This document shows, piece after piece, positions 1 to 64,000 of a DNA stretch of 64,000 nucleotides. The stretch's first letter is position 1. Every line of letters begins with the position of its first letter. The DNA is from Bacteroidota bacterium. Its GTDB lineage: Bacteria > Bacteroidota > Bacteroidia > Chitinophagales > LD1. The stretch is from positions 53,021 to 117,020 of the forward strand of contig CANJZE010000011.1 in the NCBI GenBank assembly GCA_947479455.1, read 5' to 3'. Under the pieces are notes generated by a model. It saw nothing but the letters and a program-made list of their open reading frames with translations. It did not search any database and was not told where the DNA came from. The translations under genes and the position numbers were made by a program.

Positions 1-459
1 TACATAGAGGAAGCCAGTGAATGCACCTGTATCAACTGCAAGTATTGAATTGCAAATTAAATGGTCAGAGATACGCGCGAGTTCCATCAGTATTACACGC
101 AGATACTGCGCGCGCTTAGGAACTTCAACACCTAACAATTTTTCTACAGTCATCCACCAGCCAAAGTTATTGATGGGAGAGGAGCAGTAGTTCATTCTAT
201 CGGTCAATACATTGATTTGATAGAAAGGTCTGTTCTCAGCAATTTTTTCAAATGCGCGATGGATATAACCAATCGTTGGCTCAGCATCAATAATACGCTC
301 ACCATCCATCAGCAACACGTTCTGAAAAATTCCGTGAGTAGCAGGGTGAGTTGGTCCGAGATTGAGAATAGACAATTCACTTCCGTCTTCGTTCTCGCGC
401 TGACGAATCATGTCAGCGTATTTCTCTTCAATAGTAAGTGGTGCAAGTATTTGGCTCAT
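1..459 (-). CDS. nuoD: NADH-quinone oxidoreductase subunit D, N-terminal part (cut by window edge)
   Basis: The first 153 codons of the 49-kDa subunit of respiratory complex I are present; the rest lies outside the window. Reverse translation from the ATG at 457-459 gives a start MSQILAPLTIEEKY, then LNLGPTHPATHG, GYIHRAFEK and RMNYCSSPINN, which are hallmark segments of NuoD/Nqo4. In the family this subunit lines the quinone site next to the N2 cluster of NuoB. The gene starts 2 bases after the nuoC stop, so the two are translationally close and clearly one operon. NuoC and NuoD are separate here, not fused as in E. coli. The identification is secure; only the length is unknown. Confidence 0.96.
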   Translation of the reverse strand, partial: MSQILAPLTIEEKYADMIRQRENEDGSELSILNLGPTHPATHGIFQNVLLMDGERIIDAEPTIGYIHRAFEKIAENRPFYQINVLTDRMNYCSSPINNFGWWMTVEKLLGVEVPKRAQYLRVILMELARISDHLICNSILAVDTGAFTGFLYV

Positions 460-461
460 GA

Positions 462-986
462 TTAGTTCGCGTTTGTATTTTGAGGAATGCGACCAAAGTA
501 TCTGTCATCTTTATCGGTTCTGTTTCCGTCTTCCAATGGAAATTCTTTTCGCATAGGAAACGAAACCATCTCATCCATGTTGAGAATGCGTTTCAAATCA
601 GGATGTCCGTTGAAAATAATTCCGTAAAAATCGTAAGACTCTCTTTCCATCCAGTTAGCGCAAGGGAATAATCCTGTTACGGATTCTGCTTCGGGGTTTT
701 GTCCGTTTAAAAATATTTTGAAACGAACACGCACATTATCTACCCAGTTGTGCAGTTGATATACAATAGCAAATTGTCTTTCTAAATCATTATCGGGATA
801 GTGTATGGTAAAAAGCGTAGTCAAAAAATTAAAGCCAAGTTCATCGCGCAAAAACTGCACTGCTTCGACATTTTTATTGCTTGTTATTTCAAAAGCTAAC
901 ATGCCGTAATCGTTGGTGAAATCTTTTACTTCTTCCCCAAACTTTGCTGTAAGCTTTTCTATTACTATTTCGTTTGTCAATCCCAT
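462..986 (-). CDS. nuoC: NADH-quinone oxidoreductase subunit C
   Basis: This is the 30-kDa subunit of complex I, part of the hydrophilic connecting arm. The 174-residue protein carries the family signature ERESYDFYGIIFNGHPDLKR at about residues 114-133, followed by a PMRKEFPLEDGNR segment. It has no signal peptide or membrane segment and the usual length for a stand-alone NuoC. It is the third gene of nuoA-B-C-D. The spacer to nuoB holds a palindromic repeat, while nuoD follows after 2 bases. Confidence 0.95.
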   Translation of the reverse strand: MGLTNEIVIEKLTAKFGEEVKDFTNDYGMLAFEITSNKNVEAVQFLRDELGFNFLTTLFTIHYPDNDLERQFAIVYQLHNWVDNVRVRFKIFLNGQNPEAESVTGLFPCANWMERESYDFYGIIFNGHPDLKRILNMDEMVSFPMRKEFPLEDGNRTDKDDRYFGRIPQNTNAN

Positions 987-1005
987 TTCGTTTGTATTTT
1001 GTATT

Positions 1006-1037
1006 AAGTCTCCCCTTCGGGGAGATTTAGAGGGGCT
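1006..1037. repeat. Palindromic repeat between nuoC and nuoB
   Basis: A TCCCC-TTC-GGGGA hairpin is followed by GATTTAGAGGGG. The 17-base segment at 1019-1035 recurs exactly at 60768-60784 inside miaB. The hairpin is preceded by TTTGTAT repeated with period 7 (991-1004). The spacer between nuoB and nuoA carries a close relative preceded by the same TGTATTTTGTATT sequence. Confidence 0.85.
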
Positions 1038-1042
1038 GCTTT

Positions 1043-1609
1043 TTAATTGATATTGATTCCGTAAGTAGCTAACTGCGCTTTATACTCCGGTGAATCTCTT
1101 CTGTTGAACGCTTCGTTCTTCACCAAGTCTTGCAGTTTCATAATACCATCTAAAATTTGTTCAGGGCGCGGAGGGCAACCCGGCACATAAACATCAACCG
1201 GAATAACTTTGTCAATGCCTTGCAACACGCTGTAAGTATCAAACACGCCACCAGAACTTGCACAAGCACCAACCGCAATTACCCAACGCGGCTCAGCCAT
1301 TTGTTCATACACCTGACGAAGAATAGGTCCCATCTTTTTCGCGATTGTTCCCATTACCAAAAGCATATCGGCCTGACGAGGAGAAAAACTCGGACGCTCA
1401 GAACCAAAGCGTGCTAAGTCGTAGTGCGAACCCATGGTAGCCATAAACTCAATACCACAGCAAGAGGTTGCAAACGGAAGCGGCCACAAACTTTTTGAAC
1501 GTGCTAAGCCAACAAACTTGTCCATTGAAGTCAACTGAAAACCAGGACCGTTATAGCCCTGTTCGGTTGGAGTTAATCCTAAATTTTTGTCTGAAGTTAA
1601 TTCTGCCAT
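1043..1609 (-). CDS. nuoB: NADH-quinone oxidoreductase subunit B
   Basis: NuoB carries the N2 iron-sulfur cluster that passes electrons to quinone. The four expected cluster cysteines are visible: the adjacent pair C50-C51 in [11 protein letters not shown]116 in VGACASSGG and C145 in VPGCPPRPE. The 188-residue length is normal for the family. The gene lies between nuoA and nuoC on the minus strand. Both flanking spacers contain the same kind of palindromic repeat, which therefore becomes part of the operon transcript. Confidence 0.97.
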
Positions 1610-1626
1610 AAATGTATTTTGTATTT

Positions 1627-1661
1627 AAGTCCTCCCCTTTAGGGGAGGATTTAGGTGGGGT
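1627..1661. repeat. Palindromic repeat between nuoB and nuoA
   Basis: TCCTCCCCTTTAGGGGAGGA forms a near-perfect hairpin and is followed by TTTAGGTGGGG, which abuts the nuoA stop codon. It is preceded by TGTATTTTGTATTTAAGTC, almost the same as the sequence before the nuoC/nuoB repeat. The two spacers are therefore related along about 50 bases. Confidence 0.85.
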
Positions 1662-2027
1662 CTACTCCCACTCCAACGCTCCTTTCTTAATGATATAATA
1701 GAAACCGATTAAAAGCACCGCCATAAACATTACCATCTTCACAAAGCCTGCATAACCAAGTTCACGAAAATTTACTGCCCATGGATACATGAAAATTACT
1801 TCCACATCGAACAGCACAAACAAAATAGCTACTAGGAAATATTTTACCGAAAACGGAATGCGCGCGTTGCCGTGTTGTGGAATACCGCATTCGAAACTGG
1901 CATCTTTGTTTTTCGAACTTCTTTTGGGACCGATAAAATTTGAAACAACGAGTGTGAACGCCACAAAAACAGCAGCGAAAATCACCTGCATCAATATGGG
2001 TAAATAATCAAGGTTTGAACTTTGCAT
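1662..2027 (-). CDS. nuoA: NADH-quinone oxidoreductase subunit A
   Basis: This is a small membrane subunit of complex I with three hydrophobic helices. It has the conserved loop ASFECGIPQHGNARIPFSVKY and the segment LFDVEVIFMYPWA, both typical of NuoA. The frame could open at 2066, but I prefer the ATG at 2025-2027 (protein start MQSSNLDYLP, 121 residues). The extra 13 residues have no counterpart I know of in the family, and a -7-like box at 2050-2057 would place transcription inside them. It is the first gene of the nuo operon. Confidence 0.93.
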   Translation of the reverse strand: MQSSNLDYLPILMQVIFAAVFVAFTLVVSNFIGPKRSSKNKDASFECGIPQHGNARIPFSVKYFLVAILFVLFDVEVIFMYPWAVNFRELGYAGFVKMVMFMAVLLIGFYYIIKKGALEWE

Positions 2028-2049
2028 GAAACGTGTTTTTAAGACAGCG

Positions 2050-2057
2050 CAAAAATA
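2050..2057 (-). promoter_or_regulatory. Possible -7 box of the nuo operon
   Basis: Read on the minus strand this is TATTTTTG, a full match to the Bacteroidota -7 consensus TAnnTTTG. It lies 23 bases before the preferred nuoA start. No well-spaced -33 TTTG is obvious, so this is a candidate only. Confidence 0.35.
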
Positions 2058-2191
2058 ACTTTCCAACGAACTTACACTACCAAATTACCAACAAAAAATA
2101 GTGTTGTAAGGAAAGGAACCAATTGTTTATTCTTCACGTAATTGAGTGAAACGATTTTGTTTATAATCGCTTTCGAATTTTATGATTTGCC

Positions 2192-2785
2192 ATGAGTGAC
2201 GAAAAAAAATGGAGTTACGAGTTTGAGAAAGATAAACCAATAACGGCAGGCAAACTGTTGCTTTCAGAGCCGTTTATGTTCGATGAAAATTTTAAGCGTA
2301 CCGTTGTGCTGGTATGCGAGCATACCGAAGACAACGGCACAGTTGGTCTTATAATCAACAAACCGATCAATCTTCGGTTGAACGATGTGGTGGAAGGCTT
2401 TCCGCCATTCAGAAGTAAAATTTATTTGGGCGGACCGGTAGGAACTGATACGATGCAGTTTCTTCATCGCATAGGTGATAAGATTGAAAACAGTTTGCAG
2501 CTTGCGGAGGATTTGTATTGGGGCGGCAATTTTGAACAGGTAAAAATAATGATGAGCAAAGGACAAATTCAGCCTAATGATATTCGCTTCTTTCTCGGTT
2601 ATTCGGGTTGGTCACCCGGGCAAATGGTTGGGGAATTGAAAGAGAGTTCATGGATAATTGCAGATGGCACTGCTAAATATATTTTCAATTCGGACATTGA
2701 AAAGTTGTGGAAAGATGTTATGCGCGATATGCGTGGTGTGTATCAAACCATGGCGGGTTATCCTGAAAGTCCAATTTTGAATTAG
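2192..2785 (+). CDS. YqgE/AlgH family protein (UPF0301)
   Basis: The 197-residue cytosolic protein matches the YqgE/AlgH (DUF179) family. It starts with PITAGKLLLSEPFM, followed by FKRTVVLVCEHTEDNGTVGLIINKP and later YLGGPV and FFLGYSGWSPGQ. The motif order and length are those of the family. The biochemical role of this family is not established. The gene diverges from nuoA and is followed after 11 bases by the DUF4105 gene. Confidence 0.9.
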   Translation: MSDEKKWSYEFEKDKPITAGKLLLSEPFMFDENFKRTVVLVCEHTEDNGTVGLIINKPINLRLNDVVEGFPPFRSKIYLGGPVGTDTMQFLHRIGDKIENSLQLAEDLYWGGNFEQVKIMMSKGQIQPNDIRFFLGYSGWSPGQMVGELKESSWIIADGTAKYIFNSDIEKLWKDVMRDMRGVYQTMAGYPESPILN

Positions 2786-2796
2786 AAATTACAAAG

Positions 2797-4011
2797 TTGA
2801 ACAACCGAAAAAATCTTTTCCTCTTGCATAAATTCAAACTCAGGTTATTTGTATTGTCTATTGTCTCTTGTCTATCGTCTCTAGTCTATTCACAGGCAAT
2901 TACTCTCTCCGATTCTTCTCGTGTAACCTTACTTACCGTAGCACCCGGTGATGAATTGTATTCTGCATTTGGGCATACAGGTATTCGCGTTACTGATTTT
3001 AAGAATGGGTTTGATGTGGTTTTTAATTACGGCACTTTCGATTTTGACCAGCCTGGTTTCTATACCAACTTTTTGAAAGGCAAAATGCGATACATGATTT
3101 CTATCGATAGGTTTAAAGATTTTATGGCTGAATATGTGGAGTCGAAGAGGAGAGTAGATGAACAGGAGTTAAACTTAACCAACGAAGACAAGCAACAGGT
3201 TTTTACTTTTCTCTTCAACAACGCACTGCCCGAAAACAGAGAATACTTCTACGACTTCTTTTGGGACAATTGCGCTACGCGACCGCGCGATGTGTTTGAA
3301 AAAGTTTTGGGGAAGCGATTGCAATATCATACGGAGCAAGGCGCATTTCCAAAAAACAAAACCATGCACGACATGCTGCGCATGTATGTTTGGAATCGCC
3401 CGTGGGTAGACTTTGGTTTTGATTTAATACTCGGTATGCCTTGTGAAGTAGAAGCTAATCCGCGCAGCCAAACTTTTCTACCCGATTATGTGGCGAAGTA
3501 TTTAGCCTGTGCAACAATAGAGGACAAACCATTTGTGTTGAGCACAACGCCTGTTCTTGATTTACCTCCTGTGAAAATTGAACAGGGCTTTAGACCAATT
3601 CATCTTACACTCATTCTTGTCTTCATTGGCATGGCGCTTACTTTTTACGAATTCAAAAAGAAGAAACATTTCTTCGCGTTCGATTTTGTTTTGTTTCTGA
3701 CTGTTGGTTTGCTAGGCTCGCTGTTTCTATCGCTTTGGGCATTCAGTTCTCATTATTCGGTTCCTAAGAATTTTAATGTGCTTTGGTTATTGCCAACGCA
3801 TGTAATTGCCGCATTCTTTCTTCTTCGAAAACAAAAAGCAGATTGGCTTAAATATTATTTCGCATTCACGTATCTACTGATGATGGTTATGCTTTTAGCA
3901 TGGCACTGGTTGCCGCAGCCATTTAATATTGCCTGCATGCCACTGGTGTTTTTGTTGTGTTTGCGCTCAAGTTCTATTGCTGTGTTTATGCATTTTAAAA
4001 CTACCCCATGA
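2797..4011 (+). CDS. DUF4105 (Lnb N-terminal-like) membrane protein
   Basis: The exported 404-residue protein has a DUF4105 domain at about residues 35-240 (VAPGDELYSAFGHTGIRV, FNYGTFDFDQPGFY, FFWDNCATRPRDVFE). Five hydrophobic helices follow to the C-terminus. The conserved His and Cys resemble the papain-like Lnb N-terminal group, but activity is not proven. No ATG fits: the frame opens with TTG at 2797, and a second TTG at 2824 would leave a tidier signal peptide. The signal-peptide core is encoded by a period-7 tandem repeat (2852-2893). The gene overlaps the next one by 4 bases (ATGA), implying coupled translation. Confidence 0.82.
   Translation: MNNRKNLFLLHKFKLRLFVLSIVSCLSSLVYSQAITLSDSSRVTLLTVAPGDELYSAFGHTGIRVTDFKNGFDVVFNYGTFDFDQPGFYTNFLKGKMRYMISIDRFKDFMAEYVESKRRVDEQELNLTNEDKQQVFTFLFNNALPENREYFYDFFWDNCATRPRDVFEKVLGKRLQYHTEQGAFPKNKTMHDMLRMYVWNRPWVDFGFDLILGMPCEVEANPRSQTFLPDYVAKYLACATIEDKPFVLSTTPVLDLPPVKIEQGFRPIHLTLILVFIGMALTFYEFKKKKHFFAFDFVLFLTVGLLGSLFLSLWAFSSHYSVPKNFNVLWLLPTHVIAAFFLLRKQKADWLKYYFAFTYLLMMVMLLAWHWLPQPFNIACMPLVFLLCLRSSSIAVFMHFKTTP
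2852..2893. repeat. Period-7 tandem repeat (TATTGTC type) in a signal-peptide region
   Basis: There are six consecutive heptamers: TATTGTC, TATTGTC, TCTTGTC, TATCGTC, TCTAGTC, TATTCAC. In frame they encode the hydrophobic core LSIVSCLSSLVYS of the exported DUF4105 protein. Blocks of the same type occur at 12192-12219 and 57713-57754, each also at the start of an exported protein. Confidence 0.9.
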
Positions 4012-4640
4012 TTGAACATCATCTCGAAATAAAGAAGACAGCACGCTATTTCACTTCCGGCAAATTAGATAAGAACACCAAACAAATTTGGTTTGTGTTG
4101 CATGGTTGGGGAATGAACCCGAAAGAATTTCTCGCTTCGTTTGAATCTTTGTTCAACGATGAAATATTCTTTGTGGCACCTGAAGCACTGAATCGTTTTT
4201 ACATTAAAGGAAGTGGCGGTGTAATTGGTGCCACCTGGATGACGCGCGAAGACCGCTTGAATGAAATTAAAGATTACATCGCGTATCTAGATAGTTTATA
4301 CGCGCAGTTTGATTTAGCTCAGTTTACTGATTTGAAAATTACTGCACTTGGTTTTTCTCAAGGCGCATCAACAGTTACACGATGGGTTGATGCTTCAAAA
4401 AATAAATTCGATTCGTTAATTGTTTATGCCGGTGAAGTTGCTCCAGAATTATTTCCTTTAAAATCGGAAGGTGGTTTAAAGAAAACGAATAACACGTTTA
4501 TCTGCGGTACAAAAGATGAATACTTCACCGCACCTATTGTTGCTACTATGAAACAAACCTATGCTGAAATGAATTTCACCACTATTGATTTTGATGGCAA
4601 GCATGTGGTCGTGCCTGAGGTTTTGCAGAAACTTTTGTAA
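4008..4640 (+). CDS. Predicted esterase of the carboxylesterase/phospholipase alpha/beta hydrolase group
   Basis: The 210-residue protein has an alpha/beta hydrolase layout. The oxyanion segment FVLHGWG is at about 29-35, the nucleophile elbow GFSQGAS has Ser117, the acid is probably Asp170 in GTKDE, and the catalytic His is probably His199 in DGKHV. It has no signal peptide. The small size fits the phospholipase/carboxylesterase (YpfH-like) group; the substrate cannot be read. It is coupled to the DUF4105 gene by an ATGA overlap and is followed by a terminator. Confidence 0.85.
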   Translation: MIEHHLEIKKTARYFTSGKLDKNTKQIWFVLHGWGMNPKEFLASFESLFNDEIFFVAPEALNRFYIKGSGGVIGATWMTREDRLNEIKDYIAYLDSLYAQFDLAQFTDLKITALGFSQGASTVTRWVDASKNKFDSLIVYAGEVAPELFPLKSEGGLKKTNNTFICGTKDEYFTAPIVATMKQTYAEMNFTTIDFDGKHVVVPEVLQKLL

Positions 4641-4658
4641 CAATAGCCACTAACAAAA

Positions 4659-4687
4659 AAGCCCCACATCGGGGCTTCTTTATTTTT
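4659..4687 (+). terminator. Rho-independent terminator after the esterase gene
   Basis: AAGCCCC, a 5-base loop and GGGGCTT are followed by CTTTATTTTTTAT. The hairpin lies 19 bases after the esterase stop. Confidence 0.85.
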
Positions 4688-4700
4688 TATTCTGTATTGA

Positions 4701-4782
4701 ACTCAGTGAATCTCCTTGTTTCTCCGTGTATCTCTGTGTGATTTATTGTTCCGCTGAGTCATCACAGAGATTCGCAGAGAGT
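4701..4782. repeat. Period-10 repeat in two inverted clusters
   Basis: On the plus strand there are four 10-base units, ACTCAGTGAA, TCTCCTTGTT, TCTCCGTGTA and TCTCTGTGTG (4701-4740). Related units run on the opposite strand at about 4753-4782. TCTGTGTGAT and ATCACAGAG can pair across the gap. The block sits between two converging genes and reaches the stop codon of the lamin-tail gene. Confidence 0.7.
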
Positions 4783-4783
4783 T

Positions 4784-6502
4784 TTAGTATTGAACACTTA
4801 TACGACTTCTCGAAACTTTATTGTCTGCTTTTATTTCAGCAATATAAACACCTGAATTCAATTGGTTCACATCAACGTTAATGATGTTGGTTGAGTTAAG
4901 TTTAGTTGAGTAAACCACTCTTCCTGTCATATCGTAAAGATTCATTTCAACATTAGCAACGGTGTTCAATTCAATTACAAATTTTCCGTTGTTTGGGTTT
5001 GGATAAACGCGCGCAACATTGTTTGTTTCTACAAGGTTGATACCACTGTAAACAACACAAGGAGTAATGTTGGTTGGTCCGGTGTGCACACCTAAGTAGA
5101 AAGTATCTGTACCAAACACGTTCCATTGAGTAGCACTTACTGCCCATGATTTAGTTCCTGATTTTACTGAGCTGTTACGAACCAACGTATGATTGGCCGT
5201 TGTTCCACTTCCTACAGTCCATCCGCTAGCACCAGGGTCGTTACCAATAATACCAACGACATCAATGGTATCTGTGCCGTTTATTAAAGCTACAGCATCG
5301 TTACCGTTAAAACCGGTAGCATTATTTGAAAGTGTATCAGCCAGTGGTTTAAGTGTTACTGAATCGGCTTGTGGATTAACGATTGCGTAAGTTCCACCTA
5401 CCGGCAAAATGCCTGAAAGATTCAAAACATTTCCAGTTGTTTGTCCATTTGCAAATAACTGAATTTTAAAACCATTCAAATTAATGGCTGCGCTAGTTGG
5501 GTTATAAATTTCAAGTGCTTTATTGTTGCTCGAACCTTCTACATATTCACTAATGAAAAGAGAACCGCAAGTATCAACTGCAGCGAAAGGAGTTAAGGTA
5601 AGTGTGAAAATAGAATCGGCACCTATTTTTAAACCAACACCGGCATTGGTTAGGCGGAAGGTGAGTACGTGTGTCAACTGACCAGTGGTGTCATTCGTAA
5701 TAATTAAAGGGATAGATTTAAACACCGTGTTTGGACTGAAACTAATGGATTGAGTAGAGTAGTTATTTACAAAAGCTGCATTGCCACTTAATAATTCTAC
5801 ATCAATTGTTAGTGCGTTGGCATGAATTGAGTTAAGTGCCAAATCCATATTTGCAGCACCATTCAAACCTGAAAACGCTGCTGATACAGGAGAGAAAATA
5901 ACGGTGGTATCATAAGCTGTAGTTGAACAAAGTGTTTGACCGGTAGGTCCAGTATGTGAGCCAAGTCGATTGGAATCAAGCGCTAAAACAGTCCAGGTGG
6001 TAGAGCTAAAAGTCCAATTGTTAGTGCCTAAAGAAATGTTTGAATTTCGTATGAGTGTGTGATTTGAAGTACCTGTAGCAAAAGTATCAACCGCCCATCC
6101 CGTACCGGGATTAACTCCAACCTCGCCAATTACATCAATAGTATCTATACCTTGAATCAACACAACGGCATCGTTACCTGTAAAAGCAGTTACACCACTC
6201 AGGGTATCAGCTAATAATTTCAAAGTAGAATCTGCCTGACTATTTATAATAACGTAAACACCACCGGCAGCTATGCTGCCATTTAATATGAAATTAACCG
6301 ATGGACTTGTGTTACCATTTGCAAAAAGCAATACACGGTAACCGCTCAAATTAATAGCGTTACTTGTTGGATTGTAAATTTCCAGTGCCTTGTTATTTCC
6401 TGAACCTTTCATGTATTCTGAAAAGAAAAGATTAGCACAAACGCTAGCGTATAAAGAGAAAGTAACCGTAGTTAACAATAGTAACGAGTAAAATTTTTTC
6501 AT
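4784..6502 (-). CDS. Secreted protein with two lamin-tail domains and a T9SS sorting domain
   Basis: The 572-residue protein has a signal peptide (about 1-20). It has two lamin-tail (LTD) domains at about 22-155 and 310-455, both built on LFxSEYxxGSxNNKALEIYNPT, with a beta-rich linker between them. The C-terminal 75 residues form a type A T9SS sorting domain (VYPNPNNGKFVIEL, DMTGRVVYS, LNSGVYIAEI). It should therefore be exported by T9SS and attached to or released from the surface. Bacterial LTDs often accompany secreted nucleases or other enzymes, but no catalytic domain is present here. The two LTDs are an internal duplication. Confidence 0.88.
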   Translation of the reverse strand: MKKFYSLLLLTTVTFSLYASVCANLFFSEYMKGSGNNKALEIYNPTSNAINLSGYRVLLFANGNTSPSVNFILNGSIAAGGVYVIINSQADSTLKLLADTLSGVTAFTGNDAVVLIQGIDTIDVIGEVGVNPGTGWAVDTFATGTSNHTLIRNSNISLGTNNWTFSSTTWTVLALDSNRLGSHTGPTGQTLCSTTAYDTTVIFSPVSAAFSGLNGAANMDLALNSIHANALTIDVELLSGNAAFVNNYSTQSISFSPNTVFKSIPLIITNDTTGQLTHVLTFRLTNAGVGLKIGADSIFTLTLTPFAAVDTCGSLFISEYVEGSSNNKALEIYNPTSAAINLNGFKIQLFANGQTTGNVLNLSGILPVGGTYAIVNPQADSVTLKPLADTLSNNATGFNGNDAVALINGTDTIDVVGIIGNDPGASGWTVGSGTTANHTLVRNSSVKSGTKSWAVSATQWNVFGTDTFYLGVHTGPTNITPCVVYSGINLVETNNVARVYPNPNNGKFVIELNTVANVEMNLYDMTGRVVYSTKLNSTNIINVDVNQLNSGVYIAEIKADNKVSRSRISVQY

Positions 6503-6612
6503 GGTGATAATTTTTTTAGAGGCGCAAAGCTATCAGAAAAACTGAAAGCTGAATGAAGTTAAGGTGAAGCAAAGATGATGTTTACAAAAAGCAATTTAGC
6601 AGAGAGAAAACG

Positions 6613-7050
6613 TTAAAAGCAGAGTTGTTGCTTACCGTAGTCTATTCTCATTTTGTGCTTAAACAAAATATCGGAACCCAATATGCCTTGAATTTTTTTC
6701 TTGCCTATCGAGGCGTAAGTGAGGTTCACATGACTCAAATCTACAGCCGCAATGGTGTAGTTTTTAACTACAAGTGGACCAATCTTCCATTCTTTTATTT
6801 TTCCAAAATGCGATTCGGTGGTTGAACTGTGCAAGCCGGTGGTAGATTGCTTATTGGATTTTAAATTTTTATGGCCAATGTTTTTTTCGAAATACTTTTT
6901 GTCAATTACGGAGTGCGATGCACCGGTGTCAATTAAAAATCGGCAAGTTTTGCCATTAAGTTTTGTGTTCAAAAAAATATGATACCCTTGTGCATCTAAC
7001 TGCTCGGCAGTTATTTTTACTATAACTTCTTTTGTTTTTTCTTTTTTCAT
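6613..7050 (-). CDS. Retropepsin-like aspartyl protease domain protein
   Basis: The 145-residue protein has the single-domain clan AA pattern: CRFLIDTGASHSVID with catalytic Asp41 in DTGAS, and a C-terminal GILGSDIL segment matching the second conserved hydrophobic-Gly motif. Proteins of this type act as homodimers. There is no signal peptide or membrane segment, so it is probably cytosolic. The gene stands alone and its substrate is unknown. Upstream, the 175-base divergent spacer also contains the promoter-like box of the acyltransferase gene. Confidence 0.85.
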   Translation of the reverse strand: MKKEKTKEVIVKITAEQLDAQGYHIFLNTKLNGKTCRFLIDTGASHSVIDKKYFEKNIGHKNLKSNKQSTTGLHSSTTESHFGKIKEWKIGPLVVKNYTIAAVDLSHVNLTYASIGKKKIQGILGSDILFKHKMRIDYGKQQLCF

Positions 7051-7194
7051 TCTTATGATTTACAACGGTGTTTAGTTCTCTCAATTATAAACGGTCGAGG
7101 TATTGTAATTTAGCTCAGCTTAGTTACCGGTTTCCTACTCCTCTTCTTGAATAGCCAAAATATATTTAGCTGCTCCAAAAACTAAATTAGAATT

Positions 7195-7202
7195 TACATT
7201 TG
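7195..7202 (+). promoter_or_regulatory. Possible -7 box of the acyltransferase gene
   Basis: TACATTTG matches the Bacteroidota TAnnTTTG consensus and lies 23 bases before the ATG at 7226. No clear -33 element was found. Confidence 0.35.
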
Positions 7203-7225
7203 CCCTACCAAATAAATTTCAAGCA

Positions 7226-8089
7226 ATGGCAAAAAAAACAGCCCATATCTCTAACCACCAATTCGACTTTTCGCCCCCCTCAAAAATTTTTGCTCGTGCA
7301 TTTATAGCTCCTTTCAAATTTTATTTTGCTCCGCAATTTTATGGTTTAGAAGAATTGAACGTAAGTAAACCGGCCATGTATGTTTCTAACCATACAATAC
7401 TCGGGGTATTTGATGGATATCCTTTTGCCATTGAGTTGTATTTACAAAAGGGAATTATTCTACGGGCACTTGCCGATAGTAACCATTGGCTAATTCCCGG
7501 TTGGAGAGATATCATTCAAAAGAATTTTGGTGTGGTGGAAGCTTCGCGAAAAAATTGTGAAGCGTTAATGAAACGTGGTGATAGTTTGGTTGTTTTTCCC
7601 GGAGGAACGCGAGAGATTTGCAAAAAGAAAGGAGAAGAATACATTTTGAAATGGAGCGACCGAAGAGGTTTTGTGCGCATGGCTATGGAACATGGTTATG
7701 ATATAATTCCTGTAGCAGCAGTAGGAGCCGAAGAAACTTACACCGTAGTGCGCGATGCAAACGATATTCTTAAATCTCCTTTTGGAAAATTTTTGAAAAT
7801 GATTGGCGTGGCCGAAAAATATTTTAAGAATGGCGAGTTAATGCCACCGGTGGTGCGCGGCATTGGCGATTCAATTATTCCTCGCCCCGCTAAACTCTAT
7901 TTCAGTTTTGGAAAACGAATTTCAACCGAACGTTACAAAGCAAAGTTTGACGACACCGATACACAGAATAAAATGAAAAAGAAAGTAGAAGAGGCTTTGC
8001 TTGCTGAGTTCGAAAAGCTGTTTGCTATTAGAGACCAGGACACCGATAGAAGCAAATGGCGAAGACTGCTGAACAGAAGAAAAGCTTAG
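7226..8089 (+). CDS. Lysophospholipid acyltransferase family protein (LPLAT, MGAT-like)
   Basis: The 287-residue protein has the acyltransferase pattern of the PlsC/LPLAT superfamily. VSNHTILGVFDG (NH at 55-56) is the catalytic motif with its Asp more distant than in classic HX4D. FGVVEAS lies near 101-107 and FPGGTRE at 124-130 is the acceptor motif. This combination resembles the MGAT-like subgroup more than classic PlsC. It probably acylates a membrane lipid or other acceptor at the inner membrane; the acceptor cannot be read. Confidence 0.82.
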   Translation: MAKKTAHISNHQFDFSPPSKIFARAFIAPFKFYFAPQFYGLEELNVSKPAMYVSNHTILGVFDGYPFAIELYLQKGIILRALADSNHWLIPGWRDIIQKNFGVVEASRKNCEALMKRGDSLVVFPGGTREICKKKGEEYILKWSDRRGFVRMAMEHGYDIIPVAAVGAEETYTVVRDANDILKSPFGKFLKMIGVAEKYFKNGELMPPVVRGIGDSIIPRPAKLYFSFGKRISTERYKAKFDDTDTQNKMKKKVEEALLAEFEKLFAIRDQDTDRSKWRRLLNRRKA

Positions 8090-8124
8090 CTATCTGTTCA
8101 CCTGGCGGTTAGCACCTTGTTTTT

Positions 8125-8595
8125 TCATTCATGATGATAGGGTTCCTTATTTATAATTGTAAATGCTCTATACAACTGCTCTAAAAAAATGCCGCGAATT
8201 ATTTGATGCGAGAAAGTCATTTTCGATAAACTGAGTTTTGCATTGGCCCGTTTATAAACTTCCTCACTAAAGCCAAACGCACCTCCTACCACAAAACAAA
8301 TTTTCTTGTGGCTTTGGTTAAAAATATTTTCGAGATACGCGGCAAACTGAACTGAGGTTTGCTCCATGCCTTTATCATCTAACAGAATTACAAAATCAGT
8401 AGCAGAAATTTTTTTCAGAATCAATTCTCCTTCCTTCTGCATCAGTTTTTGCTTGTCGTTTATTTTAAGCGAAGAAGTTTCCACTACAATTTCTTCGGTT
8501 TTATGATAGCGGTTAATGCGTTTGAGGTAGTCGCTCGTAATGTTTTTTATTTCGGCAGAAGAAGTTTTGCCAACTACAATGAAATTTATTTGCAT
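8125..8595 (-). CDS. rlmH: 23S rRNA (pseudouridine1915-N3)-methyltransferase
   Basis: RlmH methylates pseudouridine 1915 in helix 69 of 23S rRNA using SAM. The SPOUT-type features are visible: LDDKG, the SAM loop FVVGGAFGF, and the C-terminal block LSLSKMTFSHQIIRGIFLEQ ending in PYHHE. I start it at the ATG at 8593-8595 (MQINFIVVGKT), giving 156 residues, the usual size. The frame continues 11 codons upstream without conserved sequence. It is convergent with the acyltransferase gene. Confidence 0.95.
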   Translation of the reverse strand: MQINFIVVGKTSSAEIKNITSDYLKRINRYHKTEEIVVETSSLKINDKQKLMQKEGELILKKISATDFVILLDDKGMEQTSVQFAAYLENIFNQSHKKICFVVGGAFGFSEEVYKRANAKLSLSKMTFSHQIIRGIFLEQLYRAFTIINKEPYHHE

Positions 8596-8774
8596 AAAGT
8601 GAAAATAATTTTTACCAATGAAAACCACCGGTTAAACAGGTCAATTGTCATAGAATTGTCAAAATCAGGTTGTGGAAAATGTGCAAATACTAATCTTAAG
8701 ATAAGTGCGTTAAGAGCGTAATGTTTGCTCAAAGTGAAGCTAAAATTAAAGTATCCGATTTTTGGAATTCAAAA

Positions 8775-8805
8775 TTTTGAAAAGAGAAAATAAGAAATAC
8801 TTTTA
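8775..8805 (+). promoter_or_regulatory. Possible promoter of the exb/ton operon
   Basis: TTTTG at 8775-8779 and TACTTTTA at 8798-8805 are separated by 18 bases. They match the Bacteroidota -33 TTTG and -7 TAnnTTTG boxes with one mismatch in the latter. This predicts a leader of roughly 50 bases before exbB. Confidence 0.45.
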
Positions 8806-8860
8806 CGCCTCGCTGAAAAAAACACACAATAATTATCATCACTAAAAAACAAAAAACAAA

Positions 8861-9670
8861 ATGAGTAGTCAGTCTAAACAAACTCAGAAAAAAAGCGATT
8901 TCCCTTGGGCAATTGTGGTTATTCTATCGTCTTTGGCAGTATCAGAAATTATTTTTCACTTTCTGTTCGGTGCACGGTCGCATTTTATTGATGACCTTCG
9001 CAAAGAACCCGTACCAGGCGATTACTTTGGAATCATTTACAAAGGAGGATTTATCGTTCCGTTGTTAATGACCATGCTTTTAACTGTAGCTACTTTCTCT
9101 ATTGAACGTTTCCTTACTATTCGTAAGGCTCAAGGTAATGGTTCGTTAGAGTCATTCCTTCAAAAAGTAAAAACACTTTTACATAATAACGATGTTAACG
9201 GTGCTATAGCTGAATGCAACCGCCAAAAAGGTTCGGTAGCCAATGTGGTGGTAGAAGGTTTACACAAGTATCAGGAAATGGATAAGAATACAGCTTTCAC
9301 TTTAGAGCAGAAAGTTCAACACATTCAGCAGGAAATTGAAGAATCTACTTCGCTCGAACTTCCAAGTTTAGAGCAGAATCTTCCTATCCTGGCAACCATT
9401 GCATCAGTAGCTACCCTAGTTGCTCTTTTAGGAACCGTTATTGGTATGATTAAAGCTTTTGCGGCTTTGGCTACGACAGGTAACCCTGATCCGGGCGCGC
9501 TTGCTGCCGGTATCTCAGAGGCGTTGATTAATACAGCCATCGGTATCGGAACTTCAGCCATAGCTATTATCATGTATAACATGTTTACCGGTATGATTGA
9601 TAAACTTACTTATGGAATTGATGAAATAGGTTATTCTATTGCACAAACTTTTGCTTCTACAAGAAAGTAA
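8861..9670 (+). CDS. exbB: MotA/TolQ/ExbB proton channel family protein
   Basis: This is the proton-channel subunit that works with ExbD to energise TonB. The 269-residue protein has an N-terminal helix (about 15-38). It then has the family three-helix core: about 65-85, 170-197 with LPILATIASVATLVALLGTVIGMIKAF split around the TLLGTV-type motif, and 210-245. The extra N-terminal helix is common in Bacteroidota homologues. It heads a seven-gene run exbB-exbD-exbD-tonB-small protein-PstS-like-TPR, all on the plus strand with short gaps. The SusC porin elsewhere in the window is a plausible client. Confidence 0.92.
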   Translation: MSSQSKQTQKKSDFPWAIVVILSSLAVSEIIFHFLFGARSHFIDDLRKEPVPGDYFGIIYKGGFIVPLLMTMLLTVATFSIERFLTIRKAQGNGSLESFLQKVKTLLHNNDVNGAIAECNRQKGSVANVVVEGLHKYQEMDKNTAFTLEQKVQHIQQEIEESTSLELPSLEQNLPILATIASVATLVALLGTVIGMIKAFAALATTGNPDPGALAAGISEALINTAIGIGTSAIAIIMYNMFTGMIDKLTYGIDEIGYSIAQTFASTRK

Positions 9671-9696
9671 TCTCGTTTTCATAAAAAAACAGCAAG

Positions 9697-10359
9697 ATGC
9701 CTAAAGTTAAAATACCAAGAAAAAGCACCATCGTTGATATGACCGCTATGTGCGATGTATCTTTTTTGTTGCTTACATTCTTTATCCTTACGGCAAAATT
9801 CAAACCGCAGTCAATTGTGGCGGTTGATGTGCCTACTGCGCGCAGTACTAAGGCCGTAGATAATGCCATAACAATAACAGTGAACACCGAAGGCAAAGCA
9901 TTCATTTCTGTCAAGGAAAAATCGGTACGATTTGCAATGCTTGAAAAATTGACTGAATTTACCGGTGATCATTATCCGGGTATAAAGGGTTTAAGTAAAG
10001 AACAAATGGAGTTCTTTTCTCTTTGCGATACATGGGGAAGCCCAATTGAAGAAACCAAACGAATTACCAGTATGAATGGTTTGGAATTCAAAAAATATCA
10101 AGAGGAACAAATGCCGGGCATACCTTGCGATTCTACCAATAATCAAATTGGCGATTGGGTAATGGCAGCACGTTATGCAACCAATGGGGATATTAAGATT
10201 GCCATTAAAGGTGATAAGGATTCAAACGTGGAGTATGTGAAACAGGTAATAAAACGGTTATCGGAAAAAGACATTCATCGTTTTGTGTTAATTACTTCGT
10301 TGGCAGCTCCAAGTGGCGCTGGTGAAGTACCTGCTACAGAAACACCGGCAGAGAAATAA
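9697..10359 (+). CDS. exbD: ExbD/TolR family protein, first copy
   Basis: A single transmembrane helix begins at about residue 17 and carries the conserved membrane aspartate Asp20 (TAMCDVSFLLLTFFIL), which conducts protons with ExbB. A periplasmic domain follows. At 220 residues it is much longer than E. coli ExbD (about 140) because of an insertion around residues 85-150. The ExbD-type C-terminal fold returns near the end (IAIKGDKDSNVEYVKQVI). It lies 26 bases after exbB and next to a second, differing exbD. Confidence 0.9.
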   Translation: MPKVKIPRKSTIVDMTAMCDVSFLLLTFFILTAKFKPQSIVAVDVPTARSTKAVDNAITITVNTEGKAFISVKEKSVRFAMLEKLTEFTGDHYPGIKGLSKEQMEFFSLCDTWGSPIEETKRITSMNGLEFKKYQEEQMPGIPCDSTNNQIGDWVMAARYATNGDIKIAIKGDKDSNVEYVKQVIKRLSEKDIHRFVLITSLAAPSGAGEVPATETPAEK

Positions 10360-10388
10360 TTTCAAAAACTTAAAAACAGCGCAACAAA

Positions 10389-11024
10389 ATGGCACAAATG
10401 GAAACCGGAGGCGGTGGAGGTGGCAAACACAATGGTGGAGTACGCTCGAAAAAAATGTCAACTCGAGTTGACCTAACTCCCATGGTTGATTTGGCGTTTC
10501 TACTAATATCGTTCTTTATGTTAACCACCACTTTGAATAAACCCAAAGCTATGGAGCTAAACATGCCTAAGAAAACCGATAATGAAGAAGAAAAACAAGA
10601 TGTAGGCGAATGTCAGGTGTTGAATATTATGTTAGATACTTTAGACCAGGTATGGTATTATGATGGGTTGAAGGTTGCTGGATTGCAGAAAACCACTTTC
10701 GCTGGTGATGGCGGAATTCGCAAAGAAATTTTGCGTAAACTGAAGGCAGTGCCTACTGAGTGCCCTCCAGGCAAGAAATGGGTAGATGCTAACAAGGACA
10801 AAGTAAAACAACCCGAAGAAATCACTATGGGACCTAGAGACGCCATCATTTTAATTAAAATGCTGAAAGGCGCTAGGTATAAGAACATGATTGACATTTT
10901 GGATGAAATGGACATTACCGGTTGTAAAATTTATGCCATTCAAGACCCCGACCCGATAGAAATTGAAGCGGTGGGTAACGGTGGTGTAGTTAAAGAGTTT
11001 GCGAAAGAAGTAGTGACGAACTAA
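10389..11024 (+). CDS. exbD: ExbD/TolR family protein, second copy
   Basis: This is the second ExbD of the cluster, 211 residues. A glycine-rich cytosolic N-terminus (six Gly around 7-12) precedes the transmembrane helix with the conserved Asp34 in TPMVDLAFLLISFFML. As in its neighbour, the periplasmic part is enlarged, here around residues 60-160. The two copies differ strongly outside the helix, suggesting a heteromeric ExbD pair. It starts 29 bases after the first copy. Confidence 0.9.
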   Translation: MAQMETGGGGGGKHNGGVRSKKMSTRVDLTPMVDLAFLLISFFMLTTTLNKPKAMELNMPKKTDNEEEKQDVGECQVLNIMLDTLDQVWYYDGLKVAGLQKTTFAGDGGIRKEILRKLKAVPTECPPGKKWVDANKDKVKQPEEITMGPRDAIILIKMLKGARYKNMIDILDEMDITGCKIYAIQDPDPIEIEAVGNGGVVKEFAKEVVTN

Positions 11025-11075
11025 ATTTTGTGGAATAAATTCATTCATGCATCATAACATTAAAGAAGCGTAAAG

Positions 11076-11867
11076 ATGGAAACATCAAAAAATTATTTGA
11101 ACTGGTCGATGGATGACATCGTTTTTGACAACCGTAATAAAGATTATGGGGCATATCAGCTAAGAATATTACAGAAAAAAAATGTCAGAACCGGCTTGAT
11201 AGCAGCCATCATTGGATTTTCACTGTTCGTATTAGCCGCATTGGTCGATTGGGGATTTTTGATTCCAGATAAAAAAGCAGAAACGGTAGAAACATCCGTA
11301 ACACTTGCTGAACCACCGCCATTGGATAAAGCTGCACCACCACCACCACCTCCTCCTCCTCCTCCGCCCCCTACAAGACCTACAGTACGTTTTGTGGAAA
11401 TGGTTGTTAAGAAACAGGAGGAAGTGAGAGAGGAAGAGCCTATGGAAATTCCGAAAGATGAAAAAGCAGAAATTGCAACTAAAACACAGGAAGGCGATCC
11501 TAATGCAAATTTAGAACCGGTAGTTACTGAAGCACCTGTGGTGGAAGAACCAAAAATTTTCACCTTTGTAGAGCAAATGCCCGAGTATCCGGGTGGAGAT
11601 ATGGAGTTGATTAAATACTTACAAAAGAATATTGTGTATCCGCAAATGGAGCGCGATAACGATATTCAGGGAAAAGTAATTGTACAATTCGTGGTATTGG
11701 AAGATGGAACGGTTTCGGATGTTGTGGCGAAACGAAACGTTAGCCCGGGATTGGATAAAGAAGCTGTGCGTGTTGTAAAGTCAATGCCTAAATGGAAAGC
11801 AGGTAAGCAACAAGGTAAGGCAGTTCGTGTGCAATATATGTTGCCGGTAGTATTCAAATTGCAATAA
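11076..11867 (+). CDS. tonB: TonB energy transducer
   Basis: TonB couples the ExbBD proton flow to outer-membrane receptors. The 263-residue protein has a cytosolic start with DIVFDNRNKDYGAY, typical of Bacteroidota TonB. It then has one transmembrane helix at about 39-58, a proline run (11 Pro around 88-98), an acidic linker, and a C-terminal TonB domain from about 170 (YPGGDMELIKYLQKNIVYP, GKVIVQFVV, VVFKLQ). The Pro run is coded by mixed CCA/CCT/CCG codons. It lies 51 bases after the second exbD. Confidence 0.93.
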   Translation: METSKNYLNWSMDDIVFDNRNKDYGAYQLRILQKKNVRTGLIAAIIGFSLFVLAALVDWGFLIPDKKAETVETSVTLAEPPPLDKAAPPPPPPPPPPPPTRPTVRFVEMVVKKQEEVREEEPMEIPKDEKAEIATKTQEGDPNANLEPVVTEAPVVEEPKIFTFVEQMPEYPGGDMELIKYLQKNIVYPQMERDNDIQGKVIVQFVVLEDGTVSDVVAKRNVSPGLDKEAVRVVKSMPKWKAGKQQGKAVRVQYMLPVVFKLQ

Positions 11868-11945
11868 ACATTATCGAAAATAACTTTAGCAAAAATCATA
11901 ATCGTTCCGTGTGAATGGTTATGATTTTTGCAATTTATAGAACAC

Positions 11946-12170
11946 ATGAATCAGATTTTTAAAATCATTTTCTCGAGTCCTTCCTTGCTTTGGAAAGCAG
12001 GAGCAGCATTAATTTTTTTATGCTTTGCACTTGCGTTGTTTTTTGTTCCATCGCTTACTGTTGGTTTTACTACGAACTCGCGTTATGCTTTTGCAGGAAT
12101 AATGCTGTGCTATGCGCTGTTTCGTTTCTACGGCTTTTATTCAGAATACAACAACAGTAATCATGAATAA
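11946..12170 (+). CDS. Small membrane protein of the exb/ton cluster
   Basis: This 74-residue protein starts at the ATG at 11946 (MNQIFKIIFSSP); an in-frame ATG at 11928 is less likely. It has two hydrophobic helices, about 16-35 and 46-62. I do not recognise a named family. A short two-helix gene at this place between tonB and a PstS-like gene is a familiar Bacteroidota arrangement. Its end overlaps the start of the next gene by 8 bases, so the two are probably made together. Confidence 0.7.
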   Translation: MNQIFKIIFSSPSLLWKAGAALIFLCFALALFFVPSLTVGFTTNSRYAFAGIMLCYALFRFYGFYSEYNNSNHE

Positions 12171-13134
12171 GAAACGAATTTTCTTTTTCATGTCAGTCTC
12201 TTGTCTATTGTCTATCGTCTTTTCCTTTTCATCATGCACGCAAAAAAAATCGGCAGAAGAAGCTAAACAGGATAGCCGTTTCAAAATTTACAAAGGCGTT
12301 TTGAATGTAGATGTCGATATGGGTTTAGAACAGATATTAAAACAGCAGGAGGAAGTTTTTGATTTTTTAAACGATAGTGTGCAAAGCAATTTTACTTACA
12401 AGAACGAGAAGGAAATGTTTGAAGATTTCAAAAACAAGAAAGCTACGCTGTTGATTCTTTCAAGAGAGTTAGAAAAATCGGAGGTGAATGATTTACGCAA
12501 TCTTGATACTATTTATGTTCGTCAATTGCCGGTGGCGTATGATGCTGTAGCTTTGATTGGTAGTAATGATTTTGACGATCAGCGTTTGGATTTTGCTTTG
12601 CTCCAAAAATATTTTGACCCGAAAAATTCTGCTGCTGCCTATCCTAAACTTGTTTTCGAAAATCAGCATTCAAGCACTGTTCAGTTCGTGTTGAATAAAT
12701 TAGGATATAAAGAAAAGGTATCGCCAAACGTTTATGCGCTTCAATCGGTTAACGAAGTGATTGATTATGTTTCGCAGAACAAAAATGTGATTGGTTTTAT
12801 TCCATTCAATACTATAAGCGATAGCGAAGACATGAGGGTGAAAGAGACTTTGAAGAGGATAAAAATTTTAAGTTTGCGCGCCAAAAATAAAGAAGGCGAC
12901 ATAGTAAGGGTAAGTGCTAATCAGTCGGACATTGCAGAAGGAGATTATCCGCTGATAAGAACGCTGAATACTGTTACACGAAGTACTAGTGACGACAATC
13001 TTGAATTGCTATTGGTAACTTTTTTATCGAAGGCAAAGGGGGCCAAAATATTTTTGAAAGCCGGTTTAATTCCGGTAACAATTCCTGAACGGGAGATTAT
13101 TGTTAACGAAAGTGAAGTAAGCGGCAGTAAGTAA
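12163..13134 (+). CDS. PstS-like substrate-binding lipoprotein
   Basis: I start it at the ATG at 12163 (MNKKRIFFFMSVSCLL), which gives a lipoprotein signal ending in FSFSSC and a mature protein of about 300 residues. The mature part follows the PstS/PBP-like fold: YVRQLPVAYDAVALIGS, STVQFVLNKLG, VIGFIPFNTISD and a final YPLIRTLNTVTR segment. No pst permease genes are near, so a phosphate-uptake role is not supported. The context in the exb/ton operon suggests an envelope function. The signal peptide is encoded by a period-7 repeat (12192-12219). Confidence 0.82.
   Translation: MNKKRIFFFMSVSCLLSIVFSFSSCTQKKSAEEAKQDSRFKIYKGVLNVDVDMGLEQILKQQEEVFDFLNDSVQSNFTYKNEKEMFEDFKNKKATLLILSRELEKSEVNDLRNLDTIYVRQLPVAYDAVALIGSNDFDDQRLDFALLQKYFDPKNSAAAYPKLVFENQHSSTVQFVLNKLGYKEKVSPNVYALQSVNEVIDYVSQNKNVIGFIPFNTISDSEDMRVKETLKRIKILSLRAKNKEGDIVRVSANQSDIAEGDYPLIRTLNTVTRSTSDDNLELLLVTFLSKAKGAKIFLKAGLIPVTIPEREIIVNESEVSGSK
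12192..12219. repeat. Period-7 tandem repeat (TATTGTC type) in a lipoprotein signal
   Basis: The heptamers are GTCAGTC, TCTTGTC, TATTGTC and TATCGTC, in the same register as the blocks at 2852-2893 and 57713-57754. They encode SVSCLLSIVF in the hydrophobic core of the PstS-like lipoprotein signal. Confidence 0.88.
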
Positions 13135-13184
13135 ACATTGGCATTTGTTTGTTATCAATCAGTACACACCAAATAAACATAGAC

Positions 13185-14765
13185 ATGAAGAAGGTATTTT
13201 CAATGGTAGCGTTAGTTCTTAGTTTGTATGTTCTTTCTGCACAAACCTTGCAGGATGCGCAACACGAAATTGACAACGAAAATTATTTCCGCGCAAAACA
13301 AATTCTCAGCAAGTTAATGAGCGATCCTGCTGCGAACAAAGCCGATGTGGCTTATTACATGGGTAATGCATATCTGAAAAGTGATGATGCAGATTCAGCG
13401 CTCGTATTTTATAAGAAGGTTTTTAATCCTGAAACCAAAACGGCTATAGGGCATGTGGCACTTGGTCGAATTGCGTTATTGTCGAAGAACACGACTGAAG
13501 CTACTGTAAACTTTACACGGGCCACGCAATTGACTAAACAAAAAAATGCGAATATCTACTACGAAATAGGCGATGCGTATTTTACTCCCAAGGTAGTTAG
13601 TTTGAGCGCAGCTATTTCAAATTTCGAATCGGCTTATGCGCTTGATAATAAAAATTGTCAAATCATGATTGCCCTTGGCGATGCATATCTTGAAAACTCT
13701 TCTACCGATAACACCATGGGTGGAAAGGCGATGAATAAATACGAAGCCGCGGCTGATGCTTGCAAAACGAATCCTTTGGCTTTGATCAAAATGGGTCGTT
13801 TGGCTGTGCGTGGAAGAATTTACGACCAGGCCATAGAATCGTTCAACAAGGCATTGAACATTGACCAGAAGTATCCAATTGTTTACAAGGAGTTAGCAGA
13901 GGCTTATTACCTGAGTAAACAATACGATAAGGTGAAACCAAATTACGAAAAGTATATTGCTTTAAGCCCCGGAGATAATCAGGCGAAGACAAGTTTGATT
14001 ACACTTTATTTCCAAAGCAAAGAGTATGATAAAGCGATTGAAGAATCAACGCGTGGTTTAGCAAATGACCCAAGCAACTATGTATTTCAACGCGTCATTG
14101 CGTTTTCAAACTTCGAATTGAAACGTTATAAAGAAGCAGCAGAAACCAGTGCAAAATTTTGGGCTAATCCTGCGAAGAAGGTAAAGGATATTGATTACAT
14201 CTACTCAGCCCGAATTGCTGCCCAAGCGGGTGATACTTCAGCTGCATTGAACTATTTTAAGGTGGCTTTAGAAAACGATTCTTCAAATTGTGATTTGCTG
14301 GGAGAATATGGAAAAGTGTTGTTTCAGGCAAAACATTTTACGGAATCTATTGCGCAGTATGCATTGAAAAAAGACAAGTGTGGTAAGTTGAATTCGGTGG
14401 AAGTGTTTTATTTAGGTAGATGTTATTATAGTGTAGGGGATTCTTTGATGGCAGATACTACTTTTGCTGAATTTACGCAACGCAACCCAACTTCGCCCGA
14501 TGGGTATATGTGGAGAGCTATGACGAATTTAAAAATTGGCAAACCGGAAGATTTCAATGCTTATCCGTACTACTTAAAATACATTGAAGTTGCCGGCAGC
14601 GATCCAGTGAAGTATAAAAGAAATTTGCCCGATGCATATTCTTATGTAGGTATTTACAGTTTTGAAAAATTGAAAGACAAGGAAAAAGCGAAAGAATATT
14701 TTACTAAATCGCTTGAGATTGACCCAACCAACACAATTGCGGTGGAATACATGAAGCAGTTTTAA
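13185..14765 (+). CDS. Exported tetratricopeptide-repeat protein
   Basis: The 526-residue protein begins at the ATG at 13185 (MKKVFSMVALVLSLYVLSAQ), a clean signal peptide. The rest is a chain of TPR-type helical repeats, for example NENYFRAKQILSKL near the start, DQAIESFNKALNIDQKYPIVYKELAEAY in the middle and EKAKEYFTKSLEIDPTN at the end. It is probably periplasmic or outer-membrane associated and a binding scaffold. It closes the exb/ton run and is followed by a strong terminator. Confidence 0.87.
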   Translation: MKKVFSMVALVLSLYVLSAQTLQDAQHEIDNENYFRAKQILSKLMSDPAANKADVAYYMGNAYLKSDDADSALVFYKKVFNPETKTAIGHVALGRIALLSKNTTEATVNFTRATQLTKQKNANIYYEIGDAYFTPKVVSLSAAISNFESAYALDNKNCQIMIALGDAYLENSSTDNTMGGKAMNKYEAAADACKTNPLALIKMGRLAVRGRIYDQAIESFNKALNIDQKYPIVYKELAEAYYLSKQYDKVKPNYEKYIALSPGDNQAKTSLITLYFQSKEYDKAIEESTRGLANDPSNYVFQRVIAFSNFELKRYKEAAETSAKFWANPAKKVKDIDYIYSARIAAQAGDTSAALNYFKVALENDSSNCDLLGEYGKVLFQAKHFTESIAQYALKKDKCGKLNSVEVFYLGRCYYSVGDSLMADTTFAEFTQRNPTSPDGYMWRAMTNLKIGKPEDFNAYPYYLKYIEVAGSDPVKYKRNLPDAYSYVGIYSFEKLKDKEKAKEYFTKSLEIDPTNTIAVEYMKQF

Positions 14766-14789
14766 TTAATCTGGTAGAGATATTTTCAA

Positions 14790-14826
14790 AAGCCCTTTTC
14801 AAATTATTGAAAAGGGTTTTTTGTTT
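14790..14826 (+). terminator. Rho-independent terminator of the exb/ton operon
   Basis: CCCTTTTC (14793-14800), an 8-base loop and GAAAAGGG (14809-14816) are followed by TTTTTTGTTTTG. It lies just after the TPR gene. Confidence 0.88.
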
Positions 14827-14864
14827 TGTGCAACTCGGAAATATTTCTTTTTATAAATTTATTC

Positions 14865-15413
14865 ATGAATTCAGTTTTGCCTCCTCACATTCTAATCACG
14901 CAAGAAATGCTCGATGAAGCTATTCTACTCATTCCGCAAACGAAGGTAGAGCGCACTGTGGCTTCAAAAATTGATACGCTTACTGGGCATTTGGGGGAAT
15001 TTGCCTTTGCACAATTTATGTTTGGAGATTGGCGCAAAAATTTTGTTGGGAAAAACAAAGGCGAAAATGATTTCGGAGAGTTTGAAATCAAAACATCTGC
15101 ATTCCCTTTCAACACGAAACTAAATTTGCTGGTGCGCGAAGATTATGCACACAAACGCAAACCAAAATTCTATGTGCAGTTGATAATTGATGTGCCTTCT
15201 CATTCGGCCGATTCAATTGTGGCAGGCACTCGCGCTTACCTCTGTGGTTATTCAACTGCCGAAGAACTCGATAAAGCACCGCTGAAAGATTTCGGAAGTA
15301 AAACAGGAACGGCCGGAGGATATCGCTGTCACTTTATTCCTATTACAAAATTGAAACCGGTTGAAGAGTTGCGGAACATGAAACCGGTTGAAGAGTTGCG
15401 GAACATGAAATAG
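14865..15413 (+). CDS. Unnamed protein with a PD-(D/E)XK nuclease-like motif
   Basis: The 182-residue cytosolic protein starts at the ATG at 14865. A helix with GHLGEFAFAQF (Glu45) is followed by ENDFGEFEIKTS (Asp69, Glu74 and Lys76). This E-x(n)-D-x(n)-EXK order is that of PD-(D/E)XK nucleases, including many restriction enzymes. I cannot assign a named family, and no methyltransferase or other restriction-modification gene is adjacent. The last 18 residues come from a perfect 27-base tandem duplication (PVEELRNMK twice), a recent-looking slippage that extends the protein by nine residues. Confidence 0.7.
   Translation: MNSVLPPHILITQEMLDEAILLIPQTKVERTVASKIDTLTGHLGEFAFAQFMFGDWRKNFVGKNKGENDFGEFEIKTSAFPFNTKLNLLVREDYAHKRKPKFYVQLIIDVPSHSADSIVAGTRAYLCGYSTAEELDKAPLKDFGSKTGTAGGYRCHFIPITKLKPVEELRNMKPVEELRNMK
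15354..15407 (+). repeat. Perfect 27-base tandem duplication at a gene 3' end
   Basis: The unit starts AAACCGGTTGAAGAG and occurs twice back to back (15354-15380 and 15381-15407), immediately before AAATAG. Being 9 codons long it preserves the frame and duplicates KPVEELRNM. Confidence 0.97.
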
Positions 15414-15481
15414 AAATATACTTACGACACTTGGAGTTAAACATTTTCTCTCCCATTCTTTTCTAACTTTCGCTTGTAGTT

Positions 15482-17122
15482 ATGGTAGTAGAAACAATTC
15501 AAAAAAATATTCGGCAGTTCCCCACTCAGTTGATTCTTGTAATCATTGGAGCATTATTGTTTTTGCCCTTCCTGAATCAGGTTCATTTGTTTGATTTGGA
15601 CGAGATAAATTTTGCAGAAAGTGCGCGCGAAATGTTACTCACGCACAATTTCCGCATGGTACAAATCAACTTTCAACCCTTTTACGAAAAACCACCGCTC
15701 TTTATTTGGTTGCAGGCACTCAGCATGACTTATTTCGGTGTGAATGAATTTGCTGCGCGTTTACCCAACGCCATTTGCGGAATAGTTACGTTGCTCGTGG
15801 TGTTTAATGTGGGTCGCTATGTTTTTAAATCGCAACTAGGTGTGCTCTGGGCAATGATGTTTTGCTGTTCTATACTCCCGCATATTTATTTCAAGAGCGG
15901 AATCATTGACCCTATTTTTAATCTCTTCATTTTTCTTGGCGTGTTTTTCCTTTTTAAACTAAGCGTTCAAAATGATTTCGAAAATTTTAAAATTCAAAAG
16001 CGAAACCGTAGGTGGAACTTAGTTCTCTCTGCATTGTTCATAGGGCTTGCGACACTTACTAAAGGACCTGTTGCCATTTTGCTTTCGGTACTTACGGCTT
16101 CCACTTATTTTTTTGTGAATCGCGGTAAACTTAAAATTGAATTGAGTGAAATGATTTTGTGGTGGGTGATCGTGGCAGCGGTGGTTATTTTGTGGCTCAG
16201 CTTTGCCATTCATGCTAATGGGCTGAAGTTCGTAGACGAGTTTATTACCTATCAAATTCGTTCGTTCGCTTCTAACAATAATGGCAGCTGGTTCTTCTAT
16301 CACCCATTCCTGCTACTCATAGGTGTTTTTCCGGCTTCTGCTCTTATTTACGATGCGTTTAAAAGGAATGCGAATGACGATACCACACAAGTGTATTTCA
16401 AACGATGGATGATTTATTTGCTGTGCGTGGTGTTGATTGTTTTTAGTGTGTTAAAAACAAAAATAGTTCACTACTCCTCATTGTGTTATTTCCCTATCAC
16501 CTTTCTTGCCGCATACTATCTCAACTATTTGTTTGATGGAAAAATGAAATGGACATGGCGGCAAACGGTGCCGTTGCTCACGCTCGGTGTTTTGATTACC
16601 GTGGCATTTACCGGAGGCATATTTCTTATTCAACGTCCCGATGTTTTTGTCAACTACGTTAAAGATGATTTTGTCAAAGAAATTTTGAAAGCAAAAGTGT
16701 ACTGGAGCAATTATGATATCCGCTTTGGTATTGCATACCTCGTGTGCCTAATTGTTTCTATTTTATTAATGCAAACTAAACATGTAAAATGGGGTGCGTA
16801 TATTCTTATCATTTGCAGTGCACTTTTCATTAGCACGGTAATCACCTTGGTAGTGCCACGTGTAGAAAAATATTCCCAGGCTGCATTAATTGAGTTTTTA
16901 GAATCAAAAGCAGATGAATCTTGCCGTATTGAAACAGAAGGATTCAAAAGCTACGCGCATTATTTTTATGCGAAGAAACCATGTTCCGCTTTTGCTGATA
17001 CCGCAAAACCATTGTATGTAATTACTAAATGCACGAATGTAGAAGTAGCGAAACCGCATCATTCAAAACTTGTGGAATTGTATCGCAAAAACGGATGGGT
17101 GTTTTTTAAGGGAGAGAATTGA
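15482..17122 (+). CDS. ArnT/PMT-type membrane glycosyltransferase
   Basis: The 546-residue protein has about eleven hydrophobic helices and the GT-C pattern of the GT39/GT83 group. After the first helix comes LFDLDEINFAESAREML with an acidic DLDE motif, then EKPPLFIWLQAL and GVNEFAARLPNA. Enzymes of this kind use a polyprenyl-phosphate sugar to modify lipid A or proteins on the periplasmic side. Donor and acceptor cannot be read. A second member of the family is at 23751-25709. Confidence 0.87.
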   Translation: MVVETIQKNIRQFPTQLILVIIGALLFLPFLNQVHLFDLDEINFAESAREMLLTHNFRMVQINFQPFYEKPPLFIWLQALSMTYFGVNEFAARLPNAICGIVTLLVVFNVGRYVFKSQLGVLWAMMFCCSILPHIYFKSGIIDPIFNLFIFLGVFFLFKLSVQNDFENFKIQKRNRRWNLVLSALFIGLATLTKGPVAILLSVLTASTYFFVNRGKLKIELSEMILWWVIVAAVVILWLSFAIHANGLKFVDEFITYQIRSFASNNNGSWFFYHPFLLLIGVFPASALIYDAFKRNANDDTTQVYFKRWMIYLLCVVLIVFSVLKTKIVHYSSLCYFPITFLAAYYLNYLFDGKMKWTWRQTVPLLTLGVLITVAFTGGIFLIQRPDVFVNYVKDDFVKEILKAKVYWSNYDIRFGIAYLVCLIVSILLMQTKHVKWGAYILIICSALFISTVITLVVPRVEKYSQAALIEFLESKADESCRIETEGFKSYAHYFYAKKPCSAFADTAKPLYVITKCTNVEVAKPHHSKLVELYRKNGWVFFKGEN

Positions 17123-17127
17123 CATTG

Positions 17128-17682
17128 TCATTCTCCCAAATTCGAACTCACATCAGCAATCTTCCATTCATCTTTGATAAGCAGGAAACCGAAAAATTTT
17201 CGATCGAAGTGCGTGGGTGTAGTGAAGATAACTTCCAGTACAGGTAAATCTCTGCCATCGGGTTGAGGTAAAGCAAACGCACGACCGTATTCACGCGCTT
17301 CAACTCCGTTGCTCCATTTATTAAAAACATCGGCTGTAATTTTTACTACGGCTCTGTCGTATTTATTTTTGGAATCAAAAACATCGTACCCCATTTTCTG
17401 TTCATTTGGTCCACGGTAAACAATGCATTTTGCGAGTTTGTCGTAATCTTTTTTTGCACTCGCTTCAAAAGCATTATCAATGACAGCAGAGAGCACCGGA
17501 ATCAACGAAGTATCGGCATGAGGCATGTTGAGCATGTTCTCGGGAATCTGAACATGCGAAGTAGTATCGGCACTCACCTCAGCTTTTGGTTCTTCCTTCT
17601 TGCATGACTTGCATGAACTTAAATTAGCACTGAGATAAACGAGAGAAACAGAAAGAGTAAAAACAAAAATTATTTTTTTCAT
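17128..17682 (-). CDS. Lipoprotein of unknown function, NTF2-like appearance
   Basis: The 184-residue protein has a lipoprotein signal with the lipobox LSSC (Cys24), followed by KSCKKEEPK. The mature part has a helix-rich AVIDNAFEASAKKDYDKLAKCI segment and a strand-rich end (VLEVIFTTPTHFDRKFFGFLLIKDEWKIADV). That order is typical of NTF2-like or DUF4878-type lipoproteins. This is a fold guess, not a family match. It is convergent with the glycosyltransferase gene, 5 bases away. Confidence 0.7.
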   Translation of the reverse strand: MKKIIFVFTLSVSLVYLSANLSSCKSCKKEEPKAEVSADTTSHVQIPENMLNMPHADTSLIPVLSAVIDNAFEASAKKDYDKLAKCIVYRGPNEQKMGYDVFDSKNKYDRAVVKITADVFNKWSNGVEAREYGRAFALPQPDGRDLPVLEVIFTTPTHFDRKFFGFLLIKDEWKIADVSSNLGE

Positions 17683-17730
17683 GAAGCTATGTATGAATGA
17701 AGCAGTAGAATTTCAAAAACAATGTTTCGC

Positions 17731-18552
17731 TTACGGAAATTTCGGAAACTTACTCCAGTCAGGTTTGCGTTTTTCAATAAAGGCATTCTTCCCTTCTTTG
17801 GCTTCATCACTTAAATAATAAAGCAGTGTTGCATTGCCTGCTAGTTCCTGAATACCTGCCTGGCCATCTAGTTCAGCATTGAATGAAGATTTAAGCATAC
17901 GAATAGAGAGCGGAGATTTTTCTTGAACTTTTTTACACCACTCAACCGTTACATCTTCTAGCATTTCGAGCGGAACTACTTTGTTGACCAAACCCATACT
18001 GAGCGCATCCTGCGCATTGTACTGGTCGCAGAGAAACCAGATTTCTCTTGCCTTCTTTTGACCCACACATCTCGCGAGATAACTTGCACCAAAGCCGCCA
18101 TCAAAACTGCCCACCTTAGGACCTGTTTGCCCGAAGATGGCGTTCTCACTTGCAATAGATAAATCGCAAACTACGTGCAATACATGTCCGCCTCCAATGG
18201 CAAAACCATTTACCATGGCAATTACACATTTAGGAATAGAGCGAATTTGTTTTTGCAGGTCAAGCACATTCAAACGTGGAACGGTATCTTTTCCAATGTA
18301 TCCGCCATGTCCTCTCACGTTCTGGTCGCCACCGCTGCAAAATGCTTTATCACCTTCACCGGTTAAAACAACTATTTCAATATCCTGACTATCACGACAG
18401 GTGTTCATGGCATCAATCATTTCTTTTACGGTAAGCGGTGTAAACCCATTGCGGTAGCGTGGACGATTGATCGTAATTTTTGCAATGCCTTCAAAGAACT
18501 CAAACTTAATTTCCTCGTAATCTTTAATGCTTTTCCAGTTTCTCTTTTTCAT
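17731..18552 (-). CDS. menB: 1,4-dihydroxy-2-naphthoyl-CoA synthase
   Basis: MenB closes the naphthoate ring in menaquinone biosynthesis by converting o-succinylbenzoyl-CoA. The crotonase-fold motifs are clear: [54 protein letters not shown], and the C-terminal [18 protein letters not shown]. The length of 273 is typical of MenB and differs from ordinary enoyl-CoA hydratases. It lies downstream of menD on the same strand. Menaquinone would serve the complex I encoded at the left edge. Confidence 0.96.
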
Positions 18553-18630
18553 GTATCGTGGTGATGTGTTAACGTGTTTAAGTGTTTATGTGTATTCCCT
18601 AATTTCCCGGTGATCTAAAAAACTAATGTA

Positions 18631-20331
18631 CTAATTCTCTTTTCTCAGAAAATCAAAATACTTCTTGTATGCTTCTGCGCTGTGCATGCTATCGGTTTTT
18701 ATTTCCAGAATTTTAGCGTGCGTTGACGGCTCGTAAAATGTTTTTAATGTTTCTTCCAATTCATTTTGGAGCGCGCAAAAATAATAAGGCAGCCCATACA
18801 TTGAAGCCAGGTGTTTAGCGTTGAGTTCATGCCGTGTTTCAAAAAATTTTTCAAACTCATTTACTTTAGAAGGACCATCGAGCAAACGGAAAATACTTCC
18901 GCCATTGTTATTGATAATGATGATGCGCAAGTTTGGCGACAGATAATTATTCCACAAGGCGTTCGAGTCATAGAAGAAACTTACATCACCAAGCACACAA
19001 ACCGTAATTCCTTTTCTGTTAAAAGCTGAACCCGCTGCTGTGCTTAAACAACCATCAATGCCGCTGGTGCCTCTGTTTGCATTTATGGTCAACGAGTTTT
19101 TATGCATGAAAAAATTGGCGTAACGAATAGGTGTGGAGTTGCCGTATTGAATGTTCGAATTTTCGGGAAAGGAATTGACAAGTGTTTCCATCACTTTCAA
19201 ATCATTGTAATCGTTTTTAGAAAAATATTTTTTCGAAAGTTCATTAGTATGCTTACTCAACTGCAACCAATTTTTCTTGTATTTGCTTGCAGTAGTTTCG
19301 TTAGTGTCAATTACTGCATTTAGAAATTGTGTTTCGTTGATGGGTTCCACCCCTATAAGTATGTCGCCAAACATATTCCAGTTTCTTCCTACGCTGCTTC
19401 CAGGCGGCACATCCCAATGTATAGTTGGCTTTTCATGTAAAAACTGTTTCAGCTTTTTAGAAACAATTTGTTTGCCCAAGGTAACTACCACATCGGGAAT
19501 AAAATTTTCTTCTGAATCAGTTTCCATGGCGGAAATACAGGCATCTACATTCCAAACAGCTTCAGGTAATTTTACGTTCGAAATATTTTCATAAACAATG
19601 ATCACATCGTTTCGTTCGCTTAACTTTTGTAATTGTTCATTGAATTCTGCGTCAAACTCTCTCATGCCTACCACAAACATTTTCTTTTCGTTTGTTGAAA
19701 AACTTGTTTTTATACGTTGCAAATCTTTGAGCTGAATAAATTCAGTAGAAGAAATTTCATGCTCTTCTTCCCAATTAAAAAAGAAATTTGCATCCGTAGT
19801 TTGATAAAGCGGTTCACTGAGATGAACGTTCACCTGCACAGGACCTGTGTAACCATTTCGCGTTTCATCAATGGCATTACTTACTTGCTGTTGCACTTCT
19901 TTCAACTCATTTTCCTCCTCCGCATCGCCATCAATAGAAACATCAAAAACTACGTGCGGTCCAAAAATTCCTTCCTGCATAATGGTCTGGTTCTCGCCTT
20001 TGCTTACCGCGCCAAAAGGTCTGTCGGCAGTTAGCAACAGCAAAGGAACATTTTGATAATACGCTTCACAAACAGCAGGAGAAAGATTTAACACAGCCGT
20101 ACCCGAAGTGCAAACCACGGCAACAGTTTCTTGCAATTGTTGTGCAAGACCAAGCGCGAAATATCCTGCCACTCGTTCATCGGGAATAACGAGGCATTCT
20201 ATTTCATCTATTTGTGAAAACGCAATAACCAAAGGAGCCGAGCGTGAACCCGGTGAGAAAACAACTTTACGAATTCCCTTTCGCAGGCAGGTTTCTGTAA
20301 GTAAACGAATTGCTTTTTTTGTGGTATTCAT
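18631..20331 (-). CDS. menD: 2-succinyl-5-enolpyruvyl-6-hydroxy-3-cyclohexene-1-carboxylate synthase
   Basis: MenD is the thiamine-diphosphate enzyme that joins isochorismate and 2-oxoglutarate in menaquinone synthesis. The 566-residue protein shows RKVVFSPGSRSAPL near the N-terminus, VVCTSGTAVLNLSPAVCEAY, and the C-terminal ThDP region NRGTSGIDGCLSTAAG and CVLGDVSFFYDSNALWN. I use the ATG at 20329-20331 (MNTTKKAIRLL); the frame extends 26 codons further without conserved sequence. About 80 bases separate its stop from menB. Confidence 0.95.
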   Translation of the reverse strand: MNTTKKAIRLLTETCLRKGIRKVVFSPGSRSAPLVIAFSQIDEIECLVIPDERVAGYFALGLAQQLQETVAVVCTSGTAVLNLSPAVCEAYYQNVPLLLLTADRPFGAVSKGENQTIMQEGIFGPHVVFDVSIDGDAEEENELKEVQQQVSNAIDETRNGYTGPVQVNVHLSEPLYQTTDANFFFNWEEEHEISSTEFIQLKDLQRIKTSFSTNEKKMFVVGMREFDAEFNEQLQKLSERNDVIIVYENISNVKLPEAVWNVDACISAMETDSEENFIPDVVVTLGKQIVSKKLKQFLHEKPTIHWDVPPGSSVGRNWNMFGDILIGVEPINETQFLNAVIDTNETTASKYKKNWLQLSKHTNELSKKYFSKNDYNDLKVMETLVNSFPENSNIQYGNSTPIRYANFFMHKNSLTINANRGTSGIDGCLSTAAGSAFNRKGITVCVLGDVSFFYDSNALWNNYLSPNLRIIIINNNGGSIFRLLDGPSKVNEFEKFFETRHELNAKHLASMYGLPYYFCALQNELEETLKTFYEPSTHAKILEIKTDSMHSAEAYKKYFDFLRKEN

Positions 20332-20592
20332 GAAGTGGTAAAGTTGAAATATTTTTGCTCTTGATAAAGTAAAAATCAAGAGATCATCTCCGTAGTCATT
20401 TTGATGCAACCACGTAATTTAGTTCCCGCTGTGTCTCCACTTTAAACTGTGAGCTATTTGTATTGCGGAAATAAAACTCAAAACTTGCGCACGGTGTTTC
20501 ATCCCACTGTTTTTATTTATCCCGATATTTTCGGTAGCGACAGTAGTTAAACACAAAGCCTGCGAGAACAAAAAACATTAATCTTACCCCTT

Positions 20593-21291
20593 ATGATAGA
20601 TTTATCTCCTTCACTAAATCAGATTCACTGGGTTACAAATTTTCAAGACCTTGTTTCCATGTCTTTTGTTGGAGAAATTAATGCCCTTTGCTGGGCTCGT
20701 AAACTAACAGGCGATTTTGCTGAGATTGTGAACAAGGTAAAACTAAACGGAAACATAGCGGTGCTTGAACAGGAGCAACTTCTTGCTCTTGAGTTAAGCG
20801 AACAAGGGCAACTTGCCCGCGAAATTCTTTTAAACGACTTTGCGTTGTTAACCGCTCATGGCGCATCGCCAACTCTTAATCTCATCAACTATTATGAGCG
20901 CGATGATGCCTACCCGTTTTTTCCCACCGATGTTTATTCATTTCATGTAGATCGCTCGCCTGTGCCTACCGATACTTTTTTGTGCACTTACTATGGCCAG
21001 CCGAGCGAAATACTACCGAACATACAAGCCGAACAAAAAGTGTTGCTACCCGAAATACGCGATGCACTCAAAAAACTATATGGCGGAACAGAGGATGGAT
21101 TTGAAACCTTCTTAACCGAACATTTCTTCGACCTGCACTATCAACCAAAACCTGGGTCACCCCTCATTAACCTAGGCATCGGTAACTTATGGAAGTTGGC
21201 AGTTGACCATCCTCAAAGTAAAGTGCTTCCCTGTATTCACCGTGCACCAAAAGAAAAAACCGGAGAAACCCGTTTGTTGATGATTTGTTGA
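20593..21291 (+). CDS. DUF1826-like protein
   Basis: The 232-residue cytosolic protein resembles the DUF1826 family. It has a [21 protein letters not shown] segment with a His-x-Asp pair and a late [17 protein letters not shown] segment with a second His. The H-x-D...H spacing recalls Fe(II)/2-oxoglutarate-type folds, but no function is established. The family call is from memory and moderately secure. The prfC start lies about 54 bases downstream on the same strand. Confidence 0.6.
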
Positions 21292-21344
21292 AGGCAAATC
21301 ATAGCTCCGTGCGTCTCACCTCTTTTTTTACTTTCGCCCCCCTT

Positions 21345-22943
21345 ATGACAGCCACAGAAGAACTCAACCGCAGAAGAACCTTCGGTATTATCTCTCACCC
21401 CGATGCCGGTAAAACAACCCTTACCGAAAAGCTTTTGCTTTTTGGCGGGGCTATTCAAACAGCTGGCGCGGTAAAGAGCAATAAAATTAAGAAGACCGCT
21501 ACTTCCGATTTTATGGAAATAGAAAAACAACGTGGTATTTCCGTGGCTACTTCGGTAATGAGTTTCGAATACAAAGGCAAACTCGTCAATATTCTCGATA
21601 CACCCGGTCACAAAGATTTTGCGGAAGATACGTATCGCACACTCACTGCCGTTGACTCGGTAATTATGGTGGTTGATTCGGTAAAAGGAGTGGAGGCGCA
21701 AACTCGCAAGCTGATGGAAGTTTGCGCCATGCGCAAAACACCGGTCATTGTTTTCATCAACAAACTCGACCGCGAAGGTCGCGACCCTTTTGATTTGCTC
21801 GATGAAATTGAAAAGGAATTAAAAATTCGTGTTCGTCCGCTCTCTTGGCCAATAAACCGTGGAAGTATGTTCAAAGGCGTTTACAATTTGCACAAAAAAT
21901 ATTTGAACCTGTTTAAAGCCAGCACTACAAAAATTGCCAACGAAGTTTTGCAGTTGCAGGATATTAACGATGCCCAAATTGATGCTATAGTAGGAGAGAA
22001 GGATGCCGCTCAACTGCGCGAAGATGTTGAAGCGGTAGAAATTGTTTACGATAATTTTGATGTAGAAGAATATTTAAAAGGAAATCTGGCTCCTGTGTTT
22101 TTTGGTTCCGGTGTAAATAATTTTGGTGTGCAGGAATTGCTCGAAACGTTTTTAGAAATTTCTCCAACACCGCGCGGAAGAGAAACCGATGTGCGTTTTG
22201 TAGAGCCCACAGAAAATAAAATGACGGGCTTCATCTTTAAGATTCACGCCAACCTCGACCCTAAGCACCGCGATAGAATTGCCTTCATGCGTATTGTAAG
22301 CGGAAAGTTTGAACGCCACACCTATTATCATCATGTGCGTTTGCAAAAAGATTTTCGTTTCAGCACACCAGTAACATTTATGGCGCAGGAAAAAAATATT
22401 GTGGAAGAAGCATACCCCGGTGATGTGGTGGGTTTATACGATACAGGCAGTTTTAAAATTGGCGATGTGTTGACAGAAGGAGAAAACTTTCAGATACGCG
22501 GCATTCCTTCTTTCAGTCCCGAAATTTTCAAAGAGTTGATTAATACTGACCCTATGAAGAGTAAGCAATTGGAAAAAGGTATTCAGCAATTGACAGATGA
22601 AGGCGTAGCACAGTTGTTTACCCAGCAACCCGGCAACCGTAAGTTTGTAGGTACAGTAGGAGAGCTGCAGTTTGAAGTAATACAATATCGTTTGCAACAC
22701 GAATACAATGCAGGCTGTCGGTTTCAAAACATAAGTATGACACGCGCGTGTTGGTTGCGTTCAAACAATCCACAAAAGCTCGAGGACTTTATACGCTTTA
22801 AATCAACCAGCATTGTGCACGATAAAGACGGGCATATTGTGTATCTCGCTCCAAGCGATTGGTTCCTGAAAATGGAACGCGAAAACAATCCTGAAATTGA
22901 ATTTCATTTCAATTCAGAATTTAAAACTGAAGTGGCGTTATAG
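21345..22943 (+). CDS. prfC: Peptide chain release factor 3
   Basis: RF3 is the GTPase that recycles RF1 and RF2 from the ribosome. The 532-residue protein starts at the ATG at 21345 ([14 protein letters not shown]). It carries the P-loop [13 protein letters not shown], the switch [29 protein letters not shown] and [12 protein letters not shown]. Length and motif order match E. coli PrfC and not EF-G. The frame is open 20 codons further upstream, overlapping the DUF1826-like gene, but the later ATG fits the family start. Confidence 0.95.
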
Positions 22944-23019
22944 TAAGCCACAAAGTTTTTCTTGTTACATATACAAATAATATTTAGGTAACTAAAGTGA
23001 TTAGCCGTAAATTAGTAAT

Positions 23020-23748
23020 ATGAAAATTGTAGGCATCATTCCTTCACGTTACGACTCCACGCGCTTTCCCGGAAAGCCGTTGGTAGATATTGGCGGAAAG
23101 ACCATGATTAGACGCGTGTATGAGCAGGCGTGCAAAGCCAAATCGCTTTCGCAAGTGATAGTTGCTACCGATGATGAACGCATTTTTAATGAAGTAAAAA
23201 GTTTTGGCGGAAATGTAATCATGACTTCTGCCGAACACAAAAACGGAACGGAACGTTGCGCTGAAGTAGTTTCAAATTTAGATGCAGATGTAGTCATCAA
23301 TATTCAGGGCGATGAACCTTTTATTGAACCGAGTCAAATTGATGCCCTTGCTGAATGTTTTGCTGAACCAGCCACACAAATTGCAACTTTAGTTCGCGTA
23401 ATTGATTGGGACGATGAGTTGCGAAATCCTTCGCGCATAAAAGTAGTGTTGAATAATTTCAAAGAGGCCATGTATTTCAGCCGAAGTATTATTCCTAATC
23501 CAGTTTCCCATTTTCACCGCGATGAATTAGTGTTTTATCTGCACGTAGGTATTTATGGTTTCCGAAAAAATATTTTGCTCGATGTGGTAAAATTGGAACC
23601 CACTCTCTTAGAAATTACAGAAAGTTTAGAGCAACTCCGTTGGCTCGAAAACGGCTACAAAATAAAATGTGGTTTCACCGGTCATTCAGGAACCGCCATT
23701 GATACGCCCGAAGATTTAGAAAATCTGAATTTGGATTCCTTATCTTAA
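23020..23748 (+). CDS. kdsB: 3-deoxy-manno-octulosonate cytidylyltransferase
   Basis: KdsB activates Kdo as CMP-Kdo for lipopolysaccharide core synthesis. The 242-residue protein has IIPSRYDSTRFPGKPL at the N-terminus, RVYEQACKAKSLSQVIVATDDERI, and VINIQGDEPFI, all diagnostic. Its presence, with lptE elsewhere in the window, indicates an LPS-containing outer membrane. It converges with the second ArnT-like gene, whose stop is only 3 bases away. Confidence 0.96.
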   Translation: MKIVGIIPSRYDSTRFPGKPLVDIGGKTMIRRVYEQACKAKSLSQVIVATDDERIFNEVKSFGGNVIMTSAEHKNGTERCAEVVSNLDADVVINIQGDEPFIEPSQIDALAECFAEPATQIATLVRVIDWDDELRNPSRIKVVLNNFKEAMYFSRSIIPNPVSHFHRDELVFYLHVGIYGFRKNILLDVVKLEPTLLEITESLEQLRWLENGYKIKCGFTGHSGTAIDTPEDLENLNLDSLS

Positions 23749-23750
23749 TC

Positions 23751-25709
23751 TCAATACACTTCGCCTTTATTCTGTAGTAGAACAACGGCATCGTGACTCA
23801 ATTGCTGCGGTGAAATATGTTTTTCAACTGCTTGTCGTTGCATTAACACTCGCCATTTTTTTAAAGCATTCATTCGCAATTCAAAATCGTAGAAAGATTG
23901 GTCGCGTTTGGTACACCAAACAGCAGTTTCATTTACCATTTCATTGGTAGTCTTACCTTGTTTTCGTGCAGCTTCTCTCATAGCTGCAAACCATTCTGCT
24001 GAGCTACGAATTGTTTTTTCATAATCAGAAGAAGTAAGTGGTAGAGAAGGCAGAGGAAAATAATTGTTAGCCATTGAATCGGTTAAAACTATTTGTTGAT
24101 TTCCAACTACGTAATACGCATTGGTAAAGCCTGCCAATACTTCCGGGTTAGTCATTCTTTTAGAACTACTGAAACCCAATAACGAATCGAATATCTCATG
24201 CTGATTTTTACTCAGAATTAGCACTACAACGCTATCAGAACAAAAAGAAGAAACCAGGGCGGGCATTCTACGTTCTTCCACGATGTTGGCGTTGTTTAGG
24301 CTTAAATAAAATGGTAAACTGGGTGGTGACCATTGACTATTTCCAATAAGTACAGCATCGGTTTTTGGAAATTGTTCATGAACATAGGCGGCAACTTGTT
24401 TAGTCACATTTTTGAGTGAGTCAATTTGTGGCAGTGCTATAAACCAAAGCAAAAATTGAAAAGCAATTCCATATCCTACTGTGCTGGCAATCCTATTTTG
24501 TTTCTTTTTTATAATGTAAATTGAAATGCCAGTGCTAACTAAAAGCAGAATACCTACAGCGGAAAATACAAAAGCAGTTGAGGGAGGTAAAGAAAGTATA
24601 ACACTTGCACCAATTATGGCTGAAGCAATAATTAGCTGAATAACGAAATGTAGAACAACAGAAATTTTGTGTGGCGTATTTTTTTTCAGCATAACCTGCG
24701 CAATAAAAAATGCCAATGGAACATGAGCAGGTAAAACATACGCAGGTAATTTACTAGGCGATAGTTCGTAAATAAACCAAGCCGCAAAAAACCAAGCCAC
24801 AAAAATTATTTCATGTTCTATATTTTTTCGAATACCCGAAACCAGGCTTTTGAATAGGGCAGGTAGAAACATGAAATAAGGAAAGAAACTAAGCAACATA
24901 ACCAGTAAATGTGTACCGGGTAAACCCGTTTGCCCCAACACACTTCCGTTTATTCTTTTTAAAATATACCAATCATACATCCATTTTAAAAAAACACCTC
25001 CATCGGTAAGTGTGGTGAGATAGCACCAATAAGCAAAAGGAATTATCGCTATCGGCAAAAAAAACCATGGATGGAGAAGTAAAAGATTTTTTCGGTTTGG
25101 ATGAAAAATGAAAAGTGTACTTGTAAAAATTATGCTGAAAAGAATAATCGGTGGTCCCTTTGTAAGCAAGGCTAGAGCAAACGAAAGCCAAAAAACAAAC
25201 ACGAATATTTTATTTCGATGCAGCAGAATAAATAGTACGGAGAACGCGCACAGCGTTGTAAAAAATAACAAGGTTGAATCAACTACCGAAACCTTAGCCA
25301 GAATTGGAACAAGAATAGAGGTGCTTAAAATTAGTAGAGCGGTTAATGAAAGTTGTTTACCGAAGAGCTTTGTGCCTCCAAAAAAAATTAGCGCATAAGT
25401 TAAACAAGTGAAGCAGGCAGCGGGAAGACGAAGCGCAAATTCATTTACACCAAATAGTTTAAAAGCAAGGGCAATATTCCAAAAATGCAAAGGAGGTTTT
25501 CGATGAATTTCGCTCCACATCGCTTGTGGTACAAGCCAGTTACCTGTTTGCAGCATGTTTTTAGCAAACGATGCATAAGCACCTTCATCCTGATCCCAAA
25601 TGCTTACACTATTGTTATGAATGAGAGTAACCAGCACAATGAAAACGAAAAAAGCAACGCCATAAAAGCGTGTTGCGTTCCTGCTTTCATTTGTATTAAA
25701 AAGTGTCAA
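23751..25709 (-). CDS. ArnT/PMT-type membrane glycosyltransferase with long C-terminal tail
   Basis: The 652-residue protein has the same GT-C plan as the protein at 15482: an N-terminal helix, then SIWDQDEGAYASFAKNML with an acidic DQDE motif, RKPPLHFWNIAL, GVNEFALRLPAA, and about a dozen helices. It has an unusual C-terminal soluble tail of about 100 residues rich in charged and aromatic residues (from about 550). I do not recognise that tail. The likely reaction is transfer of a polyprenyl-linked sugar in the periplasm; the acceptor is unknown. The neighbour kdsB hints at lipid A or LPS. Confidence 0.83.
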   Translation of the reverse strand: MTLFNTNESRNATRFYGVAFFVFIVLVTLIHNNSVSIWDQDEGAYASFAKNMLQTGNWLVPQAMWSEIHRKPPLHFWNIALAFKLFGVNEFALRLPAACFTCLTYALIFFGGTKLFGKQLSLTALLILSTSILVPILAKVSVVDSTLLFFTTLCAFSVLFILLHRNKIFVFVFWLSFALALLTKGPPIILFSIIFTSTLFIFHPNRKNLLLLHPWFFLPIAIIPFAYWCYLTTLTDGGVFLKWMYDWYILKRINGSVLGQTGLPGTHLLVMLLSFFPYFMFLPALFKSLVSGIRKNIEHEIIFVAWFFAAWFIYELSPSKLPAYVLPAHVPLAFFIAQVMLKKNTPHKISVVLHFVIQLIIASAIIGASVILSLPPSTAFVFSAVGILLLVSTGISIYIIKKKQNRIASTVGYGIAFQFLLWFIALPQIDSLKNVTKQVAAYVHEQFPKTDAVLIGNSQWSPPSLPFYLSLNNANIVEERRMPALVSSFCSDSVVVLILSKNQHEIFDSLLGFSSSKRMTNPEVLAGFTNAYYVVGNQQIVLTDSMANNYFPLPSLPLTSSDYEKTIRSSAEWFAAMREAARKQGKTTNEMVNETAVWCTKRDQSFYDFELRMNALKKWRVLMQRQAVEKHISPQQLSHDAVVLLQNKGEVY

Positions 25710-25754
25710 GTTGTCTTCTGTTTGGAATTTGTCAATGAAAAGCCAAACATAATT

Positions 25755-26987
25755 TTATTCCAACTCTTCAAAACTTTTGCGAATGATGCGCACGCTATCA
25801 TCCATTTGCTCCTTGGTAATACACAATGGCGGAGCCAGGCGAATGATGTGGTGATGGGTAGGTTTAGCCAACAAACCGTTGCTCATAAAGTTGAGGCATA
25901 AATCCCAGCCGCAGTTTTGGTCTTCGGTGTTTAACACAATGGCGTTGAGCAAACCTTTACCGCGTATTTGCTTGATGAGCGGGTGTTTTATTTTTTCTAA
26001 TTCAGTTCGAAAATATTTGCCGAGGTAAAACGCGTTGTAAACGAGGTTCTCGTCTTTAATAATTTGCAGTGCTGCCATCGCCACTTTGCACGCCAGCGGA
26101 TTGCCACCATAAGTAGAGCCATGTTCACCGGGTTTAATATTCATCATAATTGGGTCATCGCATAACACAGCCGACACCGGCAACATGCCACCGCTCAATG
26201 CTTTTCCCAAAATCAAAATATCGGGGCGAACATCTTCCCAATCGCAGGCGAGCATTTTACCCGTGCGCGCCAAACCTGTTTGCACTTCATCGGCAATAAA
26301 CAGCACACCCGCTTTTTCGCAAAGAAATTTTGCTTTTGCTAAATAATTTTCGTCAGGTACTACAACGCCTGCCTCGCCCTGAATGGGTTCTACCATAAAA
26401 GCGCAAACGTCTTTATCATCCAAAGCCGCAGCCAACGCTTTTAAATCGTTATAAGGCACATGCACAAAATTGGGAACAAAAGGACCAAAACCTTTATAGC
26501 TCGATGGGTCAGTAGAAGCCGAAATAGCCATCAGCGTGCGACCGTGAAAATTATTTTCGGGCACAATCACCTTGGCTTTTTTGTCCTTAATGCCTTTTAC
26601 TTCATAAGCCCATCTGCGCGCTAATTTGATGGCGGTTTCTACTGCTTCTACACCGGTGTTCATGGGCAACACTTTGTCGTAACCAAAATATTCGGTAATG
26701 TATTTTTCGTATTCGCCCAACACTGAATTATGAAACGCCCGTGAAGTGAGCGTTAGTTTTTCGGCTTGCTTTTTCATTACGTCAACCAACAACTGATGAC
26801 AATGCCCTTGGTTAACTGCCGAGTAAGCCGAAAGAAAATCGTAATAACGTTTACCTTCTATATCCCAAAGATAAACTCCGCGTCCGCGGTCGAGCACAAC
26901 CGGCATTGGATGATAGTTATGCGCTCCGTAGCGTTCTTCCATTTCAATCAACTGTTCTGTTTTGGAGGTCATGGTTTCATTTGTCAT
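25755..26987 (-). CDS. rocD: Ornithine-oxo-acid transaminase
   Basis: This 410-residue PLP-dependent class III aminotransferase matches ornithine aminotransferase: [37 protein letters not shown] (here HCHQ), [15 protein letters not shown], the PLP region [17 protein letters not shown], and the lysine motif [15 protein letters not shown]. It converts ornithine to glutamate semialdehyde. The start [21 protein letters not shown] is used; a second Met at position 6 is possible. It stands alone between a glycosyltransferase and an SDR gene. Confidence 0.93.
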
Positions 26988-27006
26988 GGTAAAATGTTTT
27001 TCGTTT

Positions 27007-27014
27007 CAAAAATA
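27007..27014 (-). promoter_or_regulatory. Possible -7 box of rocD
   Basis: Read on the minus strand this is TATTTTTG, matching TAnnTTTG, 20 bases before the rocD ATG. It is the same octamer as before nuoA. No -33 TTTG at the expected spacing was found. Confidence 0.3.
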
Positions 27015-27169
27015 GTAAATCTGCTTAGGTGCTTTCTGCAGGTCAGCATTATGTAAAAGACTGCGGGCAAAACTACTTGGTTGCGCCAAAAAAATATTCT
27101 GAAAATATAGTTTGTAAAACATACTAACCGTGTTAAAGAAACGTTGCGGGTTTTTAGTTTCTTAGCACA

Positions 27170-27961
27170 ATGAAAACTTTACAATCGAAAGTAATATGGC
27201 TTACGGGTGCCTCATCGGGCATTGGCGAAGCACTTGCAGTGGAGTTATCTAAAGAAGGAGCGAAGCTCGTTTTATCGGCACGAAGAAAAGAGGAGCTCGA
27301 ACGCGTAGCAACAAAATGTGGTGGCGATTGTTTCATTCTTCCGCTCGATTTAGAAAAGCAAAACGAGTTTGAAGCGAAGAAGAACGAAGTGCTTCAAAAA
27401 TTCGGAAGACTCGATGTGTTGATTAACAACGGTGGCGTTTCGCAACGCTCATTGGCAAAAGATACTTCGATAGATGTTGACCGAAAACTTTTTGAAATCA
27501 ATTTTTTCGGCACAGTGGCGTTGACCAAAGTTGTTCTTCCTGAATTTTTAAAACAGAAGAGTGGCATGTTTGTAACGGTAACAAGTGCGGTTGGTAAATT
27601 CGGTTCGCCATGGCGCAGCGGTTATTCTGCCAGCAAACATGCTTTGCACGGTTTCTTCGATTCATTGCGTGCCGAAGTGTATGAAGACAAAGTGAAAGTG
27701 TTGTTGGTGTGTCCGGGTTTTATTCAAACCAATGTTTCGTTAAACGCATTAACGGGCAGCGGAGCAAAATTGGGAACTATGGATACGGCAACATCAAATG
27801 GATTAACAGCCGAACAATGCGCTATTGAAATTGTAGATGCTATTAAAAATGAGAAAGAAGAAATTGTGGTGTCGAAATTTAAAGAAGCATTTGCTGTATG
27901 GGCGAAACGTTTTTTTCCGCGATTGTTTTCAATAATGATTACAAGAATGAAAGTGAGGTAA
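27170..27961 (+). CDS. Short-chain dehydrogenase/reductase (SDR) family oxidoreductase
   Basis: The 263-residue classical SDR has the cofactor motif TGASSGIG at about residues 13-20, then NNGG in place of the usual NNAG. The catalytic Ser lies in VTSAVGKFG and the YxxxK motif in YSASKHALHGFFDSLRAE. VCPGFIQTNVS follows the active site. The organisation is of the DltE/DHRS7-like reductase type, but the substrate cannot be read. It is divergent from rocD. Confidence 0.88.
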   Translation: MKTLQSKVIWLTGASSGIGEALAVELSKEGAKLVLSARRKEELERVATKCGGDCFILPLDLEKQNEFEAKKNEVLQKFGRLDVLINNGGVSQRSLAKDTSIDVDRKLFEINFFGTVALTKVVLPEFLKQKSGMFVTVTSAVGKFGSPWRSGYSASKHALHGFFDSLRAEVYEDKVKVLLVCPGFIQTNVSLNALTGSGAKLGTMDTATSNGLTAEQCAIEIVDAIKNEKEEIVVSKFKEAFAVWAKRFFPRLFSIMITRMKVR

Positions 27962-28018
27962 TCAGCAGTAGTTTAAAAGCGGCACAAAGCAGTAAATACA
28001 AAAAATACAAGAGTCGTT

Positions 28019-29260
28019 TTAATCAAGAGCCGAAAAATGAAACCCCGCCTTTTGCAAATCGTTCCAAAATGTTGGATACGATTTTTCGACTACTTCGGGG
28101 TTTGCAATTTTAACTTCACCCAGCAAAGCAAGCGGTGCAAAACTCATAGCCATGCGATGGTCGTTGTGAGTTTTTATGGCGGAAGACGGCAAAACAAAAT
28201 CGCCTTTCAGTTGATAGAATTCATACTGCGTTGCAAAATCAAAATTTACATTCATAGTGCGCAGTTCTGTTTGCAATGCGGCAATGCGGTCAGTCTCTTT
28301 TATTTTCAAACTGTCAATTCCTGAAATGGTGCAACAAATATTTTTTGCGGCAAACATCGCAGCAAACGTTTGTGCTAAATCCGGGTTCTCTTTAAAATTC
28401 ATTTTCATAAGCCGCGGATAGTTCACTTCTTTTTTCGTAAGTAATGCACCTTCAGTGGTAAATCTTGTTTCCACTCCAAAGCGTTTCATCCAAGCTTCTA
28501 TTTCTCTATCACCTTGATTCCAATCATCTTTTAATCCTTCCAAAAATAATTCTGCTTCATCGGCTAAAAATGCAATCGAATACCAATAGGATGCTGACGA
28601 CCAATCGGCATTAATCGAAATTTGGTCAGTAAGTATTGACAAATGATGAGGTTCAATTAAAACAGAATTTTCTGCCCATACATGTGGAATGCCTAATTGC
28701 TCAAGCATGTTCAGCGTCATATCTACATACGGGCGCGAAATAATTTCAGTGGTGAATTTTATTTTTAAACCATTCGGAAGAAATGGTGCAATCATCAACA
28801 GTGCGCTGATATATTGACTGCTTATATTTCCTTCAATCCAAACTTCATTTTCCAATTGGTCGAGATTAACCGGATGCATTTCTAGTGGAGGAAAACCTTC
28901 TTTGCCTTTATAATGAACATCGAAGCCTATATCAATTAGTGCGTTCACGAGCGGATGAATCGGTCGTTCACACATACGTTCGCTCCCGGTAATTATTTTA
29001 TGCCTGTTGGTAGCGCAATAAAACGCAGTTAAAAAACGCATACTTGTTCCTGAATCTAAAACATCAACTTGAGTTTCATCGTTTTCAAGAATTGATTTAA
29101 GCCTTTGCGTGTCGCGTGCAGTAGAGAGATTTTCAATTTTAATTTGGTTACCACTGAGCGCATTTAGAATAAGCGCGCGATTGCTTTCGCTCTTCGAACC
29201 GGGGATTCGAATACGTGCATTTATTTTTTTAGTAGGATGCGAAACGGTGGCAACACTCAT
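28019..29260 (-). CDS. aroA: 3-phosphoshikimate 1-carboxyvinyltransferase (EPSP synthase)
   Basis: AroA transfers enolpyruvate from PEP to shikimate-3-phosphate in the aromatic pathway. The 413-residue protein has IPGSKSESNRALILNAL at the N-terminus, LDSGTSMRFLTAFY, GNISSQYISALLM and KIKETDRIAALQTEL, with the late DHRMAMSFA motif. Its ATG overlaps the aroB stop by 4 bases. It is the last gene of a five-gene minus-strand operon beginning with prmC. Confidence 0.95.
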   Translation of the reverse strand: MSVATVSHPTKKINARIRIPGSKSESNRALILNALSGNQIKIENLSTARDTQRLKSILENDETQVDVLDSGTSMRFLTAFYCATNRHKIITGSERMCERPIHPLVNALIDIGFDVHYKGKEGFPPLEMHPVNLDQLENEVWIEGNISSQYISALLMIAPFLPNGLKIKFTTEIISRPYVDMTLNMLEQLGIPHVWAENSVLIEPHHLSILTDQISINADWSSASYWYSIAFLADEAELFLEGLKDDWNQGDREIEAWMKRFGVETRFTTEGALLTKKEVNYPRLMKMNFKENPDLAQTFAAMFAAKNICCTISGIDSLKIKETDRIAALQTELRTMNVNFDFATQYEFYQLKGDFVLPSSAIKTHNDHRMAMSFAPLALLGEVKIANPEVVEKSYPTFWNDLQKAGFHFSALD

Positions 29261-30315
29261 GCAACTATGCGGTTGTAATAATTTAATGATTCAATAACCA
29301 CGTTCTCTTCAACGGAATTATTGATAGAGTAGTTTCCAATTCCTTTCAACAAAGTAAATTGAAATTGGTTTGCGCTGTTCTTCTTATCCTGTTTCATCAG
29401 TTGTAAAATTTCGTCAAAAGAAGTTTCCGGAACGTGGAGTAATTGAAAATAGTGAAGCAGTATTTTAGTAATAGAAACAAGTTCAAGGGCTGTAATTAAA
29501 TTCAGTTTTTCAGAGATAGAACTCTCGCAAATCATTCCTGCGGCAATGGCTTCGCCATGCAAAAGTTTTTTGTCACCACTTTTTAAAAAGTAAGTTTCTA
29601 TAGCATGACCAACCGTATGGCCAAAGTTCAACGCTTTTCGACTATCACTTTCTTGTGGGTCGTGTTCAACAAAAAAAGACTTGATATTTACATTTCGTTC
29701 AACAACAGAATTCCAATCAACAATTTCAGGTTTCAGGTTTGAAATTTCAAGTTTCCTAAAAGCATCTGTATCGGCAATTAGGTAATGTTTAATCACTTCA
29801 GCAAAACCCGAAAGCAATTCTCTTTTGTTCAATGTTTTCAAAAACGCGGTGTGAATAAAAACCGCTTCGGGTTGATTGAACAAACCAATTTGATTTTTGA
29901 AACCGTTGAAATCAATTCCTGTTTTACCGCCAACACTGGCATCAACCATAGCGAGTAAAGTAGTTGGAATTTGAATGAATGAAACTCCGCGTTTGTAACA
30001 ACCCGCAGCAAAACCGCCAAGGTCACCAATTACTCCACCACCTAAGTTGATGAGTAAAGTTTTCCTATCGGCATTTTCTTCGGTCAGTTTATTCCAAACC
30101 AATTCGCAGGTGCTAAGTGTTTTATTCTCTTCTCCGCTTTTTATTTCAATGGTATGATGTGTAGGCAGAAGAGAAGCGATGAGCGGGTAACAATGATTGT
30201 TCGTGTTTTCGTCAACAAGCACAAAGGTTTGGGAGAAAGAATTTGAGGAAAGAAATTCTTGAAGATGTTTCAAAGGTTCGTTGCCTATAAAAATGTGGGA
30301 TGTTCTATCATTCAT
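29257..30315 (-). CDS. aroB: 3-dehydroquinate synthase
   Basis: AroB makes 3-dehydroquinate from DAHP using NAD and a metal. The 352-residue protein has SGEENKTLSTCELVWNKL, the NAD loop NLGGGVIGDLGGFAAGCYKRG, IPTTLLAMVDASVGGKTGID, and metal-binding LNFGHTVGHAIE. A period-7 repeat at 29723-29757 lies inside the gene and encodes KLEISNLKPEIVDW, in a less conserved stretch. The gene overlaps both neighbours by 4 bases, so translation is coupled. Confidence 0.95.
   Translation of the reverse strand: MNDRTSHIFIGNEPLKHLQEFLSSNSFSQTFVLVDENTNNHCYPLIASLLPTHHTIEIKSGEENKTLSTCELVWNKLTEENADRKTLLINLGGGVIGDLGGFAAGCYKRGVSFIQIPTTLLAMVDASVGGKTGIDFNGFKNQIGLFNQPEAVFIHTAFLKTLNKRELLSGFAEVIKHYLIADTDAFRKLEISNLKPEIVDWNSVVERNVNIKSFFVEHDPQESDSRKALNFGHTVGHAIETYFLKSGDKKLLHGEAIAAGMICESSISEKLNLITALELVSITKILLHYFQLLHVPETSFDEILQLMKQDKKNSANQFQFTLLKGIGNYSINNSVEENVVIESLNYYNRIVA
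29723..29757. repeat. Period-7 tandem repeat (GTTTCAG type) inside aroB
   Basis: Five heptamers lie in a row: ATTTCAG, GTTTCAG, GTTTGAA, ATTTCAA, GTTTCCT. In the aroB frame they encode the peptide around EISNLKPEI. The frame is intact through the block. Confidence 0.85.
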
Positions 30316-30761
30316 TTTTTTGCGGGCAATTCAAATTTTACAGGAACAACAAAATAGGATGACACAGGTTTATCTGTCACAGTAAATGCAGGAACGAACA
30401 CAAGATTTTTCACAAGGCGCATAGCCTCTCTTTCTAAACCTTTCGAAGTTTGGTTGATTGGTTTTACATCAGCAACTGTTCCCATAGAATCAATCAATGC
30501 GCGAATCATTACAGTACCTGTAATATGATTATCAAACTCCATTTGCGGATATTGCATTAGCTTCTTCAACTTCGCTTGCAATTCAATTTCACCTCCGGGG
30601 TATTCGGCAAGTCGGGCCACTTCTGTTGCACGATTAAACAAATTGATAGAATCGGTTTCAACTCTTGAATTGAAAACCTGGGCTCGTTTATATGCCTGAT
30701 AATTTTGTGAAAACAAAAACTGCGTTGTGCTTAGCAGTAACAAAATAAACACATGCTTCAT
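30312..30761 (-). CDS. Small exported TonB C-terminal domain protein
   Basis: The 149-residue protein starts at the ATG at 30759-30761 (MKHVFILLLLSTTQFLFSQ), a signal peptide. A C-terminal TonB-like domain follows: AEYPGGEIELQAKLKKLMQYP, TGTVMIRALIDSMGTVADV and FVVPVKFELP. It lacks the inner-membrane anchor and proline linker of a real TonB, so it is not an energy transducer by itself. Such stand-alone domains are common in Bacteroidota. It lies 1 base after the preceding gene and overlaps aroB by 4 bases. Confidence 0.82.
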   Translation of the reverse strand: MKHVFILLLLSTTQFLFSQNYQAYKRAQVFNSRVETDSINLFNRATEVARLAEYPGGEIELQAKLKKLMQYPQMEFDNHITGTVMIRALIDSMGTVADVKPINQTSKGLEREAMRLVKNLVFVPAFTVTDKPVSSYFVVPVKFELPAKK

Positions 30762-30762
30762 T

Positions 30763-31239
30763 TTAAAATTTTCTTTCAAAAATGATGGAGCCAATCATAG
30801 CATTGCGGGCATCTAATTCAAAAACAGGTTGCTCATTTTCCCCTTCTTCTATTGATTTAATTTTGTAGATGCCTTCATTTTCAATTTTCAATTTACCACG
30901 CTCAACTTTTTCTTCATCCGTTAGAAAACGCTCGTAATTTCCTTCTGCAAAAACACCTTTTTGTTTTTCGTGAATCAACAGTTCTTTTTTAGGTATGCTT
31001 GAAGTAAGCGGTCTTGGCGAAGGCATACTTGCTTTTTTCTTGGCTTCTGCTTCTGCCTGTTTGCGTTTTACTTCGCGCATAATCTCTTCGAGTGGATTTG
31101 CCACAGGTGGAGAAACGGGTTTCGGCTCATCAGGAGTTGATATGGTGTTCTTCTTTTTGTTCTCTTCTACTTTCTTCCCAATAGAGTAAAGAAAATACAC
31201 GACACCGATAATGAGATAGATGATGAGTTTGCTTTCCAC
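30763..31239 (-). CDS. Membrane-anchored protein of unknown function
   Basis: The 158-residue protein has one N-terminal helix (KLIIYLIIGVVYFLYSIG). A highly charged, coiled-coil-like segment rich in Lys, Glu and Ala lies at about 45-75, and a short C-terminal domain ends NAMIGSIIFERKF. No family is recognised. A period-7 repeat (30877-30897) encodes KLKIENEGIY near the C-terminal domain. It is the second gene of the prmC-aroA operon, 9 bases after prmC. Confidence 0.72.
   Translation of the reverse strand: MESKLIIYLIIGVVYFLYSIGKKVEENKKKNTISTPDEPKPVSPPVANPLEEIMREVKRKQAEAEAKKKASMPSPRPLTSSIPKKELLIHEKQKGVFAEGNYERFLTDEEKVERGKLKIENEGIYKIKSIEEGENEQPVFELDARNAMIGSIIFERKF
30877..30897. repeat. Period-7 tandem repeat (ATTTTCA type) inside a coding region
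   Basis: The heptamers ATTTTCA, ATTTTCA and ATTTACC lie in frame and encode GKLKIENEG in the membrane-anchored protein. It is a short block, less certain than the longer ones. Confidence 0.65.
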
Positions 31240-31248
31240 GTGAGCAAG

Positions 31249-32109
31249 TTATGTTTTTTGTGACAAATGATTTTTTTCGGCTTTCACCATTCTGTCTTTT
31301 CCGCTCAAATCTTTTCGTAGTTCAATATTTGTAAAACCAAAATCAGTAAGTATCTCAACCACCTCTTTTCCTTTCGCTTCGTTTATTTCAAGGAATAATT
31401 TTCCTTTTGGTTTCAGCGTATGCAAAGACTGTTCTGCAATTTTTCTGTAGAAAATTAAATCATCATCACCTGAAACAAACAATGCAAGATGTGGTTCATA
31501 ATTCAAAACGTTTGAACACATAGTCTCTTTTTCATCTAAGGAAATATAAGGTGGATTGCTGACGATAACATCGTATTTGTTGGCGGAAAGATTCTCTGTA
31601 AGAATATCGTGCTTAAAAAACGTCACACGAGTTTGTAGTAAGCGATTATTCTCTTCTGCAACCAGCAAAGCATCTTCACTTATATCACACCCATCAATCT
31701 TAGCTTGTGCAAAATTTTTAGAAAGCGAAATTGGAATACATCCACTTCCTGTTCCAATATCCAGAATCTGTATTTCACTTCGGACTTCTCTTAATATCCA
31801 GTCCACTAATTCTTCCGTCTCGGGTCTCGGAATTAAAACGCTTTTGCTCACCTTAAATTTCAATCCATAAAAATCTGCTTCTTCTAAAATGTATTGAAGA
31901 GGTTCGTGAGTTAGCAGACGTTTCAAAATTTCGTTGAGTTGCTTTTCCTGCTCTTGTGTTAGAATTCTAAAACGCTCAAAAGCCATTTGATGCGCTTGTA
32001 GTTCCAATTTGTTTTCGAAAACAATTTTGGTAATAGACCGCGCTTCGCGCTCTTCATAAATACCGGAAAGTTTCTGCCAAAATATTTTCTGCAACTCAGC
32101 CAATGTCAT
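31249..32109 (-). CDS. prmC: Peptide chain release factor N5-glutamine methyltransferase
   Basis: PrmC methylates the GGQ glutamine of release factors RF1 and RF2. The 286-residue protein has an N-terminal helical domain and PLQYILEEADFYGLKFKVSKS. The SAM motif DIGTGSGCIPISL and the catalytic NPPYISLDE follow, both diagnostic. It heads the operon prmC - unknown - TonB-C - aroB - aroA and is divergent from ribD across a 59-base spacer. Confidence 0.94.
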   Translation of the reverse strand: MTLAELQKIFWQKLSGIYEEREARSITKIVFENKLELQAHQMAFERFRILTQEQEKQLNEILKRLLTHEPLQYILEEADFYGLKFKVSKSVLIPRPETEELVDWILREVRSEIQILDIGTGSGCIPISLSKNFAQAKIDGCDISEDALLVAEENNRLLQTRVTFFKHDILTENLSANKYDVIVSNPPYISLDEKETMCSNVLNYEPHLALFVSGDDDLIFYRKIAEQSLHTLKPKGKLFLEINEAKGKEVVEILTDFGFTNIELRKDLSGKDRMVKAEKNHLSQKT

Positions 32110-32168
32110 GACCCGAAAATAAACTTATCAGTCATATCGCGTTCTTGCTGCTTTGCTATTTTCGCTCC

Positions 32169-33203
32169 ATGCACATGCACCAACACTACATGCAACGCTG
32201 TCTTGACCTGGCCATTCAAGGTTTGGGAAAAGTGGCGCCTAATCCTTTGGTGGGTTCGGTGATTGTGCATGAGAAAAAAATTATTGGTGAAGGATTTCAT
32301 CTGCAATTTGGCAAAGCACATGCAGAAGTAAATGCAATTCAATCAGTGACAGAAAAGGATTTGTTGAAGGACTCAACGCTCCATGTAAATCTTGAACCCT
32401 GTTCTCATTTTGGCAAAACACCGCCTTGTGCCGATTTGATTATTCAACACAAAATTCCTCGTGTGGTTATTGGCAGCTATGACCCAAATCCAAAAGTTGC
32501 GGGAAATGGAATTAAGAAGTTGAGAGAAGCTGGAGTGGAGGTGATTACAGGAATTCTGAAAGCGGAATCTGATTTCCTGAATCGTAGATTTATTACAGCT
32601 CATACCAAACATCGCCCTTACATCATTTTGAAATTTGCACAAAGTGCCGATGGCTTTATGGCGTTGAATGAACCTAAACAGTTTTGGTTTACCAATGAGC
32701 TTTCAAAAAAACTAATGCATAAATGGAGAACCGAAGAGCAAGGAATTTTAGTTGGCAGAAATACGGTGGCTATTGATGATTGTGAATTAACTGCTCGTTT
32801 ATGGCGAGGCAAAAATCCTATAAGAATTGTAATTGACAGGAAGATTTCTTTATCAAGCGATAAAAAAATTTTCAACGCATTTGCAAAGACATTTGTATTC
32901 AATGAAGTTGAAACGAAAACAGGTGGCACTATTGATTTTATCCAAATTGATTTCACGAAAAACGTTTTGGAGCAGATACTTCGGCATTTGCAAGCCAACG
33001 AAATTCAATCAGTAATAATTGAAGGAGGTCCCGCAACCTTACAACCTTTCATTGAACAAAACCTGTGGGATGAAGCTAGAATATTCACAACGCCTCATCA
33101 ATTGAAAGGAGGGAAGCCATCACCAATAATTTCAGGAATTGTTATAGAAGAAACAGAAATTGAAACCGATTTGCTGAAAGTAATTATCAATAGCGCAACA
33201 TGA
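32169..33203 (+). CDS. ribD: Bifunctional diaminohydroxyphosphoribosylaminopyrimidine deaminase / uracil reductase
   Basis: RibD performs the second and third steps of riboflavin synthesis. From the ATG at 32169 (MHMHQHYMQRCLDLA) the protein has 344 residues. The deaminase zinc site is His51-Ala-Glu53, Cys78 and Cys87 (HAEVNAI, EPCSHFGKTPPCADL). The C-terminal reductase domain starts near 145 (YIILKFAQSADGFMA) with SVIIEGGPATLQPFI. The next gene overlaps by 4 bases. The companion ribBA lies at 47.9 kb. Confidence 0.95.
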   Translation: MHMHQHYMQRCLDLAIQGLGKVAPNPLVGSVIVHEKKIIGEGFHLQFGKAHAEVNAIQSVTEKDLLKDSTLHVNLEPCSHFGKTPPCADLIIQHKIPRVVIGSYDPNPKVAGNGIKKLREAGVEVITGILKAESDFLNRRFITAHTKHRPYIILKFAQSADGFMALNEPKQFWFTNELSKKLMHKWRTEEQGILVGRNTVAIDDCELTARLWRGKNPIRIVIDRKISLSSDKKIFNAFAKTFVFNEVETKTGGTIDFIQIDFTKNVLEQILRHLQANEIQSVIIEGGPATLQPFIEQNLWDEARIFTTPHQLKGGKPSPIISGIVIEETEIETDLLKVIINSAT

Positions 33204-34084
33204 TTTATTTAATAATATCCATTGTGTGTTCTGCTTTGCTTGTGTTGCTTTTTAAAATATTTGAGCAACGTGCCATTCCTGTTTTTCAGGCAATTGTTTT
33301 CAATTACATAGCGGCAACTTTGTGCGGAGTAGTTTTTCTTCCTGATAAAACTTCGCTTATCACAGGTTCTATCTTTACGCATTCCTGGATTCCTTTTGCT
33401 TTTTTTCTCGGCACTTTGTTTATTACCGTTTTTAATTTTACGAGTATAACTACAGTGCGCTATGGAGTTTCAACAGCATCGGTGGCAATGAAACTTGGTT
33501 TGGTTTTTCCGGTTATGTTGGCGTTTACAGTATATGGCGAGAGTTTTAATTGGATGAAACTGCTTGGAATTTTGTTTGCTTTTGTTGCCGTAATTCTCTC
33601 CTCCTTAAAAGAGGATAATCAATCTTCTCAGCATAAATCATCCTTCGCCATTTTACCATTGATCGTTTTTATAGGAAGTGGTGCTTGCGATTCGTTAACT
33701 CAATTTGCTAATAAAAAATATGTAGGAGCAAATGGAATGGAAGAGTTTTCGCTGTTTCTTTTTATGGCAGCGGCCATCGTTGGTAGTTTTCTTTTGGCTT
33801 TTCAATTCATGCAAGGTAAAGCGAAGTTCAATCTTCAAAGTTTAGCTGGCGGAATCATTCTAGGCATTATCAATTACTTTTCATTCTTGTTTATTCTAAA
33901 AGCGCTTTCCGCTGTTTCGTGGGGAAGTTCCGTGGTGTTTCCGGTAAGTAACTTAGGAACGGTACTCTTTGCAACGGTTGTTGGTGTGTTGCTTTTTAAA
34001 GAACGCATTTCCAAAATCAATTTGATTGGGTTAGGTTTTGCTGTTCTTTCGATTGTATTGATTATTCTTTCAAACACCATCTAA
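33200..34084 (+). CDS. EamA/DMT-family transporter
   Basis: The 294-residue integral membrane protein has ten predicted helices in two repeats of five, the EamA/drug-metabolite transporter plan. Each half ends in a typical signature: LLGILFAFVAVILSSLKE and KINLIGLGFAVLSIVLIILS. The substrate cannot be read. The ATGA overlap with ribD suggests one transcript, so a link to riboflavin or a precursor is possible but unproven. Confidence 0.85.
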   Translation: MIYLIISIVCSALLVLLFKIFEQRAIPVFQAIVFNYIAATLCGVVFLPDKTSLITGSIFTHSWIPFAFFLGTLFITVFNFTSITTVRYGVSTASVAMKLGLVFPVMLAFTVYGESFNWMKLLGILFAFVAVILSSLKEDNQSSQHKSSFAILPLIVFIGSGACDSLTQFANKKYVGANGMEEFSLFLFMAAAIVGSFLLAFQFMQGKAKFNLQSLAGGIILGIINYFSFLFILKALSAVSWGSSVVFPVSNLGTVLFATVVGVLLFKERISKINLIGLGFAVLSIVLIILSNTI

Positions 34085-34138
34085 TTTGGAGGTTCATAAA
34101 AAGAAATACTCATCACCTCTAATTCGTATTTTTAATTC

Positions 34139-35905
34139 ATGAGAAAACATATTCCCTTTTTCATTTTCATTCTCGTTTTTTTTTCGGTTGCTGCGCAAAA
34201 GACTGAAGAAAATTCTTTAGTAGCTTATTATAAAACTTCAGGTTGCAAATCTTCTTTTGCAAAAGTGAAGTTCGAAGGCGAAAACGATTCCACCAATATT
34301 CAAAAGTACATACAGCGTAGTTTAGAAAATTTGAAAGACAAGCGCGTTAGTTTGAAGTTGAACTACAGAAACGAAAGTCCGGGTGGTTTCCATTATTCGT
34401 TCTCACAGTTGTTTAACGAAGTTGAAGTTTATCAGAGCGAAGTGAAAGTGAATACTGATAAACAGAACACCATTCACACGGTGTTTGATAATTCTGAAAA
34501 CACTTCACAATGGTATTTGTCAGTAGCCAACGCAAACGAAAATTCGGTGATTGCCATTCATCCTGATACAAAGCAAGTTGTAGTTGCCGATAGAAAAATA
34601 GAAAATCATTCTCACGAAATTTTGACTGCAAATGGCGAAATAATTTTCAGCCGCGATATGAATATGTACGCTGCACCACCAGATTCAATAGTTAGTGGAA
34701 TAGTTTTTAATCCGGACCCTTTGACCACTGCCGGTCAGGTATATGGCGGTTCGTTTGTAGATAACGGTGATGCAAATGCTAGTTGGCTCGATGCACAGGA
34801 GCAAACAGTAAATTTTATAACAAATTTCAACGGTTCACAATTCACTTTGCAGAGCGCGTATGTGCGTGTGGTCGATTTTGATTTACCAACTCTAGCTCCT
34901 GTTACATCTTCAATTCCGCAATTTTATTTTGATCGTTCACAATCTGGTTTTGAAGATGTGAATGCGTTCTACCACATCAGCACAATGCAAAATCATATTC
35001 ATGCATTGGGATTTAATGCAGCGGATGGTTTGGTAGAAATTGACCCTCATGCTTTAAGCGGATCTGATAATTCTCTTTTTGCAGCCAATTACAATCCAAA
35101 AAGAATTTATTATGGTACGGGAGGAGTAGATGATGCGGAAGATGCTGATGTTTGCGTGCATGAGTACGGACATTTTGTTTCCGATGGTGCTTCACCCGGT
35201 ACCAATATTGGTTTTGAACGTAATGCTTTGGATGAAGCATTCGGAGATTATTTGGCTGGTTCTTATTCGCGTAGTTTGAATTCGTTCAACGATTTTTGGG
35301 TTTTTAATTGGGATGGACATAATGAATTTTGGAACGGTAGAATTCTTAATTCTACTAAAGTCTATCCGCAGGATTTAGACCAGAGTAGCTACTACAAAAA
35401 CTCTTCTATTTGGTCGGCTGTACTTTGGTGCTTGAATGGTTCAATCGGTCGCGATGCAACTGACAGTTTAATTTTGCAAACTCATTATGCCTATGCGCAA
35501 AATATTTTGATGGATGCAGCAGCACAACTTTTAATTGATGCCGATACGTTGCTCACAGGGGGTAAATACTATTGCCCTATTTACAATTGCTTATTTCAGC
35601 ACGGTTTAAATCCTGTAAATCCATTCAGTCCTTGCAGCGTTGGTGTGAACGAGTTAAACGAATTCCCGGTTAAGTTTTTTAACCACACTAATTCATTCAG
35701 TATCATCAATGCAAATTTGTATGAAATGAAAATTGAAGTATTGAGTGTAAATGGACAAGTTGTTGCAATGTTTAATGATTCAAAAGCTATGTTGAATTAC
35801 GAAAACGAAAACCTTGCTTCGGGAATTTATTTAGTGAATGTGAATCTTAGCATAGGCAGTAACATGCAACTCATCAAAACTTTTAAGTGGAGTAAATTGA
35901 ATTAA
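34139..35905 (+). CDS. Secreted gluzincin-type metalloprotease with T9SS sorting domain
   Basis: The 588-residue protein has a signal peptide (about 1-19). An FTP-like propeptide region lies near 80-120 (FHYSFSQLFNEVEVYQSEV). The zinc motif HEYGH is at 341-345, with the third ligand probably Glu366 in NALDEAFGDYLAGS, the arrangement of M4/M36 gluzincins. The C-terminal 80 residues form a type A T9SS domain (LYEMKIEVLSVNGQVV, NLASGIYLVNV). It should be secreted by T9SS and act outside the cell. The exact MEROPS family is uncertain. Confidence 0.85.
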   Translation: MRKHIPFFIFILVFFSVAAQKTEENSLVAYYKTSGCKSSFAKVKFEGENDSTNIQKYIQRSLENLKDKRVSLKLNYRNESPGGFHYSFSQLFNEVEVYQSEVKVNTDKQNTIHTVFDNSENTSQWYLSVANANENSVIAIHPDTKQVVVADRKIENHSHEILTANGEIIFSRDMNMYAAPPDSIVSGIVFNPDPLTTAGQVYGGSFVDNGDANASWLDAQEQTVNFITNFNGSQFTLQSAYVRVVDFDLPTLAPVTSSIPQFYFDRSQSGFEDVNAFYHISTMQNHIHALGFNAADGLVEIDPHALSGSDNSLFAANYNPKRIYYGTGGVDDAEDADVCVHEYGHFVSDGASPGTNIGFERNALDEAFGDYLAGSYSRSLNSFNDFWVFNWDGHNEFWNGRILNSTKVYPQDLDQSSYYKNSSIWSAVLWCLNGSIGRDATDSLILQTHYAYAQNILMDAAAQLLIDADTLLTGGKYYCPIYNCLFQHGLNPVNPFSPCSVGVNELNEFPVKFFNHTNSFSIINANLYEMKIEVLSVNGQVVAMFNDSKAMLNYENENLASGIYLVNVNLSIGSNMQLIKTFKWSKLN

Positions 35906-35906
35906 A

Positions 35907-36782
35907 ATGAAAGAGCGCATTGACGAATCTGAATTAGTGTTGAACGAACGCGGAGCCATTTACCATCTTGATTTATTACCGCATGAAATAGCAGAAACTA
36001 TTATAACCGTAGGCGACCCTAACAGAGTGGCTGATGTAAGCAAGCACTTTGATTCTATTCGGCACAAAGCCAGCCATCGCGAGTTTGTTACACACACGGG
36101 TATGCTAAACAATAAACACCTGACTGTAATGTCAACAGGTATGGGAGCGGGTTGTATTGATATTTTTATGAACGAACTTGATGCGCTGGTGAATATTGAT
36201 TTCGCTACACGTCAACAAAAAAGCGAATTGAGTTCACTTCAAATTATTCGATTGGGAACTTCGGGCTCTGTAAGTGAAGAAGTAGAAATTGATTCTATTC
36301 TTATTTCCGAAACATCGATAGGAATGGATGGCTTACTCGATTTTTATGCGCATGAAAATTCGATTCACGAAACAGTTTATCTCGAAGCTTTTAGCAGTTA
36401 TATAAAACCAAAGTTTAGTGCAGTGCGTCCATACATAGCCAGTGCAGGAGAGGAGTTGATCAAAAAATTTGAAGGGCATTATATAAAAGGAACCACACTT
36501 ACCGCAGTAGGTTTTTATGCACCGCAGGGTAGGCAACTTCGTTTGCAACCCGAGTTTTCAAATTTCATTAAAACCATTCATCAGTTTCGACACAAGCATT
36601 TTCGCATCACAAATTTAGAAATGGAGACCGCGTGTATTTATGGAATGGGAAAATTGTTAGGACATGAATGCCTCTCTGTAAATGCAATTCTTGCCAATAG
36701 AATCAACCACACTTTCAGCAGTAATCCGAAAAAGATTATCGAAAAAATGATTGAAGAAGCACTGGAGATAGTTACTGCGTAA
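35907..36782 (+). CDS. Nucleoside phosphorylase (uridine phosphorylase-like)
   Basis: The 291-residue cytosolic protein belongs to the PNP/UDP phosphorylase family: IITVGDPNRVADVSKHFD at the N-terminus, STGMGAGCIDIFMNEL, IRLGTSGSVSEEVEID, and the C-terminal NLEMETACIYGMGKLLGHECLS with the conserved META motif. The family cleaves nucleosides with phosphate; the NLEME form favours uridine-type substrates. It begins 1 base after the metalloprotease stop. Confidence 0.88.
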   Translation: MKERIDESELVLNERGAIYHLDLLPHEIAETIITVGDPNRVADVSKHFDSIRHKASHREFVTHTGMLNNKHLTVMSTGMGAGCIDIFMNELDALVNIDFATRQQKSELSSLQIIRLGTSGSVSEEVEIDSILISETSIGMDGLLDFYAHENSIHETVYLEAFSSYIKPKFSAVRPYIASAGEELIKKFEGHYIKGTTLTAVGFYAPQGRQLRLQPEFSNFIKTIHQFRHKHFRITNLEMETACIYGMGKLLGHECLSVNAILANRINHTFSSNPKKIIEKMIEEALEIVTA

Positions 36783-36786
36783 ACCG

Positions 36787-39672
36787 TTATACCACTACAT
36801 TAATAATCTTCCCTTTCACGAAGATGAATTTCTTCGGCTCTGCATCTTGCGTCCATTGTTTTATTTTGTCCAAAGCAAGCACCTGTGCTTTGGCATCCTC
36901 TTGAGAAATATCTAATGGCAGATTTATTTCTGCGCGCACTTTGCCGTTAATGCTTACCGCATACGTGTGCGAACTTTCAACCAAATATTTTTCTTCAATA
37001 GTTGGATAGGTAGCGGTATGAATACTCTCTTTATTTCTCAAAGCACTCCAAAGTTCTTCGGTAATAAACGGAGCAAAAGGCGCGAGAGCAATCAAGAGTG
37101 GTTCAAGAATTTTTTTCTTCGAACAATTCAACGCACCCAATTCATTGGTAGCAATCATAAATGCCGAAACAGAAGTGTTGAAGTTCAACCGCTCAATGTC
37201 TTCTGCAATTTTCTTGAGTGTTTTGTGAAGCACTTTATATTCTGCATCGGTCGGTTCTTCGTCTTTTACCTTCCTGCCTTTATCATCATAAAACAAGCGC
37301 CAGAACTTGCGCAGGAAGTTTGAAACCCCGCTAATGCCTTTATCATCCCATGGCTTACTCTGCTCAATTGGACCGAGAAACATTTCGAACATTCTAAAAC
37401 AATCGGCTCCATATTTTTCTATTACATCATCGGGGTTAACCACGTTGTATTTCGACTTGGACATTTTTTCGACAGCACGTTCCACTAATACTTTATCATC
37501 TCCATCTGTTTTCAAATAAAAAGAGCCTCCGTCTATTCTGCCTGATATCCAACGTTTAAAATTATCAGTGGTCGTTTTATTGTCTTCATCTACTAAATGC
37601 ACCGGATAAATAATTGAAGTAAAGCCAATACTTTCAGGTATCGCACTAGTAATCTTTTCAGCTCCAATTTTTTCAATAAACTCTGATGCTGTCCAATTTG
37701 CAGAAAGAAAATTATCTCTGATTGTTTTGGAAACATAAACTTCCCATCCTCCGAATACGTCATTTGGGAAAGTATTAACTCTAATAACAAAAGCACTCAC
37801 CCCCTGTATCATCCCCTGATTCACCAACTTCTTAAACGGCTCTTCTAAAGGAACTAAGCCGAGGTCGTATAAAAACATGTTCCAAAAGCGGCTGTAAAGC
37901 AAATGCCCCACGGCATGTTCTGCTCCGCCAAAATAAATGTCCACGTTCTGCCAGTATTCAATCTTGTCTTTTGCAGCAAACTCGTTGTCGTTCTTCGGGT
38001 CCATGTAACGCAAAAAATACCACGAGCTTGCAGCATAGCCGGGCATGGTATCGGTTTCGTAATTGTTCGCTATCCATTCGTCATTGTTAGCTAATGGTGC
38101 TCGTCCATCACCTGATGGTTTATAAGATGAAACCTCCGGCAGAATCAAAGGAAGTTTATCAGCAGTTAAAGGCACAGGCAAATCATCTGTTTCACCACCT
38201 TCAAAAGGCAGGTCAGGTTGTCCTACAACTTTATACTGAATCGGAAACGGCTCACCCCAATATCTTTGACGGCTGTAACCTGCATCGCGCTGTTTGTAGT
38301 TCACTTTCTTCTTACCAATGCCGCGCTTTTCAATTTCAGCAATCACGGCTTTAATAGCATCCTTCACTTCCATGCCGTTTACAAAACCCGAGTTAATCAT
38401 CTTGCCTACCTTGTCTTCAATAGTTGCACCAGGATACATGCTCTTGTCAACTATGTCTACAATCTTCAACCCGAATTTTTCCGCAAATTTTTTATCGCGC
38501 TCATCATCTGCCGGCACAGCCATAATAGCTCCGGTTCCGTAACCACCCAACACATACTCTGCAATGTAAACAGGAATGTTTTCATTGGTAAAAGGATTCA
38601 CCGCATACGAACCGGTAAACACTCCCGTTACTTTTTTCTCCTGTTGGCGCTCCACATCCGTCCTGCTTTTAACATACGCAATGTATTTTTCTACTTCTGC
38701 ATTTTGTTCAGGTGTAGTCAAGGTATTTACTAACTCATGCTCCGCAGCAATCACCATAAAAGTTGCACCGAAGAGAGTATCGGGACGAGTAGTGAATACT
38801 TCAATTCTGAATTCTGAATTCTGAATTTCGAAATGGATAGAGGCTCCTTCGGATCGGCCAATCCAATTCCTTTGCATTTCCTTCATAGCATCGCTCCAAT
38901 CCAACTTGTCCAAACCATAAAGCAGACGGTCGCTATATTCGGTAATGCGTAAAAACCATTGACGCATTTTCCTGCGCTCAATCGGGTGACCGCCTCGTTC
39001 ACTCTTGCCGTCTTTTATTTCATCATTCGCTAACACAGTTCCCAATGCAGCGCACCAATTCACTTCACTATAACTTTGAAACGCCAAACGATAATTCATG
39101 AGTTCGTTTTGCTTTTCTGCTTCGTTTAATTCAGTCCATGTCTTTTCTGTATTCGTTTGTAATTTGTAATTCGTACTTTGTAATTTCTCAACAAGAGTTT
39201 CAATCGGCTCTGCCTTATTCGCCTCTCTGTTATACCAACTGTTGTATAGTTTCAGAAAAATCCACTGTGTCCATTTATAGTAATCGGGTTCGCAGGTTCG
39301 CACTTCACGGCTCCAATCATAACTGAAACCAATTTTATCCATCTGCTGGCGGTAGCGCTTAATTGCGTTATCGGTGGTAAGCGCGGGGTGCGTGCCTGTT
39401 TCAATCGCATATTGTTCGGCAGGCAAACCAAAAGCATCCCAACCCATAGGGTGCAACACATTAAATCCTTTCAAGCGTTTGTAACGCGCATAAATATCAC
39501 TCGCCACATAACCCAGCGGATGCCCCACATGCAAGCCCGCACCACTCGGATACGGAAACATATCCAGCACATAATACTTTGGTTTGTTCGGGTCTTCGGT
39601 GACTTTATAAACCTCATTCTTCTCCCAAAACTTCTTCCACTTATTTTCTATTTCACTGAACTTGTATTCCAT
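36787..39672 (-). CDS. leuS: Leucyl-tRNA synthetase
   Basis: LeuS charges tRNA-Leu. The 961-residue protein has the HIGH-type motif FPYPSGAGLHVGHPLGYVASD near residues 40-60, the editing domain (VFTTRPDTLFGATFMV), the late KMSKSKYNVVNPDD and a C-terminal anticodon domain. It is slightly longer than many homologues. Two period-7 repeats lie in frame: one (39149-39190) encodes STNYKLQTN before the editing region, and one (38804-38831) encodes EIQNSEFRIE just before FTTRPDT. Both spare catalytic motifs and the frame is open throughout. Confidence 0.96.
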   Translation of the reverse strand: MEYKFSEIENKWKKFWEKNEVYKVTEDPNKPKYYVLDMFPYPSGAGLHVGHPLGYVASDIYARYKRLKGFNVLHPMGWDAFGLPAEQYAIETGTHPALTTDNAIKRYRQQMDKIGFSYDWSREVRTCEPDYYKWTQWIFLKLYNSWYNREANKAEPIETLVEKLQSTNYKLQTNTEKTWTELNEAEKQNELMNYRLAFQSYSEVNWCAALGTVLANDEIKDGKSERGGHPIERRKMRQWFLRITEYSDRLLYGLDKLDWSDAMKEMQRNWIGRSEGASIHFEIQNSEFRIEVFTTRPDTLFGATFMVIAAEHELVNTLTTPEQNAEVEKYIAYVKSRTDVERQQEKKVTGVFTGSYAVNPFTNENIPVYIAEYVLGGYGTGAIMAVPADDERDKKFAEKFGLKIVDIVDKSMYPGATIEDKVGKMINSGFVNGMEVKDAIKAVIAEIEKRGIGKKKVNYKQRDAGYSRQRYWGEPFPIQYKVVGQPDLPFEGGETDDLPVPLTADKLPLILPEVSSYKPSGDGRAPLANNDEWIANNYETDTMPGYAASSWYFLRYMDPKNDNEFAAKDKIEYWQNVDIYFGGAEHAVGHLLYSRFWNMFLYDLGLVPLEEPFKKLVNQGMIQGVSAFVIRVNTFPNDVFGGWEVYVSKTIRDNFLSANWTASEFIEKIGAEKITSAIPESIGFTSIIYPVHLVDEDNKTTTDNFKRWISGRIDGGSFYLKTDGDDKVLVERAVEKMSKSKYNVVNPDDVIEKYGADCFRMFEMFLGPIEQSKPWDDKGISGVSNFLRKFWRLFYDDKGRKVKDEEPTDAEYKVLHKTLKKIAEDIERLNFNTSVSAFMIATNELGALNCSKKKILEPLLIALAPFAPFITEELWSALRNKESIHTATYPTIEEKYLVESSHTYAVSINGKVRAEINLPLDISQEDAKAQVLALDKIKQWTQDAEPKKFIFVKGKIINVVV
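38804..38831. repeat. Period-7 tandem repeat (ATTCTGA type) inside leuS
   Basis: Three exact ATTCTGA heptamers (38804-38824) are followed by a degenerate one, ATTTCGA. On the coding strand they give FEIQNSEFRIEVF, directly before the editing-domain motif TTRPDT. Confidence 0.9.
39149..39190. repeat. Period-7 tandem repeat (TTTGTAA type) inside leuS
   Basis: The heptamers TTTGTAA, TTTGTAA, TTCGTAC, TTTGTAA and TTTCTCA run from 39156, with a weaker unit before them. On the coding strand they encode LQSTNYKLQTN, in a region where related LeuRS proteins vary. Confidence 0.88.
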
Positions 39673-39805
39673 TTTTTCTCTCTGTAAAATTGTTTTTGCG
39701 AAGAAAGTTTAATTCCTGGTTACTGCAAACGCGACTGTGTAGCACCGAAACTCTAAATTGCTATTTTCACGCCTCGGTTTTGCGATTGAACAATAAAAGA
39801 TTTGA

Positions 39806-41572
39806 ATGAAAACAACTCTCCGGATTTTATTTCTCACTGTATTACTCGCTTTGTTTGGCAATTCATTTGCACAACCGAGTTCGGAAACAAAAAGAAAAGT
39901 TGACCAAACCGACAAGTTCACCGAACTCATCAACCTCATAAGAACTTACTACACCGACACGGTGAACGATGAGAAATTGGTAGAAGATGCTATTGGCAAA
40001 GTGCTCGAAGACCTCGACCCCCACTCTTCATACGTGGCATCGAAAGATGTGAAGCGCAGCGAAGAGGGACTGGTTGGAAATTTTGAAGGTATCGGAATTA
40101 CTTTTCAAATTTTGAAAGACACTTTGATGGTACTCGAAGTTATTCCGGGCGGTCCATCAGAGAAAGTTGGCTTGTTCGCTGGCGATAAAATTGTTGCAGT
40201 AAATGATACCACTATTGCGGGAGTAAAACTCACCAACGAACTGGTGGTTAAAAAACTTCGCGGACCGAAAGGGACAAAAGTGCATGTGAGTATTATGCGC
40301 AAAAGTGAACGTAACCTGATTGAATTCACCATTACCCGCGATAAGATTCCTATTTACAGTATCACGGCTTCTTACATGTCTACACCAACGGTTGGTTATG
40401 TGCGCCTCGAAAGATTTTCTGCCACTACCATGACAGAATTTATTCAGGCAACCGATAAACTTCGTGCGCAGGGAATGAAAGATTTAATTCTCGATTTACA
40501 GGGTAATGTAGGTGGTTACCTTTATACCGCAGTTGATTTATGCAACCAGTTCCTTGGCGATAATCAACTCATTGTTTACACACAAGGATTGCATGCCCCT
40601 TACTATCCCTACTATTCTAACAACCACGGCATGTTTAAAGAAGGAAGGGTGGTCGTAATGACCGATGAAGGTTCTGCTTCGGCAGCCGAAATTCTTTCGG
40701 GTTGCATTCAGGATAACGACCGCGGATTGATTGTAGGTAGAAGAACTTTCGGAAAGGGGTTAGTGCAAAAACCATTTACGTTACTCGATGGCTCACAAGT
40801 AAAACTTACCACCGCTCATTATTATATTCCAAGTGGAAGATGTATTCAAAAACCATACGGACAAGGTAACAAAGACTACCGCGAAGATTACAAAGACCGT
40901 TTAGAATCGGGTGAATTGTTTGGTAAAGACACGTTCCATTTTGCCGACTCACTTTTGTTCCATACCAAAAACGGAAGAAACGTTTACGGTGGGGGAGGAG
41001 TGTTGCCCGATTTTTTTGTTCCTATTGATACTTCACAAAATTCTCCTTTGTTCAACGTCCTCATTCGCAAAGGAGTCGAAAACAAATTCTGTTTGGAGTA
41101 TGTTGACAGGCACCGCACCGAACTCAATTCAAAATATAATAGCCAAGATGCATTCTTTAACACTTTTGAAATAGATACCATTTTGATGGCCGAATATTTT
41201 GCTGCCGCAGTAACCGACAGCGCGTTGAAGTTAAAAGACGGATTGAACCCTAAAACCTTTTGGCAATATTTCGGAGCTGTCAAAAACGATACACTCATGA
41301 ACTTTGAGCGCGACCTTACAAAAAGCGACAAGCTTATTAAATCAAGATTAAAAGCAACCATTGGTCGCAATTTGTTTGATACCGGAATGTTCTACCGGGT
41401 AATTAATGCTACCATCAATGATGTTTATGCAAAAGCGTTGGAAGTAATTAACGCGCCTGCTAAATTCGAAGTGCTTAAATCAAAAGAGCCGCAAAAAGAT
41501 GATAGTAAATCAGACAAAAACAAAAAGCAAAAACACATTAAAAAAATAAAAGTAGTTTCAAACACAAAGTAA
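39806..41572 (+). CDS. S41 family C-terminal processing peptidase with PDZ domain
   Basis: The 588-residue exported protease has a signal peptide (about 1-22) and an N-terminal segment with DPHSSYVASKD. A PDZ domain spans about 90-175 (GIGITFQ, VIPGGPSEKVGLFAGDKI). The S41 catalytic domain has GSASAAEILSG and RTFGKGLVQKP. By spacing to known CtpA enzymes the Ser-Lys dyad is Ser292 and Lys317. A lysine-rich tail ends the protein. Flavodoxin follows after 2 bases, so the two are cotranscribed. Confidence 0.93.
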   Translation: MKTTLRILFLTVLLALFGNSFAQPSSETKRKVDQTDKFTELINLIRTYYTDTVNDEKLVEDAIGKVLEDLDPHSSYVASKDVKRSEEGLVGNFEGIGITFQILKDTLMVLEVIPGGPSEKVGLFAGDKIVAVNDTTIAGVKLTNELVVKKLRGPKGTKVHVSIMRKSERNLIEFTITRDKIPIYSITASYMSTPTVGYVRLERFSATTMTEFIQATDKLRAQGMKDLILDLQGNVGGYLYTAVDLCNQFLGDNQLIVYTQGLHAPYYPYYSNNHGMFKEGRVVVMTDEGSASAAEILSGCIQDNDRGLIVGRRTFGKGLVQKPFTLLDGSQVKLTTAHYYIPSGRCIQKPYGQGNKDYREDYKDRLESGELFGKDTFHFADSLLFHTKNGRNVYGGGGVLPDFFVPIDTSQNSPLFNVLIRKGVENKFCLEYVDRHRTELNSKYNSQDAFFNTFEIDTILMAEYFAAAVTDSALKLKDGLNPKTFWQYFGAVKNDTLMNFERDLTKSDKLIKSRLKATIGRNLFDTGMFYRVINATINDVYAKALEVINAPAKFEVLKSKEPQKDDSKSDKNKKQKHIKKIKVVSNTK

Positions 41573-41574
41573 TT

Positions 41575-42096
41575 ATGGCAACTATAGGATTATTTTACGG
41601 AACCGATACCGGTAATACCGAGCGCAGCGCAAAAAAAATTAAAGAACTACTCGAGGCAAAAGTGCCTGGGATTAACGTTGAGTTAAATGAAATTTATAAG
41701 AAGAAGAAAGAAGACATGGCAAAATATGATTTGCTTATTCTCGGCATGCCCACTTGGTATGATGGAGAACTTCAGGGCGATTGGGAATCTTACATTTCAG
41801 AAATGGAACAGATTGATTTCACAAATAAAAAAGTGGCTTTCTTCGGCCTTGGCGACCAATATGGTTACGCTTCTTATTTCTGCGATGCCCTCGGTGTATT
41901 TGCTGAAATTGTGGAAAAGAAAGGCGGCAAGCTTTACGGCTTTATGAGTGTGGCAGGTTTCGAACACGATTTCTCCAAAGCACAACGTGGCGACCAGTTC
42001 GTTGGTCTTTGCCTTGATGTAGATAATCAAGACTCTCTCACCGAAGAGCGCACCCAAAAATGGGTAGAACAAATTGTTGTTGAGTTTAGTTTGTAA
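41575..42096 (+). CDS. fldA: Flavodoxin (long-chain)
   Basis: The 173-residue FMN-binding electron carrier has the phosphate loop GTDTGNTERSAKKI at about 9-22. The isoalloxazine loops PTWYDGELQGDWE and FGLGDQYGYASYFCDALG follow, with the extra segment that marks the long-chain class. The protein is cytosolic. It starts 2 bases after the S41 peptidase gene. Confidence 0.94.
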   Translation: MATIGLFYGTDTGNTERSAKKIKELLEAKVPGINVELNEIYKKKKEDMAKYDLLILGMPTWYDGELQGDWESYISEMEQIDFTNKKVAFFGLGDQYGYASYFCDALGVFAEIVEKKGGKLYGFMSVAGFEHDFSKAQRGDQFVGLCLDVDNQDSLTEERTQKWVEQIVVEFSL

Positions 42097-42421
42097 CCTT
42101 TTAAAAATCTCGGGACACACAGTTATTCTGAACATAAAATGTTATCTAAGAAGAAGAAATTACACCGCGAATAAAGCCACTCGCCAAGTAAAATGTTGCT
42201 GGAATGTAGACCACGGGTTGTTCTAATATAATACAGTAATAATTCGAACGATTAATTTTAAGAACAAAAAATTTGAAATTGAAACTGTTCTTCTAGCTAT
42301 GGTCACCAACTTGAAAGTTGATTGTATAAACGCCACCGTGCTTTCAATAAAATGGTGCTTTAATATCCTAAACAAAAAACCGCCTCAAAATTGCTTTTGA
42401 GACGGTTTTGTTTTTTTTGAT
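42097..42421. other. Gene-free spacer between fldA and a lipoprotein gene
   Basis: No convincing open reading frame or RNA gene is seen in these 325 bases. It holds small dyads, including CAACTT-GA-AAGTTG near 42308 and a CACC...GGTG pair around 42332-42356. Its right end carries a shared terminator at 42377-42408. Confidence 0.7.
42374..42419. terminator. Bidirectional Rho-independent terminator
   Basis: AAACCGCCTCAAAA (42377-42390), loop TTGC and TTTTGAGACGGTTT (42395-42408) form a 14-base stem with one non-canonical pair. T-rich tracts lie on both sides. It can end both fldA (+) and the facing lipoprotein gene (-). Confidence 0.88.
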
Positions 42422-42895
42422 TTATTGAGGAGTTTTAAACCTATCACCTTTTTTCTTGGTATCTTCTGGGGTTACAGTTTTCGGAGCATTTGGGTCTTTA
42501 AATCGATCACCTTTTGCATCAGTCTGTTCCTTGGTTACAGTTTTAGCCCCATCGGGGTTGTCGAATCTATCTTGCTTAGGATTCTTTGGATCAACCTTTG
42601 TAGTTTCCTTTGGTTTAGGTGCTGGCTTAGGTGTTGGCTTCTTTCCTTTATGTGCTTTAGCCTCCTCTGCTTGCCATGCGTCAAAAGCTATGGTAGCTAA
42701 AGAATCAACTGTGGCAGCGCACGCTGTATTTACTTCTTCATTTAAGCCATTGAGTTGTTCATCAACTGCACTTTGAATTTTTGCGTTTTGTTCTTCAACT
42801 TGCTTTTTTACCTGCTCGGCATTGTTGCAAGAAGTCAATATGATAGCTGCTGAAAAAGTAGCAACTGCCGTAAATGTCATGAATATTTTTTTCAT
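42422..42895 (-). CDS. Lipoprotein with C-terminal DRF repeats, function unknown
   Basis: The 157-residue protein has a lipoprotein signal ending LTSC (Cys23). An N-terminal coiled-coil-like segment (AEQVKKQVEEQNAKIQSAVDEQL) and a Lys/Pro-rich linker (about 80-100) follow. Three C-terminal repeats have the pattern DRFxxPxxxKTVTxExTxxKG. The repeated positively charged tail suggests binding to peptidoglycan or another anionic partner, which is only a guess. The N-terminal half resembles the next small lipoprotein upstream, and the two may be related by duplication. Confidence 0.72.
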   Translation of the reverse strand: MKKIFMTFTAVATFSAAIILTSCNNAEQVKKQVEEQNAKIQSAVDEQLNGLNEEVNTACAATVDSLATIAFDAWQAEEAKAHKGKKPTPKPAPKPKETTKVDPKNPKQDRFDNPDGAKTVTKEQTDAKGDRFKDPNAPKTVTPEDTKKKGDRFKTPQ

Positions 42896-42923
42896 TGTCT
42901 TTTTAGTTTTATTGGTTCACAAA

Positions 42924-43172
42924 TTATTTTGCAGCGGTTTCAGACACAGCAGCTTTCTTAGCTTCAACGGCTGCATTCACTTGTGCTTCCAATCCGATTT
43001 GACAAGCAGCTTGTAACTCAGCTAATTTGGCCTCCTTTTGTGCATTGAATAATGAATCAACTTGCGCGTTGATTTGTTCCTGACTTAGCGGGGCAAATTT
43101 CTCGCCACATGCCGCAAAGGTGAGGGAGAAGAAAACTCCCGTCACGAATGTCAGATGTTTTACTTTTTTCAT
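42924..43172 (-). CDS. Small coiled-coil lipoprotein, function unknown
   Basis: The 82-residue protein has a lipoprotein signal ending FAACGEK (Cys22). The remaining 60 residues form one probable helix (QINAQVDSLFNAQKEAKLAEL). It resembles the N-terminal half of the neighbour at 42422, which lies 28 bases downstream on the same strand. A role like that of Lpp-type helical lipoproteins is conceivable but not shown. Confidence 0.7.
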   Translation of the reverse strand: MKKVKHLTFVTGVFFSLTFAACGEKFAPLSQEQINAQVDSLFNAQKEAKLAELQAACQIGLEAQVNAAVEAKKAAVSETAAK

Positions 43173-43326
43173 GATAATTTTTGTTTTTGTTATTTAATGA
43201 GGCGAAAATAAATTTTGCAACGGAATTATCGCTAACACCTTTCTCACAAAATAATTTAAAGGTGTTGAAATAATAAAGGCATCAATCTTTTGAAGATAGA
43301 TGCCTTTACCAAAAAGAAAATAGTTT

Positions 43327-43665
43327 TTACTTAGTAGGAGGGGTAGTATTGCCTCCTGAAGGAATACCATTAAATGGCTTTTGATTTTGCATTTGTTCAA
43401 TTTCAGATTTTTGAACGGACTCTTTTTTTGCGGTTTTGCCTTTTTCAACAAAGAATGAAGTAGAAAGGCAGAACACTAAAAGTGCTAAGGCGAAACCCCA
43501 CGTAAGTTTTTCAATTACATCGGTGGAACGTCTGGCACCCAACAACTGCTGACCCACCCCGCTCATAGAGGCATTTAAGCCACCACCTTTAGGATTTTGA
43601 ATTAATACTACAGCTCCAAGGAGCACACAAACAATGATCACTAGAATGGTAACGAAAGCGTACAT
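43327..43665 (-). CDS. secG: Preprotein translocase subunit SecG
   Basis: SecG assists SecYEG protein export. The 112-residue protein has two helices: MYAFVTILVIIVCVLLGAVV at the start, and another in LTWGFALALLVFCLSTSFFV. The conserved loop QNPKGGGLNASMSGVGQQLLG lies between them. A polar tail ends the protein. It lies 2 bases after the TPR-like gene at 43668, a pairing that is common in Bacteroidota. Confidence 0.92.
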   Translation of the reverse strand: MYAFVTILVIIVCVLLGAVVLIQNPKGGGLNASMSGVGQQLLGARRSTDVIEKLTWGFALALLVFCLSTSFFVEKGKTAKKESVQKSEIEQMQNQKPFNGIPSGGNTTPPTK

Positions 43666-43667
43666 GA

Positions 43668-44576
43668 TTATAAAATGTTTTTCAGTTGAATAATTCGGGC
43701 GGCAAAGAAATCATTTTTTTCGGGATATTTTAACGCCAGCACTTCATAGGCACGAATTGCTTTCTGATACTTCTTTTGACCTTCATAAAGTTTGGCCAAG
43801 GTTTCGGTAACCATATCGTCACTCATTTCATTTTCGTTATGGCTTGTTTTGATTTCAAGCAGCTTATGTTTCTGTTTTTGTTCTTCAATAAATGCATTTA
43901 ATCCTTTGGAGTAATTCGATTCGCCTTCTACTAATTCGTGCAAACGAACAGCCGTGTTCTGCAAAATAATTTTATCAAGTTCTTCATCCTGCTTCTCGGG
44001 TTCGGTAGGAATTTCTTCCTGAATAAATTCAATCTTAATGGTGTCCTTTTGACCAAATGCTTTCAGCCATTCATCAAAAGTATGCGGCTCGCTTAAATTG
44101 AATTCTTCTACCACTATAAATTCTTCTTCAATTTTTGTATCAATTGTTTCTGGTGTTTCTACTATTCCAGATTGCGATTCCAAAAGAATTTCATCAGCCT
44201 TCAATTGTTCCAACTCTTCAAGTGCTTCTTCAACGGAGGAAATTTCGATTATAGATTCAGGGATTGAGGTTTCTGCCTGAATAGTTAAATCTTGCTTTTC
44301 TAAAACCACTTCCTCAACTGAAATTGATTGAACAATAGGAGATGAGATAGTTGTTTCGTTGAAAATTGCGAAGAACAAATCTCTATCCTGTGTATAAAGC
44401 GCAGCTAATTGAAGTTGCTCATCAAACTTAGCACAACTTTCCTGCTGATATTTTTTTGCAAGTAGCAAATGTGCCTGATGGAAATACGGAAACTTCTGAA
44501 TCAGGTTCTCTAGCTCGGGAGTAGAAAACCTGTTTAAGGTTTGATAAAAATTTTCTCTGTTGATATTCTGTAGCAC
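43668..44576 (-). CDS. TPR-like protein paired with secG
   Basis: The 302-residue cytosolic protein has an N-terminal helical segment with FPYFHQAHLLLAKKYQQES. A long acidic low-complexity stretch rich in Glu, Val and Ile spans about 90-190, and a C-terminal TPR-like pair follows (TETLAKLYEGQKKYQKAIRAYEVLALKYPEKNDFFAARI). Proteins of this plan commonly precede secG in Bacteroidota; their function is unknown. The gene order supports a role linked to export. Confidence 0.75.
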   Translation of the reverse strand: MLQNINRENFYQTLNRFSTPELENLIQKFPYFHQAHLLLAKKYQQESCAKFDEQLQLAALYTQDRDLFFAIFNETTISSPIVQSISVEEVVLEKQDLTIQAETSIPESIIEISSVEEALEELEQLKADEILLESQSGIVETPETIDTKIEEEFIVVEEFNLSEPHTFDEWLKAFGQKDTIKIEFIQEEIPTEPEKQDEELDKIILQNTAVRLHELVEGESNYSKGLNAFIEEQKQKHKLLEIKTSHNENEMSDDMVTETLAKLYEGQKKYQKAIRAYEVLALKYPEKNDFFAARIIQLKNIL

Positions 44577-44585
44577 TGTGTAAAA

Positions 44586-45323
44586 TTAATACAAATCACT
44601 TTTCAAAATTCCCCATTTACACAAACGATGTAGCACTGAAACCTGCAAACAACCTAAGCCATACGTTACACTGCGGTTGAAATTGATTGAACTAGCGCCT
44701 TCAAAATATTTAGTTGGGCACGTGACTTCACCAATTTCAAACTTCTTGTAAAAAATCTGCGATACCATTTGATTATCGAAAACAAAATCATCGCTGTTGT
44801 TCGTGAACTTGATGGATGTAAGCACTTCGCGATTGAAGGCCCGGTAACCTGTGTGATATTCAGAGAGTTTTTCACCAATCAAAATATTTTGTGTGAGTGT
44901 AAGAAAGCGATTGAAAATATATTTATACATGGGCATTCCGCCTTTGAGTGCGCCACCGCCTAAAATACGCGAACCAAAAACAACAGGGTAAACTTCATTG
45001 CCTATTATCGAAATCATGGCTGTTAAAAGTTTAGGAGTGTATTGATAATCGGGATGAAGCATCACCACAATATCGGCACCTATTTCCAATGCTTTGGTGT
45101 AACAGGTTTTTTGATTGCCTCCATAACCTTTGTTTTGTTCGTGCTTTATTACATGATGAACGCCAAGTTGTTTTGCCTTGCCAAAAGTATCGTCTATGCT
45201 GGCATCATCTACCAAAATCAATTCATCTACCACATCCATGGGCACTTCGCGCAAAGTTTGCTCTAAAGTTTTTTCTGCATTGTAAGCGGGCAGAACTACC
45301 ACTACTTTTTTGTTGTTATACAT
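44586..45323 (-). CDS. Glycosyltransferase family 2 protein (dolichol-phosphate-mannose-synthase-like)
   Basis: The 245-residue protein is a soluble GT2: VVVLPAYNAEKTLEQTLREVP, ELILVDDASIDDT, HEQNKGYGGNQKTCY and an acidic VVMLHPDYQYTP, followed by GYRAFNREVL. The layout resembles polyprenyl-phosphate sugar transferases that make donors for GT-C enzymes. Two such GT-C candidates lie at 15.5 and 23.8 kb. The gene is divergent from two further glycosyltransferase genes. Confidence 0.86.
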   Translation of the reverse strand: MYNNKKVVVVLPAYNAEKTLEQTLREVPMDVVDELILVDDASIDDTFGKAKQLGVHHVIKHEQNKGYGGNQKTCYTKALEIGADIVVMLHPDYQYTPKLLTAMISIIGNEVYPVVFGSRILGGGALKGGMPMYKYIFNRFLTLTQNILIGEKLSEYHTGYRAFNREVLTSIKFTNNSDDFVFDNQMVSQIFYKKFEIGEVTCPTKYFEGASSINFNRSVTYGLGCLQVSVLHRLCKWGILKSDLY

Positions 45324-45331
45324 CTTTAATA

Positions 45332-45359
45332 ATTACAAAGTACAAGTTACGAAGTGAAA
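45332..45359. repeat. Period-7 repeat in the divergent glycosyltransferase spacer
   Basis: The heptamers ATTACAA, AGTACAA, GTTACGA and AGTGAAA lie just upstream of the minus-strand GT2 start. The match between units is loose. Confidence 0.55.
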
Positions 45360-45382
45360 ACAAAAAATAACTCAATCACCAA

Positions 45383-45426
45383 GCGAATGTAGTTTGCCTA
45401 CTCATGCGGGCATTTTCTACATTCGC
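45383..45426. promoter_or_regulatory. Inverted repeat between divergent glycosyltransferase genes
   Basis: GCGAATGTAG (45383-45392) and CTACATTCGC (45417-45426) are perfect arms separated by 24 bases, with an inner TGCC/GGCA pair. It lies 21 bases before the plus-strand gene. It could be a shared regulatory site or another dispersed palindrome. Confidence 0.5.
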
Positions 45427-45446
45427 GCGCAAATCTAAAAGAAGAA

Positions 45447-46664
45447 ATGACTGTTTCTGTCTCGGGCAAACTTCGTGTTTTGATATTGTTGAATAGAATT
45501 CCTTTCCCCTTGAATGATGGAGGAGCCATTGGAACATTCAATTTTATAAAGGGATATGCTGAAAGTGGGGCGGATGTAACTGTACTTGCCATGAACACTT
45601 CTAAACATTTTGTTGAGCGGAATCTTCTTCAGGATTCTATTTTGAAATATGCAACGCTGCAGGAGGTATATGTAGATAATAGAATCAAGCCCTTTCATGC
45701 GCTTCTCAATCTTTTTAAATCAGAGTCGTATGTAATTGAAAGATTTAAATCGAAAGTTTATGAGAGGAGTTTGCAAGAACTTCTCGAACAGCATAATTTT
45801 GATGTAGTGCATGTTGATGGATTACCACCCGCCCTTTATATTTCTACGGTTCGAAAACTTTCAAATGCTTTTGTTTCTATGCGGGCACATAACGTAGAGC
45901 ATGTGGTGTGGCAGCGTGTTGCAGCCAACGCGAAAAACTTGTTTAAAAAATGGTATGTAAACCTTCAAGCCAAACGACTCAGCAGATTTGAGTATACAGC
46001 ACTTGTGAATGCCGATGTAACTATGGCCATTAGTCCAGATGACGAACAAATGCTCAAGAATTTTTGTGTCCAGGCAAAAGTAATTACAGTGCCGGCAAGT
46101 ATGGATATAGCTGATGAACGACCGATAGGAAACAGTGAAGTGAATCCTTTATTCTTCATTGGTTCGTTCGATTGGATGCCCAATGAACAAGGAGTAGATT
46201 GGTTTATTGCAGAGGTATGGCATAAACTTTCATCCAACTTTCCTGAATTGAAATTTGTAATTGCAGGAAAGAAGATGAACAGTACAATGAAGCAGCTAAA
46301 AACCGAGAAACTTTTACCAATAGGCGAAGTGCGTGATGCAAAGGAATTTATTCTTGATGGCGGACTGATGATTGTTCCAATAATTTCGGGTAGTGGAATC
46401 AGAATTAAAATATTGGAGGGTATGGCTTTGGGGAAATGTATTGTTGCCACTACCATTGCAGCTGAAGGTTTGGGATTGACTGACGGAGAAAATATTTTGA
46501 TTGCAGATAATGCAGATGAATTTATTGCCAAAATTGGTAAATGTTTAAGCGATGCCGGTTACCGCGATAGAATTGCAAGGAATGCACATTCATTCGCTCA
46601 CGAAAATTTTCAAAACAAAAAAGTGTTTGACAAGCTGACTGCTTTCTATCGTCAACAAATATGA
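45447..46664 (+). CDS. Glycosyltransferase family 4 protein
   Basis: The 405-residue GT-B enzyme has an N-terminal domain starting LRVLILLNRIPFPLNDGGAIGTFNFIKGYAES-like sequence. Its C-terminal donor-binding domain has FIGSFDWMPNEQGVDWFI, FVIAGKK, and IVPIISGSGIRIKILEGMALGKCIVATTIAAEGL, with the Glu of the EX7E-type motif. It probably adds a sugar in cell-surface polysaccharide synthesis. The next glycosyltransferase overlaps it by 4 bases. Confidence 0.88.
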   Translation: MTVSVSGKLRVLILLNRIPFPLNDGGAIGTFNFIKGYAESGADVTVLAMNTSKHFVERNLLQDSILKYATLQEVYVDNRIKPFHALLNLFKSESYVIERFKSKVYERSLQELLEQHNFDVVHVDGLPPALYISTVRKLSNAFVSMRAHNVEHVVWQRVAANAKNLFKKWYVNLQAKRLSRFEYTALVNADVTMAISPDDEQMLKNFCVQAKVITVPASMDIADERPIGNSEVNPLFFIGSFDWMPNEQGVDWFIAEVWHKLSSNFPELKFVIAGKKMNSTMKQLKTEKLLPIGEVRDAKEFILDGGLMIVPIISGSGIRIKILEGMALGKCIVATTIAAEGLGLTDGENILIADNADEFIAKIGKCLSDAGYRDRIARNAHSFAHENFQNKKVFDKLTAFYRQQI

Positions 46665-47836
46665 TTTCAGCAATCCTTTTTTGGTTTTGTGTATTCGCGA
46701 TGTTTCATTCATACGTGCTGTTTCCGCTATTGCTCAATGTTTTTTCAAGAGGAAAAAAATTAAACTCAATAATTTTTTCTTCTACTGATGCTGATTTACC
46801 CAATGTGTATTTGCTTATGGCCGTCTATAATGAAGAAAAAGTGATTAGACAAAAATTAGAGAGTGTTTTTTCTACCTCTTATCCTTTGAATAAAATTCAT
46901 GTTTACGTTGGCTCCGATAATTCTATAGATGAAACAAATAACATTGTTCAAGAGTTTTCAACTGTAAATTTCTTTAACTACCGAGGTAGAAATGGCAAAC
47001 CAACTATTTTGAACCAACTAATGCTCGAGTTAGAAGACCGAATGAACCCATTAACTGATGTGCTGATGTTTACCGATGCTAATGTTTTTTTTGAAACCAA
47101 TACCATTTATGAAATGGTAAAACATTTTAAGAACAAAAGCATTGCCTTGGTTGGTGCAAACATCCTAAATAAAGGTGTTAGAGCAGATGGTATCTCCTAT
47201 CAGGAAACCAGTTACATACAACGCGAAAACGGCATTAAATATCTCGAAGGTTTAAACTGGGGGACAATGATGGGTGCATTTGGTGGGGGCTATGCATTGC
47301 AAGCTAATTGCTGGCGACCTATTCCACCAACATTTATTGTGGACGATTTTTATTTAAGCATGAATGTACTTGCCAAAAAACAAAGTGCCATTCTCGAGTT
47401 AAATTCAGTTTGCTACGAAGATGTTTCGAACGAAATGGAGAATGAGTTCAATCGTAAAACACGAATGCAGGCCGGTAATTTTCAAAACCTGTCTGTGTAT
47501 TGGAAACAACTTTTTCGTTTCGATATGGTTTCGTTTTGTTTTCTTTCGCATAAAGTCATTCGGTGGTGCGGACCTCTATTTTTGCTACTTGCTTTTATCT
47601 CTAATTTATTTCTACTCCAAGTGAACACATTTTATCAGTTAACATTTTTATTGCAATGTTTTTTACTGCTTTCTCCTATAGTTGATTCTGCTTTTAAAAA
47701 AATAAATCTGCATTTATCGCTTCTGCGTTTTGCTTCCTACTTTATTATCATGAATCTTGCACTCGCAAAAGGATTTTTAGTTTTTGTAAAAGGAATTGAA
47801 AGCAATGCATGGAATAGAACTGAAAGAAATGTTTGA
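46661..47836 (+). CDS. Membrane glycosyltransferase family 2 protein
   Basis: The 391-residue protein has an N-terminal helix (AILFWFCVFAMFHSYVLFPLLL) and a GT2 domain with YLLMAVYNEEKVIRQKLESV, GSDNSIDETN, MFTDANVFF and a QAGNF segment. Three or four C-terminal helices follow. The layout is that of processive or polysaccharide-type GT2 enzymes. With the overlapping GT4 gene it forms a two-gene unit for a surface glycan. Confidence 0.86.
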   Translation: MISAILFWFCVFAMFHSYVLFPLLLNVFSRGKKLNSIIFSSTDADLPNVYLLMAVYNEEKVIRQKLESVFSTSYPLNKIHVYVGSDNSIDETNNIVQEFSTVNFFNYRGRNGKPTILNQLMLELEDRMNPLTDVLMFTDANVFFETNTIYEMVKHFKNKSIALVGANILNKGVRADGISYQETSYIQRENGIKYLEGLNWGTMMGAFGGGYALQANCWRPIPPTFIVDDFYLSMNVLAKKQSAILELNSVCYEDVSNEMENEFNRKTRMQAGNFQNLSVYWKQLFRFDMVSFCFLSHKVIRWCGPLFLLLAFISNLFLLQVNTFYQLTFLLQCFLLLSPIVDSAFKKINLHLSLLRFASYFIIMNLALAKGFLVFVKGIESNAWNRTERNV

Positions 47837-47858
47837 AACACAAAAAATAAATTTTAAA

Positions 47859-47886
47859 CCCGCAGTTTACAACCCGAAACTTATAG
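47859..47886. repeat. Weak period-7 repeat before ribBA
   Basis: CCCGCAG, TTTACAA, CCCGAAA and CTTATAG lie in the ribBA leader. Alternate units agree better than adjacent ones, so the call is tentative. Confidence 0.4.
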
Positions 47887-47893
47887 CACAACA

Positions 47894-49105
47894 ATGAAAC
47901 TTAACACCATACCCGAAGCAATAAAAGAGATTAAGAACGGCAAACTTGTAATCGTAGTGGATGATGAAGACCGCGAGAATGAGGGCGACTTTATCACTGC
48001 AGCTCATCATGTAACTCCACAAACCATCAACTTCATGGCTACCGTTGGTCGAGGATTAATCTGTATGCCAATGAGTGAAGACCTTTGCGATAAGCTTGAC
48101 TTACATCCCATGGTGCAAAAAAATTCTTCCAATCACGAAACAGCTTTCACTGTTTCAGTTGATTTGTTGGGTCACGGATGCACGACAGGTATCTCAGCAA
48201 CAGACCGTGCAAAAACAGTTCAACAGTTAGTTCACAAAAATGCAAAGGCAGAAGACTTTGCGCGACCAGGACATATTTTTCCGCTGCGGGCAAAAACCGG
48301 AGGTGTTTTGCGCAGAGCAGGACATACTGAAGCTACCATTGATTTAGCACGAATGGCAGGTTTTGAAGAAGCGGGAGTTTTGGTTGAAGTAATGAATGAA
48401 GATGGTTCTATGGCGCGACTGCCCGAATTGTTCGCCATTGCTAAAAAGCATAAACTCAAAATTATTTCCATTAAAGATTTGATTGAATACCGTATGAAAC
48501 ACGATAGCTTAATCAAACGAGAAGTGGAAGTGGATATGCCTTCAAAGTACGGAAAGTTTAAAGTTCGAGCCTACTCGCAAGTAGGAGCTAACGAACCACA
48601 TCTTGCAATTATAAAAGGCACTTGGAAAAAGAATGAGCCGGTATTAGTGCGAGTTCACTCTTCTTGCTTAACCGGTGATATCATGGGTTCTTTGCGTTGC
48701 GATTGTGGCGACCAGCTCGCTGCTGCTCTCAAAACTATTGAGAAACAGGGTAAGGGTGTTGTGTTGTACATGCAGCAGGAGGGTAGGGGTATTGGTTTAT
48801 TAAATAAATTGAGAGCATACCAGTTACAAGAACAAGGTTACGATACGTATGAAGCTAACCTGCACCTTGGCTTACCTATGGATGCACGCGATTACGGTGT
48901 AGGTGCGCAAATTTTGCGCGACTTGGGTATCACAAAAATGAAGCTAATGACCAACAATCCGAAAAAGCGAGTGGGCTTAATAGGTTATGGTTTAGAAATT
49001 GTAGAAAATGTTTCTGTGGAAACAGAACCTAACAAATACAACAAGAAATATCTTGAAACCAAAAAGAAAAAGGGCGGTCACGATATTTTAAAAAAGAAAA
49101 AATAA
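47894..49105 (+). CDS. ribBA: Bifunctional 3,4-dihydroxy-2-butanone-4-phosphate synthase / GTP cyclohydrolase II
   Basis: RibBA supplies both precursors of riboflavin. The N-terminal DHBP synthase half has [26 protein letters not shown] and [16 protein letters not shown]. The C-terminal cyclohydrolase II half has [20 protein letters not shown] with the zinc cysteines, and [16 protein letters not shown]. The length of 403 and the Lys-rich tail are usual. No FMN-riboswitch-like leader was noticed in the short upstream region. The companion ribD lies at 32.2 kb. Confidence 0.95.
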
Positions 49106-49132
49106 AAGGAGGTAAGATTGTTTTGAAGGTTG

Positions 49133-49885
49133 CTACCATCGCTTTCCGAAATGCACAGATAGATAAAGAGCAATTTGATAGAAGCGGTTATTGTTGTTGA
49201 TCATTATTGGTAAACGCTTATAATACATATCCAACAAAACTCCTGCTTCAAGCGATTTTACTGCGGCATCTTTCGTTCCCCAATCAAAATTTAAACTGGC
49301 TCTAATGTTTACACCGGGCACAGGTTCCATTTGACCCAGCCCATAACGAATTGGTGATGCACCTGCAATTGAATCGCGATTAAGAAACAAATTTTCGGTG
49401 GAAGAAGAATAACGTTCATGCGTAATTATTGGTCCCGCGTCAGTGCTGTGTTTTATATCCAGGTAATAAGGTTTAAGCAAACCAAGTGAAAACCCTCCGA
49501 AGAAAACAAAACTCAAACGCACACCATTCCTGTTTGCTTTGTCAGCTATGTTTTGCATTACACCTGCCGAAACGCGTATTACATGAAACTTATTTTGAAA
49601 ACCGAAAATATAATTACGGCTGGTTGAAGACTCTGCTTTAATTTGTTTTTGACGATAGTCAATGTAATACGAATAGTCTAGTTGAAGTAAACGGGTACGG
49701 TAAATATCTTTTATCCAACCAAATTGACCATAGATGGTTATGCCATTGGTTTGCAAACGAAGCCCGCCCGATGCTTCGTGTTTGTATTGATAATCCTGAG
49801 GATCTATTTGATGTAGTTTGTTTTGTGCAATGGCACCTGTTACCAGCAACCATAACAAAAACGAGAATGAAAATTTGCGAAGCAT
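49133..49885 (-). CDS. Probable outer-membrane beta-barrel protein
   Basis: The 250-residue protein has a signal peptide (MLRKFSFSFLLWLLVTGAIAQ). Alternating hydrophobic and polar strands with many aromatic residues follow (LLQLDYSYYIDYRQKQ, RLSFVFFGGFSLGLLKPYYL, FYQIALYLSVHFGKRW), ending in an aromatic residue as barrels often do. It has no named domain that I recognise. It is convergent with ribBA and divergent from the OsmC gene. Confidence 0.72.
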   Translation of the reverse strand: MLRKFSFSFLLWLLVTGAIAQNKLHQIDPQDYQYKHEASGGLRLQTNGITIYGQFGWIKDIYRTRLLQLDYSYYIDYRQKQIKAESSTSRNYIFGFQNKFHVIRVSAGVMQNIADKANRNGVRLSFVFFGGFSLGLLKPYYLDIKHSTDAGPIITHERYSSSTENLFLNRDSIAGASPIRYGLGQMEPVPGVNIRASLNFDWGTKDAAVKSLEAGVLLDMYYKRLPIMINNNNRFYQIALYLSVHFGKRW

Positions 49886-49953
49886 CGTGAACCAATATTA
49901 CAAAGTATATTTGAGAATCTCTTACAATTGTAAGGTAACCTAAATCAAATAGC

Positions 49954-50361
49954 ATGACTGCAAAAATTATTTACGAAGGAAACTTGCGCACTCGTATGAC
50001 GCACCTCTACTCAGGAACTGAGGTGCTAACCGATGCACCTCTCGATAATCAGGGATTAGCACAAGCATTTTCACCTACCGATTTAGTAGCAACTGCCTTG
50101 GGTAGTTGTATGATTTCGATTATGGGAATTAAGGCGCGCGATATGCGAATCGATTTAAAAGGAACCGAAGCAGAAGTTGCCAAAGTTATGGCTAGTGACC
50201 CACGCAGAATTTCTGAAATACATGTCACAGTTAATTTTCCTCCCAATAATTTTTCAGAGAAAGAGAAAACTATTCTGGAAAATGCAGCGCGTACTTGCCC
50301 GGTTGCAAAATCAATTCACACTGATATAAAGCAGGAGGTGAAATTCGTATGGGGAAAATAA
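49954..50361 (+). CDS. OsmC family peroxiredoxin-like protein
   Basis: The 135-residue protein matches OsmC/Ohr: SPTDLVATALGSCM with Cys52 and ARTCPVAKSI with Cys115, the two reactive cysteines of the family. The conserved Gly-Ala-rich helix lies between them. Members reduce organic hydroperoxides or persulfides. It stands alone, divergent from the beta-barrel gene, and is followed by a terminator shared with the facing susCD operon. Confidence 0.9.
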   Translation: MTAKIIYEGNLRTRMTHLYSGTEVLTDAPLDNQGLAQAFSPTDLVATALGSCMISIMGIKARDMRIDLKGTEAEVAKVMASDPRRISEIHVTVNFPPNNFSEKEKTILENAARTCPVAKSIHTDIKQEVKFVWGK

Positions 50362-50370
50362 AATTGAAGA

Positions 50371-50408
50371 CAAAAAAAATACCACTGCCATTTCTGACAG
50401 CGGTATCT
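50371..50408 (-). terminator. Rho-independent terminator of the susCD operon
   Basis: On the minus strand ATACCGCTG (50406-50398), a 10-base loop and CAGTGGTAT (50387-50379) form a stem with one G-U pair, followed by TTTTTTTG. It may also serve osmC in the other direction, with a weaker T tract. Confidence 0.82.
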
Positions 50409-50429
50409 TAAAAATCTTACATTAAGTCT

Positions 50430-51938
50430 TTAATACATATCCCACCATAATTTTGTATCCTGAGCATCGGCTCCTTGTGCACCTACTGCTGCACCATAAC
50501 TGATACCGTTTAAGGTTTGTTCTTCAAGAGGGTACTTCATTCTCATTGGAATTCCAGATCCGTCCAAAATTCCATCAGCCGGTAATTGAAGAATTCCAAA
50601 ATCAAGTCTTCTCCATTCTGTCCATCCTTCAATTCCTTGCATGTAAAGAGCGAGCCATTTTTGCTTTCCAATCTTTTCCTTCCATGTACCGGCTGCAGTT
50701 GAATAATCTACACTTGGTTGCGCAAGATAGGTGGCAACATCACCGCTGCTCACCCCCCAAAATTCCATGGATGCAGTAATTCCTGCGGCATAATCTGCGC
50801 TAGCGCTACCCACACCAAAACCTCTTTCAGCAGCTTCAGCTAAAATGAATTTTACTTCTGCGTAGGTCATAAACACACCCGGAGCATCAGCGGCTAAAAT
50901 TGCAGCCCCGCGTTGCGAAATGTCTCCATCGTCAGTGCCGGCACCATTCGCCTCGCTTAATCCATAAACTTCGCCTACAAAGGAAGCTGAATTGGCCGCA
51001 GGATCGTAATAGATTGGCATTCTCGGATCGTTTAAACCAGTCATAACGTCAATCATAGTATTACTTGCGCAAAAATCATTTCTGCCTTCATCTGCATAAT
51101 CGTAATAATGTAAGTTAGTACTTGGTGCGCTAGCGAGATAACTAAAAATAGCGTTCTCACTGTTGTCAGCGAAGGCACCGGGTGCAGCTTCTTGTATGGC
51201 AGCAGCAGCAACGGCAGGTTTTCTATCAGCGATACGAATAGCTACTCGTAGTTTTAAAGAGTTGCCAAATTTTTCCCATAACGACATATCACCTCCATAA
51301 ATCATATCTCCTACCGGTCCATCTTCAGAAACCTGCATGGTTGATAATGCGTTGTTTAATTCTGCCAATAAACCGGTATAAATATCTTCTTGACGGTCGT
51401 ATTTAGGTTGTGTGTTTTTTATTCCTAAGAGTGCCTCGCTATACGGCACATCTCCCCAGGTATCCGTTATCATTTGTAGTTGCCATACTTTTAAAATAGT
51501 AGCAACTGCAATTTGATTTTCGGGAAAACCATAAACAGAATATTTGGAAGGATTTTCTTTACAAAGGTTAATAATAGTTTGAAGTTCTTCTAAACCTCCC
51601 ACTGCTGTAAGGGCAACGTTGTTTCCACCTGCATAAAACAATCTCCAATATGAGTTGGTAATGCCGGTTCTAAACTGATAACGACTTTCTGAAGTATATT
51701 GATTGGATGACCAATATTGAGCAAGTTGATTTCCTACTGAACCATCCCACCAGTGGTCCCAATTGTTGTCCATTAATCCTTTTTGTGCACCTGTTAAATA
51801 ATAACTGGTAGGCACATCTTTCGGGTTGTTAGGGTCGTTGTTTATTTCTTCAAATCCCTTTTTGCAGGAAGAAAAAGAAAGGGCAATTACCAAAGCTGCG
51901 GCAACTGCGAACGTTTTATTACGTATTATGTTTTTCAT
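50430..51938 (-). CDS. SusD/RagB-family outer-membrane lipoprotein
   Basis: The 502-residue protein has a lipoprotein signal with SFSSCKKGFEEINNDPN (Cys25), the usual start of SusD-like proteins. It has the family regions QITDTWGDVPYSEAL, AIRIADRKPAVA, and the late KQKWLALYMQGIEGWTEWRRL. It binds a nutrient at the cell surface over the SusC channel. The Asp-, Asn- and aromatic-rich content fits the SusD-like 2 group. No glycoside hydrolase lies nearby, so the ligand is not implied. It lies 21 bases after susC. Confidence 0.93.
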   Translation of the reverse strand: MKNIIRNKTFAVAAALVIALSFSSCKKGFEEINNDPNNPKDVPTSYYLTGAQKGLMDNNWDHWWDGSVGNQLAQYWSSNQYTSESRYQFRTGITNSYWRLFYAGGNNVALTAVGGLEELQTIINLCKENPSKYSVYGFPENQIAVATILKVWQLQMITDTWGDVPYSEALLGIKNTQPKYDRQEDIYTGLLAELNNALSTMQVSEDGPVGDMIYGGDMSLWEKFGNSLKLRVAIRIADRKPAVAAAAIQEAAPGAFADNSENAIFSYLASAPSTNLHYYDYADEGRNDFCASNTMIDVMTGLNDPRMPIYYDPAANSASFVGEVYGLSEANGAGTDDGDISQRGAAILAADAPGVFMTYAEVKFILAEAAERGFGVGSASADYAAGITASMEFWGVSSGDVATYLAQPSVDYSTAAGTWKEKIGKQKWLALYMQGIEGWTEWRRLDFGILQLPADGILDGSGIPMRMKYPLEEQTLNGISYGAAVGAQGADAQDTKLWWDMY

Positions 51939-51959
51939 TTTGTTTCTTTTTATTGATGA

Positions 51960-54900
51960 TTAGAAGCGTATGGAGAAGTTGAAACCAATTGAGCGTTCCG
52001 AAGGAAGTTGACCTCCTTCTAAACCTTGAACATTGCTCGTGCTAACTGCAGATTCTGGATCTATGTTTGGAACATTCTTTTTGAGGATAGCAAGATTTCT
52101 GCCCGTTACCCCAAAAGTAATACCGCGAATAGGCGACTTAGCTAAATATTTAGCAGGTAAATCGTATAACAATCTGAACTCTCTGAATTTTACAAACGAA
52201 GCATCATAAACATCGGCAGCAGCTATTACATATCCTTGATTATTGAAGTAATGGTCAACTGCAGCTATACTAACTGTGTTTTTCAGTCCTGTACTTACCC
52301 AATTGCCATCTGGATCCTGAGTAGCAGCAACTCCATCTACAATCAAACCATTTTCACGAATGTCTCCCTCCGCGGTCTCTTTTAAAGTCCCTGAATATTT
52401 ACCCCAGGTGTTAGAAAGTGAGAATAAGTGACCTCCTTTTTGGAAGTCAAAAAGAAAATAGGCACTAAGACCTTTCCATGATAATGTGGTAGAAACACCA
52501 CCGGTAAAATCTGCCAATACCGATCCTAATGGCTTTACTTCTGAGGTTGGAATATAAAAACCAAACTCATCTACCAACTTGTTTCCCTGTGCATCGCGCT
52601 GGAAATCTGTACCCATTATCATACCATAAGATTCTCCTTTTCTGGCTTCCAACGTAACCGCAAATGGAGCTTGTTCTAATTGAATACTGGTCACCTCATT
52701 TCCCGCTTCATCACTATAAAGTTCAGTAACTTTATTCCAATTTTTGGCAATGTTGAAACCAATTTCCCATTCGAAACCACCTTTAAGTTTTACAGGTTTA
52801 AATGTTGAAGCAAATTCAACTCCACTATTGGCAACTGTACCTGCGTTAACGAAACGTGAAGTGTACCCTGTAGAACCGCTCTGGTCAACATTAAAAATAT
52901 TATCCTTAGTCATAGAGCTATAATAGCTCAAGTCCCACCGAATACGATCTTTCCATAAGGCCATTTCTGTTCCAATTTCCCAGCTATAAATACTCTCAGG
53001 TTTCAGATTTGGATTTTTGAGTGAGCCGGGTTGCACAAAGTTTGCGTTAGATCCAAAATTCTGACCTGACGTTGGTCGTGTTTCTAACTGATAAGGGTCG
53101 GTGTCGTTACCAACTTTGGACCAATTACCTCTAATTTTTCCGTAGCTAAACCAATCTGACTTAACTAATTCAGAATAAACAAAACTTAAGGCAACTGATG
53201 GATAGAAGTAAGAATTGTTCGAACTTGGTAAAGTACTTGACCAATCGTTTCTTCCTGTAAAGTTGAAGAAAATCATTCCGGCATATCCAAAAGAGGCATC
53301 AAAGAAAACAGAATTTTGAACCTTTCTTCTTGAACTGTTATCTACCTTAATACCGCTAACTGCGTTTTCTAATGAATAATATTCCGGAACATTTAACCCA
53401 CCTTGTGTTTCTGCAGTATTCCAAACTCTTCTCGCATCGCGTCTGTTAACACCTATCAAACCAGAGATGTCAAATTTTTCTTTGAAAATTTTATGAACCA
53501 TAGCCATCAATTCATAGTTGTTCTCGTTGAAGGTAATGTTGTCTTCCGTATATTTAGAAGCCTTTACGCTCCCAATAGCAATGCGCTCTTGTCTTCTATC
53601 TGAGTAGTAATCGGCATTCACGGTACCTTTAATAGTTAACCAATCTGTTGGTTTTGCACCTAATACAACGTTACCAAATACGCGGTCACGCTGATCGGTT
53701 TCAAAGTTTTCGTAAACTACCCAAAACGGGTTATCCCAATAAAGTGGATCTGGATTTGATTCGCTACCTCTGTTCCAAGAACGTTGAGTGCCATCAGGGT
53801 TTTTATAATTTCTCAATTCTTCCATGGCCAGTTGACGTTGGAACCACTGTGTAAAATTACTCATGTGGTTTTCGTAACCTGTTTGTGCCCTTCCTTTACC
53901 CTCTGATTTTACATAGTTAACACCTATGCTACTGAAAATATATTTTCCAAAGTTGTAACCACCATTAAAACCAACCGTTGAGCGGTTGATATGCGAATTT
54001 TCGATGGTTCCCTTTTGATATAAGTTAGAAAAAGACAACCGGAAATTTCCGTTTTCGTTGGCTCCATCCATCGACACATTCGTGTTAGATAACACACCCG
54101 TTTTGAAGAAAGATTTTACGTTATTAGGATGTGCAGCCCAAGGCGTTGCTACACCGTAACGGGCTGAGTCGTATTCGTAGTAAGCGTAGTATTGCATTAC
54201 CGGCTGATTCTCTATCTTTGGTCCCCAACTTCCATCGTAGCTGAACTGTGGTCTTTTGTTGCCCGGGAACCTGGTACTGTTTCTAAAGGTATCTAAGGTT
54301 CCGCCACCATATTTATTTTGGTACTCGGGCAAAACTGAAACCTGATTAAACATTAGATTTTGTGAAACGGTTACTCCAATAGGCATTTTTCCTTTACCTA
54401 GTTGTTTAGTACCTCTTTTAGTGGTTACTAAAATTACTCCGTTTGCCCCTCTTGAACCATACAAAGCAGAAGCTGCGGCTCCCTTTAACACATTGATAGA
54501 TTCAACATCATCGGTGTTAATATCTTGTGCTCCGTTTCCATAATCGTATCCTAGGGCACCTCTGGCTTGGTCGATTGTGCCATAATTAGAATTATCAAGT
54601 GGAACGCCATCTACCACGAATAGAGGTTGATTATTTCCTGTTAACGATTTTGCTCCTCTAATAAGGATACGGGAGGAACCACCTAAATTACTAGAGCCCG
54701 TAATTTGCACTCCTGCAACTTTACCTTGCAGCTGATTCACCACATTGGCTTCTTTAGCTGTGCTAACGTTTGCTCCCGAAACCACCTGTGACGAATAGCC
54801 CAATGATTTTGATTCACGCTTAACACCCAAGGCGGTTACGACAACTTGATTCATTTCACGGGTATCATCATCAAGTGCTATGTTCAGAATACCGTTTTCA

Positions 54901-55154
54901 GGCACTGCAACTTCTTGTGCCTTTTTTCCAACGTAAGTAATAGTGAGTGTTTTTGCTGATGCAGGAACTCCTAGAACAAAATGTCCATTGACATCAGTAG
55001 CTGTTCCAATCTTGGTTCCTTTTACAAAAACGTTTGCCCCTATGACGGGTGATTTGTCACCAGCATCGGTAATTGTTCCTTCTACCTGCTTGTCTTGCGC
55101 ATATGCGAAGATCAAGGCCAGGGAGAAGATGACAGAGAGTAGTCTTTTCTTCAT
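51960..55154 (-). CDS. SusC/RagA-family TonB-linked outer-membrane protein
   Basis: The 1064-residue porin has a signal peptide, then a carboxypeptidase-regulatory-like domain (about 22-100: VEGTITDAGDKSPVIGANVFVKG). The plug domain has NVVNQLQGKVAGVQI, GGSSRILIRGAKSLTGNNQPLFVVDG and GSRGANGVILVTTK. A 22-strand barrel follows, ending in GFNFSIRF. It forms the TonB-dependent channel under the adjacent SusD lid and would be energised by the exb/ton system at 8.8-11.9 kb. No sigma/anti-sigma pair is next to it. Confidence 0.95.
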   Translation of the reverse strand: MKKRLLSVIFSLALIFAYAQDKQVEGTITDAGDKSPVIGANVFVKGTKIGTATDVNGHFVLGVPASAKTLTITYVGKKAQEVAVPENGILNIALDDDTREMNQVVVTALGVKRESKSLGYSSQVVSGANVSTAKEANVVNQLQGKVAGVQITGSSNLGGSSRILIRGAKSLTGNNQPLFVVDGVPLDNSNYGTIDQARGALGYDYGNGAQDINTDDVESINVLKGAAASALYGSRGANGVILVTTKRGTKQLGKGKMPIGVTVSQNLMFNQVSVLPEYQNKYGGGTLDTFRNSTRFPGNKRPQFSYDGSWGPKIENQPVMQYYAYYEYDSARYGVATPWAAHPNNVKSFFKTGVLSNTNVSMDGANENGNFRLSFSNLYQKGTIENSHINRSTVGFNGGYNFGKYIFSSIGVNYVKSEGKGRAQTGYENHMSNFTQWFQRQLAMEELRNYKNPDGTQRSWNRGSESNPDPLYWDNPFWVVYENFETDQRDRVFGNVVLGAKPTDWLTIKGTVNADYYSDRRQERIAIGSVKASKYTEDNITFNENNYELMAMVHKIFKEKFDISGLIGVNRRDARRVWNTAETQGGLNVPEYYSLENAVSGIKVDNSSRRKVQNSVFFDASFGYAGMIFFNFTGRNDWSSTLPSSNNSYFYPSVALSFVYSELVKSDWFSYGKIRGNWSKVGNDTDPYQLETRPTSGQNFGSNANFVQPGSLKNPNLKPESIYSWEIGTEMALWKDRIRWDLSYYSSMTKDNIFNVDQSGSTGYTSRFVNAGTVANSGVEFASTFKPVKLKGGFEWEIGFNIAKNWNKVTELYSDEAGNEVTSIQLEQAPFAVTLEARKGESYGMIMGTDFQRDAQGNKLVDEFGFYIPTSEVKPLGSVLADFTGGVSTTLSWKGLSAYFLFDFQKGGHLFSLSNTWGKYSGTLKETAEGDIRENGLIVDGVAATQDPDGNWVSTGLKNTVSIAAVDHYFNNQGYVIAAADVYDASFVKFREFRLLYDLPAKYLAKSPIRGITFGVTGRNLAILKKNVPNIDPESAVSTSNVQGLEGGQLPSERSIGFNFSIRF

Positions 55155-55212
55155 ACTTGTAGATTTAGGTTAATGAATTAAGTTATCGCGGTAGCAATAC
55201 TCACAATTTTAT

Positions 55213-55242
55213 TTAATTAACAGTAACCTTTCTGTTAATTAA
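55213..55242. promoter_or_regulatory. Perfect inverted repeat upstream of susC
   Basis: TTAATTAACAG (55213-55223) and CTGTTAATTAA (55232-55242) are perfect 11-base arms with an 8-base spacer, 59 bases before the susC start. Position and A/T-rich symmetry suit a regulator-binding site for susCD. It could also be a fortuitous palindrome. Confidence 0.5.
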
Positions 55243-55397
55243 TTGTGGATATAAAATCACCTAAAAGTTGCTGGTTATAAGTTTTCTTTTTATCGAAGCA
55301 CAAAGGGCAACTTGTAACAAATGCAGGACTTTCTGAAACATTGAGTTTTGATTTGGTGTATGATTACATAAATCATTTATCAACAAAAACCATACGT

Positions 55398-55583
55398 ATG
55401 AAAAACGATTCTTTGTCAACCGATTTGCTTTTCTATGATATTACTATACGCGCCTTAGCCATTGTGGCCACTGTTCTTTTTTCTTTGCTGTTTTTTCAAG
55501 GTGCCGAGGCATCTAAACAAACGGAGTGGAAGAAAGAGACAAAAGCCAAAACAAGCGTTGAACTAGTTGCGTATAAAAAATAA
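55398..55583 (+). CDS. Small single-helix protein, function unknown
   Basis: From the ATG at 55398 the product has 61 residues: a polar start (MKNDSLSTDLLFYD), one hydrophobic helix (AIVATVLFSLLFFQGA) and a Lys-rich end. An open extension to 55341 exists but seems less likely. No family is recognised. A strong terminator follows, which supports a real short transcript. Confidence 0.5.
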   Translation: MKNDSLSTDLLFYDITIRALAIVATVLFSLLFFQGAEASKQTEWKKETKAKTSVELVAYKK

Positions 55584-55605
55584 ATATTGAATTCGAAAGG
55601 GTCAA

Positions 55606-55649
55606 TAGGGGTGGGGCAGGGAGAGCCTGTTCACCCCATTTTTTATTTA
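55606..55649 (+). terminator. Rho-independent terminator
   Basis: GGGGTG (55608-55613) and CACCCC (55632-55637) with an inner CAGG/CCTG pair are followed by ATTTTTTATTT. It lies 25 bases after the small gene. Confidence 0.82.
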
Positions 55650-55792
55650 AGGAAGTCCTGTAGAAAACATTTGATGGTTGTCTCGGCACGACAATTCAGT
55701 AGAACATTTTTCCGCCATCTCACTCGACTCTCGGTACGATAAATCCCACAGCATTTTCATTCTTGAAACGGTATTATACTTTAGCGCACCGA

Positions 55793-57661
55793 ATGAAAAA
55801 GTGTTTACTCTCCGTTTTTCTTTTTGTTGTTCATCTTAGTTATGCTCAAAATAATTTTTGGAGTAATACCGGTTTAGTGTCTCTTAAAAGTGGAGCTTAT
55901 ATTTCTGTTATTGGTGATTGTTACAATCAGCAGCACGGCATTTACGATAACAGCGATTCTATTTTCTTAACCGGCAACTGGACACACGATGCCAACAACC
56001 GTTGTTTCGATTCCATCAACACCGGTTGGGTTTATCTTTATGCAGCCGACCAACGCATTAAAGGAACGCAGTCAACACACTTCTATAATTTGATTTTAAA
56101 AAATCAGGGAACAAAGTTTGGTGACCTTGATGTATATGTAGATGGTAATCTTGAATTGACAGACAGAGAATTCAGTTTAGATACAAACACTGTTTTGGTT
56201 TTGAATCCGCAATTGACTTCGGTAAAAAGAACAAGCGGTTTTGTTTCGAGTTTAAAAGATGGAGGATTATTGCGCAGAACAAATCAATCGCAAGCGTATC
56301 TTTTTCCGGTTGGTTCAAATGCAGGAACACCGCGCTATCGCCCCGTTGAATTTTTTCCGGTGGCAGCAAACGTAAATCATTACAAAGCGCGCTTTGCAAA
56401 TGTTGATGCTACAACTGAAGGATTTGACCGGAGTATAAAATACAATCGCGTATGTGTGGTTAATCCGAATTGGTATCACCGTTTGTTTCATGCTTACGGA
56501 AACGATTCTGCCGACCTAACTATAATGTATGATGAACTTGCCGACAACACCTGGAACGATATTGTGCATTGGCAAAATCTTCCTGAGTGGGAAACAATTA
56601 ACCGCGATGCAAATGTTCCCGGCTTGCCTTTCAATCGCATAACCAAATTCCGCTGGAACAATTATGTGTATTCTCCTTTTGCTCTCGCCATTACTTCTCC
56701 ACTTACTTTCACGGGCGATTCAAGCAACGTAACCTGCTTTCAAGCATCCAATGGATTTATTCTACTCACCGTAAATAATGCTGACACTACTTACACATTC
56801 AATTGGTCGAACGCAGACACCACAGAAGATATTTACAATTTAGGCCCGGGTTCTTACACGGTTACTTTAACCGAAGCGAACCGTTGTGTAAGCACGGCTA
56901 CCTACATTATTACAGAACCCACACAACTTACTTCATCGGTTATCGGCACCGAAGATTCCTGTTATCGTTCAACAAACGGCACAGCCACACTTACTGTGGC
57001 TGGTGGCACTCCGCAATATTCTTTTGCATGGAGCAATGGCGACACCACACAAAACATTGCGAACCTCGGTGGCGGAACTTACACCGTGCTCATCAGCGAC
57101 TCGTTTCATTGCACGCGTTTAGATTCTGTCTTTATATATGAGCCGCCACCGATTCCTTACGCAGTGGCAGGCGTAGATACAATGATTTGGAGAACCGATA
57201 CGATTCAGTTGAATGGATTTCAGGCACCATACTATAACTGGTATCCGAATCACAATTTGAGCTGTAACGATTGCAGCAATCCGGAAGCTTGGCCCGACTC
57301 GAATATTGTTTACCATTTAACCATGATGGACGACCGCGGTTGTCATTATTATGATAGCGTAAGAATTTTTGTTCGTGATAAGCCATTCACTTTATTTTTT
57401 ATACCGAATGCAATTACACCAAACGGTGATGGCTATAACGACTACTGGAACATTCGCGATTTAGAACGTTACCCCGATAATGAAGTGCGCATCATTAACC
57501 GTTGGGGCGATGAAATATTTTTTGCAGCGCCTTATCAAAACAACTGGCGCGGAACATGGAAGGAAGAAGATTTGCCCGGGGCTACTTATTACTACCTAAT
57601 TAAAATTCGCTACAATGGCGAGGACGTGAAGTTCAACGGGCCATTGACGGTGATACGATAA
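55793..57661 (+). CDS. T9SS cargo with SprB-type repeats and gliding-motility C-terminal domain
   Basis: From the ATG at 55793 (MKKCLLSVFLFVVHLSYAQ) the protein has 622 residues with a signal peptide. After a beta-rich N-terminal half come two SprB-like repeats at about 310-460 (SNGFILLTVNNADTTYTFNWS, NLGPGSYTVTLTEANRC; TNGTATLTVAGGTPQYSFAWS, NLGGGTYTVLISDSFHC). A type B T9SS domain ends it (FIPNAITPNGDGYNDYWNI, IINRWGDEIFF, GATYYYLIKI). This is an adhesin-like surface protein exported by T9SS. It pairs with a PorP/SprF gene 36 bases downstream. Confidence 0.92.
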   Translation: MKKCLLSVFLFVVHLSYAQNNFWSNTGLVSLKSGAYISVIGDCYNQQHGIYDNSDSIFLTGNWTHDANNRCFDSINTGWVYLYAADQRIKGTQSTHFYNLILKNQGTKFGDLDVYVDGNLELTDREFSLDTNTVLVLNPQLTSVKRTSGFVSSLKDGGLLRRTNQSQAYLFPVGSNAGTPRYRPVEFFPVAANVNHYKARFANVDATTEGFDRSIKYNRVCVVNPNWYHRLFHAYGNDSADLTIMYDELADNTWNDIVHWQNLPEWETINRDANVPGLPFNRITKFRWNNYVYSPFALAITSPLTFTGDSSNVTCFQASNGFILLTVNNADTTYTFNWSNADTTEDIYNLGPGSYTVTLTEANRCVSTATYIITEPTQLTSSVIGTEDSCYRSTNGTATLTVAGGTPQYSFAWSNGDTTQNIANLGGGTYTVLISDSFHCTRLDSVFIYEPPPIPYAVAGVDTMIWRTDTIQLNGFQAPYYNWYPNHNLSCNDCSNPEAWPDSNIVYHLTMMDDRGCHYYDSVRIFVRDKPFTLFFIPNAITPNGDGYNDYWNIRDLERYPDNEVRIINRWGDEIFFAAPYQNNWRGTWKEEDLPGATYYYLIKIRYNGEDVKFNGPLTVIR

Positions 57662-57691
57662 AACCCCTAAATCCCCTAAAGGGGACTTTGA
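57662..57691. repeat. CCCCT-type palindromic repeat, copy at the adhesin-sprF junction
   Basis: The 30 bases beginning AACCCCTAAATCCCCTAAAG are identical to 60662-60691. A CCCCTAAAGGGG dyad forms the core. It fills the junction between the adhesin and the PorP/SprF gene. Confidence 0.93.
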
Positions 57692-57697
57692 AATGCA

Positions 57698-58666
57698 ATG
57701 AGAAAAATTCTCTTAAGTCTATTGTCTATTGTCTATTGTCTCTCGTCTGTTGCACAGCAGGTGGAAGAGTTTTCTCTTATTCGGGAGAATGCGTTTACCT
57801 TAAATCCTGCTCTTGCGGGAATGGAAGGATACATACACGGTGTCGCCACTTTCCGTAAACAGTTTACACGCATTGACGCTTCGCCATACACAGCCATGCT
57901 AGCCATGGATGGAGAAATAAAAGACAAGCACATAGGCATTGGCGGCTATATTCTTCATGATGTTACAGGGCCTACGGGAAAAACTTCGGGGACAATTTCT
58001 GTGGCTTATAATATTCCGCTTTACAAAAAGTTTTCTGCACGTTTATCAAACGGCAGAGCGAATCATGTGTTGAGTGTGGGTATTTCGTTGAGTGTGGTGC
58101 AGTATCGTTTAGATGCTACAAAACTTTTGCTCGACAATGCCGGTGACCCGGAATTATATACAACGAAAGGAACAAGAATTTTTCCTGATGCTTCTTTTGG
58201 AGTTTACTATAGGTACAAAGAAATTTTTTACGCAGGCATTTCTGTTCCGCAGATAATGGGATTGAATGTTAATTACCATGGACAAGACGGCTTGGCGAAA
58301 ATTAAAACTGCGCAGCATTTGAATTTCTTAGTAGGAGGCAAGTATGAGTGGGCGCGCGGAAATTTCAGCATTAATCCGGTGGCGGGTTTGCGTTGGGTGA
58401 AAGGTGCACCACCGCAAGGCGATATAGGGTTGCGCTTTATGATTTACAAAGTGTTCTGGCTTGGCTGCAATTACCGCAGTATGAATTACATGGTGTTTGA
58501 AGCGGGCTTCAATGTGAAAGAGTATTTCAAATTTGCTTACGCTTACGATTTCAATTTTTCGAAATACAGAAAAGATGTGGGCTCTACACACGAAATTTCG
58601 GTGCTGTTTAATATTCCTGAAAGAGGAAGAGTGTGGAGAGGAGCAGGACCGGTGCTTCGTTTCTAA
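57698..58666 (+). CDS. PorP/SprF family type IX secretion membrane protein
   Basis: The 322-residue outer-membrane barrel protein matches the PorP/SprF family: NPALAGMEGYIHGVATFRKQF near the N-terminus, GIGGYILHDVTGPTGKTSG, and FPDASFGVYYRYKEIFYAGISVPQ. SprF-type proteins are required for export of SprB-like partners with type B domains, and such a partner lies immediately upstream. The signal peptide is encoded by a period-7 repeat (57713-57754). Confidence 0.92.
   Translation: MRKILLSLLSIVYCLSSVAQQVEEFSLIRENAFTLNPALAGMEGYIHGVATFRKQFTRIDASPYTAMLAMDGEIKDKHIGIGGYILHDVTGPTGKTSGTISVAYNIPLYKKFSARLSNGRANHVLSVGISLSVVQYRLDATKLLLDNAGDPELYTTKGTRIFPDASFGVYYRYKEIFYAGISVPQIMGLNVNYHGQDGLAKIKTAQHLNFLVGGKYEWARGNFSINPVAGLRWVKGAPPQGDIGLRFMIYKVFWLGCNYRSMNYMVFEAGFNVKEYFKFAYAYDFNFSKYRKDVGSTHEISVLFNIPERGRVWRGAGPVLRF
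57713..57754. repeat. Period-7 tandem repeat (TATTGTC type) in the SprF signal peptide
   Basis: The heptamers are TTAAGTC, TATTGTC, TATTGTC, TATTGTC, TCTCGTC and TGTTGCA. In frame they encode LSLLSIVYCLSSVA, the hydrophobic core of the PorP/SprF signal peptide. Confidence 0.92.
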
Positions 58667-58725
58667 CAACATTTTATTGTTTGATAACTCTCTGAATTCA
58701 CAAACGCAACATTCTGAAGTGTATT

Positions 58726-58901
58726 GATTAGCGATTGAGGATTAACGATTTTCGATTAGCGATTTAACAGCCATAAAAACCAGAACCGATTTTGACTTTT
58801 GTTTCATTCCGCTTCATAAGCGGAAGTATTCACTTCTGCAATTGTTTCATCCCATCTGTTTCAGCGGGACTGCAATCGTTAATCTTCAATCGCAAATCGA
58901 A
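58726..58901. repeat. Two inverted period-7 blocks with inner hairpins
   Basis: The left block (58726-58767) has six heptamers of GATTNNN type. The right block (58874-58901) has four of AATCNNN type, which is the same motif on the other strand. The 25-base arms 58726-58750 and 58874-58898 are inverted copies with two differences. Between them lie CCGCTT-CAT-AAGCGG and a TTTCATCCC segment shared with the miaB repeats. The element lies between sprF and lptE, which converge. Confidence 0.82.
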
Positions 58902-58916
58902 TTGGGATTTAGGAAT

Positions 58917-59432
58917 TTACCACTTCACCAGCGCCTTCTGAAAAATATCATCGGCTAACTGTGCGCTGATGGTGTTGATTAAACCTTCTTCCACAGCCGA
59001 TAAACTTTCTGAAGCAGAGTATTGCGCGTACCGCGAAAAGTCTTGAGTCCATTTATCTTTTTCGTTTTTGGTGTTTACGAAAGTGATTTGAACAGTAATG
59101 GTGAGTTTGTTCAATGCACTTGTTGCTCCTGCTATAGGTGCATCGCTGGTGAAGGTGTATCCTGTAACAGAACCTGTAAACTGCAAATCACCATCATTAC
59201 TTGCCTGACGAAGATTGGCTTCTGTTTGAAATTTGTATTTGAGTTTATCGGTAAAAATTTGTGGCAAAGAAGCAGGTCCGTTGCCCGAACGGTTTTGAAT
59301 TAGTTCGGTTGAAAAGGAATGAATGTCGGCAGGAATATTTGCCCCACTGAAAGAATAAACCTTACAACCCTGTGTGGCAACTAGGCAACACAACACTACA
59401 AACTGAAGTGAGCGAACTGCAACCTGTTTCAT
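58917..59432 (-). CDS. lptE: LptE-family lipopolysaccharide assembly lipoprotein
   Basis: The 171-residue lipoprotein (signal ending ATQGC, Cys23) continues KVYSFSGANIPADIHSFSTELIQN, typical of the Bacteroidota LptE-like family. The alpha/beta pattern ends DDIFQKALVKW. It plugs and helps LptD insert LPS into the outer membrane. Its ATG overlaps the stop of the sigma-54 activator gene by one base (TAATG), so it is coupled to it. Confidence 0.85.
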   Translation of the reverse strand: MKQVAVRSLQFVVLCCLVATQGCKVYSFSGANIPADIHSFSTELIQNRSGNGPASLPQIFTDKLKYKFQTEANLRQASNDGDLQFTGSVTGYTFTSDAPIAGATSALNKLTITVQITFVNTKNEKDKWTQDFSRYAQYSASESLSAVEEGLINTISAQLADDIFQKALVKW

Positions 59433-60661
59433 TACATATCAATATTGTACTCCTTAATCTTACGGTAAAGAGTGCGTTCAGAAATTCCTAAATCGTGTGC
59501 GGCATCTTTGCGCTTGTTCCTGTATTTTTTCAATGCTTTAATAATCAACTCGCGTTCTTTATCGGCAATGGAAAGTGACTCTTCCACCGTTTCAGAATCG
59601 TCAAAACTCTTTTGGTCAATCACCACAGCTTGCTTGTTGGCTGGTTGCGAAATAATAATCGGTTGGTCTGGATTCTGACCTCTGAAATCGGAATTCTGAA
59701 TTTGGTTCTGACGAATGGGTTCGTTTCCGTTTTGATTACTGATGCCGTAAACAAATTGTTTAAGGTCGTTGAAGTCGTTCTTCAAATCAAAGATGAGCTT
59801 GTAAAGAATTTCGCGCTCCGTAAAACTGCCACCACCACTATTGTAACGCGCTTCGGCAAGAGCCGGCAAACGGTTATCGGTAATGTCGGGAACAATTTGT
59901 GAAAGCTCCTGTGCGGTTACATCTTTGTCTATTGCAAGTATAGAAACCTGCTCAGCTACATTCTTCAACTGACGCACGTTACCAGGCCAGGTATATTTTA
60001 AAACCAATTGCTTCGCATCTTCTGTTAAACGTATCGAAGGAATTTTATTCTTCTCCGAAAAGTCTGTTGAAAATTTACGGAAGAGCAAATAAATATCATC
60101 ACCTCTTTCGCGCAATGGCGGAATGGTGATAGGCACGGTAGAAAGACGATAGTATAAGTCTTCACGAAATTTTCCTGCACGAACAGCTTCCTGTAAATTG
60201 ACATTAGTGGCTGCCACTACACGCACATCGGTCTTCATTACTTTACTTGAACCCACACGAATGTATTCGCCTGCTTCGAGCACACGCAGCAAACGCGCCT
60301 GTGTGCCGTGAGGCAATTCGCCAACTTCATCTAAGAAAATAGTTCCGCCATTAACCGATTCGAAATAACCTTTGCGTGCATCGCTTGCACCGGTGAACGA
60401 ACCTTTTTCGTGACCGAATAATTCTGAATCAATAGTGCCTTCGGGAATTGCACCGCAGTTAACTGCAATAAATGGATTATGTTTTCTGACACCAAGCTGA
60501 TGAATAATTTGCGAGAATACTTCTTTACCTACTCCGCTTTCTCCTGTAATTAATATGGTGAGCTCAGTAGAAGCAACGCGTTCGGCAATGCTGATAGCGT
60601 GGTTAAGCGCGGGCGAATTGCCTATGATTCCGAATCTGTTTTTAATTGTTTGAATTTCCAT
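59432..60661 (-). CDS. Sigma-54 interaction domain Fis-family transcriptional regulator
   Basis: The 409-residue activator lacks a receiver domain and starts directly with the AAA+ domain. Walker A is GESGVGKE (about 40-47), the sigma-54 contact loop is GSFTGAS (GAFTGA with Ser), and Walker B is GGTIFLDEVGE; an arginine finger region follows. A C-terminal Fis helix-turn-helix is AAHDLGISERTLYRKIKEY. A period-7 block at 59671-59711 codes the linker NQIQNSDFRGQNPDQ. The absent sensor domain implies control by abundance or by another protein. Gene order miaB - activator - lptE is common in Bacteroidota. Confidence 0.92.
   Translation of the reverse strand: MEIQTIKNRFGIIGNSPALNHAISIAERVASTELTILITGESGVGKEVFSQIIHQLGVRKHNPFIAVNCGAIPEGTIDSELFGHEKGSFTGASDARKGYFESVNGGTIFLDEVGELPHGTQARLLRVLEAGEYIRVGSSKVMKTDVRVVAATNVNLQEAVRAGKFREDLYYRLSTVPITIPPLRERGDDIYLLFRKFSTDFSEKNKIPSIRLTEDAKQLVLKYTWPGNVRQLKNVAEQVSILAIDKDVTAQELSQIVPDITDNRLPALAEARYNSGGGSFTEREILYKLIFDLKNDFNDLKQFVYGISNQNGNEPIRQNQIQNSDFRGQNPDQPIIISQPANKQAVVIDQKSFDDSETVEESLSIADKERELIIKALKKYRNKRKDAAHDLGISERTLYRKIKEYNIDM
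59671..59711. repeat. Period-7 repeat (ATTCTGA type) in the sigma-54 activator linker
   Basis: The heptamers GATTCTG, ACCTCTG, AAATCGG, AATTCTG and AATTTGG are imperfect copies related to the leuS ATTCTGA block. They encode the Gln/Asn-rich linker between the AAA+ and DNA-binding domains. Confidence 0.72.
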
Positions 60662-60691
60662 AACCCCTAAATCCCCTAAAGGGGACTTTGA
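60662..60691. repeat. CCCCT-type palindromic repeat upstream of the sigma-54 activator
   Basis: An exact 30-base copy of 57662-57691. It fills most of the 37-base spacer between miaB and the activator gene. Confidence 0.93.
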
Positions 60692-60698
60692 TTTGCCT

Positions 60699-62444
60699 TT
60701 AGTTTTTTAAATAATCTTCACCCGCCTTTAGTTCCTCCCCTTCTGCTTCATCCCGCTTATGCGGGAAGGGGAGATTTAGAGGGGTTCCAATCAATGTTCC
60801 TGATGTGCAGCGAATAACTTTTACGGTAACGTAATCACCGGGTTTAAAGTTTGCTTTGTCAAACACAATAACTTTATTCTGTGTGTTGCGGCCATAAACA
60901 TCTTCATCGTTGCGCGCAGAAATTCCTTCTACCAATACTTCGAAAGTTTTGCCTACATCTTCTTTATTTCTTTCGAGCGAATGAACGCGGTGAAGGTCAA
61001 CTACTTCCTGCAATCTGCGTTTCTTCACTTCTTCGGGAATATCATCTATATGATTTTTCGCAGCCACTGTACCGGGTCGTTCGTTGTAGGCAAACATGTA
61101 AGCCATTTCGTAACGCACGTGTTGCATCATGCTCAACGTGTCCTGATGTTCTTCTTCGGTTTCGCTGCAATAGCCGGTAATTACATCGGTAGAAATTGCT
61201 GCTTCAGGAACAATTCTGCGGATAGCCGCAATACGCTCCATATACCATTCGCGGGTATAAGTGCGATTCATCATTTCAAGTATGCGCGAGTTGCCCGATT
61301 GCACAGGCAGGTGAATGTACTTACAAATGTTAGGATACTTCGCCATCATGTGCAACACATCATCGGTCATATCTTTGGGATGCGAAGTAGAAAAACGAAC
61401 GCGAAGGTCTGGAGCAACTTGTGCTACCATTTCCATAAGTTCTGCAAAGTTGACTACGCGTTCTTCGTATTTGGCTTCTACTAGTTTTTTACCTACAAGT
61501 TTAGGGTCGTGACTGAAACGATAGGAGTCAACGTTCTGCCCAAGTAGTGTTACATCGCGATATCCTTTTTCGTATAAATCTTTTGCTTCGGCTACAATGC
61601 TTATGTAATCTCTGCTGCGCTCTCTGCCTCTGGTCATTGGCACCACACAAAACGAACACATGTTATCGCAACCGCGCATGATGCTAATGAAGGCAGTAAT
61701 ACCATTGGTGTTTAAACGAACGGGGCTAATCTCAGCATAAGTTTCTTCGCGGCTCAAAAGAACGTTTACTGCTTTCTGTCCGGTTTCTGCTTCTTCAATT
61801 AATGATGGTAACGAGCGATAAGCATCGGGACCAACAACCATGTCCACAATCTTTTCTTCTTCGAGAAACTTTTCTTTGAGGCGTTCTGCCATACAGCCTA
61901 ACACTCCGATAACCGCACCGCGTTTCTTTTTCTTCACTGCCGAAAGGTGCATTAAACGATGGCGCACTCGCTGCTCGGCATTGTCGCGAATGGCGCAGGT
62001 GTTAATCAGAATTACATCGGCATCGAGAAACTGTTCTGTAGAATTGTAGCCCGCATTGTTGAGGATAGAAGCTACTACTTCGCTATCGGCAAAGTTCATT
62101 TGGCAGCCGTAGCTTTCGATGTAATACAGCCCAGCCCCTCCCAACCTCCCCGAAGGGGAGGAGTTAACAGCCTTCACCTCCTCTAAATCTCCTCCGAAGG
62201 AGGAGACTTTAACAGCCGCCTCTTTTGAGAATACTTCCCCTTGGCGGGTTTCATCAATTACTTTAGCAACAGCCACCTCCTCTAAATCTCCTCCGAAGGA
62301 GGAGACTTTAACAGCCGTCTCTTTCACCGGTTGTTGGCTGTTTAAGCCATCCCCTTCTGTTTCATCCCGCGTTTCTTCGCGGGAGGAGAGGGTTGGGGAG
62401 AGGTTTTCAAAAGCTGTTTCGTTATTGTATAAATCTGTCTTCAT
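60699..62444 (-). CDS. miaB: tRNA-2-methylthio-N6-dimethylallyladenosine synthase with repeat-built extensions
   Basis: MiaB adds the methylthio group to i6A37 of tRNAs. The radical-SAM enzyme core starts near residue 105: [15 protein letters not shown] (Cys114), [27 protein letters not shown], then [22 protein letters not shown] with the CxxxCxxC cluster, and a C-terminal TRAM domain. From the ATG at 62442-62444 the protein has 581 residues, about 100 more than usual. The excess is an N-terminal stretch (12-104) made mainly of palindromic repeats, including [14 protein letters not shown] twice, plus a repeat-coded C-terminal tail ([20 protein letters not shown]). The frame is intact. Confidence 0.95.
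60730..60788. repeat. Composite palindrome coding the MiaB C-terminal tail
   Basis: Outer arms CCTCCCCTTC and GGGGAGATTTAGAGGGG match the nuo-operon repeat. The loop instead carries an inner hairpin CCCGC-TTAT-GCGGG preceded by TTCTGCTTCAT. It encodes most of the last 25 residues of MiaB in frame. Confidence 0.9.
62130..62168. repeat. CCCCT-type palindrome inside the miaB 5' region (A)
   Basis: CCTCCCCGAAGGGGAGG forms a perfect dyad flanked by CAGCCCCTCCCAA. On the coding strand it gives [12 protein letters not shown], directly before the conserved MiaB start. Confidence 0.9.
62175..62218. repeat. 44-base palindromic repeat inside miaB, copy 1
   Basis: The core CTCCTCCGAAGGAGGAG is a perfect dyad. 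The 44 bases are identical to 62274-62317. The copies are 99 bases apart, a multiple of 3, and both read [14 protein letters not shown]. Confidence 0.97.
62274..62317. repeat. 44-base palindromic repeat inside miaB, copy 2
   Basis: Identical over 44 bases to 62175-62218 and in the same reading frame. Between the copies lies CCCCTTGGCGGGTTTCATC, which recalls the other hairpin modules. Confidence 0.97.
62345..62406. repeat. Composite palindrome inside the miaB 5' region (B)
   Basis: CCCCTTCTGTTTCATCCCGC with a CGCG...CGCG inner dyad is followed by GGGAGGAGAGGGTTGGGGAG. It shares the TTCTGnTTCATCCCGC module with the repeat at the miaB 3' end. It encodes [19 protein letters not shown]. Confidence 0.88.
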
Positions 62445-62517
62445 AAAAGCGGGCGCAAAGATAAATTTTTGAATGATATGTTTAGACAAATTGTCATAGA
62501 CAAAAATCAAAAGGAAG

Positions 62518-62615
62518 TGTCATTTCGAGTTTTGGCTTTGTAAAACGAGGAATCCTGTATTTCTCAAGACACAATACAAGTTCCCTCGCTTCGCAGAGCT
62601 TCACTCGGGATGACA
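62518..62615. repeat. 98-base element with terminal inverted repeats
   Basis: TGTCATTTCGAG (62518-62529) and CTCGGGATGACA (62604-62615) are inverted ends with two G-T differences. Inside, TTCCCTCGCTTCGCAGAGC and AACGAGGAATCC are typical of dispersed TGTCATTnCGAG elements. It carries no coding capacity and lies upstream of the alpha/beta hydrolase gene. Confidence 0.75.
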
Positions 62616-62663
62616 GCCAGATAGTCATACACACTTTTTTCTTCGGTCTTTAAGAATTATTAT

Positions 62664-62684
62664 TTTCAAATTTCAAATTACCTC
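62664..62684. repeat. Short period-7 repeat before the hydrolase gene
   Basis: TTTCAAA, TTTCAAA and TTACCTC end 2 bases before the ATG at 62686. Confidence 0.5.
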
Positions 62685-62685
62685 T

Positions 62686-63633
62686 ATGAAATTTTACAAA
62701 AGCAAAGCGTTCATTATTACAGTAAGTGTTTTAGCGGTGTGGATTGGAGCCAATGTAATTTTATATGAACCCGATATTCCGGTGCATGAACTAGTCGCAA
62801 AATACACGAATGAAAATTCGAAGTTTGTGGAGATTGACGGCATGCAGGTTCATTATCGCATAGAGGGAGAGGGGGAACCTCTTGTGCTTATTCATGGCAC
62901 GGGCGCTATGCTGCAAACCTGGGATAAGTGGACGAATCTTTTAAAACCACACTATAAAATCATACGCATGGATATACCGGCTTTTGGTTTAACGGGACCG
63001 CGGGCAGATGGCATTTACAACGACAGTATGTATGTGAATTTTATAGAGCAGTTTGTGCAGGCAGTGGGAGTGGACTCGTTTAGTTTGGCAGGCAATTCAT
63101 TAGGTGGATTGATTGCCTGGAAGTATGCCGCGGCATACCCGCAGAAGGTGAAGAAACTGATACTGGTTGACCCAGGTGGTTTTCATGAAGTGAATGACAA
63201 AGGCGGCTCGTTTATTTTTACGCTGGCGCGCAATTATCCTGCGCTTACCGATTTGGTTTCGAAAATAGGCACACACTTTTTTGTAGAAAAAACTTTGCAC
63301 GAAGTCTATTATGATGATTCGAAAATTACGGAGGATGAAAAGAAGATGTATGCCGAGCTGAATCAACGCGCTGGCAACCGCCATGCGTTTGTGGAGCGTG
63401 CTCGTTATGTCCATCAATGCAACGAAGGCGAATTGAAACCAATTACCGCTCCTACTTTAATAATGTGGGGCACAGAAGATGTGCTGATAGATGTGCGCGA
63501 AGCCGAACATTTTACGAAGATTGGAAACTCGCAACTGGTTACTTACGATAAAGTGGGGCATTGCCCGCAAGAGGAAGTGGCGGAACAGTCGGCTGCTGAT
63601 GTGATGAGGTTTTTATTAGCCCCAACCCCCTAA
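62686..63633 (+). CDS. Membrane-anchored alpha/beta hydrolase
   Basis: The 315-residue protein has an N-terminal helix (AFIITVSVLAVWIGANVILY), probably an anchor or uncleaved signal. An alpha/beta hydrolase domain follows: oxyanion motif LIHGTG (68-73), nucleophile Ser138 in AGNSLGG, acid Asp265 in WGTEDVLI and His292 in VGHCPQEE. The organisation is of the epoxide-hydrolase/haloperoxidase-like group; the substrate cannot be read. The last codons (LAPTP) and the stop are supplied by a palindromic repeat. Confidence 0.88.
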   Translation: MKFYKSKAFIITVSVLAVWIGANVILYEPDIPVHELVAKYTNENSKFVEIDGMQVHYRIEGEGEPLVLIHGTGAMLQTWDKWTNLLKPHYKIIRMDIPAFGLTGPRADGIYNDSMYVNFIEQFVQAVGVDSFSLAGNSLGGLIAWKYAAAYPQKVKKLILVDPGGFHEVNDKGGSFIFTLARNYPALTDLVSKIGTHFFVEKTLHEVYYDDSKITEDEKKMYAELNQRAGNRHAFVERARYVHQCNEGELKPITAPTLIMWGTEDVLIDVREAEHFTKIGNSQLVTYDKVGHCPQEEVAEQSAADVMRFLLAPTP

Positions 63634-63650
63634 AGGGGGCTTAGCAGCCG
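63618..63650. repeat. CCCCT-type palindrome forming the hydrolase stop
   Basis: CCCCAACCCCCTAAAGGGGG is followed by CTTAGCAGCCG. The TAA in the centre of CCCCCTAAAGGGGG is the stop codon of the hydrolase gene. The CAGCCG end also follows the 44-base repeats in miaB. Confidence 0.88.
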
Positions 63651-63661
63651 AAAGACCAAAA

Positions 63662-63699
63662 CAAAAAGAGCGAAGATTTTTCTTCGCTCTTTTTTGTTT
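63662..63699 (+). terminator. Rho-independent terminator after the hydrolase gene
   Basis: AAGAGCGAAGA (63666-63676), loop TTTT and TCTTCGCTCTT (63681-63691) form a perfect 11-base stem, followed by TTTTTGTTTT. Confidence 0.9.
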
Positions 63700-63731
63700 T
63701 CTATAATCCGTGCAAACAGTTCTTTGAGCCG

Positions 63732-63778
63732 CTGTTGGTGTTAAGTCTCGCAGTTTCTGCGGACCTCACCAACAACAG
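63732..63778. repeat. TGTTGGTG palindrome, copy 1
   Basis: Outer arms CTGTTGGTG (63732-63740) and CACCAACAACAG (63767-63778) enclose an inner hairpin GTCTCGCAG-TTT-CTGCGGAC. Confidence 0.9.
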
Positions 63779-63876
63779 AATCGAAACACAATAGCAAATA
63801 TCGCTTCTATACAATAGCTTCGGCACATGCAATTCGATCACTACCCGCAGTTCTTCACCGCTACTATTTTTCCGCC

Positions 63877-63922
63877 CTTGTTGGTGTTTTATCCCGATGT
63901 TTCATCGGGAGCCACCAACAAG
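63877..63922. repeat. TGTTGGTG palindrome, copy 2
   Basis: Outer arms CTTGTTGGTG (63877-63886) and CACCAACAAG (63913-63922) are perfect. The inner hairpin is ATCCCGATG-TTT-CATCGGGA, unlike that of copy 1. Confidence 0.93.
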
Positions 63923-63967
63923 AAAAGCATTACTATGGAAACCAATAAACATGCTCTCTGCCTTTCG

Positions 63968-64000
63968 GTTGTTGGTGACGTTCCGCTCAAAGCAGCAGGA
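63968..64000. repeat. TGTTGGTG palindrome, copy 3 (cut by window edge)
   Basis: The left arm GTTGTTGGTG (63968-63977) is followed by ACGTTCCGCTC. The matching right arm would lie beyond the window. Confidence 0.7.

Follow-up and report, generated by a model that had tools for sequence, protein, structure and literature searches.

Short palindromic repeats with a triplex-type layout appear to have lengthened MiaB of a Bacteroidota bacterium by stepwise in-frame insertion

The intrastrand triplex motif (PIT/TM) reads along one strand as a pyrimidine arm, a loop, a purine arm, a second loop, and a mirror third strand, with a stem of at least 6; according to Holder et al. 2015 (PMC4666352), its copies are dispersed, often in inverted pairs, and variable between close strains. 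The same study reports that the 23 copies of Escherichia coli K-12 are always intergenic and show no association with transposons, phages, or plasmids, and that the motif adopts the triplex form in vitro, with none detected in vivo. In-frame intragenic palindromes, including those of uvrA, polA, and tRNA-modifying genes, have already been published as well (PMC3733652). That source describes Rickettsia palindromic elements (RPEs), which have entered various unrelated conserved proteins in frame, a tRNA-modifying enzyme among them, and leave the proteins plausible, and REP sequences with RAYT (GTAG and CGTC families), short hairpins near gene ends that also occur inside some of the genes just named. 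The repeats reported here share the arm order and the dispersal of PIT/TM, the in-frame positions of RPEs, and the REP-like places near gene ends and within such genes. They differ from the E. coli motif, as described by Holder et al., in that many copies lie in frame in genes, in letters and flanks, and in a nested module absent from its description; from RPEs in host phylum, a shorter unit, triplex layout, and nesting, and probably in letters; and from REPs in that, by eye and among the listed copies, they generally lack a GTAG or CGTC foot (CGTC stands at one of 23 nested-module copies; the listed main-hairpin copies were examined too). A literature search, in which subscription journals were mostly uncovered, returned no report of in-frame triplex-type elements, nor of such elements in Bacteroidota. 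The finding joins triplex-type repeats, intergenic in E. coli, with the in-frame palindromes of Rickettsia and some REP-rich genomes.

The window (the whole stretch of DNA analyzed, 64,000 nt) carries a miaB gene whose product scores 453.8 bits against TIGR01574 (cut-off 355.3). The longest open reading frame begins with a TTG, which we rejected as the start in favor of the conserved ATG at 62444. The enzyme proper begins at residue 107, where the NCBIfam, Pfam, and structure 7mjv alignments all start; 7mjv is MiaB of Bacteroides uniformis. The gene and its parts are laid out as follows.

60699..62444, minus strand: miaB coding sequence, 581 codons plus stop (open reading frame, TIGR01574, conserved ATG)
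62456..62463, minus strand: TATCTTTG box, promoter-like (TAT[AC]TTTG in 10/10 aligned sequences)
62406..62444, minus strand: native N-terminal codons 1-13 of miaB (alignment of relatives)
62265..62405, minus strand: insertion block 1 (residues 14-60), made of the composite hairpin and twin copy 1
62358..62384, minus strand: nested module of 27 nt, T-CCCGC-loop-GCGGG-ATGAAACA, within the composite hairpin (core 62359-62383; pattern match)
62276..62305, minus strand: triplex-type motif, twin copy 1, TCTCCTCC-TTC-GGAGGAGA-TTT-AGAGGAGG (motif finder)
62235..62264, minus strand: native codons 61-70, between the two insertions (alignment of relatives)
62127..62210, minus strand: insertion block 2 (residues 79-106), made of twin copy 2 and another motif type
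62177..62206, minus strand: triplex-type motif, twin copy 2, letters identical to copy 1 (motif finder)
62135..62161, minus strand: triplex-type motif CCTCCCC-TTC-GGGGAGG-TTG-GGAGGGG (motif finder)
60702..60785, minus strand: repeat-made C-terminal tail of MiaB, residues 554-581, with a nested module (nested core 60745-60765); triplex layout read by eye, the finder disallowing so long a loop
60663..60685, minus strand: intergenic triplex-type motif, ending one base before the next gene's ATG at 60661

The TATCTTTG box is promoter-like, going by the Bacteroidota −7 consensus, and the gene starting at 60661 is sigma-54-regulator-like. A sequence-only reading of this locus had described two identical 44-base copies, palindromes all read in frame, and related copies in the spacers of the window. 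All three descriptions hold: 62175-62218 equals 62274-62317 over 44 bases, the ORF translation places every MiaB palindrome in one open frame, and related copies lie at 1009-1035, 1630-1661, 57663-57685, and 60663-60685. The repeat extension of about 90 residues that it had proposed is indeed in frame but is not one block, as native residues 61-70 split two insertions; a single 90-residue insertion is ruled out by this native motif in its middle. The C-terminal repeat and the nested module of MiaB are additional finds. Folded as single-stranded DNA, 62345-62406 and 62274-62317 reach z-scores of -3.88 and -3.80; 62130-62168 reaches -1.94, and 12/200 shuffles fold equally well.

The core unit consists, on one strand, of a pyrimidine arm, a loop, a purine arm, a turn of 2-3 nt, and the mirror image of the purine arm, this mirror third strand placing A or T opposite A. 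Among 23 distinct G-rich-tail hairpins of the genome, 21 match this mirror code perfectly, versus an average of 7.4 and at most 13 over 1000 trials of a tail-swap null; when a direct repeat is assumed in place of a mirror one, 1/23 fits. Six hairpins from relatives all match the code, but not above their own swap null, and 59/63 distinct strings from other Bacteroidota, among the matches listed, obey it at two positions left free in the search pattern. Three MiaB units (62135-62161, 62177-62206, and 62276-62305) have what defines a class II triplex (stem 6-15, loops 1-6 nt, purine-motif third strand, no more than one mismatch in longer stems); the two units that hold the nested module fall outside it, because their loop is too long. 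Judged by their letters, the core repeats of this genome have the layout of the class II intrastrand triplex motif, and the units would be able to fold as triplexes when single-stranded. The likeness to RPEs seen in the sequence-only reading holds for the way the elements behave, as dispersed palindromes inserted in frame; with their intrastrand-triplex layout, they are probably not RPEs themselves.

Older units also carry, in their loops, a second hairpin module of 24 or 27 nt. Relative to the genome G015, the added step is TCCCGC...GCGGGATGAAACA at the older hairpin's loop, 24 nt long in PolA and PnuC and 27 nt in MiaB; the MiaB core 62359-62383 corresponds to G000:C11:115379-115403, a place where G015 has no module. 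The module's length is divisible by three in 8/8 copies in genes versus 7/11 outside (p 0.10, only suggestive), a count from which three C-terminal copies and one doubtful N-terminal copy were omitted, out of 12 in called genes. The four MiaB units examined have 3 to 6 of their 6 frames open.

In the whole genome, the main-hairpin pattern AGTCYYCYN(1-9)RGRRGAYTTAGRKG has 43 matches and the nested-module pattern CCCGCN(2-14)GCGGGAYGAARC has 23, and the reversed control of each has none. A triplex-type motif finder gave 20 motifs in 509,552 sampled nt versus 0, 0, and 0 in three Markov-2 controls; given both comparisons, the repeats are not a product of chance. Of these 20 motifs, 8 fall within called ORFs, 1 is at an edge, and 11 are outside them, in a sample that includes contig C11 because of miaB, which itself supplies 3 of the 8; intergenic-only location, a property of the E. 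coli copies outside the structural definition, is therefore not found here. Since called genes make up 88-92% of the sample, coding sequence is under-used by the motifs but far from closed to them. All fetched loci of this genome, a set biased by the choice of loci, gave 23/65 motifs within ORFs, 7 on ORF edges, and 35 beyond them, and those of relatives gave 15, 7, and 40 (n=62). A looser count, with 45/105 hairpin clusters overlapping genes, includes chance matches and is superseded by the triplex finder. A third hairpin pattern, which was too strict, had 0 matches in the genome, Rfam over 60600-62700 returned one match (E = 1, below its cut-off), and the hairpin finder found 0 hairpins in 73 MiaB loci (L157-L229). 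Among 60 genomes, own included, the AGTC pattern occurs in 21: 14/18 of its own genus, 7/7 of genus g4, 0/5 in two other genera of the family, and 0/30 in the order's other families. Copy number ranges widely in this set, from 78 in G017 to none in G002, G003, G005, and G007. Across the phylum it occurs in 45 of 296 genomes, own included, and in 27/140 genera, with the reversed control matching three times in one genome. The nested module was found in 11/60 genomes, own included, all of its own genus, with one reversed-control match, in another genome.

The relatives of this MiaB provide empty, intermediate, and full states of the insertion sites. Their native N-terminus is a 53-residue stretch or similar, without repeats, and a DNA alignment of ten sequences shows that block 1 follows residue 13 and block 2 follows KEAAV, native residues 61-70 lying between them. 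Sites 1 and 2 are both empty in G004, G016, G001, G010, G011, G013, and G014, and another small hairpin occupies site 2 in G017. In G015 (MiaB 94% identical over residues 1-558), block 2 is present, and block 1 is shorter, lacking the nested module and twin copy 1. By this alignment, the blocks are insertions relative to the relatives. In database homologues, a YGCQMN-type motif was found in 101 of 120 listed proteins, and among these 101 the preceding stretch is 47 residues long at the median and 103 at most, the longest being due to a frame running on upstream; in this MiaB it is 111 residues long. The extension is not conserved in distant MiaB proteins, so this ground for refuting the sequence-only reading falls away. 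One database protein, P0121, matches this MiaB at 473/474 residues from 108 to 581, palindromic C-tail included, and its N-terminus is the empty form, the same as in G004. Such a mosaic could stem from recombination between alleles or from chimeric assembly; both P0121 and the genomes are assemblies, so its state may be a chimera. If the mosaic is real, MiaB can do without its 64 extra residues; from this comparison the N-terminal extension looks dispensable.

We compared 14 other repeat-bearing proteins with their counterparts in G015, G004, G017, and G010, as available for each; 12 of the 14 carry an in-frame repeat-bearing insertion missing from at least one relative, so that with MiaB the RPE-type combination of in-frame palindromes, unrelated proteins, and absence from orthologues recurs here. 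The twelve are a ketoacyl synthase, CarB, a Mur-ligase-like protein, NuoC, an M1-like peptidase, the flavodoxin-like protein DAR, AroE, an amidohydrolase (where the change is partly a replacement), UvrA, PolA, PnuC, and an alpha/beta hydrolase (whose insertion is common to G015). The two without an insertion are IleRS, unchanged in length, and DapB, in which a variable linker has merely been reworked. For the ketoacyl synthase, the name comes from database sources, and its length is 411 residues versus 372 in database homologues; the other names are presumed from the sequences. At the ketoacyl-synthase site, 5/49 aligned homologues (P0002, P0004, P0006, P0015, and P0016, judged from protein letters) carry other inserts that look alike at the protein level, as if the site were a hot spot. 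In AlphaFold models the inserted parts are of low confidence and without secondary structure. Residues 64-76, 78-89, and 93-96 of the ketoacyl synthase have pLDDT < 50, its insert ranging from 45 to 59 by block and its core being mostly > 90. In MiaB, residues 1-103 and 553-581 fall below 50, in a shallow model (17 sequences, mean pLDDT 66) whose core segments 226-244 and 259-275 do likewise. The models thus agree with the disordered extension envisaged in the sequence-only reading, and the MiaB insertions are likely a linker, predicted to be disordered, that is tolerated rather than useful; the case for tolerance rests on P0121 and on the intact frames.

We consider it probable (at roughly 0.8) that the MiaB extension was built up stepwise, as a stack of short palindromic elements that entered in frame on both sides of a conserved native stretch and form a tolerated linker. 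The repeats might instead be a 5′ leader, with translation beginning downstream near residue 105 and the repeats outside the protein. Misannotated starts are indeed common for REPs near gene starts, according to PMC3733652, and B. uniformis MiaB can be aligned only from residue 107. The native peptides that precede and separate the repeats have nevertheless been kept: in the 23 native N-terminal codons we counted 48 synonymous versus 11 nonsynonymous differences against 7 of 9 aligned relatives (G011 and G014 omitted), and the start ATG and the upstream TAT[AC]TTTG box are kept in 10/10 aligned sequences. Because of this mainly synonymous change and the conserved ATG and box, the N-terminal region is very likely translated. 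In the ketoacyl synthase, CarB, NuoC, and others, moreover, the repeats lie inside the protein, so that the start site is irrelevant there. A start after the repeats, which the sequence-only reading had named as fatal to its proposal, is hence extremely unlikely.

Growth of the extension by local duplication or slippage within miaB, rather than by insertion of dispersed elements, is very unlikely. The twin copies with their flanks share 62 nt at 90%, and since G015 lacks copy 1, that copy may be a local copy of copy 2. Local copying could account for this one unit but not for the others, and the same motif types recur at numerous unrelated sites in the genome as well as in other Bacteroidota. 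The repeats might also be kept for a function, either as structures in DNA or mRNA or because the disordered tail is adaptive. Both block 2 motifs are identical between this genome (G000) and G015 at 57/57 sites (L042 2260-2331 versus window 62127-62210), compared with 41/47 bases between the motifs and 1182/1299 (91%) in the rest of miaB, and this identity could reflect DNA-level constraint or conversion, not neutrality; many intergenic copies also, by eye, abut stop codons, a place for mRNA 3′ elements. Against a function stand the repeat sites that differ among close relatives, the unrelated proteins that carry repeats, the near-identical P0121 without the N-terminal blocks, and the lack of a regulatory trend reported by Holder et al. 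(PMC4666352). We consider retention for function improbable, and tolerated insertion of dispersed elements remains our reading of MiaB.

Because their places are empty in close relatives, the palindromes likely spread as mobile DNA, which, on the alignments, would have lengthened MiaB and twelve other proteins. We propose, tentatively and at somewhat less than even odds, that a mobile family of triplex units colonizes genes in frame, that later hairpins enter the loop of the first in three-base steps, and that lineage-specific disordered insertions arise in this way in core enzymes across the genus. On our main reading, non-autonomous hairpins would be copied to new places through single-stranded DNA, by some enzyme or by a replication-linked route. 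Selection would drop insertions that break the frame or the fold, those in loose linkers would remain, and the open frames in the units may aid survival within genes. The sister genomes show empty, one-element, nested, and several-element states in the same genes, and the building of disordered protein segments from what is likely mobile DNA would be traceable and testable within one genus.

No mobilizing enzyme was found in the genome (95.9% complete), where three Y1_Tnp matches have only other palindromes within ~1.5 kb. Signs of mobilization by RAYT were sought but not found, the three Y1 transposase genes adjoining palindromes of other kinds: an array of CGTACAT...ATGTACG hairpins (L039 2249-2589), a palindrome with 26-bp arms (L040 720-775), and an inverted pair of GTGTCGGATG hairpins (L041 1146-1169 and 1795-1818). 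At the insertions, no clean target duplication is visible. The heptamer AACAGCC occurs in the miaB region at 62166-62172, 62211-62217, 62268-62274, and 62310-62316, and GGCTGTT lies within 14 nt of 10/22 in-gene versus 1/34 intergenic motifs (p 1.5e-4; further loci listed for it are L139, L003, L002, L006, L144, L112, and L078). TGTATT or TGCATT stands upstream of 1/22 in-gene versus 21/34 intergenic motifs (p 1.3e-5), and by these two counts the flanks of in-gene and intergenic copies differ. We rejected GGCTGTT as a target site: its reading phase beside the motifs is its usual phase in this genome's genes (30/36), and because the same phase prevails there, the phase proves nothing.

Further arrangements of the repeats were seen in related genomes and between genes. 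The relatives G006 and G011 each have one gene of ~781-786 codons with two in-frame triplex-type motifs (L317 1550-1579 and 1730-1759; L305 1503-1532 and 1701-1730), and in another Bacteroidota genome six main hairpins ~200 bases apart form a regular array (G136:C2:135207-136168). In this genome, intergenic main hairpins often adjoin, by eye, the stop of a gene on the opposite strand, with TTA right after GGGGT (L077, L088, L091, L093-L096, L099, L104, and L106).
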